From: a virus
Length of the DNA stretch: 47,731 bases
Virus record (IMG/VR): IMGVR_UViG_3300042691_004758
Coordinates: 1-47,731 of that record
Reading direction: 5' to 3' (one strand)
The notes below the pieces were generated by a model. That model saw nothing but the letters and a program-made list of their open reading frames with translations, did no database searches and had not been told where the DNA came from. Every line of letters starts with the position of its first letter. The first letter of the stretch is position 1. Both the position numbers and the translations under genes were made by a program. Of the stretch, positions 1 through 47,731 are shown in pieces.

Positions 1-191
1 ACGTTCAAGCATTTCCTCAAATAGGTTCTACTGATAACGCAGGAAATACTACTCCTGGATGGACATATGGAAGAAATTATCTTTTATCAACTGCAGATAA
101 AGGGTTTTATATAGGCTGTATACTTACACCATTAGGTGGCAGTAGTAACGGAGGAAGCGGTGTTACAATCATGTTTGGATACCTACCATAA
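1..191 (+). CDS. 3' end of secreted coiled-coil/beta-domain protein that starts at 46666
   Basis: The reading frame beginning at base 3 is open from the window edge to the TAA at 189-191 and encodes about 62 residues rich in Gly, Ser and Thr, ending in FGYLP. It has no start of its own. The gene starting at 46666 stops at the other edge with one base left over; that base plus bases 1-2 make an Asn codon and the frame continues here. The joined protein is 418 residues. The stop overlaps the ATG of the next gene (TAATG). I read it as the C-terminal part of a beta-rich extracellular or virion domain; the function is unknown. Confidence 0.8.
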   Translation, partial: VQAFPQIGSTDNAGNTTPGWTYGRNYLLSTADKGFYIGCILTPLGGSSNGGSGVTIMFGYLP

Positions 192-415
192 TGGATGAAA
201 TATTAATAGAAAGACCACAAGAAGAAATAACATTATTTAAGGTTTCTTTAGATAATGAATCTGATGATCAGTACATACAATGGATTAAGTCTACAATTGG
301 AGCTAGATGGGTAGATGTTCAAGATACTGGACTAAATCTAATTAGAGAAAATAGAGATGGTACTATTTATATATATACTGAATCAACAGATACATGGGAG
401 ATAGATGTCATATAG
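191..415 (+). CDS. small acidic hypothetical protein
   Basis: A 74-residue acidic protein with alternating hydrophobic positions and a Trp-containing core (IGARWVDV). I do not recognise the family. The start overlaps the upstream stop (TAATG), so translation is probably coupled; there is no clear Shine-Dalgarno. The end overlaps the LamG gene by 11 bases. Its place between a secreted protein and a virion adhesin-like protein suggests a small structural or assembly partner, but this is only positional inference. Confidence 0.65.
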   Translation: MDEILIERPQEEITLFKVSLDNESDDQYIQWIKSTIGARWVDVQDTGLNLIRENRDGTIYIYTESTDTWEIDVI

Positions 416-2231
416 ATTAAAAGTCCTATCAGACTACCCGCTTGGATTTTGGCCGATAGAATCCATTACTGGTAGTGGACTTACTACGTATCAGGATGTT
501 TTAAATAATTTTACTGATTATACAGATTTTTTAAATTCATTTAATACGTATGCTGAAGCTGGCGGAAGCATAACAGAAGATATATCTGGATCTAACAATA
601 CTGCTATATATAGCGGAACACATACAGATGGAATTATTCCATTAGTCCCTGGATTTACTCAGTCTGGTAAATTAACTGGATCATCATCAATATTATATCC
701 AGTATTAAATGACCATGTAAATAACACATTGTCTCCAGGATTTGGAACTTCAAACTCATCGGATAACGACTTTACTTTAGAGTGCTGGGTATATTTTAAT
801 ACTTCATCAACATCTATAATTCCAATATTGGCAGATTCAACAAACTCTGTTGGTTTGTTCTATGATAACAAGAATATAGTTTTTAAATTAAACTCAGAGT
901 CTATATCATGGACAATACCATATATCAAAAAGTCTTTTCATGTTGTTGCATCATATACTGGATCTAAGGCATACCTCTATATAGACGGAATTCTTGAAGA
1001 AGAAAAAACGCTTACAAATTTTGCATTTACAAATAGCTCATTAAACTTGTCTTCTGGTCCAGTAGCAAACTCATCAGATTATATGCTAATTAACTGTGTT
1101 GCAGCATACAGGTATTCTTTGGGCTTAGAAAATATTCAAGACCATTATAATCTAGGAGCCACAATTAATAGCACAGAAGTTGTTTATCCAGATGGCGGAG
1201 AATTATTTAGTATATATGACGATGCCCTGTCTACTAAATATTCATATTCATATCCAGCAACCAAGCCATGGAGTTATTTTTTAAATGATGACTTATATTA
1301 TGATAATAATAATGATGCCATTAGAATAGCCTACGGCTCTGGAATATCAAAAACTGTAGTGCTAGAAGATTTTATTGTAATACCAAGTGGTCCAGATATG
1401 GATAACTCTAGAATAGAATGGGACGGGGACAACGGGATATCAGTAGAGTCCAGCGTAGATGGAATTACATACTCTCCTTGTATAAATGGACAACCAATAC
1501 CAGAATACTCCCTAGGATCATTTGATACATCAAGAGATTTATATATTAGAATAACAATGACAACATCTAATAACAGTAAGTATCTACCTAAGCTATATAG
1601 TTTATCAATGAGTTTTTATAATGATCAAACATTAAATGCTTCTAATTCATCATCATTTATTTCACCAAATACTGGCGGTATAGGATTTAGTAATTCACAA
1701 TATGAGATATTATCTAGAGATGCTAGAAATGGAATAGCAGTTCAATCTGGAGCAAGTTTTCATGTGAATACAAATACTCTAATTAAATCATTAGAGTTCT
1801 TTTATACACCATCAGATTTAAATGGGGGCGGGATCGTAGAGGTAGCAGATGAACCTACAAATCTCTCTTGGCCTACAGGAACACTATCCAAAACCAATAT
1901 AGATAAGATATATGTCAATGGAGTAGATAAGAGCACACAGACAGATGTCCATAATGTATTTACCAAAGATCAGCTCCAATATGTGGTTATCACATTTGTT
2001 GAGCCTATATCTGGTGTTATTAAGATGAACTACTCTACCGCTGGCTCAATTTCGGCACTTTACCAGAATATAGCCCTATATGATTATTCATTAACAGCGA
2101 CACAGGTTCTGGAACATTTTAATTTATATTTAGGTAATGCTACCACGACCCTTGAAAATTCGTTAATGACCGTGACAGAAAACTCCGTAAACTACTATAA
2201 CTACGACTGGAAAGTTATCGAAAACGTATAA
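405..2231 (+). CDS. LamG/concanavalin-like domain protein, probable virion adhesin or tail fibre
   Basis: A 608-residue protein without signal peptide or membrane segment, very rich in Ser, Asn, Thr and Tyr as in phage fibres. Residues about 85-245 look like a LamG/concanavalin-A-like sandwich: DFTLECWVYF, then SFHVVASY and KAYLYIDGILEEE, the usual succession of strands in this fold. A second, less certain beta-sandwich lies near residues 435-590. LamG folds bind carbohydrate or act as structural modules, so a surface-binding role on the virion is likely. GGGAGA-type ribosome site lies just before the ATG. It overlaps the 74-residue gene and ends a transcription unit that wraps around the window edge. 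Confidence 0.75.
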   Translation: MSYRLKVLSDYPLGFWPIESITGSGLTTYQDVLNNFTDYTDFLNSFNTYAEAGGSITEDISGSNNTAIYSGTHTDGIIPLVPGFTQSGKLTGSSSILYPVLNDHVNNTLSPGFGTSNSSDNDFTLECWVYFNTSSTSIIPILADSTNSVGLFYDNKNIVFKLNSESISWTIPYIKKSFHVVASYTGSKAYLYIDGILEEEKTLTNFAFTNSSLNLSSGPVANSSDYMLINCVAAYRYSLGLENIQDHYNLGATINSTEVVYPDGGELFSIYDDALSTKYSYSYPATKPWSYFLNDDLYYDNNNDAIRIAYGSGISKTVVLEDFIVIPSGPDMDNSRIEWDGDNGISVESSVDGITYSPCINGQPIPEYSLGSFDTSRDLYIRITMTTSNNSKYLPKLYSLSMSFYNDQTLNASNSSSFISPNTGGIGFSNSQYEILSRDARNGIAVQSGASFHVNTNTLIKSLEFFYTPSDLNGGGIVEVADEPTNLSWPTGTLSKTNIDKIYVNGVDKSTQTDVHNVFTKDQLQYVVITFVEPISGVIKMNYSTAGSISALYQNIALYDYSLTATQVLEHFNLYLGNATTTLENSLMTVTENSVNYYNYDWKVIENV

Positions 2232-2255
2232 TTTTGTCACAACCTATGACAAAAT
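2231..2255. repeat. perfect 9-bp inverted repeat after the LamG gene
   Basis: Arms ATTTTGTCA and TGACAAAAT flank a 7-base loop, starting on the last base of the LamG stop codon. There is no T-run beyond the second arm apart from one base, so it is not a standard intrinsic terminator. It could be a weak terminator, an mRNA 3' end protector or an operator for the promoter that follows immediately. Confidence 0.6.
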
Positions 2256-2256
2256 C

Positions 2257-2285
2257 TGGACTTTAACCCAAAAGAATGGTAAAAT
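2257..2285 (+). promoter_or_regulatory. predicted extended -10 promoter of the head operon, near-leaderless
   Basis: TGGACT (4 of 6 matches to the -35 consensus) is followed after 17 bases by TAAAAT, itself preceded by TGG, the extended -10 motif. The -10 ends 8 bases before the ATG at 2294, so the predicted start of transcription is at or within a base or two of the start codon. No Shine-Dalgarno precedes that ATG. Confidence 0.5.
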
Positions 2286-2293
2286 TGTAATCT

Positions 2294-2641
2294 ATGGATA
2301 TCAATAGAATTAACACTAAAGTATTAGACGAAGAGACCAGACTTGGCATATATGTTTGGCAAATGCCAGACGGAAGGTGGATTGGCGATGATGAAGGAAA
2401 CTTCCTATCAATCACATCAACAAAAGGAAACAAATCACGAATTTCTTTATTGGCTGATTCAGTTCGGTCATACGGTATTTCTGAAGGCGGGCCTGTATTT
2501 CTTTCTGGACGCAGGAAAATTGACGACGAAGAATTCGAGTATCAGCAACAAAGATTAAAATGGGGCCTAGTACCAGATCCAATGGATGTTGGTAATTATA
2601 AAGACGAAATGAAAGCGTTGAAAAACGGAGGATTAAAATAA
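2294..2641 (+). CDS. conserved-looking phage hypothetical protein upstream of portal
   Basis: A 115-residue soluble protein of mixed alpha/beta character. The N-terminal half has a strand pattern (IYVWQMPDGRWIGDDEGNFL) and the C-terminal part is charged and helical, with the sequence KWGLVPDPMDVGNYKDEM. I do not recognise a named family. It is the first gene after a promoter, and its stop overlaps the portal start (TAATG), so it is translated together with portal. A role in head assembly or packaging is inferred only from position. The ATG lacks a ribosome site and lies 8 bases after a -10 box. Confidence 0.75.
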   Translation: MDINRINTKVLDEETRLGIYVWQMPDGRWIGDDEGNFLSITSTKGNKSRISLLADSVRSYGISEGGPVFLSGRRKIDDEEFEYQQQRLKWGLVPDPMDVGNYKDEMKALKNGGLK

Positions 2642-4224
2642 TGGAATATATTAACGAAGAAGATACATTTAGCAGCGAGGTATCCATTTCTAATTCATCA
2701 GACATGTTTACGTTTGATAAATCCATTGTTATAGAGACAGATCCATTTAAGGTATCTGGAGACGATTTAAAAAAGATTAATGGTTTAAGCCCAACATTTC
2801 GTCGTAAGGTTTCAAGAGAATTTCAAAAAAGATTTAGCGGTATAGAAGGAACTGCAACACAACAAAATCTATTACAGCAAGCAGTAACTGGCTACGCCAT
2901 GTTCGACCTTGTTCAACCGATGTACAACCTTGAGTATCTATCAAAAATTTATGAAATCTCTCCATACAACTATGCTGCAATTAATGCTAAGGTTGCAAAT
3001 ATTGTTGGCTTAGGATATTCATTTGTTGAGAGTAAAAAAGCTATGGAAGCTTTAGATAACATTGCAGATGAAACACAGCTAAATCGTGCACGTAGAAAAA
3101 TGGATAGAATTAGACAGCAACTAGATCTTTGGCTAGAAGACGTAAACGAAGAAGAAACATTTGTTGAGACTCTCGTAAAGGTATACACAGACCTAGAAGC
3201 AACAGGAAATGGCTTTATTGAAATAGGTAGAACAACAAGCGGAAACATTGGATATATTGGACATATCCCAGCAAAGACAATGCGTGTTCGTAGACTACGT
3301 GATGGATTCATACAACTACTTTACGGCAAGGCAGTATTCTTTAGAAACTTTGGCGATATGGAAACAGAGAATCCAATTGCTGGTCAAGAAGACCGACCAA
3401 ATGAAATTATTCAATTAAAGAAATATACACCTATGGATAACTACTACGGTATTCCAGATATCGTAGCGTCACAGAATGCTATGGCTGGTAATGAGTTCGC
3501 TGGCAAGTATAACCTTGACTACTTTGAAAACAAGGCAGTTCCAAGATATATTATTACAGTAAAGGGTGCAAAGCTTTCTACAGAATCAGAAAGAAAGTTG
3601 CTTGAGTTTTTCCAGGTAGGACTTAAAGGAAAGAATCATAGATCTCTTTATGTTCCACTACCAGCAGACTCTGCAGATTCTAAAGTTGAATTTAATATGG
3701 AGCCAGTAGAGGCAAATATTCAAGACTCATCATTTAACACTTATCGAAAAGCTAACCGTGATGAAATTTTGCTTTCACACAGAGTTCCAATAAATAAAAT
3801 TGGAGTACCAGAGGGAGTCAGCCTTGCCTCTGCTAGAGACGCAGATAAAATGTTTAAAGAGCAGGTATGTCGTCCAGCACAGGATATTCTAGAAAAGAAA
3901 TTAAATAGAATTATTGCCGAAAAGACAGACGTGTTAGTTCTTAAATTTAATGAGCTAACCCTGACAGATGAAGACACGCAATCTAAGATAGATGAAAGAT
4001 ATTTAAGAATGCAGGTTATTACTCCAAATGAGGTTAGAATTAGAAAAGGCATGGTCCCAATTGATGGTGGAGATGCAGTAATTCAGCTAAAACCTCAACA
4101 GGCAGCCGAACAAATGGCCCAAGCTACTAATAGTAGAAGAAGAACCCAGGAAAGAGATGCCAATGCACCTGATATTTCAGGGGAGGCCAGAAATCCAAAA
4201 GGTGAGGGTAGAACGACTGCTTAA
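2641..4224 (+). CDS. portal protein
   Basis: A 527-residue protein in the portal position, with portal-type features: an N-terminal segment reading YEISPYNYAAINAKVANIVG, a long charged helical region near residues 130-180, then alternating strands and a basic C-terminal tail. The portal forms the dodecameric ring at one head vertex through which DNA is packaged and ejected, and binds terminase. Order (portal, protease, capsid) is classic HK97-like. The C-terminus (after about residue 490) is low-complexity, Gln/Arg/Gly-rich and probably disordered. A T-tailed hairpin follows the stop. Confidence 0.88.
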   Translation: MEYINEEDTFSSEVSISNSSDMFTFDKSIVIETDPFKVSGDDLKKINGLSPTFRRKVSREFQKRFSGIEGTATQQNLLQQAVTGYAMFDLVQPMYNLEYLSKIYEISPYNYAAINAKVANIVGLGYSFVESKKAMEALDNIADETQLNRARRKMDRIRQQLDLWLEDVNEEETFVETLVKVYTDLEATGNGFIEIGRTTSGNIGYIGHIPAKTMRVRRLRDGFIQLLYGKAVFFRNFGDMETENPIAGQEDRPNEIIQLKKYTPMDNYYGIPDIVASQNAMAGNEFAGKYNLDYFENKAVPRYIITVKGAKLSTESERKLLEFFQVGLKGKNHRSLYVPLPADSADSKVEFNMEPVEANIQDSSFNTYRKANRDEILLSHRVPINKIGVPEGVSLASARDADKMFKEQVCRPAQDILEKKLNRIIAEKTDVLVLKFNELTLTDEDTQSKIDERYLRMQVITPNEVRIRKGMVPIDGGDAVIQLKPQQAAEQMAQATNSRRRTQERDANAPDISGEARNPKGEGRTTA

Positions 4225-4229
4225 TTATT

Positions 4230-4254
4230 AGGCAACTAGTTATTTGCCTTTTTA
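4230..4254 (+). terminator. weak intrinsic terminator after portal
   Basis: AGGCAA and TTGCCT form a 6-bp stem with an 8-base loop, followed by a run of five T. The stem is short, so partial termination or attenuation between portal and protease is likely rather than a full stop. Confidence 0.5.
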
Positions 4255-4272
4255 TATTTTAAAAGATAAAAT
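4244..4272 (+). promoter_or_regulatory. possible promoter for the prohead protease gene, near-leaderless
   Basis: TTGCCT (4 of 6 to the -35 consensus) lies 17 bases before TAAAAT. The -10 ends 7 bases before the ATG at 4280, which has no Shine-Dalgarno. The -35 box is inside the right arm of the terminator hairpin, which lowers confidence, but the spacing matches the other near-leaderless genes in this genome. Confidence 0.35.
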
Positions 4273-4279
4273 TAAGCAT

Positions 4280-5605
4280 ATGAATATTGAAAAATCTTAT
4301 TGGTCTTCAAATGGCGACAATATCAATTTGTCTGTTCCGTTTACAAAGGTCAACCGTGAAAAAAGAACTGTTTCTGGATTCGCTACACTAGATAATCTTG
4401 ATCAAACAGGAGATGTAGTTACGGCTGAAGCAAGCCTAAAAGCTTTTGAAAATTTTCGTGGAAACATTCGTGAGATGCATGGGTCAAATGCTGTTGGCAA
4501 AATGGTATCATTTAAGCCAGAAAGTTTTTATGATCCAAAAAGCGGAGAATTTTACAATGGCGTTTATGTAGACGCTTATATTTCTAAAGGCGCTCAAGAC
4601 ACATGGGAAAAGATTTTGGACGGAACCCTTGCAGGTTTCTCAATTGGCGGAAAGATTATTGATTCAGATAATGAAGTAAATAAGTCTACAGGAAAAGCAA
4701 TTCGTTTTATTAAAGATTATGCATTGATGGAACTATCAGTTGTAGATTCACCAGCAAATGAGTTGTGCAACATTTTGTCTATTCAGAAGATGAATGGACA
4801 ATTAATGTTTAAAGGAATAGCAGCAGAAACTGCTACAGAAAATATTTTTTATTGTGAAGAGAGTAAATCAGTATTCATCTCACAAGAAGCATCTTATGAC
4901 TCCCCAGTCACTGGTAAGCCAGCATCACTAATTGGTTGGGTAGAGAGTAACGATGTTAACAAAGCTAAAGAGATAGATAAGATTCTTGATTCGTTCATGA
5001 AGTCAAGATTACCGTTGCCTGATACACAAACAATTGCAAAACAGGCAAACGTAGAAGGAGGTAATGAAGTGTCAGAAAACACAGAAAACGTAGTTGCAGA
5101 AGATGCAGTAGCACCAGAAGCAGCCGTAGAAGAAACACCAGTTGTTGCTGAGGAAGCACCAGCTGCTGAAGTTGCTGTAGAAGAAGCAGCAGCAGACGCT
5201 TCTGCCGAAACTCTAGAAAAAGCAGCCGACGTATCAGAAGTTGAGGTTGATGAACCTGATTTTGCAAAGATGCTTGGTGACCTAAAAGGATTTTTCTCAG
5301 AGACTCTAAACAAAGCTTCAGAAGCAAATGCAGCACAAGTTTCAACAATCAAAGAGACAGTTGAAGTTTTCAGCAAGAGCGTTGACAGCAGAATTTCAGA
5401 GTTGGCAGAACAACATGCCGTACTAAGCAAGGCTGTTGAAGATATCAAGAGCACGATTGATGGCGTAGAAAAGCGTGTCGATGCAGTAGAATCAGAGACT
5501 GCAATTAAGAAGTCCTCAGACCTTGGCGGGTCTCAGGAAGTAACAATCAAAAAATCAAAATGGAACGGTTCTTTCCTCGGTTCCGTAAACGAATTATTCA
5601 ACTAA
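4280..5605 (+). CDS. HK97-type prohead protease fused to scaffold-like C-terminus
   Basis: A 441-residue protein from the ATG at 4280; an upstream in-frame TTG lies inside the terminator hairpin and is rejected. Residues about 15-175 match the prohead serine protease family: TVSGFATLDNLDQTGD, His in REMHG (H67), Ser in LAGFSIGG (S121) and the ELSVVDSPAN segment that ends the fold. The protease cleaves capsid and scaffold parts during maturation. Residues 176-262 form a second small domain. The rest is Ala/Glu-rich and then coiled coil, typical of a scaffold or delta domain. A strong internal ribosome site suggests the C-terminal part is also made alone. Confidence 0.87.
   Translation: MNIEKSYWSSNGDNINLSVPFTKVNREKRTVSGFATLDNLDQTGDVVTAEASLKAFENFRGNIREMHGSNAVGKMVSFKPESFYDPKSGEFYNGVYVDAYISKGAQDTWEKILDGTLAGFSIGGKIIDSDNEVNKSTGKAIRFIKDYALMELSVVDSPANELCNILSIQKMNGQLMFKGIAAETATENIFYCEESKSVFISQEASYDSPVTGKPASLIGWVESNDVNKAKEIDKILDSFMKSRLPLPDTQTIAKQANVEGGNEVSENTENVVAEDAVAPEAAVEETPVVAEEAPAAEVAVEEAAADASAETLEKAADVSEVEVDEPDFAKMLGDLKGFFSETLNKASEANAAQVSTIKETVEVFSKSVDSRISELAEQHAVLSKAVEDIKSTIDGVEKRVDAVESETAIKKSSDLGGSQEVTIKKSKWNGSFLGSVNELFN
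5069..5605 (+). CDS. probable independent scaffold protein from an internal in-frame GTG
   Basis: Inside the protease gene, GGAGG at 5057-5061 sits 7 bases before an in-frame GTG at 5069. This is one of the best ribosome sites in the window, yet it lies in the middle of a gene. Starting there gives a 178-residue protein beginning MSENTENV, with an acidic Ala/Glu/Val-rich first half and a coiled-coil second half (about residues 80-150), ending SVNELFN. Known parallel: lambda C protease and Nu3 scaffold share one frame with an internal start. I infer the same arrangement; the scaffold would guide capsid assembly and then be digested. Confidence 0.6.
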   Translation: MSENTENVVAEDAVAPEAAVEETPVVAEEAPAAEVAVEEAAADASAETLEKAADVSEVEVDEPDFAKMLGDLKGFFSETLNKASEANAAQVSTIKETVEVFSKSVDSRISELAEQHAVLSKAVEDIKSTIDGVEKRVDAVESETAIKKSSDLGGSQEVTIKKSKWNGSFLGSVNELFN

Positions 5606-5626
5606 AAGGGTAGGTGAAAAAAAACA

Positions 5627-6688
5627 ATGAGCAATGAAACATTAGAAAAAGCAGTTGCAGCAGGTACAACAGCTACAGCAACCTTCGCTTCTACTACTGG
5701 TGCCACATCAGGTACACACGTAGGAGGAGAAGCAGGTAACGGTGGCTTACTAAATCCAGAGCAATCTGCACGATTCTTAGATTATATGTTTGATGCAACC
5801 GTAATCGGTAAAGTAGCACGAACAGTTCGCATGAAGGCTGATACAACAGAAATTGATCGTATTGGCGTTGGCGAAAAACTTATGAAGCTTGCAACAGAAG
5901 CTGACAACACAGGTACAAACGCTGCTGTCACATTCTCCAAGATTTCTTTGACAACAAAGAAGCTTCGCTTGGATTGGGAACTTTCAACAGAGTCTCTAGA
6001 AGACAATATTGAGGGTCCAGATCTAGAAGATCATATTGCCCGCATGATGGCAACACAGGCAGGTAATGATATTGAAGACGTTATCCTTAACGGTAACGAG
6101 TCACTAACAGGTGACGCACTATACAAGGCATTTGACGGAGTTGTTAAGAAGTCAAAGGCTAACGGTCACGTTGTTGACGCAAATGGTGCAGGAATCTCTC
6201 GTGCTGTATTCAACTCAGCATTGAAGGCACTTCCACGTAAGTACAAGCAACGCAGAGCTGATCTACGATTCCTTTCAGGTTCAAACTTGATTCAGGATTA
6301 TCTATATTCAGCTTCAGTTCTTGGTGACTACGGCTCAAACAACCCACAGGACATCGCATCAAGCGTTATCCGTGGACAAGGCGTACAGCCTCTAGGTGGT
6401 CCAGCAGGTTATGTGGCTCCATTCGCATTTGGTATTCCAATTGTCGAAGTTCCACTACTTCCTGAAGCACAAGATGGCGATTACACAGGTGAGACTGGTA
6501 ACCACGGAGATATCCACTTGACATTCCCAAATAACGTAGTTATTGGTATCAAGCGTGATGTAACTGTTTACCGCTTCTTCTGGCCACGTAAGGACTCAAT
6601 TGAGTACACAATGTATACTCGTGTTGGCGTCCAAATCGAGCAAGCAGACGCTTGGGTCGTTGTTAAGAACGTTAAGGTAGCATCATAA
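5627..6688 (+). CDS. major capsid protein, HK97 fold
   Basis: A 353-residue protein directly after protease/scaffold. After a flexible Gly/Thr-rich N-terminus (residues 1-45), GGLLNPEQSARFLDYMFD begins a sequence typical of HK97-fold capsid proteins, with the spine-helix region near 120-150 (DLEDHIARMMATQAGNDIE) followed by ILNGNE, and a C-terminal strand region ending in KRDVTVYRFFWPRKD and YTRVGVQIEQADAWVV. There is no long cleavable delta domain, consistent with a separate scaffold part. Codons are more C-ending than in neighbouring genes, as expected for high expression. A strong terminator follows. Confidence 0.9.
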   Translation: MSNETLEKAVAAGTTATATFASTTGATSGTHVGGEAGNGGLLNPEQSARFLDYMFDATVIGKVARTVRMKADTTEIDRIGVGEKLMKLATEADNTGTNAAVTFSKISLTTKKLRLDWELSTESLEDNIEGPDLEDHIARMMATQAGNDIEDVILNGNESLTGDALYKAFDGVVKKSKANGHVVDANGAGISRAVFNSALKALPRKYKQRRADLRFLSGSNLIQDYLYSASVLGDYGSNNPQDIASSVIRGQGVQPLGGPAGYVAPFAFGIPIVEVPLLPEAQDGDYTGETGNHGDIHLTFPNNVVIGIKRDVTVYRFFWPRKDSIEYTMYTRVGVQIEQADAWVVVKNVKVAS

Positions 6689-6712
6689 TTTAATTATTGC
6701 TAACCAGCTGGA

Positions 6713-6741
6713 AAGGCCCCCAATTTATTTTGGGGGCTTTT
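6713..6741 (+). terminator. intrinsic terminator after major capsid gene
   Basis: GCCCCCAA and TTGGGGGC form an 8-bp GC-rich stem with a 6-base loop, preceded by A residues and followed by TTTT. This is the strongest terminator in the head region and isolates the capsid transcript. Confidence 0.9.
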
Positions 6742-6766
6742 CATTTTAATTTAGTAATGCTATAAT
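6738..6766 (+). promoter_or_regulatory. sigma70-type promoter of the connector operon
   Basis: TTTTCA (4 of 6 to -35 consensus), 17-base spacer, perfect TATAAT at 6761-6766. It lies just after the capsid terminator and 26 bases before the next ATG, which has a good AAAGGAG site. Confidence 0.72.
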
Positions 6767-6792
6767 TAAATCACCGAGACAAAGGAGATAAT

Positions 6793-7194
6793 ATGTCATT
6801 TGAGACATTAAAGATATCTGATTTAAGAAAGATCGCCGAAGATTTTGGCGTAGACACAGAAGACCTAAAGAGCAAAAACGATATTATTGCTTCCCTAGCG
6901 GAAGAAGGCGTTACTTGGGCGGTATACGAAAAAACAATTAAAGATGTAGAAGCAGCAACAGAAGATATTTCCCAGGAACTACTTCCAAAGTTTGATCCAA
7001 ATAAGGAACAGCCAGAAAACACTGTCCTAGTCAGAATGACAAGAGCTAACTTTAGATATGATATTATGGGATTTACATTTACAAAAGATCACCCATTCGT
7101 AGCAATGGATAAAGAAAATGCACAGCAAATTTTTGACAAGGAGGAAGGTTTTAGATTAGCTAACCCAAAGGAAGTACAAGAGTTTTATAGCTAA
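6793..7194 (+). CDS. hypothetical protein with SAP/Rho-N-like N-terminus
   Basis: A 133-residue protein. Residues 1-45 (ETLKISDLRKIAEDFGVD, then SKNDIIASL) resemble a helix-extended-loop-helix of the SAP, LEM or Rho-N type, which often binds nucleic acid. The remainder ends with a beta-like segment (NTVLVRMTRANFRYDIMGFTF) and the motif DKENAQQIFDKEEGFRLANPKEVQEFY, as seen in small phage head proteins. It is the first gene after capsid, where decoration or connector genes lie. A head-associated role is inferred; I cannot name a family. Good ribosome site AAAGGAG before the ATG. Confidence 0.75.
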   Translation: MSFETLKISDLRKIAEDFGVDTEDLKSKNDIIASLAEEGVTWAVYEKTIKDVEAATEDISQELLPKFDPNKEQPENTVLVRMTRANFRYDIMGFTFTKDHPFVAMDKENAQQIFDKEEGFRLANPKEVQEFYS

Positions 7195-7208
7195 GCTAAG
7201 CCTTTAAA

Positions 7209-8189
7209 ATGGCAGAAGTATTAATTAGAACACAGTCACCAGTAACACATCAGGTATTCTGGAATGGCGATATTGCAACACCAGATTCAACACCGATTGT
7301 GAAGTTGTATGATATTACAGATGACCCAGCAATAAACCCTTTAATTAATCCTACACAATTACTTGAAACATTAACTGCTGTTTTAGATGAAAACAATCCA
7401 GGTACATACACAGTATATGTTCCATATGAGTACACAGATAGAAATAGAACATTAAGACTTCAATGGGAATACACCATTGAGGGAACAAATGTTGCTAGAA
7501 CAGACGAAGTATTTGTTGTTACACCATATGTAGACTTTAACCATGTTCAGGATCTAGGATTCAGCACAGATTCATCAGACCCAAATTATAGATCATATAA
7601 AGATTTAGTTCGGGCAGAAAAGTATGCACGTAAACAAATTGAGCAATACACAGGTCAAAGCTTTTTCCTATATGATGACGTATTTGTATTAAACGGATAC
7701 GACTCAGACACTCTTCCTTTGCCAGCAAAGATATATGAGTTACATGAGTTATATGCTAACGACATACTGCTATTAGATACTATTAATGAAATTGATAATT
7801 GGAATTACAGCGTTCAAATTTCTGAAACTGGATATGGCATAAAAGTTAATCGTGCAAATGCTTTAGACAATACAGTATATACTGCAAACGGAATGGTTCC
7901 TCCAACAATCAATGATTCAAGTGGAATTTTTCAAGATAATGTTAGCTATAAAGTTCAAGGCAGATTTGGCTGGGAAAGAGTTCCAGACGATGTTGAACTA
8001 GCAGCCATAGAATTAATGAAAGATTATTTCTCTAAAGATACAACATGGAGAAATAAGTATATAAAGAATATATCAACATTCGACTGGGATTTTGAATATA
8101 CATCAGAGGCATATGCTGGGACTGGCAATGCTTATGCAGACAGACTTTTAGCAGACTATGTGATGGTGAGCAAGGTTCAGGTAATCTAA
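7209..8189 (+). CDS. head-tail connector/adaptor with N-terminal beta domain
   Basis: A 326-residue protein. Residues about 1-110 are a beta-sandwich-like domain (QVFWNGDIATPDSTPIVKLYD, then TYTVYVPYEYTDRNRTLRLQ). From about 125 the pattern is that of gp6/gp15-type head-tail adaptors: YKDLVRAEKYARKQIEQYTG, a middle strand region with LPLPAKIYEL, and the C-terminal segment RFGWERVPDDVELAAIELMKDYF. Such proteins form the ring below the portal. The stop overlaps the next ATG (TAATG). The extra N-terminal domain is less usual and may be exposed at the neck. Confidence 0.7.
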   Translation: MAEVLIRTQSPVTHQVFWNGDIATPDSTPIVKLYDITDDPAINPLINPTQLLETLTAVLDENNPGTYTVYVPYEYTDRNRTLRLQWEYTIEGTNVARTDEVFVVTPYVDFNHVQDLGFSTDSSDPNYRSYKDLVRAEKYARKQIEQYTGQSFFLYDDVFVLNGYDSDTLPLPAKIYELHELYANDILLLDTINEIDNWNYSVQISETGYGIKVNRANALDNTVYTANGMVPPTINDSSGIFQDNVSYKVQGRFGWERVPDDVELAAIELMKDYFSKDTTWRNKYIKNISTFDWDFEYTSEAYAGTGNAYADRLLADYVMVSKVQVI

Positions 8190-8617
8190 TGTACGATCTT
8201 ATAGACTCCGTTCTGTCTATGAAAATGGATGTATATAGACAATCAGACTTACAAGATCCAGACACTGGCGCCATAGTAAAACAGTGGAATTATTATAAAA
8301 CAATAGACTGTCATGCTAAAGGAATTATTAGCAATTCTGCCACAACAAGATCAAGCGACAAACAAATAATGTCTAATAAGTATTCTAACGAACAGGTAAT
8401 TCAGGTTAGAACATTAGAGCGAGTTCTTTTTAGAGAAAAGGTTACAAACGTAAGAAATAAAGATGGCCTAGTAATTTGGTCAGAAATTAATTTTCCAACA
8501 GAAACCCCAACCGTATTTGAAGTAATGGGATCAACTCCTATAACAGATCCGTTTGGCGAAGTCATTGCATGGAACACAACAATGAAGAGATCGGAGAACC
8601 AACAAATTGGACTCTAG
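8189..8617 (+). CDS. head closure / head-tail joining protein
   Basis: A 142-residue beta-rich protein beginning MYDLIDSVLSMKMDVYRQ and continuing DPDTGAIVKQW, resembling the start of SPP1 gp16-like head closure proteins, where a short helix is followed by strands describing a small barrel. These proteins plug the connector and receive the tail. Size and order between adaptor and tail terminator agree. Coupled to the adaptor by TAATG overlap and overlaps the next gene by 11 bases. Confidence 0.65.
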   Translation: MYDLIDSVLSMKMDVYRQSDLQDPDTGAIVKQWNYYKTIDCHAKGIISNSATTRSSDKQIMSNKYSNEQVIQVRTLERVLFREKVTNVRNKDGLVIWSEINFPTETPTVFEVMGSTPITDPFGEVIAWNTTMKRSENQQIGL

Positions 8618-9395
8618 TAGACTTCTTGTTCAAACAGCTAGCAGCTTAGAAAGACTAATGGTTGGCGGGTCAAGAGATGCCATGATGAAAGATAGTAATG
8701 TGGCTCAGATATCTGCTGCAATTTACTATCAGGCAAATGTTGTAGCTAAATTAAGTTCAAGCAAACAATTTAAAGATAAATTTAAATCCGTAATATTTTC
8801 TCAGATATTAAATGATTTTGGAAATTATGTAGATAGTCAGGCAAGAATGAAACCAAGATCTTTACACCATATGTATGAATGGAAAAAAGTTGGAGAGCCA
8901 GAAGCAAGACTATTTAATCTAAGAATGTTAGATGGAGAAGGAATTTCATTTAAGGTATCTTATGAGTATAAATTATCTCAATCATTCGTCCCAGCACCAG
9001 AAGGAAGAAGAAGACACGTATTTGCAAATAAAGCATCTGTGATGGAAGCTGGAATGCCCCTTAAAATTGCTCCACGCCATTCTGAGAGGCTAGTATTTGA
9101 TTCTAATGGTGAAACTATCTTTATGCCAAAAGGGGCCTCAGTGACCGTTCAGAGGCCTGGAGGAAGCAGTGTTAAAAATCAATTTACATTAAAGTATAGT
9201 ATATTTTTTAGAAGTCAATTAGTTAATCAATCTATTAAAGCATCTGGATTTCAAAAGATATTTAATTCTGCCCTGACAAAGGCCATGAAATTGCCAGCAC
9301 CAATAAAAAAGGTTCAGTATTCATTTGCCCCAAATACAATTAGATCAATGGCGGATGCATCAGTAGCACAGTCATTTGGAGGGTCAATGATATGA
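8607..9395 (+). CDS. neck or tail-completion hypothetical protein
   Basis: A 262-residue basic protein, start TTG with GGAGA about 9 bases upstream. It contains helices at both ends and a central beta region (GISFKVSYEYKLSQSF, then RHVFANKASVMEAG). The order closure, this gene, tail terminator matches the place of gp10-like neck or tail-joining proteins. No family motif was certain. Its last residues overlap the next start by 4 bases (ATGA), a sign of coupled translation. Confidence 0.6.
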   Translation: MDSSRLLVQTASSLERLMVGGSRDAMMKDSNVAQISAAIYYQANVVAKLSSSKQFKDKFKSVIFSQILNDFGNYVDSQARMKPRSLHHMYEWKKVGEPEARLFNLRMLDGEGISFKVSYEYKLSQSFVPAPEGRRRHVFANKASVMEAGMPLKIAPRHSERLVFDSNGETIFMPKGASVTVQRPGGSSVKNQFTLKYSIFFRSQLVNQSIKASGFQKIFNSALTKAMKLPAPIKKVQYSFAPNTIRSMADASVAQSFGGSMI

Positions 9396-9904
9396 CAGTT
9401 AATTATAAATTAGACGCAATGTTAGAACTAAGAAAGTTCCTATGGGGTAGATTGACCACATTAAATATATTTGATGACGAAGATTACTATAGCGATAACC
9501 TTGGAGAATCCATAATTCCAATACTTCCAGTTCAGCAAGCTCCAGAAATGAATCAGTTTTTAAGCGGAAAGAAACATATTGTATACGATAAAATAGGGTC
9601 TTCCTATGAGGACAACTGGATGGTTTGCTGTGAGCAAATATTATTTACAATATACTCAACAGACATATCAGAAATTAATGAAATTAGAAACTTTATGATG
9701 GATGAATTTAGAAGAATGGACGAGTCTGCCAGAGATATAAATAGATGGTCTGGGCTGTCAGATAAATTTAAATTTTATAGTATATTCATTGCAGACATAT
9801 CCCCTACAGAGCCTTCAGAAGAGCTTCAGGGTTTCTTCTCAACAGACGTTATTTTAGAGGTCAAATATTCAAGGATGGTTGATTCAGTAGGTAGATTTTC
9901 ATAA
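9392..9904 (+). CDS. tail terminator protein
   Basis: A 170-residue protein with the alpha-beta layout of siphovirus tail terminators: helix 1 (MLELRKFLWGRL), a strand containing IIPILPVQQAPE, a strand pair around EQILFTIYSTD, a helix (INEIRNFMMDEFRRMDESA) and a final strand TDVILEVKYSRM. The tail terminator caps the tail tube and joins it to the head. It is immediately before the major tail protein, the usual place. ATGA overlap with the upstream gene. Confidence 0.72.
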   Translation: MTVNYKLDAMLELRKFLWGRLTTLNIFDDEDYYSDNLGESIIPILPVQQAPEMNQFLSGKKHIVYDKIGSSYEDNWMVCCEQILFTIYSTDISEINEIRNFMMDEFRRMDESARDINRWSGLSDKFKFYSIFIADISPTEPSEELQGFFSTDVILEVKYSRMVDSVGRFS

Positions 9905-9924
9905 TTTGCCTTATAGCCTATTAT
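9896..9924 (+). promoter_or_regulatory. predicted promoter of the major tail protein
   Basis: TTTTCA, the same -35 hexamer as the promoter at 6738, is followed after 17 bases by TATTAT. It starts at the end of the tail terminator gene and gives a leader of about 70 bases before the major tail protein, whose start has a strong AGGAGG. Confidence 0.45.
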
Positions 9925-10003
9925 GGCTTAAAATTGGACTAAGAGGAAAAGAGCCTAGCCAGCCAAACAAAATTTTTAGAAACCACAGGAGGTGGAAATA
10001 AAC

Positions 10004-10702
10004 ATGGCAATTCAAAATACAGGTAATGCCCGCAATATTCTTGTAGGCGCATCACCACTATTCTTATCAAATGCTGATATTACAGAAACTTGGTATACTG
10101 AAGATGCAGAACCAGGCGATGGTCGTAATACGGCAGCCGTTAAGGTTCCAGCATTTAACGCAAATGCATCATATACAACAACATTAAATAATATTGATGT
10201 AGAAGCTGCAACAACAGCTGAGACATTTGCATACCGTAACGTAGGTTATACAAATAACGGTCTTCAGATCACATATAACCCAACATACGATTCAGTAACA
10301 GTAGATCAGTTGCTAGATACAGCTAAGCTGTTCAAGTCTGCGATGGAAGTTATGATCGCAACAGAAATGTCAGAAGGTACACTAGAAAATATTCTAGTTG
10401 TTTTCGGACAGAAGTCAGATACTCTAAGCGGTTCAACACTTGGACTTGAGGCAGGTGCACTTGGTGCAGCTCCTACAGAGCGTCAGCTAATTGCTGTTGG
10501 ACAAGCTCCAACAACTTCAGCAACTCCAAATACAGAGCGTGTATATTATGCACGTCGTGTTTTGTCAGTGCAACAGTCACAGTTTTCTTTGGCACGAAGC
10601 ACACCAACTACATTCCCAGTAACCTTCCGTCTTTTGCCTTCAGGTAGCTCAAGCTACGTTGGCTCAGAATACGGTAAGATTATTGACCGTGTAATAGCGT
10701 AA
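10004..10702 (+). CDS. major tail (tube) protein
   Basis: A 232-residue protein from the ATG at 10004. AGGAGG at 9988-9993 fits this start; an in-frame GTG at 9992 overlaps the ribosome site itself and is rejected. The protein opens with NTGNARNILVGASPLFLS and continues beta-rich (ASYTTTLNNIDVEAAT, LQITYNPTYDSVTVDQLLD), the pattern of actinophage-like tube proteins. It polymerises into the tail tube. Like the capsid gene it has its own strong ribosome site, more C-ending codons and a downstream terminator, all signs of high expression. Confidence 0.85.
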   Translation: MAIQNTGNARNILVGASPLFLSNADITETWYTEDAEPGDGRNTAAVKVPAFNANASYTTTLNNIDVEAATTAETFAYRNVGYTNNGLQITYNPTYDSVTVDQLLDTAKLFKSAMEVMIATEMSEGTLENILVVFGQKSDTLSGSTLGLEAGALGAAPTERQLIAVGQAPTTSATPNTERVYYARRVLSVQQSQFSLARSTPTTFPVTFRLLPSGSSSYVGSEYGKIIDRVIA

Positions 10703-10724
10703 TAATTTAATTAAATTATTAACA

Positions 10725-10748
10725 GGAACCCCCAGAAATGGGGGTTTT
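10725..10748 (+). terminator. intrinsic terminator after major tail protein
   Basis: AACCCCC and GGGGGTT form a 7-bp stem with a 6-base loop, followed by T residues (GGGGGTTTTC). It ends the major tail transcript. Confidence 0.85.
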
Positions 10749-10752
10749 CTGC

Positions 10753-10781
10753 TTGTATTATTAAATCAAGTTTAGTATAAT
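10753..10781 (+). promoter_or_regulatory. sigma70-type promoter of the chaperone/tape-measure operon
   Basis: TTGTAT, 17-base spacer, perfect TATAAT at 10776-10781, immediately after the terminator. The start of the next gene is 26 bases further, with AAGGAGG before it. Confidence 0.75.
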
Positions 10782-10807
10782 GATTAAGACTATCCAAGGA
10801 GGATAAA

Positions 10808-11146
10808 TTGGCTACAACAGTATACGACGTAGAAGAGATCACCTTACAGAATGGTGATAAGGTTAAATTAAAGCCCTTAACAATTAAGGCTCTAAGAAAA
10901 TTTATGGCAGCAATTGCTAAAACAGCAACATCTCAAACAGAAGATGAAACACTAACTATATTAATTGAGGCATGTGCGGTTGCGATTGAGTCACAACTAC
11001 CAGAACTAGCTGCAGACATGGATAAGCTTGAAGGTGCATTAGATATGCCAACCATCAATCGTATTCTTGAAGTCTGCGGAGGAATTAAGCTTGACGACCC
11101 AAACCTGGGAGCGGCAGCAGTTCTAGCTGGTCAGAACTCGATCTAG
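10808..11146 (+). CDS. tail assembly chaperone, short product (gpG-like)
   Basis: A 112-residue acidic protein with TTG start and strong AAGGAGG. It begins with a strand hairpin (EEITLQNGDKVKLKPLTIKALRKFM) and is then helical, typical of gpG-like chaperones that bind the tape measure during tail assembly. It lies between the tube and the tape measure genes. Near its end the heptamer C CCA AAC (11098-11104) is in the correct frame for -1 slippage into the following frame, so most ribosomes stop at 11146 and a fraction make the longer product. Confidence 0.87.
   Translation: MATTVYDVEEITLQNGDKVKLKPLTIKALRKFMAAIAKTATSQTEDETLTILIEACAVAIESQLPELAADMDKLEGALDMPTINRILEVCGGIKLDDPNLGAAAVLAGQNSI
11098..11104 (+). 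promoter_or_regulatory. -1 ribosomal frameshift slippery site C CCA AAC
   Basis: Read in the gpG frame, this is a canonical X XXY YYZ heptamer. The -1 frame is open only from 11095 (a TGA lies at 11092-11094), so the site is within the short window where a shift can work. After the shift the protein continues PGSGSSSSW into the gpT frame. Confidence 0.85.
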
Positions 11147-11466
11147 CCGCTTTATTGGGGGAAGTTTTTCTTTTAGGTAATTGGAAAAATTACGACGAAC
11201 TAGAAGACAATCTTTCAATGCCAGAACTTATACAAACTTTTAAGTCTATGCAAAAAACTGAAGAAGAGAAAAGAAAATTTCTAGCATCTCTTCAGGGCAT
11301 AAACTTAAATGAAGAAACAAAAGAAGAAGGTCCTACCTTCGACGATATCAAGAAAAGGGCTCTTGGAATAAATACGTCACAAGATGATGTTGTTTCATTA
11401 CAAGGTCCATATGCAGCAGAAGCTGGATTTGGTATTGGAGCAGGATTAGGATACTCTAAGGAGTAA
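11104..11466 (+). CDS. tail assembly chaperone extension (gpT part of gpGT fusion)
   Basis: This is the -1 frame after the slippery heptamer. It adds 120 residues to the first 99 of gpG, for a fusion of about 219. A Gly/Ser linker (PGSGSSSSW) leads into SELDLAALLGEVFLLGNWKNYDELE, a helical region with TEEEKRKFLASL, and a Gly/Ala-rich end. A TTG at 11155 could be read as a start, but there is no good ribosome site, so frameshifting is the better explanation. In lambda-like phages gpGT links tape measure and tube subunits; the fusion is needed at a low fixed ratio. Confidence 0.82.
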   Translation, partial: PGSGSSSSWSELDLAALLGEVFLLGNWKNYDELEDNLSMPELIQTFKSMQKTEEEKRKFLASLQGINLNEETKEEGPTFDDIKKRALGINTSQDDVVSLQGPYAAEAGFGIGAGLGYSKE

Positions 11467-11475
11467 TATAGCTAA

Positions 11476-14400
11476 ATGGCTGATGAACAAATAGTCACGA
11501 ATATAGTCGCAACTTCGGACTTTTCAAATCTTATTACAGATCTTAATAAGGTTTCTTCAGCGTTAAGTAAATTACAAGATAAGTTACAAGCAACAAATAA
11601 GACATTAGCCGCACAAGTTGCGGTCATGAATAGATCCTTTGCAGATACGCTTAGAAGTACTGGTCAATTTTCTACACATTTTGTTAGCTTAACTTCTGAT
11701 GTAGATAAGTTTGGACAACAATTAGACAGAGGCCAGATGAAGCTTGGCCAGTTCTTCAGGGTATATGCACAGCATGCCAAAACAAACGGCGGATTAATAA
11801 GAGATTTAGCTAAACAACAAGTACAAATGCAGAACGCAGTACTACAACCACTTGGCAGAAATGCTGAAGGTTTAATGCAGTACAATGTTCATATTCCAAG
11901 AGGCATTGATTTAATTAAGAATAAGACTGCAATTGCAAGACAAGAATTGCAAATTATGAACAAGGTTGTTCAAGAAGGCGCTAATCAATTAATTAACTGG
12001 GGTAAAAATACTCAGTGGGCTGGACGTCAATTAACTGTAGGTTTAACTGTTCCAATGGCGGCATTTGGAAAAGCATCAGCAGATGCATTTAGAACAGCTG
12101 ATGAACAATTAGTTCGTTTAACAAAGGTTTATGGCGGTATATCACAAACATCAAGTGCAGAATTATTAAAAGTTAGAAAAGATGTAATAGCAACAGCACG
12201 TGAAATTTCAAAATCAATGGGATCTAGTTTTACAGAGACTATTGGTTTAGCAGCAGATATTGCAGCAACTGGAAAAACTGGAAATGAATTATTAAAGTCA
12301 GTTCAAGAAACAACACGTTTAGCAGTTCTTGGTGAAGTAGATAGACAAGAAGCAATGAAGGCTACCCTGGCAATTCAAACTGCTTTTAAATCTAATACCG
12401 AAGAATTAACCGCATCTATCAACTTCCTTAACGCAGTTGAAAACCAAACATCAACAACACTAAACGATCTAGTTGAAGCTATTCCAAAAGCTGGACCAAT
12501 TGTTAAAGGTCTTGGCGGAGACGTAAAAGACTTAGCTCTTTATTTAACAGCTATGCGTGAAGGTGGCATATCTGCATCAGAAGGTGCTAACGCATTAAAG
12601 TCAGCATTAGCTTCTTTAATTAATCCAACAAATGTTGCCCTTGATAAATTTGCAGGATTTGGTATTAACTTAAAAGATATAGTTCAAAAAAATGCTGGTG
12701 ACACAACAGCAACAATATTAGAGCTTCAGGCAGCGCTTGATACATTAAACCCATTACAAAAACAACAGGCTTTAGAACAACTATTTGGTAAGTTCCAGTT
12801 TGCTCGTATGAATGCTTTGTTTGAAAACCTTGGAAGACAGGGAAGTCAGACGCTTGCGGTATTAGATTTAATGAAGGCAAGTAGTCAAGATTTAGCAAAC
12901 TTAGCAGGTCGAGAATTAGCACAAGTAACTGAGTCTGCTTCTGGTAGATATCGTAGAGCATTAGAAGGACTCAAGGCAGACCTTGCTGCAGTAGGAGATC
13001 AATTCTTAAATATCAATACACATCTTATTAATTTTATAGATGGAATCTTAAAGTTTGTTCAAAAACTTCCAGATCCAATAAAGAAAATTCTTGGAGTATT
13101 GGGTATGTTTACAGCAGCAGCTGGACCAATTATTATGTTAACTGGTGTTCTAGGAAACTTCTTTGGATATATTATCAAGGGTGTATCTCACATGAGAGCA
13201 CTATTCAAAGGCGGAGAAGGATGGAAGTTATTAACTCCAGAAATTTTAGCAGCACAAAGAGCTGGAGATTTAGTAGAACAAACATTTTATAGTGATGCTA
13301 AAGCAGCCGCAGTATTAAAACAAGCAATTGCTGGACTGTCTGGAGAATTTACAGTACTCCAGCAAAAAGCTAATTCAGCTGCAATTGCAGTAAACCCAGG
13401 AATATCTACAATTGCTGGAAATGTTGTTATGGCTGGCGGAGGACCAAGAGTTGTAAATCCAGCACACCCATTAGTTGGAGCTCCAGGAACTAGAGCGGCA
13501 GCGCATCATATTCCAAGATCTATAATGAATGAAAGAGAAAGACTTTCACAAACAATCCATTCATTTACTCCAGCCCCAATTCCATTAAATCAAAAAATTG
13601 GTGCCGTTCCACAAATATTTACAGAAGGCGACCTTCCAAGAATTGAAGGACTAACAACATCTAGAGGAGCATCTACAGGTATAGTTGCAGGCGAAGCAGC
13701 TAAATGGCATGCAATGCTAGGATCACTTGCTATGTTAACAAAATCTGAAGTTGCAGCTCTTAAAAAAGAAATTGCTACAACTGGCACCTTTAGTACAGAA
13801 ATTAATACAACATTCAGTTCATTATTGCCACATATGACAAAATTAACAAGCAATGCTGCAGCACAGTCAGCTGCAATTGTTGCTGAATTACAAGCTGGTA
13901 AAATTACTGTAGAAGCTGCAAAAGCAAGAATTATTGCAGTAAATGCTCAACTTGAAACAATGATGGCTCAAACAACAACACAAGTTGCAGCAGATTTAGG
14001 AAGAACTGTAAATTTAACACAAGTTCCATTAATAGATCAACCAGTTGTTAGCTCAAAGGGCAAAGCTAACATAAAAGAATTATTTAGAGCCAAACGTCCA
14101 TCCGCAAGGATTCTTGATACTATTGCTAGGGTTTTGGGAGTAAGAACATTTGGTGGAGGCTATTCTACAGAAACAACAATACCTAAAAAGATGGCAACTG
14201 GAGGTATTGTTCCAGGAGTTGGAAACTCTGATACTTATCCAACAACTCTTCCAGAAGGTGCATTTGTTGTAAACAAACAAGCTACCGCACAAAATATGGA
14301 CATCATTGCACCAATGCTTGGAATGAATATGGGCGGACAGGTTCCAGTAATGCTAACACCTGGTGAGGCAGTAATTGATCCTCAAACAGCTAATGCCAAT

Positions 14401-17400
14401 TTAGGAACACTTTATGCCATTAATGGTCCAGGAGCACAGGGATCTGGATACAACATGGGTGGATACGTATCAGCAAAAATAGCAAACTCAATTCTTAGCG
14501 CATTCAAAATTTCATCAAGATCTACAAAGTCAGCAAGACTTCTTGGTAACTGGGGAATGCTTTTACCAAAAGGCATCAACAGTGGACTTGCTGGCAACAA
14601 GAGCGTAAAAGGCTCAGAGCTAATAAAATACACACAAGATCCTTCTAGACAAACATCCGTTGGAGAATTTTTAGCTCACGTAGGAGTTCCTGCAAAAGAA
14701 ATTAAAAGAATTCAGTCTAACGTAGCTAAAAAAATTACAGAATCAATAGACCCAAGAGATTCTTATAACGATGCAATGTTAGGTCAAGTATCATTTTCTG
14801 TTATAGATAAAGAAATCAGAGCTCTTGAAAGCAGACTCCCAGGAATATCTTTAGCATATCAAAAAGATAGAATGACTCCTGGAAGAAGAGATACAAGAAA
14901 AACTCCTAGAGTTGGAGAAACACAGGCAGAAGCAGATAGAAGAGGTGGAGGAAGTCCTACAGGACTAAGGGCTCCAGGCGGAAGAAAAAGTGGATACAAG
15001 ACTGGAACAGGTGGAGAGGCTTTTGCCCATTTTACAGATAGAGAATTTGAACAAAACCTAGGCTTAATTGGACAATCAATGGGCCATATGGTTGGAAGTC
15101 ACAACACTGCAGTTGGCGGTATAAACCCAAAGCAATATTCAATGCCCTCACATGGTAGAAAAGCATTTCTTGGAATGCCATTACGAAAATTAGCAAATGG
15201 ATGGTCAAACCCAAGGTATATTGGACGAGATCCACAAAGCGAAGCTTTAAAGAAAAAATGGAGAATGGGATACAACTCTGGTGGATTAGTCGGCGGATTA
15301 ATTCCAGCACGTAGACAATATAATGCAGGTGGACTTATCGCATCATCTTTAATGGGACTGCTTGGATACCAAGGAGGTTCTGCGATAGGATCTAAGTTTG
15401 GCGGAGAAACTGGATCTTATGTAGGTGGAATGCTGGGCTCAATGGCTCCAATGATGATGATGGGCGGAATGGGAAGAGGCTTAGGAAGAGGCTCAGAAGA
15501 AGCATACGGATTCTATGGTAATAAACTAGATAAGTCGGTAGTAGGTAACACTAGATTTGCAGCATCATTAGCAAATACAGCAGCACAAGGATCTAAAGTT
15601 TCAAAGGTATTAATGACTCTTGTCGGCGGACTAACAAAAACAAATTTAGTTTTGGCTGGAGTTACATCAGCAGCAGTAATAGGATATAAGCAATGGCAAA
15701 AACATCAGGAAAGTCTTAGACTTAATGCTTTAAGTTATGGAATGACTGCTGAAGCAGCACAAAAAGCTGGTCTTCAATTTACAGACTATAATGCTAAAAT
15801 AAAAGATTCAATTAATAATATAAAGGCTGTTACAGAAAGAAATAAACTTCTTTATGAAAGCATGGCAAGTGCTGGCAAGCCTATAAAGATGACTATTGAA
15901 GAATACAAGAAGCTTAGAAAAGAAGTTAAGTCTACAATGTCTGACTACGTAAAGGCAATTAATGATGCTGAAAGCGGAGATCTTGCTTCTATGGCAGAAA
16001 GATTAAAGACTCAATTTATTGCTGCAGGTATGTCTGCAGATGAAGCTGCTAAAAAGATTTATATAGCATTTACATTATCAAATAAGGCAGTATCAGCAGC
16101 AGCATCAACAGTTGGAAACCTTAATTTTAATAAAATAATTGACGCTCAAACTGCAGTAACAAATGCAATGCAATCATTTAATAAAGCTACTCAATTTGAA
16201 AATGCTAAAACTCAGGCTCAAGCATTTAACACTGCATTAACTGCTGTAGATGCAAGCTTACAAGAAATTGTATCTAATAGCGAAAAGAAAGCTAAGGCGG
16301 ATAAGACTGGAAAAACAGAAGTTATTGGTAGATATGCAGCTGAAAAACAAATGATGGATCAGATTAATTCTAGTGTTAAGGGACAAAAGAAACTTACAAC
16401 AGAATTAATAAATGAGCTAGCCAAACAAAATCCACTCATAAGAGATTTTGCTACAGAACAAGATACAGTATTAAGTTTATGGACAAAGATGCGTCTTGCT
16501 GCACAAGGATACACTGGAGATCTATCAATGGGTGCTCGTGAGATGGCAGCATTCTACACTATGTATAACCGCATAGCTTCTACTGTAGAAAAAGAAAATA
16601 GAGATGGAGCATTAAAATCTCAATACGTTGAGATGAATAGATTGCAGGAAGCAATTAAAAAAGCAACAGCAGCGGCTCAAGGACAAACCGTAAAACAACA
16701 AATTGATTCAAAGAAAGCTATTGAAGCAATTGATGCTAGAATTGCAAAAATTAAAGAAGAGGCAGATGCAAGAAGAAAAGCATTGTCTCAACAACAACAA
16801 GATGAAGATGTATTAACACAAATAAAAAAGAAACAATTAGAATATCAAGAAGCATTATCTTCTGGAGATATGTCAAGAGCTGCACAAGCACAACTTGATA
16901 TTCAATCATTAAATAGACAACAACAAGTAACTCAAGCAACAAGAGCTATTGATGAAAAAGAAGCTTTAGATATTAAAAAACTTCAAGCTCAAAGAGATGC
17001 TCTTTCAAAGAAAACCGAAGATCTTGCAAATAAATCTGCTTTAGCAGCAAAATCTTTATCGTCTCTCACAGGAGAACTTAATGCTTTAATTGGCAAGGTT
17101 GAGGCATATAACTCAGCAATTACAAACTATAAAGCTAAGCAGGATGCTGGAGAAAAAATTACTGGAGGAGATGCAGCAGCAGTAGTTAGTGGAGCAAAAG
17201 CATTAGGCGTTCCACTTCCAGAAGGAACAAAAACATACGTTGAAATTCCAGGGCGCAGAGGAAGACCGTCGTATAGAGATAAAACACCACTTGAACTTGC
17301 AAAAGATTATCTGCCAACTACTTTAGATAAATCATTACAAGCAGATAAGGTTTATATTACAGCTAAAGAAATTGTTCAAGCAGGTGGAGCTCAAAAATCA

Positions 17401-17862
17401 CAAGGAATTTCCGTAACTCAAAGAGCTGGTTCACGAGGGTATATGGATTACCAAACATCAACTAAGTCATTAATGGATGAAGGAATTAAACTTGTACCTG
17501 GAACAACATTTGTAGATAGCACTGGTAAAAGATATAAAATTCTTGGAAATCCTAGTAGATCTGGTTCTATTCAAGTAACCCCATTTGCAATGGGCGGAAT
17601 GGTTACAAGTAAGCCAATGAGCATGCCAAGAGTTAATAGAATGGGAATGGGCGGACCAGTAATCAATTCAGTTCCTAGATATGGAAATGGTGGATCAGTA
17701 TATGCTTCTAGATCTTCATCATCTTCATCTTCAGTTACTATTAATACATTATCAATTGAATTTCCAAATAGTCCAGCAAACGCTAAAGAGTTTTACGCAC
17801 AAATTAAAGAAATTGCAAGACAAGAAGGAACTAAGGTCTTGTCTGGAGGGAAATCAGCATAA
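11476..17862 (+). CDS. tail tape measure protein
   Basis: A 2128-residue protein, by far the longest gene, after the chaperones. It has an N-terminal coiled coil (residues 15-60), a TP901-type helical core about 150-530, a hydrophobic membrane-like segment near 538-570 (LGMFTAAAGPIIMLTGVLG), two Gly-rich motifs near 905 and 952 (GGIVPGVGNSDTYP and VMLTPGEAVIDP) common in tape measures, further hydrophobic Gly/Met-rich segments near 1295-1340 and 1380-1405, and coiled coils from about 1600 to 1880. It sets tail length and is released into the host envelope during DNA entry. Stop overlaps the next start (TAATG). A non-repetitive basic region at about 985-1270 is unusual. Confidence 0.93.
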   Translation: MADEQIVTNIVATSDFSNLITDLNKVSSALSKLQDKLQATNKTLAAQVAVMNRSFADTLRSTGQFSTHFVSLTSDVDKFGQQLDRGQMKLGQFFRVYAQHAKTNGGLIRDLAKQQVQMQNAVLQPLGRNAEGLMQYNVHIPRGIDLIKNKTAIARQELQIMNKVVQEGANQLINWGKNTQWAGRQLTVGLTVPMAAFGKASADAFRTADEQLVRLTKVYGGISQTSSAELLKVRKDVIATAREISKSMGSSFTETIGLAADIAATGKTGNELLKSVQETTRLAVLGEVDRQEAMKATLAIQTAFKSNTEELTASINFLNAVENQTSTTLNDLVEAIPKAGPIVKGLGGDVKDLALYLTAMREGGISASEGANALKSALASLINPTNVALDKFAGFGINLKDIVQKNAGDTTATILELQAALDTLNPLQKQQALEQLFGKFQFARMNALFENLGRQGSQTLAVLDLMKASSQDLANLAGRELAQVTESASGRYRRALEGLKADLAAVGDQFLNINTHLINFIDGILKFVQKLPDPIKKILGVLGMFTAAAGPIIMLTGVLGNFFGYIIKGVSHMRALFKGGEGWKLLTPEILAAQRAGDLVEQTFYSDAKAAAVLKQAIAGLSGEFTVLQQKANSAAIAVNPGISTIAGNVVMAGGGPRVVNPAHPLVGAPGTRAAAHHIPRSIMNERERLSQTIHSFTPAPIPLNQKIGAVPQIFTEGDLPRIEGLTTSRGASTGIVAGEAAKWHAMLGSLAMLTKSEVAALKKEIATTGTFSTEINTTFSSLLPHMTKLTSNAAAQSAAIVAELQAGKITVEAAKARIIAVNAQLETMMAQTTTQVAADLGRTVNLTQVPLIDQPVVSSKGKANIKELFRAKRPSARILDTIARVLGVRTFGGGYSTETTIPKKMATGGIVPGVGNSDTYPTTLPEGAFVVNKQATAQNMDIIAPMLGMNMGGQVPVMLTPGEAVIDPQTANANLGTLYAINGPGAQGSGYNMGGYVSAKIANSILSAFKISSRSTKSARLLGNWGMLLPKGINSGLAGNKSVKGSELIKYTQDPSRQTSVGEFLAHVGVPAKEIKRIQSNVAKKITESIDPRDSYNDAMLGQVSFSVIDKEIRALESRLPGISLAYQKDRMTPGRRDTRKTPRVGETQAEADRRGGGSPTGLRAPGGRKSGYKTGTGGEAFAHFTDREFEQNLGLIGQSMGHMVGSHNTAVGGINPKQYSMPSHGRKAFLGMPLRKLANGWSNPRYIGRDPQSEALKKKWRMGYNSGGLVGGLIPARRQYNAGGLIASSLMGLLGYQGGSAIGSKFGGETGSYVGGMLGSMAPMMMMGGMGRGLGRGSEEAYGFYGNKLDKSVVGNTRFAASLANTAAQGSKVSKVLMTLVGGLTKTNLVLAGVTSAAVIGYKQWQKHQESLRLNALSYGMTAEAAQKAGLQFTDYNAKIKDSINNIKAVTERNKLLYESMASAGKPIKMTIEEYKKLRKEVKSTMSDYVKAINDAESGDLASMAERLKTQFIAAGMSADEAAKKIYIAFTLSNKAVSAAASTVGNLNFNKIIDAQTAVTNAMQSFNKATQFENAKTQAQAFNTALTAVDASLQEIVSNSEKKAKADKTGKTEVIGRYAAEKQMMDQINSSVKGQKKLTTELINELAKQNPLIRDFATEQDTVLSLWTKMRLAAQGYTGDLSMGAREMAAFYTMYNRIASTVEKENRDGALKSQYVEMNRLQEAIKKATAAAQGQTVKQQIDSKKAIEAIDARIAKIKEEADARRKALSQQQQDEDVLTQIKKKQLEYQEALSSGDMSRAAQAQLDIQSLNRQQQVTQATRAIDEKEALDIKKLQAQRDALSKKTEDLANKSALAAKSLSSLTGELNALIGKVEAYNSAITNYKAKQDAGEKITGGDAAAVVSGAKALGVPLPEGTKTYVEIPGRRGRPSYRDKTPLELAKDYLPTTLDKSLQADKVYITAKEIVQAGGAQKSQGISVTQRAGSRGYMDYQTSTKSLMDEGIKLVPGTTFVDSTGKRYKILGNPSRSGSIQVTPFAMGGMVTSKPMSMPRVNRMGMGGPVINSVPRYGNGGSVYASRSSSSSSSVTINTLSIEFPNSPANAKEFYAQIKEIARQEGTKVLSGGKSA

Positions 17863-18320
17863 TGTCAACAATATATCTTCCAGTAGGATCGCTTCTATAT
17901 TTAAACTCAACTATTAAATTATCAGAACATAATCGTCAACCTGTATCAATAGGTAAGACTAGAATTGAACAAACTAAAAGAATGAATAATGGATTAATGC
18001 GTAAATTTTTTGTAGCTGAAAAAGAAACAATAAGCGTATCATGGAATATGCTTCCATCATTTTCAACAATGACAGTTGATGGAGGATATGGAGCTGCAGA
18101 TCTCAAAGCATTCTATGAAGGCGCTGCAGCAAAAGCTGCTGGGGCATTGTCTGGAAGATCTACATTCGATGTATCAATGTCATATGGAAACACTACTAAA
18201 AATATGGAAATGATGTTTACCAGCTGTTCATTTGAAATCGTTAAAAGAAACGTAAAGGAACAAACAACAGACTCTCCACAAGAATTTTGGAATGTATCTA
18301 TATCAATGGAAGAGATCTAA
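17862..18320 (+). CDS. distal tail-like protein
   Basis: A 152-residue protein with regular strands (ISVSWNMLPSFSTM, STFDVSMSYGN) and no membrane segment. It lies directly after the tape measure, where distal tail (Dit) or tail-tip proteins sit. Its length is shorter than a full Dit, resembling instead small tail-tip or tube-like folds. The start overlaps the tape measure stop and its own stop overlaps the hub gene start (both TAATG), so the three are translated as a coupled set. Exact role is inference. Confidence 0.65.
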   Translation: MSTIYLPVGSLLYLNSTIKLSEHNRQPVSIGKTRIEQTKRMNNGLMRKFFVAEKETISVSWNMLPSFSTMTVDGGYGAADLKAFYEGAAAKAAGALSGRSTFDVSMSYGNTTKNMEMMFTSCSFEIVKRNVKEQTTDSPQEFWNVSISMEEI

Positions 18321-21300
18321 TGATAAGCTCAACAACCGCATTACAAAATATATTTAAGCATCAAAAATCAATTACAGTAAATGCTGCATGCGAAATTGAA
18401 TATAATATGAATTCATTAATAGATGGAATTACAGTTGTTTCATCAACCCCAGATTCATCTTATACATCTCAAATTAGCGGGTGGCCAACTGGAAAAGCTA
18501 ACCCATATAAAAAACTATTCCCAGTAGACTCAGTAGTTAAACCATTTAGACCACTTCAATCTGGAATCAAGTACGTTGTGCTTTTGCCAAATGATACATT
18601 AGCAAATACATTTTCTCCATTTAGAGCATTGCAATATCCATCTTCTCAGCCAAGGCTCTACTATCCAGGAGTTACAACACAGTACAAGTACTGGCTTGGT
18701 GCAAAAAATACTAATACAAATCTTACTGTTAATTATTTAACAACAGGTCTAAACGGAAACAAAGCTGCTCTAGCTAATAAGATTGTTATCAGGTTTGAAA
18801 AGTATCATCAATTACCAACAACATATTCTGTCACAATTACAAAATCTGATAACTCTACACAGGTAGTAGGACCATTTGCCACACCATCTAGCGGAAGTAT
18901 TCAATTAAATTATAATGGAACTACATGGACAGATCATGCATTAACTGAACCAATTTCTTATGCTAATCCAATATTAATTAAATCAATTAACCTAATTGCT
19001 ACTAATCCAAACATAGGCGGGGCTATCGGAGTAATTGAAATATCAGCTAGACTAGTAAAAGACATATCTTCAGATATAGTTAACTTTAGCATTTCAAAGG
19101 AATCCTCTTCGTCTACACAGGATATCCTTCCAGTAGGATTTGTAACTGCAAACAGCCTAAATCTTAATTTAGTTAAATATAATCAAACAACATTGCAGAC
19201 AGTTTCTTACAATAGAGAGTCCACTTCATTTAATTCGTCTTTAATTTATATGGCCAAAAATGTTGAGATCAGACCATTTTTTAAAGTGTATCATTCTGGG
19301 GCTACAACAGTTGCTGGATCATATGATAAGGTAACACAGGGCACATATTACATAAATGACTTTAATATAGACTCGTATGGCGACACAACAGTATTTGCCC
19401 TAGATGGATCTAAGTATTTAATGGATACTCTATGCCCAGATATCGTATGCGAATTTTATCCAGTAACAGCAATATTAAGAAGACTACTAGATTCAGTAGG
19501 CTTTACAAATTATAATTTTAATCTACATGCTACATCAGAAACTTCTATTCCTCAAATAAATTATTGGTGGACAGATGATACAAAAACAGTTTGGGAGTCA
19601 ATCCAAGAACTTTGCCGTGACATTCAAATGAATGCATTTTTTGATGAAAACAATGTATTGCAATTTTATAGTAGAGATTATATTTATGATAATCAACAAA
19701 CTGCTGTATGGAATTTTTATAATGAGCAAGAAGGCACAACCCTTCCAAATATAGTTGAGTTTACACAAAAAGATATTGTTGCGGCAAACTATGTTAAAGT
19801 ATTATGGGAATCAGCATTAACATCTAACTATACTGGAACATCTGGAAAACTTTGGGTAGCACCTACTACATTTTTAAGCTCTGGAGGTTTGCTAAAATCA
19901 TTAACATCTTCTTCCACAGAGTTTGTAGTAGATACCAAAACTATTGATGTTTATTCACAACAACAGTCATTTTATAATTACTCAGGATTTGTTTTAATTG
20001 ATTCAGAAATTATTGAATACGATGCCATAGAGTATGACTGTACTTTGCTTAATGGATCTAAACAATATATATGGATTAAGTCCGAATCAGATGTAAATAA
20101 ATACAGGGCTCTATGTAAGCCAGGATATGAAAATCCAAAGAATCCAGCAGAAACTGCATACTTTAAGCCAAGTGGTAAATATAGAATTAAAACTAGAGGA
20201 GCCCTTGGCACTGTTGCTGCACCACATTTTACTGGTAATGAAAATTTAGGAAGCTGGACAGCAAGAGAAGTTACTTGGGATAGCAAGGCTGGATCAACTT
20301 CTGGATCATTAGTTCCACTATCAGGATTAGATATTTCATATAATGTTATTCCAAAACAAATAGACTTGACTAGCGTTGAGTTAGATATTGTTGAGCCATC
20401 TATAACTCCAACATCTTATATAGTTTCTGTACAAAAATTAACTGCAGCTGGAGCAAATGACGGAATAGCAATTACGCTTCCAGCATTTACAAGTTCTCCA
20501 CCATTATTGGTAGAAAACTTATTTCCAGGTTCAAAATATAAATTTAGAGTTACTCCTAAAAATGGAGCAACGTCTGGAAACTATATGGAAAGCGCAGTGT
20601 TTACAATGAGCACTGTTTCATATAACGGAACAGTTACATCTAATCCAGTAAGTGCAACTGTCCTTACACCTGGTAAGTCTTATTTTAAATTAACTAATGC
20701 TAACACAGATAAGAATAAATATGTTATGGCTTATAGAGATTTTACTGGAATGAATCTTTCTTCATCAGTCCCAAACAATAGCTACGCACCATACTATTAT
20801 GTTCCACAAACATACGGAGAGTCCTACTATGCATTTGGCACAAGTGTGTTTTTAGATGCTGCAATAAACTCTAACTCAGCTTCCGCAGGTCTTGGATTCT
20901 TTGTAGGAGATTCAGGTAAAAAAGGATACTTTGTTATTGTTGAAACTACAAAGTCTTCTACTGCAAAAGAAACTAAATCTGTTAGAATTTTAAAAGCTGA
21001 TGGAACTGGAATAATTGTTTTAGCAGACTCACAAAGAACTGCGTCGGCTACATTCGAAGGAGTTTATGGCGGTACACAATATAATATAGACGTAAGGGTA
21101 AAGGTTGACGGAGACGATGTTGAAATTAATGCATACATAAATGGATTTAAAATTACAGCAACAGATTCAAATAGTACTTACAATACTACAGAAATTAATA
21201 AAATATTAACTTTAACAAAATCAGTAGCAGTTGTATGTGGTAGCGGACAAGTAGCCTTTGACTATGTTTATGCAACAGATTTAGATAAAGTAAAATATGA

Positions 21301-21973
21301 ACAATCTACAATTGATCCAAATTTATACTTAGCTCAATTCTCAAATGACCTTTTAGAAATGTCATTTGGAGATTTAATTTATGACAGTCAAAATTCAGAA
21401 AATACTTTAAAGCCACAAACTATAGATGATTTTGGAACTGTAGTTAGAGAAATATACCACGTTAAAACTAAACTTAACTCAAGGCCTTCTTTTCCAATTA
21501 GATGGTCAACTGGAAGTAATAGGTCAGTAAATTTAATTGGTCAAAGAATATCAAATTTTGATGCAGAAGCATACGTACTAAATAATACATCTACAACCGT
21601 TCCATTAAGTAATGGCGCAGAAGCAGTTTTATATATATTTGGAAATGATATATCTGCTTCAGGAACTTTAGAATATTCTACAGATGATAGTGCCGAATAC
21701 GCAAATAAAGAACCAGTTATTTTTGAGTCTAAATGGTTACAAAATGAATATGACGTAAAGCAGCTAGCTAATTTTATAAAAAGTAAAGCAATCAATAAAG
21801 GCAAGGTTATAGATATGCAGATATTTGGCAACCCATTGCTTTCCGTTGGAGATATTGTTACAGTAAAGTATACATATCAAGGCCTACAAGGCTTAGAGAA
21901 AATGATAATAACAAACGTAAATCAATCTTTTGAGGAAGGAATTAATACATCCATTACGTGTCGAACCCTTTAG
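18320..21973 (+). CDS. tail hub / minor tail protein with fibronectin III and LamG-like insert
   Basis: A 1217-residue protein from the ATG at 18320, which overlaps the preceding stop; an upstream in-frame start at 18287 lies inside the previous gene. The middle (about residues 340-500) has the hub-like pattern VTAILRRLLDSVGF, TVWESIQELCRDIQMNAFFDENNVLQF. Residues about 690-780 look like a fibronectin III module (SYIVSVQKL ... YKFRVTPKNG). About 785-970 forms a concanavalin-like sandwich with VDGDDVEINAYINGFKI. The end returns to hub sequence (GNPLLSVGDIVTVKYTYQG). So a binding module appears inserted in a tail-tip hub, likely exposed to the host surface. Confidence 0.75.
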   Translation: MISSTTALQNIFKHQKSITVNAACEIEYNMNSLIDGITVVSSTPDSSYTSQISGWPTGKANPYKKLFPVDSVVKPFRPLQSGIKYVVLLPNDTLANTFSPFRALQYPSSQPRLYYPGVTTQYKYWLGAKNTNTNLTVNYLTTGLNGNKAALANKIVIRFEKYHQLPTTYSVTITKSDNSTQVVGPFATPSSGSIQLNYNGTTWTDHALTEPISYANPILIKSINLIATNPNIGGAIGVIEISARLVKDISSDIVNFSISKESSSSTQDILPVGFVTANSLNLNLVKYNQTTLQTVSYNRESTSFNSSLIYMAKNVEIRPFFKVYHSGATTVAGSYDKVTQGTYYINDFNIDSYGDTTVFALDGSKYLMDTLCPDIVCEFYPVTAILRRLLDSVGFTNYNFNLHATSETSIPQINYWWTDDTKTVWESIQELCRDIQMNAFFDENNVLQFYSRDYIYDNQQTAVWNFYNEQEGTTLPNIVEFTQKDIVAANYVKVLWESALTSNYTGTSGKLWVAPTTFLSSGGLLKSLTSSSTEFVVDTKTIDVYSQQQSFYNYSGFVLIDSEIIEYDAIEYDCTLLNGSKQYIWIKSESDVNKYRALCKPGYENPKNPAETAYFKPSGKYRIKTRGALGTVAAPHFTGNENLGSWTAREVTWDSKAGSTSGSLVPLSGLDISYNVIPKQIDLTSVELDIVEPSITPTSYIVSVQKLTAAGANDGIAITLPAFTSSPPLLVENLFPGSKYKFRVTPKNGATSGNYMESAVFTMSTVSYNGTVTSNPVSATVLTPGKSYFKLTNANTDKNKYVMAYRDFTGMNLSSSVPNNSYAPYYYVPQTYGESYYAFGTSVFLDAAINSNSASAGLGFFVGDSGKKGYFVIVETTKSSTAKETKSVRILKADGTGIIVLADSQRTASATFEGVYGGTQYNIDVRVKVDGDDVEINAYINGFKITATDSNSTYNTTEINKILTLTKSVAVVCGSGQVAFDYVYATDLDKVKYEQSTIDPNLYLAQFSNDLLEMSFGDLIYDSQNSENTLKPQTIDDFGTVVREIYHVKTKLNSRPSFPIRWSTGSNRSVNLIGQRISNFDAEAYVLNNTSTTVPLSNGAEAVLYIFGNDISASGTLEYSTDDSAEYANKEPVIFESKWLQNEYDVKQLANFIKSKAINKGKVIDMQIFGNPLLSVGDIVTVKYTYQGLQGLEKMIITNVNQSFEEGINTSITCRTL

Positions 21974-21982
21974 TTGACCAAA

Positions 21983-21991
21983 TGGTATAAT
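21983..21991 (+). promoter_or_regulatory. extended -10 promoter, leaderless start
   Basis: TGGTATAAT, a perfect TATAAT with the TGn extension, ends 6 bases before the ATG at 21998. No -35 at 17 bases and no Shine-Dalgarno. Transcription is predicted to begin on or next to the start codon. Confidence 0.6.
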
Positions 21992-21997
21992 GATAAA

Positions 21998-22804
21998 ATG
22001 GCAAAGCAACCAATTCCAAATAGAATTCCTACTAAGAAAGTTACTAGGGATTTACCTTTAATATTAGATTCAAACAGCAGAGATTTGCTATGGCTTAGAG
22101 CCGATGAAGTAATAGTTAAAGACTCTAGCGGATACGCTTATAGTAGATATATTGGCGGACCAGCAGGGGATTCAGGCGATGGGGGATCGGGAGATAATGA
22201 TGGAGGAGACGACGGACTACCAGAAGTAGATACAGTTGATATGACCGATATCGAGAGCTTAACCTTTGAAGAATATGTAGATCCTTCTACAAAAATAACA
22301 AAATATAATTGTATGATTAAAATTAGAAATAGTAGTAAGAGTGCAGCTAGCGTTGTCGGAGTAGATGCTAGAGTTTATGACTCAGCATCAGCATCATATG
22401 TAGCCGCAAACAATACTACAACAAGCACTCCAACAAATAATAGCCCAGAATTTGTAACTCCAACTCCGTCAGTACCATCAGTAATATTTGACAGAACTGG
22501 CACGACAGGAGTTTCTTGGGGATGGAATGACGTCTCTGGATTTGGATCATATTCAAATATAGAATATGAATGGATAATTTCAACATCATCAAGTGGTGGA
22601 ACAATAATTAGTCAAGGAACAAAATCTTATCCTTCTGCATCATATTATGGAATTGGCGATAGTGGAAAAACAAGGCAATATAAAATTAGCTCTTCACAAG
22701 GAGACACACCACCTTCTTCATCTGCAAGGTGGCTAAAAGTTAGGGCAGTAGTAACTGGAACAAATAATAAAAAATATTATTCTAGCTATTCTACGCCAAT
22801 TTAA
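21998..22804 (+). CDS. minor tail / fibre-associated protein
   Basis: A 268-residue protein from the ATG at 21998, chosen because a TGGTATAAT box lies 6 bases upstream and the earlier in-frame TTG would precede transcription. Its N-terminus (DLLWLRADEVIVKDSSGYAYSRYIGGPAGD) resembles neck segments of fibres. An acidic Gly/Asp linker follows at about 58-75, then two beta modules, the second with YEWIISTSS and WLKVRAVVTG, like a fibronectin or Ig-type sandwich. Likely part of the tail tip or a fibre attachment piece; family not named. Confidence 0.65.
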   Translation: MAKQPIPNRIPTKKVTRDLPLILDSNSRDLLWLRADEVIVKDSSGYAYSRYIGGPAGDSGDGGSGDNDGGDDGLPEVDTVDMTDIESLTFEEYVDPSTKITKYNCMIKIRNSSKSAASVVGVDARVYDSASASYVAANNTTTSTPTNNSPEFVTPTPSVPSVIFDRTGTTGVSWGWNDVSGFGSYSNIEYEWIISTSSSGGTIISQGTKSYPSASYYGIGDSGKTRQYKISSSQGDTPPSSSARWLKVRAVVTGTNNKKYYSSYSTPI

Positions 22805-22815
22805 TAGGAGATAAA

Positions 22816-23958
22816 ATGATAAAAGGTACATATATATTCTATCAAGATGGGAGAGAAATCTTCCGTTCTCCTAATATTGTAACTAAATTTGGAAAGAGAT
22901 ACTTTACAAGACACCTTGCTGGCATGATTAATGGAAATGGCAAAGACATCGCTATTGGAATCAGTGATTCAAAATTAATATCATCTGTATCTGGAGATGG
23001 AACTGTAGTAACATATACTACATTAAAAGATCACGGACTTTTTGAAGGTAACAAGGTAAGCATAGTAAATGTTGATCCAATAGTCTATAATATTTCAGAC
23101 ACTATTATTGAATCAGTTCCGTCTTCTACAACATTTACAGTATTAAATACAGCAACAACATCTTATGTTTCTGGAGGGAACGTTGCATCAGACACAGATA
23201 CAAGGCTTGGATTTGAAATATACAGAACTCCAATTGTTTTAGGAAGCTCAGACATTCAACTAGAAAATTCAAATTCAGTTTATTCAATAGTATATAAAGC
23301 AACAATTCCACAAGATATTTCTGGAACTATATCCGAAATTGGCTTATACCCATCTGAAAGAATTTCATCAAATAGCTACGATAGTAAATTCATAGCAGAT
23401 TTTGATAAATATTTTGACTGGACAGATTTAAATGGATACAGTCCTTCTACGTCAACAGTTGGAGCAAAGGTCGGTGGTAATGTTCTTACGATGCAATCTA
23501 ACGCATTGTCGTCAAATGAATACACAAACACCGCATCTCTGGATATTGAAGGCTACAGCAATCAAGACACAATTAGCATTGCGTACTATAAGGAAGATAA
23601 TAACTTAAATAAAATAACTCTTAAGTTATATAGTTCTAGCTCAGATTATTTTTATGTTGACATAACTCCAGAGTCTGGAACTGGACATAAAATAACATCA
23701 GACATTTATCTAAGTTCATTGTTTAGCAATGTTGTTGGGTCACCAATTAAATCAGAGATTAATAAAATTGGTATAGTTATTGTTCCAAATGCTTCTACAA
23801 CAACATCGGTTGGACTAGATGCATTAAGAATTAACGACGAGGACACCTTTGACCCAGTTTTTGGATTATTGAGCAGATCAATATTGCCTTCACCATATTT
23901 AACAAAAATGGCTGGAAGGCAAATAGATATAGAGTACAGATTAGACTTGGATTTCTAA
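22816..23958 (+). CDS. tail fibre / minor tail protein
   Basis: A 380-residue protein preceded by TAGGAG. The N-terminus MIKGTYIFYQDGREIFRSPNI and the following IAIGISDSK match the type of virion protein that starts with a conserved collar-like head: in many phages this ~100-residue region anchors fibres to the tail. The rest is beta-rich, Ser/Asn/Thr-rich and includes a likely jelly-roll near 190-350 (FYVDITPESG). Next gene starts on the base after its stop. It probably belongs to the adsorption apparatus with its two neighbours. Confidence 0.7.
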   Translation: MIKGTYIFYQDGREIFRSPNIVTKFGKRYFTRHLAGMINGNGKDIAIGISDSKLISSVSGDGTVVTYTTLKDHGLFEGNKVSIVNVDPIVYNISDTIIESVPSSTTFTVLNTATTSYVSGGNVASDTDTRLGFEIYRTPIVLGSSDIQLENSNSVYSIVYKATIPQDISGTISEIGLYPSERISSNSYDSKFIADFDKYFDWTDLNGYSPSTSTVGAKVGGNVLTMQSNALSSNEYTNTASLDIEGYSNQDTISIAYYKEDNNLNKITLKLYSSSSDYFYVDITPESGTGHKITSDIYLSSLFSNVVGSPIKSEINKIGIVIVPNASTTTSVGLDALRINDEDTFDPVFGLLSRSILPSPYLTKMAGRQIDIEYRLDLDF

Positions 23959-26370
23959 ATGGCATATGAGGATTTATTAAAAGATACCAGTACTACTTTT
24001 GGTAGTAGTAATGATTATTTTTTGGTTACAATCACAGATCTTGACGTAAATCAATCATCACCAATTCAGTTTAGATGGAAATATAATGACGGCACATTTT
24101 CTCCTTGGTCTGCAGTTAAAGTAATAACAACTCCTGGAGAATCAGATCCAAATACACCAAAATTTACAGATAGCAATGTTGACGTAACGACTCCTGGATT
24201 TATAAAAATTACGTGGGATGGAACATCAGATGATGCTACACCAACACTACTCACAGATATAGATAGGGTTGACGTATATATTGACGGACTACCTTTTGAT
24301 GGAACAAAACCCGCAGCTTCATTTAAAACAGCTGGAACACAAGTAATTGCTGCTCCAGGCGGAACATATCAAATAGTTTTATATGCTGTTTCAAAATTAG
24401 GAAAATTGTCACCAGTTAGCGTAGCGGTTACTAAAACAGTTTCAGATATAAGTAACCCAGTGGTTGATCCAGAAGATCCAGAGGCACCAACTGTAACCGC
24501 AGGACTTGCATCTGTTATTGTTGAATGGAGTGGTAAAAAATCTGGTGGTGGGAATTTTCCAACAGGAAGTTTTGCAGGAGCAAAAGTATTTATTGGAACA
24601 TCGGCAGGATTTACTCCAAGCGATAATAACTGGGTACACACACTAAATTTTGCTAACGGATCTAATAAAGTTTCTATTGGCGTTGGAACAATTATTGATA
24701 AGTCTGCAGGAACTCTTTTGCAATACAATACTCCATATTATGTAAAGATAGATACAATTAACGCAAATGGAACATCAAACAATAACCCCATTGCAGCTTC
24801 TGGTAATCCAATTACTGTAAACAAAGTTGCTGCAAGCGAAATTATAACAGGAACACTTGCCGCAGACGCATCAATTACAGCTGGAATAGATGGCGGATCT
24901 AGAGTAGTTTTATCTGGTGGAGCCAACCCACTTGTAATATATGGAACTAATGGCACAACAGAATTATTAAAGTTTACTGGTGGAGCAACTGGAACATTAA
25001 CTGTAAATGGAGGTGGAACGTTTACAGGAGATCTTTCAGCAGGATCAGGATCTTCTATATTCAAATCAGATTCAAGCGGAATATACCTTGGAAATGCAGT
25101 ATATGCGTCTGCTCCATTTAGTGTTTCTAGAAATGGTGTATTAAAGGCAGAGTCTGGAACTATTGGCGGATGGATTCTTGGAAGTACATATTTACAAAAT
25201 GCTTCAGCATCGCCAACAATTAAAATTGATACTACTGGAATTATAGTAGGCTCTACATCTAATCCATATATAGACATTACATCTTCTGGTATTACTCACA
25301 GAGAAGCAAATGGAACAGCAAGCGGTAAATTTACTTTGACTACTGGTCCATCAGCACAACTAACAATTGATGGAACATTTACAATTAGTGGAACATCTAC
25401 TATTAATGGAACAGCAGCATCTACTGTTGTATCTAATGCATCAGCTGGGTCTACAGCAATTCAAGATGGAAATGGTGTTACAAAAAACGCAAGTAATCAG
25501 ATAACTAGAATTAGTACTAACGGAGGCATTGTTGTTTCAAGTTCTACAGCATCAAGTGGTTCTAGAGTAGAATTAACAAATACTGGATTTTATGCATATA
25601 ATAGCTCAGGACAGGAAACCGTAGGAATTGATGCTGGAACTGGATCTGCTAGATTTAGCGGACAAATAACATCTACCACAGGAACTATTGCTGGCTTTAC
25701 AATGGATACAGACGGAATGATTAACTCTGGTGGAACCCTAAGACTATTTGCTGGAACAACTGGAATTAATAATGTTTATTCAATATTTACATCTAAACCA
25801 ATTAGAGTTGGACAATTTGTTCAAATAGAGGGAAGCGGGTTTGGTGGATATAGCTTAATTGGAGCAGAAGGAATGTCTTTGGCAAACGGTGGTTTTGCAA
25901 TAAATTCTTCTGGAACTGTTACTTCAAACGCAACATTTAACGCTTATATATATTATCCAGGGTATGCAGTTTCTACAAGCGGTGGTGCTGCAAGAGTTAA
26001 TGATGCAACAACACCATCCTCTAGATTAGTTGCAGCTTCTGGTTCTAGTATTAGGTTTAAAGAAAATATTGTTAATATTTCAGAAAAACCAGACCTTGAT
26101 CCTTCTATATTGTTAAGTCTACCAGTAAGATCTTTTACATACAAGCAAGGCTACTTGCCAGAAGATGACGCAAGATATGGTATGGATTTGCCAGGATTTA
26201 TAGCAGAAGAGCTAGAAGAAATTTATCCTATAGCAGTAGATCGTGATGCAGACGGGACCCCACAAAGATGGAATGCCGACTTCATAATACCAGGACTATT
26301 AAAGATTATTCAAACACAGAATGACTCTATTTTATCTATTACATCAAGGCTTGACGCCCTAGAATCATAA
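23959..26370 (+). CDS. tail fibre/spike with C-terminal peptidase S74 autochaperone domain
   Basis: An 803-residue protein. N-terminal part has fibronectin III-like modules (QFRWKYNDGTFSPWSAVK; APTVTAGLASVIVEWSG). Residues about 290-680 are repetitive Gly/Ser/Thr-rich beta-helix-like sequence. The last ~110 residues are an intramolecular chaperone S74 domain: SSIRFKENI, LLSLPVRSFTY, PGFIAEELEEIYPIAV, then a terminal coiled coil. In this family a Ser and Lys dyad (here about S697 and K701) drives self-cleavage after trimer folding, so the mature fibre should end near residue 696. It is the best receptor-binding candidate. Confidence 0.87.
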   Translation: MAYEDLLKDTSTTFGSSNDYFLVTITDLDVNQSSPIQFRWKYNDGTFSPWSAVKVITTPGESDPNTPKFTDSNVDVTTPGFIKITWDGTSDDATPTLLTDIDRVDVYIDGLPFDGTKPAASFKTAGTQVIAAPGGTYQIVLYAVSKLGKLSPVSVAVTKTVSDISNPVVDPEDPEAPTVTAGLASVIVEWSGKKSGGGNFPTGSFAGAKVFIGTSAGFTPSDNNWVHTLNFANGSNKVSIGVGTIIDKSAGTLLQYNTPYYVKIDTINANGTSNNNPIAASGNPITVNKVAASEIITGTLAADASITAGIDGGSRVVLSGGANPLVIYGTNGTTELLKFTGGATGTLTVNGGGTFTGDLSAGSGSSIFKSDSSGIYLGNAVYASAPFSVSRNGVLKAESGTIGGWILGSTYLQNASASPTIKIDTTGIIVGSTSNPYIDITSSGITHREANGTASGKFTLTTGPSAQLTIDGTFTISGTSTINGTAASTVVSNASAGSTAIQDGNGVTKNASNQITRISTNGGIVVSSSTASSGSRVELTNTGFYAYNSSGQETVGIDAGTGSARFSGQITSTTGTIAGFTMDTDGMINSGGTLRLFAGTTGINNVYSIFTSKPIRVGQFVQIEGSGFGGYSLIGAEGMSLANGGFAINSSGTVTSNATFNAYIYYPGYAVSTSGGAARVNDATTPSSRLVAASGSSIRFKENIVNISEKPDLDPSILLSLPVRSFTYKQGYLPEDDARYGMDLPGFIAEELEEIYPIAVDRDADGTPQRWNADFIIPGLLKIIQTQNDSILSITSRLDALES

Positions 26371-26379
26371 TGGTATCAT
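26351..26379 (+). promoter_or_regulatory. promoter inside the tail region
   Basis: TTGACG (5 of 6), 17-base spacer, TATCAT with TGG extension directly before it. The TGG follows the fibre stop codon without a gap (TAA then TGG). It would drive the three small genes 26403-27311. Confidence 0.65.
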
Positions 26380-26402
26380 AGGTATCTACAGATAGGATAT
26401 TT

Positions 26403-26558
26403 ATGTCAAACAAGGCAGAATTAGTAATTACCGCCTTACAGCAACGCATAGGAGAGATTGTATCAAATTATGAAACTCAGATTGCAGTTTTACGTGCAGA
26501 GATTACTCAACTTATGGAAAACAATGAAAAGAAAGAAACAGACTCAGATTCTAATTAA
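26403..26558 (+). CDS. small coiled-coil protein
   Basis: A 51-residue protein with TAGGA ribosome site. Residues 5-42 form one amphipathic helix with heptad spacing (VITALQQRIGEIVSNYETQI...LRAEITQLMEN), ending in an acidic tail (KKETDSDSN). It may oligomerise. It is placed between the S74 fibre and another small gene, which it overlaps by 35 bases. Small helical proteins at this position are sometimes fibre chaperones or holin-like helpers; here there is no membrane segment. Function unknown. Confidence 0.6.
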   Translation: MSNKAELVITALQQRIGEIVSNYETQIAVLRAEITQLMENNEKKETDSDSN

Positions 26559-26913
26559 TTCAGTAATACTCCCATCAGGTTTAGCAGTAAAAACAGATAC
26601 TGGAGTATATTGGATTAAAGACGGTAAAAGGTTTAAATTGATTTCAGACCGTGCAGCTAAATCATGGGTATTTCGAACGGTATATGCTACTGATCAAGCT
26701 GTATCTGGAATGAAGGTGGTTGGAAAACTAGGTTTTAGAGACGGAACCTTGATAAAGAACATAGCAGATGGTAAAATATATTTAATATCACAAAATAAAC
26801 GTAGGCATATTGTGAACCCAGACTCATTTGATAAATATGGTCTTGATCGATCTAATATAGTTGAAGTCAGTGATTCTGAAACAAATATGCATGACCTAGG
26901 AGAAAACTTATAA
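26524..26913 (+). CDS. hypothetical protein with two KVYLI-type beta repeats
   Basis: A 129-residue protein from the ATG at 26524; an earlier in-frame start at 26458 would overlap the coiled-coil gene by 101 bases. It contains two related modules: GVYWIKDGKRFKLISD at about 24-39 and GKIYLISQNKRRHIVNPDSFDKYGLD at about 83-108. The pattern (display of Tyr, Ile, then Lys-Arg and a following NP/aromatic) occurs as small repeats in bacterial cell-surface and envelope enzymes. The protein may bind cell wall material. It is coupled to the next gene by TAATG. Family inference is from memory of the pattern only. Confidence 0.6.
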   Translation: MKRKKQTQILINSVILPSGLAVKTDTGVYWIKDGKRFKLISDRAAKSWVFRTVYATDQAVSGMKVVGKLGFRDGTLIKNIADGKIYLISQNKRRHIVNPDSFDKYGLDRSNIVEVSDSETNMHDLGENL

Positions 26914-27311
26914 TGGCAGACTTAATAGCAGTAACATTTAATGAAGGTGAACCTTTAGACGTTACTAAATTAAATAATCTTAGGTTAAATATTACAAACA
27001 CATATGAAAGCGTAGCTGGACTACAAAGTGCTACGCTAGATGAAAAAACTGTAAACGTAATAGACTTTGGCACAGTTGATGTTATTACAAAAGTAGGTTC
27101 ATCTAGCCCAGTTAATTTACCAATTAATCCTAATTTTACTGGAACTCCAACATTTATTGTTTCTATTGGAGGAGGAAGCATTAAAGATGCCATAGTAATT
27201 CCTCGTGTAATTGGTCAAAGTGGGAGTACTCCACAGGTTATAGTTAATTCTACGAAAGACGTTGGAACAGTAAAAATAAATTATATAGCAATACAAAATA
27301 AGACAGTATAG
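26913..27311 (+). CDS. hypothetical tail-end protein
   Basis: A 132-residue protein with a helical first third (LDVTKLNNLRLNITNTYESVAGLQS) followed by regular strands (NPNFTGTPTFIVSIGGGS ... TVKINYIAIQNKTV). This layout, a short coiled segment followed by a beta domain, is that of trimeric fibre-tip or baseplate accessory proteins. It is the last gene before the promoter, operator and terminator region at 27315-27381. No named family. Confidence 0.6.
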   Translation: MADLIAVTFNEGEPLDVTKLNNLRLNITNTYESVAGLQSATLDEKTVNVIDFGTVDVITKVGSSSPVNLPINPNFTGTPTFIVSIGGGSIKDAIVIPRVIGQSGSTPQVIVNSTKDVGTVKINYIAIQNKTV

Positions 27312-27314
27312 TAC

Positions 27315-27342
27315 TTGACACCCCAAAACAATATGTTACAAT
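27315..27342 (+). promoter_or_regulatory. strong sigma70 promoter of the replication module
   Basis: Perfect TTGACA, 16-base spacer, TACAAT at 27337-27342. It is the first promoter after the tail genes and reads into the replication genes, so it is a good early promoter candidate. Confidence 0.75.
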
Positions 27343-27355
27343 TACCATGTAACAT
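27333..27355. promoter_or_regulatory. operator-like dyad over the -10 and start of the replication promoter
   Basis: ATGTTAC and GTAACAT are perfect inverted arms 9 bases apart, spanning the -10 box and the predicted start of transcription. A repressor bound here would block the promoter. The ATGTAAC core also forms the hairpin arm at 46627-46651. Confidence 0.5.
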
Positions 27356-27356
27356 C

Positions 27357-27381
27357 AAAGTCACGGCCTCGTGACTTTTTT
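27357..27381 (+). terminator. intrinsic terminator just downstream of the replication promoter
   Basis: AAAGTCACG and CGTGACTTT make a perfect 9-bp stem with GCCT loop, followed by a run of T (27376-27381). It should end late tail transcripts reading through, but it also lies only about 8 bases after the predicted start from the TTGACA promoter. Confidence 0.85.
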
Positions 27382-27397
27382 CATATTAAGGTAAAAG

Positions 27398-28198
27398 ATG
27401 AGTAACGATTTAAAATGGATGCTATCATCCGATCAGCAATTCCCGTATCAAGATGACAAGATGATTGCACTATGGTTCAAGGTTATGAAATGGTTTAAAC
27501 CAGATGTTGTTGACTACCTTGGAGACACAGACGATCAGGCCTGCTATAGCAAATATACTGAAGGCAGATCAGCAGAGTTTTTAAATTTACACAAGACTGA
27601 CAGCAAAGATTTAATTGTTCCAATGATGAGACATGAGGCAAAAGGCGCTAGAGATTTTTATACAAAGACTCGTGAGATGCTACCAGATGCACAATTATTT
27701 TCAGCATTAGGAAATCACGATGTGCGTATTTTTAATTATATGGATGCTAAGCTTCCAGATTATTTGAAAGAAGTTACACCAGAATCACTATGGTCACTAG
27801 ACTCTTTGGGATATGAATATATTTATTATGACTCATTACCAAAGCAACGTTTTGGAGATGTTCACGTACATCATGGAATTTCTATTTCAGCAACTGGTTC
27901 TGTAAGAAAAGATATGGAAGACCTACAAGTTTCTCTTATTAGAGGACACTCACATAGAATTGCTTCACACATGGTAACATATGAGCTTAGAAACGGTGGA
28001 GAAGGAGAAACTCTTCGTGGATATGAAATAGGACATATGTGTGACGAGAAGGGCCCAGGAATGAAATATACACAACACCATGACTGGCAGAAGGGTTTTG
28101 CGGTTGCACATATTGTAAACGACTACCCACATATTCAAATGATCCATATTGCTCCAGACTATTCATGTGTTGTAGATGGGAAAACATTTACTTTATGA
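27398..28198 (+). CDS. calcineurin-like metallophosphoesterase
   Basis: A 266-residue protein with the metal-binding motifs of the family: SSDQQ at 10-14 (Gln where many have His), GDTDD at 42-46, GNHD at 105-108, HVHHG at 156-160 and GHSH at 183-186. Such enzymes hydrolyse phosphomono- or phosphodiesters using two metal ions. It is the first gene of the replication module, directly under the promoter and terminator at 27315-27381. The substrate is unknown; nucleotide, RNA or DNA end processing are possibilities. Stop and next start overlap (ATGA). Confidence 0.88.
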   Translation: MSNDLKWMLSSDQQFPYQDDKMIALWFKVMKWFKPDVVDYLGDTDDQACYSKYTEGRSAEFLNLHKTDSKDLIVPMMRHEAKGARDFYTKTREMLPDAQLFSALGNHDVRIFNYMDAKLPDYLKEVTPESLWSLDSLGYEYIYYDSLPKQRFGDVHVHHGISISATGSVRKDMEDLQVSLIRGHSHRIASHMVTYELRNGGEGETLRGYEIGHMCDEKGPGMKYTQHHDWQKGFAVAHIVNDYPHIQMIHIAPDYSCVVDGKTFTL

Positions 28199-28383
28199 TG
28201 AAGTGTCAAAGATGTAAAGGCAGAGTCTTTATTGATAGAGTCTTTTCACAAAAATTACATATAGAACTTTTTTGCATATTGTGTGGAAAAAGATGGATGA
28301 TCAACAAAGAATTGAATGCGTTTGCTAAATGGTTAGAACAAAAAGACAGAGACCACGCAAAAAGCTACTCTATTTCTTCTTAA
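28195..28383 (+). CDS. small zinc-ribbon protein
   Basis: A 62-residue basic protein with two Cys pairs, CQRC at about 4-7 and CILC at about 27-30, consistent with one zinc-binding knuckle, followed by a helical tail (NAFAKWLEQKDRDHAK). Start overlaps the phosphoesterase stop, and its 3' end overlaps the next gene by 55 bases. Early small zinc proteins of phages often modify host transcription or translation, but nothing here fixes the target. Confidence 0.65.
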   Translation: MMKCQRCKGRVFIDRVFSQKLHIELFCILCGKRWMINKELNAFAKWLEQKDRDHAKSYSISS

Positions 28384-28811
28384 ACGGAAAAATACATAAA
28401 GTAGTTAGAGCGTCAAAGGCAAGGGACGAACTAGTTGCTTGGTGCTATCCAGATAAAAAAAGAGTTATGTATTCATATTCTCAAGTAAAAAAGAATATGG
28501 GTAACGCATATACAATTAAACAGGTATGCGAAATTCTTGGTAGGCATAGGGTTACGGTAGAGGAATATATTCTTCAGGGCAAAATTAAAGAGCCACAAAG
28601 AGTTTATCCTATTAGTAATCCAGATAGCTCATGGTATAAGTTTATGTTTAGCGAGTCCGATATATACGATTTGCACCAATTTATACTGGATGCTGGATAT
28701 ACAAAGGATTTTCCATCAAAGGCTGAATTAACAGCTCTTCTCAAACACAACTTAATATTGTATACTAAGACTGACGAAGGTGGCTTCGTACCAGTATGGA
28801 AGGCGGAATAA
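28329..28811 (+). CDS. helix-turn-helix DNA-binding protein (MerR/excisionase-like)
   Basis: A 160-residue protein. After a basic N-terminus, residues about 60-82 (AYTIKQVCEILGRHRVTVEEYI) fit a winged helix-turn-helix of the MerR or excisionase type, with QVCEILG as first helix and HRVTVEEYI as recognition helix, then a wing-like LQGKIKEPQRVY. It is probably a phage transcription or replication regulator and is the only clear regulator candidate in the replication module besides the small protein at 41005. It overlaps the gene before it by 55 bases and the next start by one base (TAATG). Confidence 0.68.
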   Translation: MVRTKRQRPRKKLLYFFLNGKIHKVVRASKARDELVAWCYPDKKRVMYSYSQVKKNMGNAYTIKQVCEILGRHRVTVEEYILQGKIKEPQRVYPISNPDSSWYKFMFSESDIYDLHQFILDAGYTKDFPSKAELTALLKHNLILYTKTDEGGFVPVWKAE

Positions 28812-29017
28812 TGTCAGATACGAGAGTAAAAATAGATTTATCATTTACTCGTAACCTAGGCAACTACGAAAGTATCAAAATAGGTATTGGAGTAGAAGAC
28901 GATGTAAGGCAGGGAGAAAACGTAGATACTGCTACAGAAAGAGTATATAAGTTTGTTGAAGAAAAACTTATTCAAAAAACTCGTGAAGTAGAGGAAGAGC
29001 TAAAGAGTGGCAAATAA
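28811..29017 (+). CDS. small hypothetical protein
   Basis: A 68-residue protein from the ATG at 28811, which overlaps the upstream stop. It has an N-terminal strand (TRVKIDLSFTRNLGNYESIKIGIGVED) and a C-terminal helix (ATERVYKFVEEKLIQKTREVEEEL). This two-part pattern occurs in small early proteins of several phages, sometimes near ssDNA-binding or recombination genes. I cannot assign a function. Confidence 0.62.
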   Translation: MSDTRVKIDLSFTRNLGNYESIKIGIGVEDDVRQGENVDTATERVYKFVEEKLIQKTREVEEELKSGK

Positions 29018-29327
29018 CAGAGAACCCTACATCTTGCTAACCATATATCAAAACCTCTATGAAGAGAGACACGGTAGAAAAGTTACCCTTAATAAGTTTA
29101 GAGAAAAATGGGGCATGCAGGATGTAATTGATAGTGTAGGATTTGATAGGGCTAAAGAACTAATTGAATATTATTTCAAGACCCCAAAGACAAATCACAC
29201 ACTGCAGTTCTTCTTTTATAATTTTGACAAGCTTGATATAATGCAGAAAGAAATTGAAAAAGATAAGGTTAATCGCCAATTGTTGCGTGAAGCCACTAAA
29301 AAATTAGTAGAAGGTGAAGATCAGTGA
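29007..29327 (+). CDS. hypothetical protein before DnaB, possible helicase loader
   Basis: A 106-residue helical, charged protein with GTG start, located directly before and overlapping the DnaB helicase by 4 bases. Features: YQNLYEERHGRKVTLNKFREKWG and a central VDRAKELIEYYF-like helix (residues 40-60), then a charged C-terminal helix. Small helical proteins beside phage replicative helicases often act as loaders, so that is a reasonable guess from position. There is no ATPase motif, so it is not a DnaC-type loader. Confidence 0.6.
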   Translation: MANNREPYILLTIYQNLYEERHGRKVTLNKFREKWGMQDVIDSVGFDRAKELIEYYFKTPKTNHTLQFFFYNFDKLDIMQKEIEKDKVNRQLLREATKKLVEGEDQ

Positions 29328-30562
29328 ATACAGAAGCAACGTTAATTTCTGCAGTATGTAAAAATAAAGATATCAGTACGCTATTGGCTGATAACGTAGA
29401 TGAGTTATTTACTTCTCATAGAGATATATGGGAAGGGCTAAAGTCGTATTATTATAAGTTTAAAGCAGTTCCAGAAGTTGGTGTGTTGCAGGAAAAGTTT
29501 AAAGATTTTGAACCAGATACAAATGTAAAGGCTGAAACTGGATATTATTTAGATACATTAAAGAATGAGTATTTATCTGCAAGACTTAAAAGCGTTATTT
29601 TAAGAAGCGGTTCAGCATTAAAAGAAGAGGCTGCATCCAGAGTGCTTGCTGAGATGCAAAGTCAGTTAGCAAACCTGTCAAAGTTTACCAACAATGTTCG
29701 TGACTTGGACGTAACAGATTTAGAATCAGCAGAAAGACATTTCCAGTCAGTTAAAGATCGTTCTGCAATAATGGGCGGAAGTCCAGGAATTTCAACTGGG
29801 TTCCAAGCTATTGATACTGCATACCCAACTGGAATGGCACCAGGACATTTAATTGTTGCAATTGGTTGGCCAGGAAAAGGTAAGACATGGTTTACTTCTT
29901 ATTTAGCATGTAAAGCATGGGAGCAAGGATTTAAACCAATGATCATCTCCCTTGAGATGTCTCCAGAAAATATGCGTGATCGTATTTATACAATGTTAGG
30001 ATCTGGTCTATTCAAGGCTAGTGATTTGTCAAAAGGTGATATTAATATAGATGACTTTAAAACATGGGGTAAGAAGAAGTTTGAAGGAAAGAATAGCTTT
30101 GTCCTTGTATCTAATGAAGGCACGGCTGAAGTTACTCCTGCTACGGTACAAGGTAAGATCGATCAGCACAAACCAGATCTCGTTATCTTGGATTATCATC
30201 AGCTCTTTAATGATAATAAGCGCAGTAATTCTGAAGTAGAAAGAAATAGAAATATTTCTCGTGAGTTTAAACTGTTAGCGGTATCAAACAATATTCCAAT
30301 TATTGATATTACTGCTGCAACAGCAGACGATATTTCTGATCAAGAAAACCCACCAATGATGTCGCAGGTTGCATGGTCAAAGGCAATTGAATACGATGCT
30401 GATATGGCTATGGCTATTCATAGATATCCAGGAACTAATATGATTGAGGTTGTTTCTAGGAAAAACCGTCACGGTCATGAATTTGATTTCTATCTAGACT
30501 GGGATATTAATCGAGGAGTTATTAAAGAATTATATGATTATGTACCACCACAAACAAATTAA
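29324..30562 (+). CDS. DnaB-like replicative helicase
   Basis: A 412-residue protein with the N-terminal helical domain (1-130) and a RecA-like domain: Walker A GWPGKGKT at 181-188, the SLEMS motif near 209-213, Walker B LVILDYHQL at 286-294 and the C-terminal Arg-rich region (VVSRKNRHG). This is the hexameric 5'-3' helicase that unwinds the fork and recruits primase. GTG start, overlapping the preceding gene by 4 bases. Neighbours (primase, SSB, polymerase) form a full replisome set. Slightly shorter than bacterial DnaB, as is common in phages. Confidence 0.93.
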   Translation: MNTEATLISAVCKNKDISTLLADNVDELFTSHRDIWEGLKSYYYKFKAVPEVGVLQEKFKDFEPDTNVKAETGYYLDTLKNEYLSARLKSVILRSGSALKEEAASRVLAEMQSQLANLSKFTNNVRDLDVTDLESAERHFQSVKDRSAIMGGSPGISTGFQAIDTAYPTGMAPGHLIVAIGWPGKGKTWFTSYLACKAWEQGFKPMIISLEMSPENMRDRIYTMLGSGLFKASDLSKGDINIDDFKTWGKKKFEGKNSFVLVSNEGTAEVTPATVQGKIDQHKPDLVILDYHQLFNDNKRSNSEVERNRNISREFKLLAVSNNIPIIDITAATADDISDQENPPMMSQVAWSKAIEYDADMAMAIHRYPGTNMIEVVSRKNRHGHEFDFYLDWDINRGVIKELYDYVPPQTN

Positions 30563-30845
30563 AAGATTTCAGACATCTGTTAATTTTCGTGATGACTCAG
30601 ACATAATTAGGATTAAGCATCAGTACGAAAGCTTGTTGATCCATCAAATGAGAGACAAGGGCTATGCAAGAGTACTTGACATAGACACAGCATTTTCGGT
30701 AGAATTTACTGGCGAGACATGGAAATTCCTTATGACTCTTCAAGGGATATATGTGGGAAGGAAAAAGGCATGGCAATCAGAGGGAATTACGCAAGGAAAA
30801 TTGATTCCACGCAATACACGCCAGAGCATATTAAATCAATCCTAA
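30534..30845 (+). CDS. hypothetical protein overlapping helicase and primase genes
   Basis: A 103-residue basic protein whose first 29 bases lie in the end of the helicase gene and whose last 76 overlap the primase start in another frame. It contains IIRIKHQYESLLIHQMRDKGYARVLDIDTAFSVEF, a helix followed by strands. It is the only frame that covers 30563-30769, which supports reality, but the C-terminal part may be shaped by overlap. I do not recognise a family. Confidence 0.58.
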   Translation: MIMYHHKQIKRFQTSVNFRDDSDIIRIKHQYESLLIHQMRDKGYARVLDIDTAFSVEFTGETWKFLMTLQGIYVGRKKAWQSEGITQGKLIPRNTRQSILNQS

Positions 30846-31768
30846 AAGGATTAGGTTTAGAAGTTACTGGTGAGACATCAAATGATTTCCTATGCTACTG
30901 TCCATTTCATTCTAATAGACACACTTCAAGTTTTAGCGTAAGCAGAGAGTATGGCGCATTTATTTGTTTTAACCCAGCATGCGGAGAGTCTGGAACATTA
31001 ATAGAGTTAGTAAAGAAGATATTAGATAAAAACGACTTTCAAGCAATGAGATTTATATCTTCTAAAGAAGCAGAGATCCTAGACAACTTTGAAGAAACAA
31101 TGGCAGACATGTTTGAAGACAAGCCAGATTTTCAAGAATTTAATAAAGACACTATAAATAAACTATCTGAAGATAGATATAATAGTGTAGAAGCATCTAA
31201 TTATTTTATCTCTCGTGGAATAAACCATGAGTCTATGGACTACTTTAATCTTGGTTATTCTAAAAATATGAACATGGTTACTGTACCAGTTCATAGTCCA
31301 GATGGAATATGTATTGGTATTGTTGGTAGATCTGTAGAAGGCAAGTCTTTTAAGAATAGTACAAACCTTCCAAAGAGCAAAACATTATTTAATGTTCACC
31401 GTGCTAAAAAAATTGGTGACCATGTTATAGTTGTTGAATCCAGCTTTGATGCAATTCGTGTTCATCAGGCTGGCTTCCCAAATGTTGTAGCCACACTTGG
31501 CGGATTTTTATCTGTGGAGCAGCAAAATATATTAAATAGACACTTTAATAGAATAACTATAATGACAGATGCTGATGAGGCTGGCAGACAATTAGGCATG
31601 AGCATAGCAACTAAATTAAAAAACAAAGACGTCTTGTGGTCTTCTTATGAATATGGTAAGATATACCCTCATGATGCAAAAGATGCTGGTGATATGACTG
31701 ATGAGGAAATTAAAGCCTGTATAAAGAATTCTGTATCCAATATAGAATACAGAACTTGGAACTCGTGA
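30770..31768 (+). CDS. DnaG-type primase (CHC2 zinc finger plus TOPRIM)
   Basis: A 332-residue protein from the ATG at 30770, preceded by AAGGAAAAAGG; an earlier in-frame ATG at 30719 is deeper in the previous gene. CHC2-type zinc site: CPFH at 44-47 and CFNPAC at 66-71. TOPRIM: VVESSFDA (E223) and MTDADEAG (D267, D269), the catalytic acidic residues for RNA primer synthesis. It lacks the C-terminal helicase-binding domain of bacterial DnaG. Next to DnaB and SSB. A TGATATAAT promoter starts inside its last codons. Confidence 0.9.
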   Translation: MAIRGNYARKIDSTQYTPEHIKSILKGLGLEVTGETSNDFLCYCPFHSNRHTSSFSVSREYGAFICFNPACGESGTLIELVKKILDKNDFQAMRFISSKEAEILDNFEETMADMFEDKPDFQEFNKDTINKLSEDRYNSVEASNYFISRGINHESMDYFNLGYSKNMNMVTVPVHSPDGICIGIVGRSVEGKSFKNSTNLPKSKTLFNVHRAKKIGDHVIVVESSFDAIRVHQAGFPNVVATLGGFLSVEQQNILNRHFNRITIMTDADEAGRQLGMSIATKLKNKDVLWSSYEYGKIYPHDAKDAGDMTDEEIKACIKNSVSNIEYRTWNS

Positions 31769-31774
31769 TATAAT
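31766..31774 (+). promoter_or_regulatory. extended -10 promoter of the SSB/polymerase genes
   Basis: TGATATAAT, perfect -10 with TGn extension, at the primase stop codon. About 10 bases later GATGG and CCATC (31784-31800) can form a small stem-loop near the predicted 5' end, then GAGGAG precedes the ATG at 31820. Confidence 0.62.
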
Positions 31775-31819
31775 AAAAATACAGATGGATATATACCATC
31801 AACTATAGAGGAGATATAT

Positions 31820-32491
31820 ATGAGTATAGTAAAGGGTCTAAAAGACCTAAACAAGGCACTAGATAAGCCAACCTACAGTGGTGGGGACGAAAGCAAAGCT
31901 CGTTGGCTTAAAGTTGAAGATGGCGAAAGCGTAAAAATTAGATTTTTACAAGAACTAGATCCTGATTCACCAAACTATAATGACAAACTAGGGTGTGGAT
32001 TTATAGCACTCGAACATACTAATCCAAAGGATTACCGTCGCAAAGCTCTTGATACAATGGAGTCCGAAGGACGTGACTGGGCACAAGAACAACATCGTAA
32101 AGATCCAAAGGCTGGCTGGAAAGCAAGAACACGTCTTTACATTAACGTGCTAGTTGATGATGGTAAAGAAGAACCATATGTGGCAATTCTTTCACAAGGA
32201 ACCAGTGGCAAAACAATTACACCTACCTTAATTGAGTATGCTGGCGAAATGGGAAGCATTACAAATTTAATGTGGAGAATTAAGCGCAACGGTTCAAAAA
32301 CAGATACAAGTTACACAATCATTCCATTGGCAAAGGACGAAAGTCCTTTCGACTTCTCAAGTCTAGAACTATTTGATCTTGAGAAAACTGCAGTACGTCA
32401 TGTACCATACGGAGAGCAAGAAGCTTTTTATATGGGCAACGAAAACAGTTCAGATGAGTCTTCTGCTTCAAGTAGCAGCGTAGACTGGTAA
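31820..32491 (+). CDS. single-stranded DNA-binding protein
   Basis: A 223-residue protein. The core has OB-fold-like strands with aromatic and basic positions (GESVKIRFLQELDPDS; KARTRLYINVLVDDG; YVAILSQGTSGKT). The last 15 residues are Ser-rich and acidic ending SSVDW, the type of disordered acidic tail with a terminal aromatic that phage SSBs (T7 gp2.5, T4 gp32) use to contact replication partners. It has its own promoter and strong GAGGAG site, fitting the large amount of SSB needed. It lies between primase and DNA polymerase. Confidence 0.82.
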   Translation: MSIVKGLKDLNKALDKPTYSGGDESKARWLKVEDGESVKIRFLQELDPDSPNYNDKLGCGFIALEHTNPKDYRRKALDTMESEGRDWAQEQHRKDPKAGWKARTRLYINVLVDDGKEEPYVAILSQGTSGKTITPTLIEYAGEMGSITNLMWRIKRNGSKTDTSYTIIPLAKDESPFDFSSLELFDLEKTAVRHVPYGEQEAFYMGNENSSDESSASSSSVDW

Positions 32492-32515
32492 GTTAAAACA
32501 AAGGCGGAGAATTAA

Positions 32516-35500
32516 GTGTCATTCACACATTTGCATGTTCACTCATACTATTCATTAATGGATGGCCTTAATTCTCCTGCCGAACTTGCAAAGGCAGCAA
32601 AGGATGCTGGACAAACAGCATTAGCAATAACAGATCATGGAACACTAGCCTCACATCGTGAGATGCAGATAGCATGTAAAGAAATAGGTATTAAGCCAAT
32701 TCTAGGAGTAGAAGCCTACATATCTCCAACAGATAGGTTTGACCGTTCTTCTAAAACAGATAAAAGTATTCAAGCTTACAACCACATAATCTTATTAGCT
32801 AAAAATAAAAAGGGTTTAGAAAATATTAATACCCTACAAGAGCTTGCATGGAATGAAGGCTTTTATCATAAGCCACGTATTGATAGAGAGGTTTTAAATG
32901 TTTATAGCGAAGGTCTTATCGTTCTCAGCGGATGTCTTAATGGACTCATTAGTAAAGCTATCGATAAAGGTAACATGGAGGAAGCAGAACTTCTTCTCAA
33001 GGAATTTAAACAAACTTTCGGACAAGATTTTTACGTGGAAGTGCAATCACATAACCCTGTGGAGATCAACTCCGCCCTTTTAGAATTAGCGGATAAATTA
33101 AAAATTAAAGCGGTGGCAACAGGAGATGCACACTTTGCTAAAGAAGAAGATCGTATATTAGAAGAGGCTATGCTTATTCTATCGACATCTCCTAAATCAG
33201 ATAAAGACTCAGACTTTGATATGTCTAGAAACATGAAGGATATGCTAGATAGGTTTAATTACCTATATCCAGATAGAAAAATATCGTTTCAAAACTATAA
33301 TCTATTTATTCAATCTCGTGAAGAATTACAGGCAGACTTTAACAAATCTAATATAGTTAGAACAGATATATATGATAATACTATGGAGATAGCCGATAAA
33401 ATTGAAGAATACGACTTTTACCAGGGTTTAGACCTTCTCCCAGTACCTAAGACCAATGCGGACGATAAACTGTCCCAGATGGCCTTTAAAGGCCTAGAAA
33501 GGCTAAGCCTGTCAGGAGATCAGGTCTATGTAGACAGGCTAAACGAAGAATTATCTGTAATTAAAGACAAGGCTTTTGCCTCCTATTTCTTGGTAGTTGC
33601 AGACATGATTAACTGGGCCAAGGACAATAATATTAAGGTGGGCCCAGGTCGTGGATCAGCAGCTGGCTCATTAGTATGCTATTCATTGGGTATTACTGAC
33701 GTGGACCCTATTAAATATGATTTATTGTTTTTTAGATTTATTAATCCAGAACGTAATGACTTTCCAGATATTGATACAGACTTTGAAGACCGTCGTCGCA
33801 AAGAGGTAAAGGAATACCTAAAGAAAAAATTTAAGCACGTTGCATCTATTTCTACATATACTTATTTTAAGGATAAGGGTGTTATTCGAGATGCTGCTCG
33901 TGTTTTCATGGTACCGCTACAAGATGTTAACCGTGCACTTAAATCTGTAGATACATTTGAAGACTATATGGATTCGCCAAATACAAAAGAGTTTAGAATG
34001 AAATACCCAGAAGTCACATGGCTTGCCGAAAGATTAAGAGGAAAAATTCGTAGCGTTGGAGTCCATGCTGCTGGAGTTGTTGTTGCAAAAGATGACATTA
34101 GAAAATTTGCACCAATAGAGTCTAGAGAAGATGCACAGGATAAAGTTTCTGGAAGAATACCAGTTGTTGCATATGATATGGATACAGTCGCAGACATCGG
34201 TCTAATTAAATTAGATGCTCTTGGACTTAAAACATTGTCTGTTATTTCAGACACATTACAGTCAATTAAAGAACGTACTGGAAAAGAAATTAATCTTTCA
34301 CAATTATCTTTAGACGATTCAGAAGTATATAAGATATTAGGAGAAGGATATACAAAGGGAGTATTCCAGGCTGAAGCTACTCCGTATACAAATTTACTTA
34401 TGAAGATGGGTGTAGATAAGTTTGAAGACTTGGTTGCATCAAATGCTTTGGTTAGACCAGGTGCAATGAATACAGTTGGCGCTTCTTATATTAATCGTAA
34501 ACACGGTAAAGAGGCAGTTGAGTACACTCATTCTATAATGCAACCATTTACTGAAAATACATATGGTGTTATTATATATCAGGAACAGGTTATGCAGGCT
34601 TGCGTACACCTAGGAGGAATGTCTTGGTCAGAGGCTGATAAGGTCCGCAAGATTATTGGAAAGAAAAAAGATGCAAAAGAATTCGACCAGTTCAAGGATC
34701 AATTTATTAACGGGGCTTCAAAACACATTTCTAAGAAAAAGGCCGAATCCTTATGGCACAATTTTGAAGCTCATGCTGGTTACTCTTTTAATCGCTCCCA
34801 TGCTGTTGCTTATTCTATGCTCAGCTATTATACAGCTTGGCTTAAAAAGTATTACCCGCTTGAATTTATGTTTTCAATTCTTAAAAACGAAAATGACAAA
34901 GACGCAAGAACCGAATATTTAATTGAAGCAAAAAGGCTTGGACTCAAAGTGCTATTGCCTCACATTAATGAGTCACAAATGTATTTTTCATTACAAGGCG
35001 ATGCAATTAGATTTGGCCTTGCAGAAGTTAAATTCATATCAGATAGTATTGCAAATAAAATTATGGAGAATAGACCTTATGAAAACTACAAAGACTTTAT
35101 TGAAAAGGCTTCGAAGAAAGGCAGTGGTATTAATAGTAGGGCTGTATCTGCTCTTAATGCTATTGGCGGTGCTGCTTTCGATGACAATGAACGCAGTGGT
35201 AAGGAAAAAGAAAATTACTACGAATTCTTAGGAATACCTACTTTTAATTTAGATCTGCCACCAAGAATTAAAGCGCAGGCCAGACCAATCCAAGACTTTG
35301 ATGACCTAGGATCATTCGTTATGTTTGGTATGGTTAAATCAATTAAACGTGGAAACGGATGGGCAAGAGTTGAGTTAGTAGATGAGACTGGATCAATTGG
35401 CTTATTCCATAATGAACAAACACAAATTGAAACAAATCAAATGTACTTTATTTTGGTTGGAGACAATCGAATAGCCAGATACATTAATGTTAAAGATATA

Positions 35501-35782
35501 GATCCAAATGGCTCCGATATATTTGTCGACTATTTATACCGCAAAGAGTACGACATGAATGATGATGAGTATATGGTTCTTAATTTTACGCCATACAAAA
35601 CAAAGGCTGGAAAAACAATGGCACATATTGTTTTGACAAATAAGAATAAAGAGTTAACCAGAGCAATTGTATTTTCAACTATGTATGCAAAAGCTGTTGG
35701 TAAAATGCGTGAAGGAATGAAATGTAATGTAGTTCTATCTAAACTAGATGATGGAACATTGATGATCAAGGAAATAAAATGA
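32516..35782 (+). CDS. DNA polymerase III alpha subunit (DnaE-like)
   Basis: A 1088-residue family C polymerase with GTG start and GGCGGAG site. N-terminal PHP domain: HLHVHSYYSLMDG and ITDHGTL, with intact metal ligands, so possible proofreading or phosphatase activity. Palm: GPGRGSAAGS at 376-385 and PDIDTDF with catalytic D420 and D422. HVHAAGVVV-type motif (SVGVHAAGVVVA) and NRSHAVAYS are also present, followed by a helix-hairpin-helix region near 860-900 and an OB-like end. It is the replicative polymerase. No separate epsilon subunit was seen. Confidence 0.95.
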   Translation: MSFTHLHVHSYYSLMDGLNSPAELAKAAKDAGQTALAITDHGTLASHREMQIACKEIGIKPILGVEAYISPTDRFDRSSKTDKSIQAYNHIILLAKNKKGLENINTLQELAWNEGFYHKPRIDREVLNVYSEGLIVLSGCLNGLISKAIDKGNMEEAELLLKEFKQTFGQDFYVEVQSHNPVEINSALLELADKLKIKAVATGDAHFAKEEDRILEEAMLILSTSPKSDKDSDFDMSRNMKDMLDRFNYLYPDRKISFQNYNLFIQSREELQADFNKSNIVRTDIYDNTMEIADKIEEYDFYQGLDLLPVPKTNADDKLSQMAFKGLERLSLSGDQVYVDRLNEELSVIKDKAFASYFLVVADMINWAKDNNIKVGPGRGSAAGSLVCYSLGITDVDPIKYDLLFFRFINPERNDFPDIDTDFEDRRRKEVKEYLKKKFKHVASISTYTYFKDKGVIRDAARVFMVPLQDVNRALKSVDTFEDYMDSPNTKEFRMKYPEVTWLAERLRGKIRSVGVHAAGVVVAKDDIRKFAPIESREDAQDKVSGRIPVVAYDMDTVADIGLIKLDALGLKTLSVISDTLQSIKERTGKEINLSQLSLDDSEVYKILGEGYTKGVFQAEATPYTNLLMKMGVDKFEDLVASNALVRPGAMNTVGASYINRKHGKEAVEYTHSIMQPFTENTYGVIIYQEQVMQACVHLGGMSWSEADKVRKIIGKKKDAKEFDQFKDQFINGASKHISKKKAESLWHNFEAHAGYSFNRSHAVAYSMLSYYTAWLKKYYPLEFMFSILKNENDKDARTEYLIEAKRLGLKVLLPHINESQMYFSLQGDAIRFGLAEVKFISDSIANKIMENRPYENYKDFIEKASKKGSGINSRAVSALNAIGGAAFDDNERSGKEKENYYEFLGIPTFNLDLPPRIKAQARPIQDFDDLGSFVMFGMVKSIKRGNGWARVELVDETGSIGLFHNEQTQIETNQMYFILVGDNRIARYINVKDIDPNGSDIFVDYLYRKEYDMNDDEYMVLNFTPYKTKAGKTMAHIVLTNKNKELTRAIVFSTMYAKAVGKMREGMKCNVVLSKLDDGTLMIKEIK

Positions 35783-35988
35783 CAAATGATATAGAACAAC
35801 TAGTGGCATCTATTAGTTTAAATAAAGTTCTTATTGCAATATTAGAAGAGCACAAGCAGCTATCCGTTCCAACGCTTAGATTTTTAGAGTCTAAAGATAC
35901 AGATAAAGAATTAGTAATTGATTATGATGAGTCTGGCCCATCATTTACATTTAGCTTAAAAGAAAGAGAGCAAGAAAATGATAATTAA
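35779..35988 (+). CDS. small acidic hypothetical protein
   Basis: A 69-residue acidic protein with good AAGGAA site, overlapping the polymerase stop (ATGA) and the MazG start by 11 bases. Helical N-terminus (IEQLVASISLNKVLIAILEEHKQ), then a strand-like acidic part. It may be a small partner of the polymerase or MazG. No family recognised. Confidence 0.6.
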   Translation: MTNDIEQLVASISLNKVLIAILEEHKQLSVPTLRFLESKDTDKELVIDYDESGPSFTFSLKEREQENDN

Positions 35989-36331
35989 TGATGTAGATTT
36001 AATTACAGACTACGGACTTGATGCTTTGGCAGCACTGCTACATGAGACTGCAAAAGAAAAGGGATTCTGGGACGGAGAATATAATCACGATAAGGTTGGA
36101 AATAAACTAGCCCTAGTTCACTCCGAAGTAACAGAGGTACTTGAAGCAATTAGAAAGTCTAAAGGCAGTGAGCATATTGTAGAAGAGATGGCAGATGTAA
36201 TCATTAGATTATTAGACGTATATGCAGCGATGAGAAATGAAGAACAAATTTTACATAGCCTAGACGAAATTTTGGAGAAAAAAATAAATATAAATAAAGA
36301 GCGTCCAAGACTTCACGGGAACTTATTTTAA
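35978..36331 (+). CDS. MazG-like nucleotide pyrophosphohydrolase
   Basis: A 117-residue all-helical protein with the MazG metal site: HSEVTEVLEAIR (E50, E53, E56) and VEEMADVIIRLLD (E69, E70, D73). The family hydrolyses (d)NTPs or alarmone-like nucleotides to monophosphates. In phages it may adjust nucleotide pools or host stress signals. It lies between polymerase and RecA. The typical ~110-residue single-domain phage form. Confidence 0.87.
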   Translation: MIINDVDLITDYGLDALAALLHETAKEKGFWDGEYNHDKVGNKLALVHSEVTEVLEAIRKSKGSEHIVEEMADVIIRLLDVYAAMRNEEQILHSLDEILEKKININKERPRLHGNLF

Positions 36332-36340
36332 TGGTATACT
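36312..36340 (+). promoter_or_regulatory. extended -10 promoter of recA
   Basis: TTCACG, 17-base spacer, TATACT with TGG directly before. As at 26371 the TGG follows the TAA stop without gap. A ribosome site GAAAGAG precedes the ATG at 36366. Confidence 0.58.
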
Positions 36341-36365
36341 GGAGAGATAGAAGAAAGAGTAATTA

Positions 36366-37370
36366 ATGACAATCGTATTAGATGACATATTGGCAAAATT
36401 AGATCCTAAAACAAGGGCAAGAGTTCAATCAGCACAAGATATAAAAGTTGACAAGCAAGAAACTCCAAGCATTGGCTTAAACACTGCATTAAAGGGTGGA
36501 CTTCCATATGGTAGACAAGTACTTGTATGGGGAAATAAGTCTGCTGGAAAGTCTTCATTTTGTTTACAAATGATTTCTATAGCACAAAAAGAAGGTAAGA
36601 CTTGTGCATGGATTGATGCGGAAGCCTCTTATGATCCAGCATGGGCAGAACAATTGGGCGTAGACTCATCAAAACTTATATATTCTACAGCTAAAACAGT
36701 TAACGACATGGTTGACGTTGGAACAAAACTTATGGATGCTGGAGTTGATTTAATTGTAGTTGATTCCATCTCAGCACTATTACCAGCAATCTACTTTGAA
36801 AAAGATGGAAACGAAATGAAAGATTTGCAAGACACTAAGCAAATCGGCGCTGAAGCAAAGGATATGACCCACGCAGTCAAGATGTTAAACTATGCAAACA
36901 AAAACACATTACTTGTTCTCATCTCACAACAACGAAATCAGTTTGGATCTATGCATGCTTCGCACATCCCCACAGGTGGAATGGCAGTCAAGTTCTTTAG
37001 CACCACTGTCATTAAACTTTGGTCTTCTGAAGCTGAGGCTAATGCTATTAAAGCTGGTATTAAAGTTGGCGACAAAATTATCGAACAAAGAGTCGGAAGA
37101 CCAGTTAATTGGATTGTTGATTACAGCAAAGTCTCACCCCCAAATTTATCGGGACAGTATGACTTTTATTACCAAGGGGAAACTATCGGTGTAGACAGAG
37201 TAGGAGAAACCTTAGATGTTGCAGAAATGTTCGGCATCGTGGAAAAAGGTGGTGCTTGGTACACGGTTAATGGCGAAAGATTACAGGGTAGAGCAAAAGC
37301 AGTGCAATACCTTCGTGATAATCCAGAAGTTGTAGAAAAACTAATTGGAGAGATTAATGCCAAGTCTTGA
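36366..37370 (+). CDS. recA: RecA-like recombinase
   Basis: A 334-residue protein with Walker A GNKSAGKS at 56-63, ALPYG-type entry (LKGGLPYGRQVLVWG), the AEASYDPAWAEQLG segment at 85-98, Walker B LIVVDS at 129-134 and the QRN/Gln switch (LISQQRNQ). It promotes homologous pairing and strand exchange, used in phage replication and repair. Near full bacterial length, slightly short at the C-terminus. It has its own promoter and overlaps the next small gene by 14 bases. Confidence 0.92.
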   Translation: MTIVLDDILAKLDPKTRARVQSAQDIKVDKQETPSIGLNTALKGGLPYGRQVLVWGNKSAGKSSFCLQMISIAQKEGKTCAWIDAEASYDPAWAEQLGVDSSKLIYSTAKTVNDMVDVGTKLMDAGVDLIVVDSISALLPAIYFEKDGNEMKDLQDTKQIGAEAKDMTHAVKMLNYANKNTLLVLISQQRNQFGSMHASHIPTGGMAVKFFSTTVIKLWSSEAEANAIKAGIKVGDKIIEQRVGRPVNWIVDYSKVSPPNLSGQYDFYYQGETIGVDRVGETLDVAEMFGIVEKGGAWYTVNGERLQGRAKAVQYLRDNPEVVEKLIGEINAKS

Positions 37371-37548
37371 TGACTTTTTGAAAGAAAATAAAGAAGACAT
37401 AAAGCATTATGACCTTGAAGATCTTCCTGGTGTTAGAGCCTGTTCAAAATGTGATGAAGATGTTAACGGTGCAAAGTGGGACCCTATAGATTTAGTTATG
37501 TCATGGAGATGCTCCAAAGGACATGAAACAATTTTTAAGGTGCAGTAA
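37357..37548 (+). CDS. small zinc-binding protein
   Basis: A 63-residue protein from the ATG at 37357, supported by GGAGAG 7 bases upstream; an earlier start at 37345 lies on the ribosome site. Helical acidic N-terminus, then CSKC at about 29-32 and CSKGHE at about 52-57, a probable zinc ribbon of Cys2/CysHis type. It overlaps the recA end and its stop overlaps the next start (TAATG). Unknown target; a role with RecA or the following nuclease is possible. Confidence 0.65.
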   Translation: MPSLDDFLKENKEDIKHYDLEDLPGVRACSKCDEDVNGAKWDPIDLVMSWRCSKGHETIFKVQ

Positions 37549-37856
37549 TGTCAGAAAGATCAGAGGCTAAAAGAGATGGAGCCAAGCAACAAAAAAATAG
37601 TGGACGTGGTAATTATCAGAAGGGTGATGCACAATGGAGAAATTTCGTGGTGGATTATAAAGAATATGAAAAATCAATCTCTATTTCACAAAGTATTTGG
37701 GCTAAGGTTTGTACAGATACCTTTAAAGTTAGTAGGGATAAGTATCCAGTTCTCAAGCTCATCCTTGGCAAAGACAATAGCAAAACGAGGCTTGCAGTAA
37801 TTGAATGGTCATTGCTGGAACAATTAGTGGAAAAGTGGGAAGAAGATAATGTTTAA
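37548..37856 (+). CDS. PD-(D/E)XK-like nuclease, possible Holliday junction resolvase
   Basis: A 102-residue basic protein. The layout GAKQQKNSGRGNYQKGDAQW ... FVVDYKEYEKS gives D27 and D36-Y-K38, the acidic-Asp-x-Lys core of small PD-(D/E)XK nucleases, followed by a helix with IWAKVCTD and strands LKLILGKDN, RLAVIEW. Short archaeal-type resolvases and similar phage endonucleases have this layout. It follows recA, which supports a recombination role. The assignment rests on motif spacing only. Confidence 0.6.
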   Translation: MSERSEAKRDGAKQQKNSGRGNYQKGDAQWRNFVVDYKEYEKSISISQSIWAKVCTDTFKVSRDKYPVLKLILGKDNSKTRLAVIEWSLLEQLVEKWEEDNV

Positions 37857-38592
37857 TAAAAAAACACCAACAGTTAAATTTATTTCTACAGTAGAAGGTT
37901 TATCTAGCGTAGAAGAAAGTAGACCAAAACCGTCTAATCAAGTAATGCCTCCTTGGTGGAAAGATGTTCCTATGATTAAAACTGATATTAATTTTGATGG
38001 TGTGATTGCTGGAAGTGTTAAAAACTGTCCTTCTTTTCCAGATTTTTTTTCTCAAGGATATATAGTGCCAATGTGGACGGACACGCTTTTGTATATAGAC
38101 AGTGAAACACAATCATGGAAAGCAAAGCAATCTAATGGAGATTTTTCTTTAGGTATTCATCCACCATACCAATATTTAGATTATGTTAGTCATAAGTTTT
38201 TAGGAAAAGATACACATTTTATTTTTAAATTACATTCACCGTGGCAAATAATAACAGATCCAGGTTATTCTGTATATCAAATGCCAACATTTTATCATTT
38301 TAATGACGACTATAGTGTATTGGCTGGAGTTATTGACACTGATATTTATTATCAGAGCAATTTACAATTATTAATACATTCAGATAAAAAAGAAATATTT
38401 ATTCCCAGAGGCACCCCACTTGCACAGTATGTGGTTTATAAGAGAGAAAAATTAAATGGCGTTGTTCGTGATTCTAATAAAGATGATAAAAATTTATTGA
38501 AAAGTCTTGAAATGAGATTTACAACGAGATTTGGAGCAACTAAAGAATATATAAAGATGAGAAAAGAAAGAGATAAAAAACAAAATGCTTAA
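37849..38592 (+). CDS. conserved-looking phage protein of unknown function
   Basis: A 247-residue protein with conserved-style features: MPPWWKDVPM near 33-42, KNCPSFPDFFSQGYIVPMWTD near 58-78, SPWQIITDPGYSVYQMP, GVIDTDIYYQ and IPRGTPLAQYVVYKRE. Regular strands with Trp and His suggest a beta-barrel or cupin-like fold. I have the impression that similar proteins occur in many environmental phages with no experimental function. It sits after the nuclease and overlaps it by 8 bases. I do not assign an activity. Confidence 0.68.
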   Translation: MFNKKTPTVKFISTVEGLSSVEESRPKPSNQVMPPWWKDVPMIKTDINFDGVIAGSVKNCPSFPDFFSQGYIVPMWTDTLLYIDSETQSWKAKQSNGDFSLGIHPPYQYLDYVSHKFLGKDTHFIFKLHSPWQIITDPGYSVYQMPTFYHFNDDYSVLAGVIDTDIYYQSNLQLLIHSDKKEIFIPRGTPLAQYVVYKREKLNGVVRDSNKDDKNLLKSLEMRFTTRFGATKEYIKMRKERDKKQNA

Positions 38593-38743
38593 AGAAATTT
38601 TAATGACAACTATTACTGGAATGGGTGTTGGAGTAGTTTTTGCATTATTTAAACTTCCAGTTCCAGCCCCACCAGTATTTGCAGGTCTTATGGGAATTTT
38701 TGGTCTATGGCTTGGGTACGGACTAGTAGGGAGATTTTTATAA
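38585..38743 (+). CDS. XapX-domain (DUF1427-like) small membrane protein
   Basis: A 52-residue hydrophobic protein with two predicted membrane segments (about 7-20 and 30-47). The core VVFALFKLPVPAPPVFAGLMGIFGLWLGYG matches the XapX family signature in which a first helix is followed by KLP-PAPP and a second helix. The function of XapX proteins is not known. Here the start overlaps the upstream stop by 8 bases and it is followed by another small membrane protein. In a phage, two adjacent small membrane proteins raise the possibility of a holin role. Confidence 0.75.
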   Translation: MLKEILMTTITGMGVGVVFALFKLPVPAPPVFAGLMGIFGLWLGYGLVGRFL

Positions 38744-38865
38744 TGTTACAGTTTGTTTGGGGATTATTAATAGGCTTTTCAATAGGTTACCCAATGGGTC
38801 TTTGGGCAATATGGTATACAAAAAAAGAGGTGAAGAAGCATGTCGAACGACAAGGTGGAATCTAA
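38743..38865 (+). CDS. small single-pass membrane protein
   Basis: A 40-residue protein with one hydrophobic segment (MLQFVWGLLIGFSIGYPMGLWAIW is the whole N-terminal half, split here by Gly and Pro) followed by a strongly basic tail (KKEVKKHVERQ). Its ATG overlaps the XapX stop. The short helix plus basic tail is typical of small phage membrane proteins such as holins, spanins or toxins, but no family is certain. The end overlaps the next gene by 26 bases, which has GAAG before its ATG. Confidence 0.58.
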   Translation: MLQFVWGLLIGFSIGYPMGLWAIWYTKKEVKKHVERQGGI

Positions 38866-39187
38866 AAATACTTTAGAGTTAATAAATGCTATTACAGAAT
38901 TTAACGATCTGCATGAATTTATGCAAGATGAGCACTTAGACAAAGCCCTTGCTGTAGTTGTTAAGTTATTAATGAATCCAGATGTTCCTTCTGCAAAAGC
39001 CCCACTTTTAATTATTGAGCTGCAGGCAATGTCAACAAAGTTTGCAATGATGGCTTCCGTATATTCAACAATTATGAAAGACAAGGCTGGATCAGTAAAC
39101 AATAATAAAAAGAATATATACTACTCAGCAAAGGAGTCCATAGACAAACTTGTAGATGCACTTAAGTATGTCGTAAGGTATAACTAA
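38840..39187 (+). CDS. helical hypothetical protein
   Basis: A 115-residue, all-helical, acidic protein: LELINAITEFNDLHEFMQDEHLDKALAVVVKLLMN, then LLIIELQAMSTKFAMMASVYS and KESIDKLVDALKYVVRY. No motif for catalysis. It overlaps the previous small membrane gene and its stop overlaps the next start (TAATG). It could be a helical bundle that binds a partner such as the Cas4-like nuclease downstream. Unknown function. Confidence 0.6.
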   Translation: MSNDKVESKNTLELINAITEFNDLHEFMQDEHLDKALAVVVKLLMNPDVPSAKAPLLIIELQAMSTKFAMMASVYSTIMKDKAGSVNNNKKNIYYSAKESIDKLVDALKYVVRYN

Positions 39188-39402
39188 TGATAGAAACATA
39201 TGATATGACTTGCTTTGAATGTGGAGATGACCGTGAGTCTACTACATTTTATATGTATTATGAAATCGGCAGAGAGTACGAGCCTGGATACTCTGGAAAT
39301 GAAGATGTTAGTCTTTCTAATTTAAAAGACACAGATGATCTAGACATAAATTCTATATGCGAAGACTGTAAAAATGATTATATGGAGATCTTAAATGGCT
39401 AG
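39187..39402 (+). CDS. small zinc-binding acidic protein
   Basis: A 71-residue acidic protein with CFEC at 9-12 and CEDC at about 58-61, a probable zinc site at the two ends of a variable loop. Very Asp/Glu/Tyr-rich in between. Starts on the previous stop and overlaps the Cas4-like gene by 8 bases. Possibly a regulator or a partner of the nuclease; unknown. Confidence 0.62.
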   Translation: MIETYDMTCFECGDDRESTTFYMYYEIGREYEPGYSGNEDVSLSNLKDTDDLDINSICEDCKNDYMEILNG

Positions 39403-40180
39403 AGAAATAGTAAAGAATCTTAAGTTTAAAAAGCATACGGGCAAGCATTTTGACCCAGAGCTTTTTGCAAGCCTACTAGATGAATCATATCGTAATACAA
39501 AACGTGCTGACGGAGAGATGACTAAAAAATCATTTAGCCCTAGCTCACTTGGGTATGGACATGGAACATGTCCAAGATATTGGTATATGGCTTTCAGTGG
39601 TGCAATGTTTATTGATGACAATGATGCAGTAGCAGTTGCTAATATGGCACAGGGAACTCAAGCTCATGAGAGACTTCAAAAGCTAATATCTACTATGCCA
39701 GAATTTAGAAATGAAGAAGAAGAGATTGTAAATGAGTATCCACCAATTAGAGGCTTTATAGATTTAATTATGGAGTACGATAATGAAACTGTGATCGGTG
39801 AAATTAAAACAGCCAAGCAAGAAGTCTGGGATGCAAGACAATCCGAAATGAAACCTACCGCTAACCATTTACTTCAACTACTTACTTACATGAAACTTAA
39901 AAAGGCCAAAGAGGGATTTTTCCTTTATGAAAATAAAAATACTCAAGAGCTTATAGTTATTCCAGTTTCTATGAATGAAAAAAATACTGAGATTATTGAA
40001 GAAGCATTTTTATGGATGGCAGAAGTATGGGATAACTTTAAAGATGGTGACCTCCCAATGAAACCAGCTGGTGCTACTAAATCAAAAATGCCATGCACAT
40101 ACTGTCCTATTAAAAAGGAATGCTACGCTGGGCTTGTTGGCACAGTACAAATAGAGTCGTATAAGGTTCCCAAGATATGA
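39395..40180 (+). CDS. Cas4-like PD-(D/E)XK exonuclease with Fe-S cysteines
   Basis: A 261-residue protein. Motifs in order: C59 in GTCPRYWY, H91 in QAHERLQ, D123 in GFIDLIM, E136-x-K138 in GEIKTA, QxxxY motif at 161-165 (QLLTY), and C234, C237, C243 (CTYCPIKKEC). The four Cys are as in Cas4 and AddB, where they hold a 4Fe-4S cluster. Such enzymes resect DNA ends 5' to 3'. There is no CRISPR locus here, so a role in recombination or end processing with RecA is more likely. GGAGAT ribosome site. Confidence 0.88.
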   Translation: MAREIVKNLKFKKHTGKHFDPELFASLLDESYRNTKRADGEMTKKSFSPSSLGYGHGTCPRYWYMAFSGAMFIDDNDAVAVANMAQGTQAHERLQKLISTMPEFRNEEEEIVNEYPPIRGFIDLIMEYDNETVIGEIKTAKQEVWDARQSEMKPTANHLLQLLTYMKLKKAKEGFFLYENKNTQELIVIPVSMNEKNTEIIEEAFLWMAEVWDNFKDGDLPMKPAGATKSKMPCTYCPIKKECYAGLVGTVQIESYKVPKI

Positions 40181-40455
40181 TTTGTGGAAACAAAGAGTGT
40201 GCTAAAGATTTTACAGCTAAGACTCATAATCAAAAATACTGTTCAGATGAATGCTGTCGAATTGCAACCAATAGAAGAATCATGGAAAAGTATTATGAAA
40301 AAAAGGCTATTAGAAGCGGTGCACATAGAAATTGTAAGAAGTGTAATGTTAAATTAAGCAGGTATAATCAAAAAGATATATGCTCTACATGTGAAAAGAA
40401 CATTGGATCTGCTAATAAAAAAGCTTTATGGGATATTGTAAATGAAATTGGGTGA
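40177..40455 (+). CDS. Cys-rich zinc-finger protein
   Basis: A 92-residue basic protein with two probable zinc sites: CGNKEC ... CSDEC (residues 3-26) and CKKC ... CSTC (about 53-72). The first, with KTHNQKYCSDEC, resembles the zinc knuckle of HNH-like or bacterial zinc-finger proteins that bind nucleic acid. There is no complete HNH motif, so not a nuclease by itself. Lies between Cas4-like and RuvC-like genes and overlaps both, which suggests a DNA repair or recombination partner. Confidence 0.66.
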   Translation: MICGNKECAKDFTAKTHNQKYCSDECCRIATNRRIMEKYYEKKAIRSGAHRNCKKCNVKLSRYNQKDICSTCEKNIGSANKKALWDIVNEIG

Positions 40456-41008
40456 ACTTATTAAGACCAAGGCCAACAGAGTTTTGGGTATAGATGCCTC
40501 TACTAACTCAGTTGCTTTTTGCTTAATGGAAAACGATAAACCTTTAAAGTGGGGTAAGATAGAGTTTGTTGGATCAGACATATATGATAAAATTTTAGAT
40601 GCCAAAAATAAAATGCACGGCATGCTGGAAGAATTAAAATCAGATTATATAGTTGTGGAAGGTGCAGTATATGTTAAATCTCCAGACGCTGTAATTAAAT
40701 TATCTTATGTTTATGGTGTAGTTATTGCAGAACTAATGTCTACTGGCGCAAAGGTTATAACGATATCCCCAACTTCTTGGCAGGCATACATAGGAAATAA
40801 AAACCCAACTAAAGATGAAAAGGAAGCAATTAGAGCTAAGAACCCAGGGTATGCGGACTCATGGTATAAGAATCAATTACGTAATATGCGTAAACAAAGA
40901 ACAGTAGATTATTTTAACAATAAGTATAGTCTAGGTCTATCAGATTTTGATGTTGCAGATGCATTCGGCATTGCACATTATTCAAACCGAATGTTAACAG
41001 AACGATGA
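40442..41008 (+). CDS. RuvC-like Holliday junction resolvase
   Basis: A 188-residue RNase H-fold nuclease: LGIDAST (D18), VVEGA (E73) and SDFDVADAFGIA (D168, D170, D173) give the four acidic residues. A basic middle insertion (DSWYKNQLRNMRKQR) may contact DNA. It should cut four-way junctions made by recombination or replication, making linear substrate for packaging by terminase. It overlaps the preceding gene by 14 bases and the next small HTH gene by ATGA. Confidence 0.87.
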   Translation: MKLGELIKTKANRVLGIDASTNSVAFCLMENDKPLKWGKIEFVGSDIYDKILDAKNKMHGMLEELKSDYIVVEGAVYVKSPDAVIKLSYVYGVVIAELMSTGAKVITISPTSWQAYIGNKNPTKDEKEAIRAKNPGYADSWYKNQLRNMRKQRTVDYFNNKYSLGLSDFDVADAFGIAHYSNRMLTER

Positions 41009-41151
41009 AATTATATCAAAGCAAAGATTGGTTGCATAGAAGATATGTGGTCCAAAAGAAAACAGTAACAGAGATAGCAAAAGAATGTAATGTTTCTGCA
41101 ATGACTATACAGAGATATCTAGAGCAGTTTGGACTAATTAAAAAAAGATGA
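41005..41151 (+). CDS. small helix-turn-helix protein
   Basis: A 48-residue basic protein: DWLHRRYVVQKKTVTEIAKECNVSAMTIQRYLEQFG is a clear helix-turn-helix with TVTEIAKECNVS as the first helix and turn and AMTIQRYLEQF as recognition helix (written here in parts, residues 8-43). The same type of HTH often precedes HNH homing endonucleases, but here it stands alone. ATGA overlaps on both sides. It could bind a phage operator or a recombination site; the palindromes at 27333 and 46627 are candidates. Confidence 0.7.
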   Translation: MKLYQSKDWLHRRYVVQKKTVTEIAKECNVSAMTIQRYLEQFGLIKKR

Positions 41152-41897
41152 AACTTGAACCAAAAAATATAGAGTCTATTAGTTTTACTAAAGTATTAGA
41201 TTCCTTTTATGTTTATACTGGAGATAAAACAGATCGTTATGTTCAAAAAAGCTGTAAGGACCATGGAGTTTGGGATAAAGAATTAACTGAGTGGATGATT
41301 AAAAATATACAACCAGGATGGACATGCTTAGATATTGGAGCCAATTTATTTTACTTTACAGAAGTGATGGCAAGGTTAGTCGGAAATAATGGAAGCGTAA
41401 TATCGTTTGAGCCAATAAAAAGACTATGCAGGTCATATGAGTACGCTAGAACTTTAAATGAATATAACAATGCTGGTCAGATAGAAGTTATGCCATTCGC
41501 TTTATCAGATAAGGAAGACAATTTAATATTAAATATCTGGGAAGAAAATATTGGCGGATCTGGTATAGTTGGTGAGCATAGAATAGGTAACGATGGTCAG
41601 CATGGTAATTTTTATACAGAAGAAATACAGGCAAAAAGATTGGACTCTGTATATTCTGGTAAAGTTGATTTTATGAAAATAGATGTAGAGGGTCACGAAA
41701 GATTCGTATTTGATGGGTTCTCTCAAATGGCAAAGGATTGTCCATTAATTGTTGTTGAATTAGGCAGTGGACAGCCAGATGAATTTTTGGTAGAATTAAA
41801 CGATAAATATACTATGGAATTTTTAAATGGGGAAGCGGCCACATTTGAAAGAATAAAACAGCATGACGTCGTCAACGTTTTGCTTAGGAGAATATAA
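41148..41897 (+). CDS. FkbM-family methyltransferase
   Basis: A 249-residue SAM-dependent methyltransferase: DIGANLFYFTEVMARL at 62-77 (SAM motif I), SFEPI at 86-90, a central variable region, and KIDVEGHERFVFDG at 177-190, the family hallmark. FkbM enzymes O-methylate sugars or small molecules. In a phage this could modify a glycan or nucleotide. It is between the resolvase and a possible nucleotide-metabolism gene. No signal peptide. Stop overlaps the next start (TAATG). Confidence 0.88.
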   Translation: MKLEPKNIESISFTKVLDSFYVYTGDKTDRYVQKSCKDHGVWDKELTEWMIKNIQPGWTCLDIGANLFYFTEVMARLVGNNGSVISFEPIKRLCRSYEYARTLNEYNNAGQIEVMPFALSDKEDNLILNIWEENIGGSGIVGEHRIGNDGQHGNFYTEEIQAKRLDSVYSGKVDFMKIDVEGHERFVFDGFSQMAKDCPLIVVELGSGQPDEFLVELNDKYTMEFLNGEAATFERIKQHDVVNVLLRRI

Positions 41898-42220
41898 TGT
41901 TGAAACCAGTATTTGAAGATGTGTCAAGATTTAACTGTGATGATTTATATTTAAGGTCGGTGGGCGCTCCAGCAGGTAATAGAATATGGTCAACATGTCA
42001 TGAGATTGCACACATGTTAATTGAAAAGAATATCTCATACGGAAACTCAGCCCTTGAGCCAGCAAGAATATTTTCAACGGCGGATTCAACAGAGCAATTA
42101 AAAGTCCGCATTGATGATAAGCTAAATAGAGTTAAAAACAATCAGGGATTTGCTGGGGATAACGATATTGATGATTTAATTGGCTATCTATTACTATATA
42201 AAATAGCCAAATCCAATTGA
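41897..42220 (+). CDS. DUF1599/Nmad1-like hypothetical protein
   Basis: A 107-residue protein with good GGAGAAT site. The pattern ISYGNSALEPARIFS ... EQLKVRIDDKLNRVKN ... DDIDDLIGYLLLYKIA resembles a nucleotide-modification-associated domain family found in phages beside nucleotide enzymes. The family activity is not established. Its neighbour is a methyltransferase. It ends the replication module; the terminase promoter starts in its last codons. Assignment is from remembered pattern only. Confidence 0.62.
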   Translation: MLKPVFEDVSRFNCDDLYLRSVGAPAGNRIWSTCHEIAHMLIEKNISYGNSALEPARIFSTADSTEQLKVRIDDKLNRVKNNQGFAGDNDIDDLIGYLLLYKIAKSN

Positions 42221-42245
42221 CTTTTCAGTCGACTAGAACTATAAT
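42217..42245 (+). promoter_or_regulatory. strong sigma70 promoter of the terminase operon, near-leaderless
   Basis: TTGACT (5 of 6), exactly 17 bases, perfect TATAAT at 42240-42245. The spacer holds the palindrome AGTCGACT (42227-42234), possibly an operator. The -10 ends 9 bases before the ATG at 42255 and there is no Shine-Dalgarno. Confidence 0.78.
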
Positions 42246-42254
42246 TGTGTAATA

Positions 42255-42788
42255 ATGGATATCGAACTTACTGATCATTTTGATCGCATGAATAAAGTAG
42301 TCTCAGAACTTCTTAAGGGAAGCAACCCAACTCAAATTGCCACAATTACAGGAATGCCACGCAAAGATGTGGTTGAGCTAATTGATGAATGGAAAGCGGT
42401 TGTGCATAATGACACTACTGCAAGAGAACGTGCCAAGGAAGCTATCTCTGGTGCTGATCAACACTATGCAATGCTTATTAAAGAAGCATGGAAAACTGTA
42501 GAAGATGCTGATCAGGCTGGTCAATTAAATGTAAAGGCAACAGCATTAAAACTAATTGCTGATATTGAAGGCAAAAGAATAGGCATGCTGCAAGAAGTTG
42601 GCCTGCTAGATAATGCTGAGATTGCATCACAAGTTGCAGAAGCAGAAAGAAAACAAGAGCTATTAGTTAAAATTTTAAAAGAAGTTACAGCACAATGTTC
42701 AAAATGTAAAATGGAAGTTGCAAAAAGACTATCTCAAATAACAGGAGTCGTTGAATCTATCGTAATTGAGGATGCAAGTGGATCTTAA
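42255..42788 (+). CDS. terminase small subunit
   Basis: A 177-residue protein immediately before the large terminase. Residues about 20-45 (GSNPTQIATITGMPRKDVVELID) form a helix-turn-helix for recognising the packaging site. The middle is helical (QHYAMLIKEAWKTVEDADQ ... KATALKLIADIEGKRIGMLQ), as in small terminases of the phage DNA-binding type. The end has CSKCKM, a single Cys pair. It forms a ring with the large subunit and starts DNA packaging. No ribosome site; the promoter suggests a nearly leaderless mRNA. Confidence 0.78.
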   Translation: MDIELTDHFDRMNKVVSELLKGSNPTQIATITGMPRKDVVELIDEWKAVVHNDTTARERAKEAISGADQHYAMLIKEAWKTVEDADQAGQLNVKATALKLIADIEGKRIGMLQEVGLLDNAEIASQVAEAERKQELLVKILKEVTAQCSKCKMEVAKRLSQITGVVESIVIEDASGS

Positions 42789-44577
42789 TTTTAATGATAT
42801 TATTGATATTTTGGACGGAGAAGAGTTTGACGAAAAGCCAGTCGACTTAAAAACATTTGTTACTAGTCCAGACTATCTTGGGCTACCTCCGCTTTCAGAA
42901 TTGCAATATGAATTAATTGAAAGAAGTTCTCAGATATATAAAGAGTCAACATTAAAAAAATTATTTGGTGAAGAAGATGGCTCTAAAAGATATAAGCAAA
43001 CCTGCAATGAAGTAATTGCACAATTAGGTAAGGGTAGCGGAAAAGATTATTGTTCTACAATTTCTGTAGCCTATATAGTATACCTATTACTATGCCTTAA
43101 AGATCCAGCGTCATATTATGGAAAGCCACCAGGAGACTCAATAGATATCCTAAACATTGCTATTAATGCACAGCAAGCAAGCAATGTATTCTTTAAAGGT
43201 TTTAAAACAAGAATTGATAGATCGCCATGGTTTATTGGAAAATACGAACCAAAAGCTTCAGAAGTTAAATTTGATAAAAGCATTACAGTTCACTCAGGAC
43301 ACTCAGAAAGAGAATCTTGGGAAGGATATAACGTTATCGTTGTTGTGCTAGATGAAATTTCTGGATTCTCTATTGAAAATACTACTGGACACGATCAGGC
43401 TAAAACTGGTGAAGCTATATACGATATGTATCGTGCATCTGTAGCATCACGTTTCCCAGATTTTGGTAAAGTAATATTGCTTTCTTTCCCACGATTTAAA
43501 AATGATTATATCCAAACGCATTACGAATCTGTTATTGCTGAAAAGGAAACAGTTATTCAGTCCAAGACCATGAAGATGGATGAAGATCTTCCAGACGGAA
43601 CAGAAGGTAATGAGATAACTGTTGAGTGGGAAGAAGATCATATTAAATCATATCTATTCCCAAAGACTTATGCCATTAAAAGACCTACATGGGACATTAA
43701 TCCAACAAAAAAAATAGAAGATTTTAAAGTTGATTTCTATAGAAACTCACTAGACGCCCTTGGAAGATTTGCTTGCATGCCACCAGAAGCAGTAGACGCA
43801 TTTTTTAAATCAAGAGAAAAAGTAGAAAAAGCTTTTAATAAAATGAACTTAGCAGTAGATCAATTTGGAAGACTTGAAGAATGGTTTAAGCCAGAAGCAG
43901 ACAAAGAATATTTTTTACACGTTGACTTAGCTCAAAAGCATGACCACTGTGCAGTATCAATGGCACACGTAGATAGATGGGTTAATGTTAAAGTAACAAA
44001 TGATTACTCGCAGCCAGCTCCAATTGTAAATATAGACGCTGTAAGATATTGGACTCCAACTGCAGATAAGTCTGTAGACTTTACTGAAGTTAAAGATTAT
44101 ATTTTGTCTTTAAAAACTAGAGGTTTTAACATCAGAGTCTGCACATTTGATAGATGGAATTCACATGACATGATGCAACAGCTAAAACAATATGGAATTA
44201 ATACAGAGCTCCTATCTGTTGCTAAAAAACATTATGACGACATGGCCATGGTTGTGGCAGAAGAAAGACTTTCTGGACCAGCAATTAAATTATTAATAGA
44301 TGAATTATTACAACTTAGAATTATGAGAGATAAAGTTGATCACCCTAGAAAAGGATCAAAAGACTTGGCGGACGCTGTGTGTGGCTCTATATTTAATTCA
44401 ATAAGTAGAACAAGACCAGACAACAACAAAGAAGTAAGAATTCATACATACGAATCTATGACATTTGATGATGATTTTAGTAAAGATAATCCAGATGTCT
44501 CTTCAATGAATATGATACGGGCACCTAGGATTCCCGATGATTTAAAACAAGCGATGGACAGGATGATGATAATATGA
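42778..44577 (+). CDS. terminase large subunit
   Basis: A 599-residue packaging motor. Start chosen at the GTG at 42778, 6 bases after GAGG; TTG 42766 and ATG 42772 lie on or before that site. ATPase domain: Walker A LGKGSGKD at 83-90, Walker B VIVVVLDE at 187-194. Nuclease domain of RNase H type: D383 in HVDLAQ, D458 in CTFDRW, D532 in LADAV. It cuts and pumps DNA into the portal. Overlaps the small subunit by 11 bases and the next gene by ATGA. Confidence 0.93.
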   Translation: MDLNFNDIIDILDGEEFDEKPVDLKTFVTSPDYLGLPPLSELQYELIERSSQIYKESTLKKLFGEEDGSKRYKQTCNEVIAQLGKGSGKDYCSTISVAYIVYLLLCLKDPASYYGKPPGDSIDILNIAINAQQASNVFFKGFKTRIDRSPWFIGKYEPKASEVKFDKSITVHSGHSERESWEGYNVIVVVLDEISGFSIENTTGHDQAKTGEAIYDMYRASVASRFPDFGKVILLSFPRFKNDYIQTHYESVIAEKETVIQSKTMKMDEDLPDGTEGNEITVEWEEDHIKSYLFPKTYAIKRPTWDINPTKKIEDFKVDFYRNSLDALGRFACMPPEAVDAFFKSREKVEKAFNKMNLAVDQFGRLEEWFKPEADKEYFLHVDLAQKHDHCAVSMAHVDRWVNVKVTNDYSQPAPIVNIDAVRYWTPTADKSVDFTEVKDYILSLKTRGFNIRVCTFDRWNSHDMMQQLKQYGINTELLSVAKKHYDDMAMVVAEERLSGPAIKLLIDELLQLRIMRDKVDHPRKGSKDLADAVCGSIFNSISRTRPDNNKEVRIHTYESMTFDDDFSKDNPDVSSMNMIRAPRIPDDLKQAMDRMMII

Positions 44578-44825
44578 GCGAATATCAAGATAAAGCAAAA
44601 GAATGTAAGTGTTGTGGAAAGCATGTTCCGCTGCCAACTGTATTAAAAGAATACAATGGTATAACGCTATGCCCAACAACATTTGCAAATGTTATAGAGT
44701 ATAAAAGAATATGGAAAAACTTGGGAAATAGACCAATTGGTAGCATTAGAAAACATTTTTCTGACTACGTCCAACAAATAGTAGAACAAACTATAGACAA
44801 GAATGAGGACGGCAGCCTTCAATAG
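44574..44825 (+). CDS. small zinc-binding hypothetical protein
   Basis: An 83-residue protein with C-x-CC near the start (ECKCCGKHVPLP) and one more Cys in LCPTTFANV, perhaps a single zinc site. The middle (VIEYKRIWKNLG) and end are helical. It starts on the terminase stop (ATGA). Many tailed phages carry such a small Cys-rich protein after terminase; its function is not known. Confidence 0.62.
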   Translation: MSEYQDKAKECKCCGKHVPLPTVLKEYNGITLCPTTFANVIEYKRIWKNLGNRPIGSIRKHFSDYVQQIVEQTIDKNEDGSLQ

Positions 44826-44834
44826 GTACTGCTG

Positions 44835-44840
44835 TATAAT
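44835..44840 (+). promoter_or_regulatory. possible -10 box
   Basis: A perfect TATAAT lies between two genes but has no good -35 at 17 bases. Its predicted start is inside the in-frame ATG at 44844, which supports the downstream ATG at 44862 (preceded by AAGAGG) as the true gene start. Confidence 0.35.
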
Positions 44841-44861
44841 AGTATGTATGAAGAGGTTCAT

Positions 44862-45173
44862 ATGGACGAGTATGATGAAAAAATAGCTTACTACCTTGAA
44901 ATAGGTGTTGTCCAGCTTGAGGGCGTAGATGAATATGGCGAAATTATATATTCAGTTTCTGACACAGCAAAAGAACTAGCCCCAGAACTATGGCAATCTC
45001 ATGTTGAATATATAGATAATGCATTAATAGATTTGTATGAGTCTGGTCTTATTACTATAGACTACGATGAAAATTTAGAAGCAAATATAGGTCTAAGCGA
45101 AGAGGGTTACGAAAAAGCAAGGTCTCTGGGTCTTATTGAATTAGATACAGATAAAGATATACCAAATAACTAG
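44862..45173 (+). CDS. hypothetical phage protein, winged-helix-like
   Basis: A 103-residue acidic protein from the ATG at 44862, with AAGAGG at 44851-44856. Its layout resembles a winged helix: IAYYLEIGVVQLEG, EYIDNALIDLYESGLITIDYDENLEANIGLSEEGYEKARSLGL (two helices then a hairpin and helix; sequence here is a continuous region, residues about 50-92, described in words). No DNA-binding basic face is obvious. Unknown function; located between terminase and accessory genes. Confidence 0.6.
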   Translation: MDEYDEKIAYYLEIGVVQLEGVDEYGEIIYSVSDTAKELAPELWQSHVEYIDNALIDLYESGLITIDYDENLEANIGLSEEGYEKARSLGLIELDTDKDIPNN

Positions 45174-45182
45174 GAGAATAAA

Positions 45183-45362
45183 ATGCCATACAATATTAAA
45201 CAAGGCGTAGCTGGATGCAAAGGATACGCAGTAGTAAATGATAAAGGCGAATTAAAAGGATGTCATGCAGGAAAATCTGCTGCTTTGGCTCATCAAAGAG
45301 CGCTTTATGCAGCGACAGCCAACGAAGAAAAAATGAAAGAAAAGAAAAAGAAGATACTTTAA
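45183..45362 (+). CDS. small conserved Cys-containing protein
   Basis: A 59-residue basic protein, with TAGGAG before ATG. It reads MPYNIKQGVAGCKGYAVVND then LKGCHAGKSAALAHQRALYA and a Lys-rich tail. The pair GC-x-GYAVV ... GCH-x6-A..ALY is a recurring small phage domain that I have seen at the N-terminus of phage head proteins or alone. The function is not known. It may be a small virion or DNA-binding protein because of its Lys-rich end. Confidence 0.7.
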   Translation: MPYNIKQGVAGCKGYAVVNDKGELKGCHAGKSAALAHQRALYAATANEEKMKEKKKKIL

Positions 45363-45377
45363 TCCTTTTTTAAAATA

Positions 45378-45414
45378 TGATATAATTGTACTAGGATGCC
45401 CAATTGGGGTCCTA
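45378..45414 (+). promoter_or_regulatory. TGATATAAT promoter with 5'-end stem-loop before Hsp20
   Basis: TGATATAAT at 45378-45386 is a perfect extended -10. Starting near the predicted first base, TAGGAT (45392-45397) pairs with GTCCTA (45409-45414) and CCC with GGG around an AATT loop, with one bulged G. A U-rich stretch and AAAGGAG then lead to the ATG at 45448. Confidence 0.62.
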
Positions 45415-45447
45415 TATTAATTTATTTGCTTATAAAGGAGAAATAAA

Positions 45448-45873
45448 ATGGTACAAACATACACATGGGACCTTTTCAAGGACCCATTTTTTATTGGCTT
45501 TAATCGTGAACTAGATAGACTTACAAGGGTTCACAGCCACGCATCAAACTCAACATACCCACCATACAATGTAATTAAAACAGACGACGAAGATACATTT
45601 TTAATCGAAGTTGCTGTGGCGGGCTTTGCCAAGGAAGACCTTGGAATCACTGTTAAGGATCAAACTCTTACCGTAAAGGGAGAAATTAAGGATTCTACAG
45701 AAGACGCAAAGTTCGTGCATAAGGGTATTGCAACTCGTAAATTCACAAGAGAATTTGCTCTTGGAGAATATATTGAGGTTACTGGTGCTGAGGTATTAAA
45801 TGGTATGCTCACAATTAAATTAGAGCGTATTGTTCCTGAAGAGGAAAAGCCAAAGACCATCAAAATAAAATAA
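45448..45873 (+). CDS. Hsp20 family small heat shock protein
   Basis: A 141-residue protein with an alpha-crystallin domain at about 45-135: FLIEVAVAGFAKEDLGITVKD, LTVKGEI, GIATRKFTREFALGEYIEV and the conserved NGMLTIKLERIVPEEEKPKTIKI end containing the I-x-I anchor (IKI). Typical bacterial IbpA/Hsp20 length. It binds unfolded proteins without ATP. Phages (for example cyanophages) carry such genes, perhaps to protect folding during virion production. It has its own promoter and leader hairpin, so may be highly expressed. Confidence 0.93.
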   Translation: MVQTYTWDLFKDPFFIGFNRELDRLTRVHSHASNSTYPPYNVIKTDDEDTFLIEVAVAGFAKEDLGITVKDQTLTVKGEIKDSTEDAKFVHKGIATRKFTREFALGEYIEVTGAEVLNGMLTIKLERIVPEEEKPKTIKIK

Positions 45874-45877
45874 ATAG

Positions 45878-45883
45878 TATAAT
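45878..45883 (+). promoter_or_regulatory. -10 box of the thermonuclease leader
   Basis: Perfect TATAAT five bases after the Hsp20 stop. The -35 is poor and no TGn extension exists. The predicted start is near 45890, at the foot of the first stem of the structured leader. Confidence 0.5.
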
Positions 45884-45886
45884 ATA

Positions 45887-45971
45887 AATCTGCACCCCGT
45901 CACTGGGGAGTCGCAGATTATATGCGGGCCGCTACCCGCAGGATAGACCTGAGCATGTCTCAAAACGGCTC
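45887..45971 (+). ncRNA. structured 5' leader with two hairpins and possible H-type pseudoknot
   Basis: First element: AATCTGC (45887-45893) pairs with GCAGATT (45913-45919); inside, CCCC (45895-45898) pairs with GGGG (45905-45908), loop GTCACT, with an asymmetric AGTC bulge. Second: TGCGGG (45923-45928) with CCCGCA (45935-45940), loop CCGCTA. Third: AGAC (45945-45948) with GTCT (45957-45960), while GAGC in that loop (45951-45954) can pair with GCTC (45968-45971), an H-type pseudoknot with loop CAAAACG. The SD AAGGAG (45982-45987) follows. It is much more GC-rich than its surroundings. Could be a riboswitch, a protein-binding leader or a stable mRNA cap; class not recognised. Confidence 0.65.
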
Positions 45972-45991
45972 TTTAAAATTTAAGGAGAATC

Positions 45992-46396
45992 ATGTTTGAA
46001 TACAGAGTTAAGCAAGTAACAAAAATAGTAGATGGGGATACTATTGATGTTGACATTGATCTTGGATTCAGCATTTCATATTCTCAAAGACTTAGGTTGG
46101 CTGGAATAGATACTCCAGAATCTAGAACAACCGATAAGGTAGAAAAAGCTCTTGGATTAGAATCAAAAGAATATTTAAAGTATAAATTTAAAGATGCTAA
46201 AGACATCGTTGTAAAAACAGAAAAGCCAGATAGTTCAGAAAAGTATGGTCGAATACTTGGGTGGGTGTATCTTGATGGTAATTCTAAGTCAGTGAATGAG
46301 CAGATGATTGAAGATGGTTATGCGTGGGGATATATGGGGGAAACTAAAGTCAAAGATTTTGAAGCTTTAGCAAAAATAAGAGCAAAGAAGAAGTAG
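45992..46396 (+). CDS. thermonuclease (staphylococcal nuclease family)
   Basis: A 134-residue SNase-fold nuclease with the catalytic set: DGDT at 14-17, RLRLAGIDTPE with R35, D40, T41 and E43, and YGRILGWVY with R87. SNases cut DNA and RNA using calcium. There is no signal peptide, so it should act inside the host cell (host nucleic acid breakdown) or in the virion. The start has AAGGAG and is preceded by the structured leader. The next gene begins 2 bases after its stop. Confidence 0.92.
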   Translation: MFEYRVKQVTKIVDGDTIDVDIDLGFSISYSQRLRLAGIDTPESRTTDKVEKALGLESKEYLKYKFKDAKDIVVKTEKPDSSEKYGRILGWVYLDGNSKSVNEQMIEDGYAWGYMGETKVKDFEALAKIRAKKK

Positions 46397-46397
46397 A

Positions 46398-46583
46398 ATG
46401 CCTATCTATGAATACAAATGTGATTGTTCAGAAGAAGACGTCATACAGTTTGAAAGAAGTATAACTCAAGTTGAGCCAGAGTATGGTTGCGAAAAGTGTG
46501 GATCAACAATGAAAAGACATTACGGAACATTCGGAATCCAGTTCAATGGCAGTGGATTCTATAAAACAGATAATCCAAAATAG
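46398..46583 (+). CDS. FmdB-family zinc-ribbon protein
   Basis: A 61-residue protein: MPIYEYKCD and C-x-C, then CEKCGSTMKR, matches the FmdB/regulatory zinc-ribbon family (start MPxYEYxC, second CxxC, C-terminal F-x-G-x-GFYKTD). FmdB proteins are widespread but poorly understood; most are thought to be regulators. The last part QFNGSGFYKTD is as in the family. Cotranscribed with the thermonuclease. Confidence 0.87.
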   Translation: MPIYEYKCDCSEEDVIQFERSITQVEPEYGCEKCGSTMKRHYGTFGIQFNGSGFYKTDNPK

Positions 46584-46612
46584 TCAACTAACTTAAATTA
46601 ATTAAACTCTCA

Positions 46613-46651
46613 TGATATAATTACAGAGTTACATAAACAATTTATGTAACT
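46613..46651 (+). promoter_or_regulatory. TGATATAAT promoter followed by a perfect 11-bp stem-loop
   Basis: TGATATAAT at 46613-46621. AGTTACATAAA (46627-46637) and TTTATGTAACT (46641-46651) are perfect inverted arms around CAA, beginning at the predicted transcription start. GGAGAG follows, then the TTG start at 46666. The arms share ATGTAAC with the operator-like dyad at 27333. Confidence 0.68.
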
Positions 46652-46665
46652 TAGGAGAGTCTTAA

Positions 46666-47731
46666 TTGACTAGAAAAGCTAAACTTTTATTATTCAGCCT
46701 GATTGTATTGGGCTGGCTATCATTTTCTGTACCAGATTATGCTCATGCAACTGGAGAAAATGGTCAAGAACAGGTAGTGGTAAGCCCAGCACAGCAGGCG
46801 GTAAACACAGCTCTTGCAACAGCTACTACAGAGGTACAACAAGCCATAGATGCAACTGCAAATTCTGCAACTGAAATAACACAGGCTCAAACAGAATTAT
46901 CTCAAGCGCAGGCTGCAGTATCAGGATTATCATCAGCAGTATCTACAGCACAAACAAGTGTTAATAATGTTCAAAGTGCTATTAATAATATTAACGGTGT
47001 TGATTTAACAGTAACTCCAGTAGATCAAAGTTCTCAATTAGTACAAGATGCTAAAGCAACTGTAATTAATGCTCAAACAGCAATTAATAATATTAATACA
47101 ACTACTGCTCAGTCAGAAGTTTCTCAACTAACAGCAGCTAAAACTGAAGCCGTAACAGCACAAGCAACTGCTCAAACAGAATTAACTCAAGCAAACCTTG
47201 CTATTGATGCTGCTCAAACTGCAGTAAACAACTTACAAGCAACAATTGGAACAACTACAAACGTTTTGGCTGGCGTAGATGACGCTGGAGTAAGAATGAG
47301 TCTACCTTTTGGAATGCAAATGGGCGGAACAGTTTATAATGATGTTTATGTAGGATCAAATGCAACAATAACATTTGGTGTAGATCAAGGGTGGGTTTAT
47401 TATCAAACTCCAGATGCCCCATCAGTTTCTATTGGTGGATGGGACTGGACAACTTGGAGCACAGGAACTGGAATTACATATTCAACTACTGGAACAAGTC
47501 TGGACATTGCTTGGGACTTAAGGCCTTATCCACAACAAGATGCTTCTACTCAAATGGTTCAAATAAGGTTTAACGCTGATGTAAATCCAAACAATGGTGC
47601 TTGGATGGCAAATGTAACTGCAGTTGGTCCAATACCAAATGGTGCGAGATTTAACTACAGGGAAACAACAAATGGTGCTGTTACAGAAATTACTGATACA
47701 AATACTGGTACTGGATTTGCGGGACAAATAA
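46666..47731 (+). CDS. secreted coiled-coil protein with nidogen-like beta domain (runs off the window end)
   Basis: TTG start with GGAGAG 6 bases upstream; 355 codons here, continuing at bases 1-191 for 418 residues in total. N-terminal signal peptide: MTRKAKLLLF, then a hydrophobic core, and an AHA-T cleavage site after residue 28. Residues about 45-195 are Ala/Gln/Thr-rich heptads, a long coiled coil. Then a beta domain: GVRMSLPFGMQMGGTVYNDV and YVGSNATITFG, like nidogen-type or other jelly-roll modules, with Trp-rich segments. It has its own promoter. A Sec signal on a phage protein suggests secretion to the cell envelope or surface. Confidence 0.78.
   Translation, partial: MTRKAKLLLFSLIVLGWLSFSVPDYAHATGENGQEQVVVSPAQQAVNTALATATTEVQQAIDATANSATEITQAQTELSQAQAAVSGLSSAVSTAQTSVNNVQSAINNINGVDLTVTPVDQSSQLVQDAKATVINAQTAINNINTTTAQSEVSQLTAAKTEAVTAQATAQTELTQANLAIDAAQTAVNNLQATIGTTTNVLAGVDDAGVRMSLPFGMQMGGTVYNDVYVGSNATITFGVDQGWVYYQTPDAPSVSIGGWDWTTWSTGTGITYSTTGTSLDIAWDLRPYPQQDASTQMVQIRFNADVNPNNGAWMANVTAVGPIPNGARFNYRETTNGAVTEITDTNTGTGFAGQI

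Follow-up and report, generated by a model that had tools for sequence, protein, structure and literature searches.

The window analysed here, an IMG/VR virus record of 47.7 kb, probably belongs to an actinophage, because its large terminase is closest to those of Streptomyces phages (62%). Between the stop codon of an Hsp20 gene (45873) and the ATG of an SNase gene (45992) lies a gap of 118 nt which contains, from 5' to 3', a TATAAT box, hairpin A, hairpin B, a pseudoknot, a tail of 10 nt and the sequence AAGGAG (Table 1). The structured part of this gap (45888-45971) has 58.3% G+C, compared with 36.0% for the whole window, and the fold of the + strand of the gap gave a z of -2.5 in relation to shuffled sequences, 3 of 200 shuffles being equally good. 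The earlier note had described three structured elements with perfect arms in this gap; the elements are real and G+C-rich, but hairpin A, which has an asymmetric internal loop, is not perfect.

Table 1. Features in and around the gap between the Hsp20 and SNase genes (window coordinates)
Feature	Position	Strand	Remarks
Hsp20/alpha-crystallin gene	45448..45873	+	Pfam HSP20, E 7.9e-20; conserved upstream neighbour of the element
-10-like TATAAT	45878..45883	+	4 nt past the Hsp20 stop codon; putative promoter
Module A, imperfect hairpin AUCUGCACCCCGUCACUGGGGAGUCGCAGAU	45888..45918	+	conserved across 71 distinct leaders
Module B hairpin GCGGG-CCGCUA-CCCGC, optional	45924..45939	+	compensatory stem changes between loci
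H-type pseudoknot	45945..45971	+	sole copy in the window by a geometry search of both strands; class covaries
Pseudoknot S1	45945-45948 with 45957-45960	+	
Pseudoknot L1	45949-45950	+	
Pseudoknot S2	45951-45954 with 45968-45971	+	
Pseudoknot L3	45961-45967	+	
Unstructured A+U-rich tail, from pseudoknot to ribosome-binding site	45972..45981	+	
Shine-Dalgarno AAGGAG of the next gene	45982..45987	+	identified by sequence
SNase (thermonuclease-like) gene	45992..46396	+	Pfam SNase, E 7.3e-17; not the downstream neighbour in most related loci

In its core the feature is a single copy of an RNA element widespread among phages, an H-type pseudoknot of 27-30 nt in which both stems covary and the loop residues CU and AAA do not vary. 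Its consensus is NNNC-CU-NNNYA-W-GNNN-N2-6-AAAC-URNNN. The window copy (AGAC-CU-GAGC-AU-GUCU-CAAAACG-GCUC) departs from it at a single place, AAACG for AAACU, by which the last S2 pair is lost, and it ends 10 nt ahead of AAGGAG, the distance to the ribosome site that had been noted before. The first scan for the element was made without stem 1, so that S1 pairing was tested free of circularity: the variable inner pairs 2 and 3 of S1 were Watson-Crick in 151/151 of the distinct viral matches listed. In two further scans one side of S2 was fixed and its partner was left free. With A changed to G at the second S2 pair, the partner was C in 77, U in 4 and A or G in none of the S1-paired matches listed, while the scan with G changed to U gave, among the matches listed, A 17, U 15, G 2 and C 1, many of the cases with U being Staphylococcus-like copies in which the outer pair was lost. 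Compensatory changes were found at four of the five S2 pairs, and S2 types include GAGC/GCUC, GGGC/GCCC, UAGC/GCUA, AAGC/GCUU, GGAC/GUCC, AGGC/GCCU and AAAC/GUUU. When a structural search left all stem sequences free, strand-resolved loci totalling 12.6 Mb yielded 483 copies, among which S2 took at least ten different compensated forms, versus 2 copies in 4.7 Mb of shuffled sequence. In an alignment of 77 sequences 99.3% of the cells pair and the covariation score is 0.63, against 0.18 when shuffled and at most 0.14 when slid; these sequences were chosen for pairing, and the unbiased counts from the scan without S1 and from the A to G scan are the stronger test. Two interleaved helices with compensatory changes place the element among H-type pseudoknots, the physical fold being predicted from sequence. 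The earlier note had suggested this fold for the last element and had named lack of covariation in the stems as evidence against it; across phage copies covariation is strong in both stems, and the suggestion holds. A chance structure or a DNA-level repeat without RNA function is scarcely credible, for although the window has a single copy and the fourth S1 pair is G-U and A-C alike among the viral matches listed (12 vs 8), both stems covary, knot orientation follows transcription and the copies far outnumber those in shuffled sequence.

A search of the window with Rfam 15 gave nothing at the gathering threshold and only chance matches (E 0.3-3.6) at loose thresholds, and in 39 related loci no model was found over the knot, which is in accordance with the statement of the earlier note that the class was not recognised. 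A description of the element was also not found in the open-licence papers searched. What we consider new is the class as such, together with its distribution and its association with tRNAs and ribozymes, while the H-type fold is of an already known kind, as is intercistronic end protection, if that is the job of the element.

The element was found in IMG/VR phages, in prophages and in named phages. An IMG/VR scan for the conserved residues of the knot detected copies beside unrelated genes, with up to four per 6-14 kb among the matches listed, prevalence based on such scans being at least that; in whole virus records there were 1-6 copies per 42-136 kb and the reversed pattern was absent. In a host-range survey which is not exhaustive, the named carriers include Lactobacillus phages Lj771 and KC5a, Staphylococcus phage StauST398-3, S. 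aureus phietaviruses, Anoxybacillus phage A403 and phage D6E. Roseophages SIO1 and P12053L (Celeribacter), Lentibacter phage ICBM2 and cyanophages S-RIM4 and S-EIV1, with Synechococcus among the hosts, also have it, as do crAss-like phage cr124_1, Mycobacterium phage Labelle, Arthrobacter phage Molivia, Microcystis phage Mwe-JY13 and Nostoc phage NMeng1. BLAST matches in Erwinia phage Berlingot, E. coli phage ST32, Aeromonas phage phiA050 and Vibrio phage D456 failed the structural test and were rejected; Vibrio phage 1.238.A has a possible variant of the knot. In contigs of bacterial genome assemblies S1 was paired in 64 of 117 pattern matches. Leaving the seed genomes themselves aside, the pattern was absent from all 368 genomes of the class of the Pseudomonas seed, which was a chance match, and occurred in 1 of 399 genomes of the class of the Lactobacillus seed. 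Unselected bacterial genomes are therefore almost without the pattern, and a bacterial chromosomal element was rejected in favour of an essentially viral (phage) one. In Saprospira grandis (locus L479, minus strand near 4553) a copy of the knot is situated within an apparent CRISPR spacer between repeats, and this spacer looks like a phage-derived one, taken from the element.

Gene context was examined, with simple ORF calls as gene calls, in 71 loci with modules A or C which were collected without reference to SNase. Hsp20 is located upstream in 64/71 of them and SNase downstream in 28/71 (p 2e-10), the other 43 having a different downstream neighbour: a zinc-ribbon protein, a kinase, other proteins or a second TATAAT box. 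About half of the SNase relatives have the leader, and the remainder, in other gene contexts, have none. In six other phages the knot alone lies within ~30 nt after Hsp20, and the genes 3-12 nt upstream of other copies encode DUF932 (7/48) and Hsp20 (4), as well as capsid, minor head and SSB proteins. In unrelated phages the knot has tRNAs, ribozymes or scaffold genes after it, and the gene order found in Firmicutes phages is portal or minor head, knot, scaffold, capsid. With Hsp20 as the constant and the downstream gene as the variable neighbour, the element would seem to be tied no less closely to the end of the message before it than to the start of the one after it, and the neighbouring nuclease is incidental. 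The riboswitch or autoregulatory element controlling the nuclease, which the earlier note had found plausible, was in its nuclease-specific form rejected on the ground of this gene context, and a leader specific for SNase has to be abandoned as well, given the many SNase homologues without it and the knots adjoining unrelated genes in unrelated phages. It is improbable, more generally, that the knot is a riboswitch or a cis-regulatory binding site acting from within the leader of the gene it precedes, the nuclease in this case. Such a role would account for the proximity of the window knot to the Shine-Dalgarno sequence and for the distance of 17-21 nt between knot and start codon in most copies of the freshwater group, and it has a phage precedent in the T4 gene 32 pseudoknot (PMC3014915), but the downstream genes are unrelated to each other, and what comes next is in many copies a tRNA, a terminator, a ribozyme or another promoter. 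The sharing of the knot by phages of many phyla also makes one ligand or one phage protein unlikely.

In the related leaders the knot is the last part of a modular cassette, in which module A is nearly constant, module B and a further module C can be missing and the closing pseudoknot is never absent, sometimes following module A directly. Hairpin A is conserved mainly at the level of sequence: pairs 3-6 never vary, pairs 1-2 partly pair and there is little covariation. Stem variants of module B among the loci are TTCGGGT/ACCCGAA, GGGCA/TGCCC and TTTGAGC/GCTCAAA. Module C (AGUCGGGGGAGACAGCGACUUUAAAUAACUGG), present in freshwater leaders L318, L327, L329 and others, looks like a second, different pseudoknot class; Rfam had no match for it in L318, the one locus checked. 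The spacing between TATAAT and module A is 4 nt in 88/89 related copies, and between TATAAT and module C 6 nt in the 8 copies in which C is directly next. TATAAT is also enriched in the intergenic DNA of the window (8/43 occurrences in ~3% of the sequence). Module A probably forms the 5' end of a transcript or adjoins it, and if TATAAT is a promoter, the cassette would also start a transcript with its 5' end folded in module A, in which case it could combine three roles, that of a small capped RNA, that of a 5' leader and that of the 3' terminus of the Hsp20 message. At two other places in the window, 45381-45411 (upstream of Hsp20) and 46616-46648 (upstream of the gene at 46666), an intergenic TATAAT is accompanied by a hairpin within a few nt, which suggests that 5'-sealed transcripts are a habit of the window phage.

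Across the class the knot most often starts 5-9 nt past a stop codon, and in intergenic regions of at least 150 nt it lies 4-10 nt past the stop in 29/73 cases (p 2e-17), a spacing from which we infer that the knot would begin just beyond the mRNA channel of the ribosome at termination. The first ~10 nt 3' of the knot are G-poor. In 26/402 copies a tRNA gene starts 3-14 nt 3' of the knot, as against 1/402 with a tRNA within 15 nt upstream (p 4e-7). Hammerhead-like (six) or HDV-like (two) cores are found just downstream in 8 copies, while the sole upstream ribozyme match is at the end of an upstream gene. The hammerhead cores lie directly 3' of the knot in L423 (a Polynucleobacter MAG, two cores), L457, L084, L087 and L517; Rfam calls one of them only (RF00008, in L423), and the other hammerheads as well as both HDV-like cores were assigned by inspection of the sequence. 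The HDV-like candidates, neither of which is called by Rfam, start 1 nt past the knots 3481-3508 and 4722-4749 on the minus strand of L486 (reverse-complement coordinates). From the positions at which such ribozymes are known to cleave, the upstream product is predicted to end 1 nt past the knot for the HDV-like cores and 6-13 nt past it for the hammerheads. In Aminicenantes contigs intrinsic terminators are situated 3' of the knot.

Several further arrangements were observed around individual knots. A conserved ORF of ~20 codons (like MKRFTVPRIAHCAEGCRHSS) has its TGA inside the knot in L411, L413, L428, L464 and L480 (Aminicenantes and others), and at least three of these loci have an intrinsic terminator next. 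In crAss-like cr124_1 (L534, 2001-2070) tandem knots, the first with S2 UAGC/GCUA, lie directly ahead of tRNA-Val. The Rfam motifs DUF2800 (RF02960) in L470 and GP20-b (RF03003) in L498 are situated directly 3' of the knot as separate motifs, neither model covering the knot itself, and their functions may be related to message processing.

The knot was rejected as an intrinsic terminator, since the window lacks a U-tract (UUUAAAAUUUAAGG) and some other copies have tRNAs 3-14 nt downstream, which leave no room for a new promoter. For a possible signal of frameshifting or stop readthrough the spacing from the stop codon is suggestive, while several of the copies have further stops soon after the gene and non-coding neighbours. 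That the knot addresses RNA polymerase or the ribosome, for instance in put-like antitermination, or insulates the mRNA against misfolding with the next tRNA or ribozyme, is quite unlikely. Universal targets in the host would explain the host range, and the location between genes, beside promoters or structured RNAs, fits such functions, but they predict neither the distance from the stop codon nor that to the processed 5' ends, and with tRNAs so close downstream the knot cannot itself be an efficient terminator.

Our tentative reading, which we hold with a little less than even confidence and which rests on comparison of sequences, is that the knot is an exonuclease-blocking 3'-end element of phage mRNAs. 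A compact knot at the ends of phage messages would stop 3'-to-5' exonucleases; it would be placed just past the stop codon, beyond the reach of the terminating ribosome, and be followed by a short unpaired tail, at the end of which the RNA would be released by RNase P (at a tRNA), a self-cleaving ribozyme, termination or an endonuclease, so that the upstream message would retain the knot ~1-14 nt from its 3' end. In the freshwater phage group to which the window belongs the knot is the last part of a cassette (TATAAT and hairpin A, with hairpin B or pseudoknot C as options) behind Hsp20; the Hsp20 message would be what it protects there, and a short RNA begun at the TATAAT box may be capped by it as well. 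In this scheme the structure, distribution and positions of the knot are what the sequences show, and the block to exonucleases, the 3' polarity and the processing at the tail are what we infer from them. The 3' polarity is favoured because tRNAs and ribozymes sit 3' and not 5' of the knot, and because of the tight spacing from the stop codon and the G-poor tail, to which the terminators in Aminicenantes and the constancy of Hsp20 as a neighbour can be added. Occurrence in diverse phages without an obvious shared protein suggests that the knot acts alone or through a universal host machine. Many copies, although not all, do lie after a stop codon and near a 3' end or processing site, as an intercistronic exonuclease block should.

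Several observations speak against such a 3' block. About a third of the copies (135/419) lie no more than 45 nt ahead of a start codon, and tRNA and ribozyme neighbours, only one ribozyme among them being called by Rfam, accompany a minority. A stable stem would suffice for the task, so the invariant CU and AAA need rigidity or reading by a protein. The gene order in Firmicutes would suit protection of the downstream message equally well, and the fixed TATAAT spacing suggests a transcript which starts before module A and has the knot within its 5' leader. The last two points agree with a 5' roadblock, in which the knot would stop RNase J (5'-to-3') or decay dependent on the 5' end and so stabilise the following message, the freshwater cassette being a 5'-sealed leader. 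Eukaryotic viral xrRNAs are knot-like 5'-to-3' blocks, and it may be added that Enterobacteria hosts are not known to have RNase J and that the few Enterobacteria phage matches checked are not real knots. Even so we regard this roadblock as unlikely, in view of the tight spacing to the upstream stop codon, the tRNAs and ribozymes on the 3' and not the 5' side, and the Aminicenantes knots which stand directly before terminators, with no nearby downstream message to protect.

The element is a compact and precisely definable RNA class which is present in well-studied phages and yet absent from the RNA catalogue. It offers a handle on the lifetimes of phage messages and on differential expression within polycistronic transcripts, and also on the question why phage genomes bear intergenic self-cleaving ribozymes. 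If it is true that the knot alone blocks exonucleases, it would provide a stability tag of 27 nt for expression constructs.

Among known RNAs, the PreQ1-I riboswitch is a small H-type pseudoknot with an A-rich loop 3, but the element has no Rfam match even at E 5 and its identified neighbours are unrelated to queuosine. Flaviviral and plant-viral xrRNAs share with the element a compact viral RNA fold and a possible role towards exonucleases; they stop Xrn1 in eukaryotes, whereas the element is without an Rfam match. A bolder reading, which is doubtful although we would take it seriously, is that the knot is a protein-independent exonuclease-resistant pseudoknot, a counterpart of xrRNAs in bacterial viruses, which would serve as a standard message end cap in tailed phages of hosts from many phyla and form, together with tRNAs and ribozymes, a cut-and-cap system. 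The gene 32 pseudoknot was the only viral one named as a translational autoregulator in a 2010 review of T4 (PMC3014915). In T4, T2 and RB69 it is, like the element, an H-type knot in phage mRNA, with coaxial short stems and an A+U-rich unstructured stretch after it (PMC3014915), but it controls a single gene as its autogenous operator, from a position 67 nt ahead of the start, whereas the element accompanies unrelated genes and tRNAs and carries a fixed CU...AAAC signature; the gene 32 operator is upstream of the SSB gene, while in Molivia the knot follows SSB. The best match among demonstrated cases is in E. coli, where the galE hairpin lies 5-10 nt from the 3' end of the mature mRNA and stops exonucleases once RNase E or Rho has made a longer 3' end (PMC11925234). 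This hairpin and REPs resemble the knot in being structured RNAs that follow a stop codon and lie within a few nt of a processed 3' end, with a proposed role in blocking 3'-to-5' exonucleases between cistrons. They are, however, simple enterobacterial stem-loops, while the element is a pseudoknot with invariant loop residues in phages of many hosts, a host range predicted by neither the galE hairpin nor the gene 32 knot.
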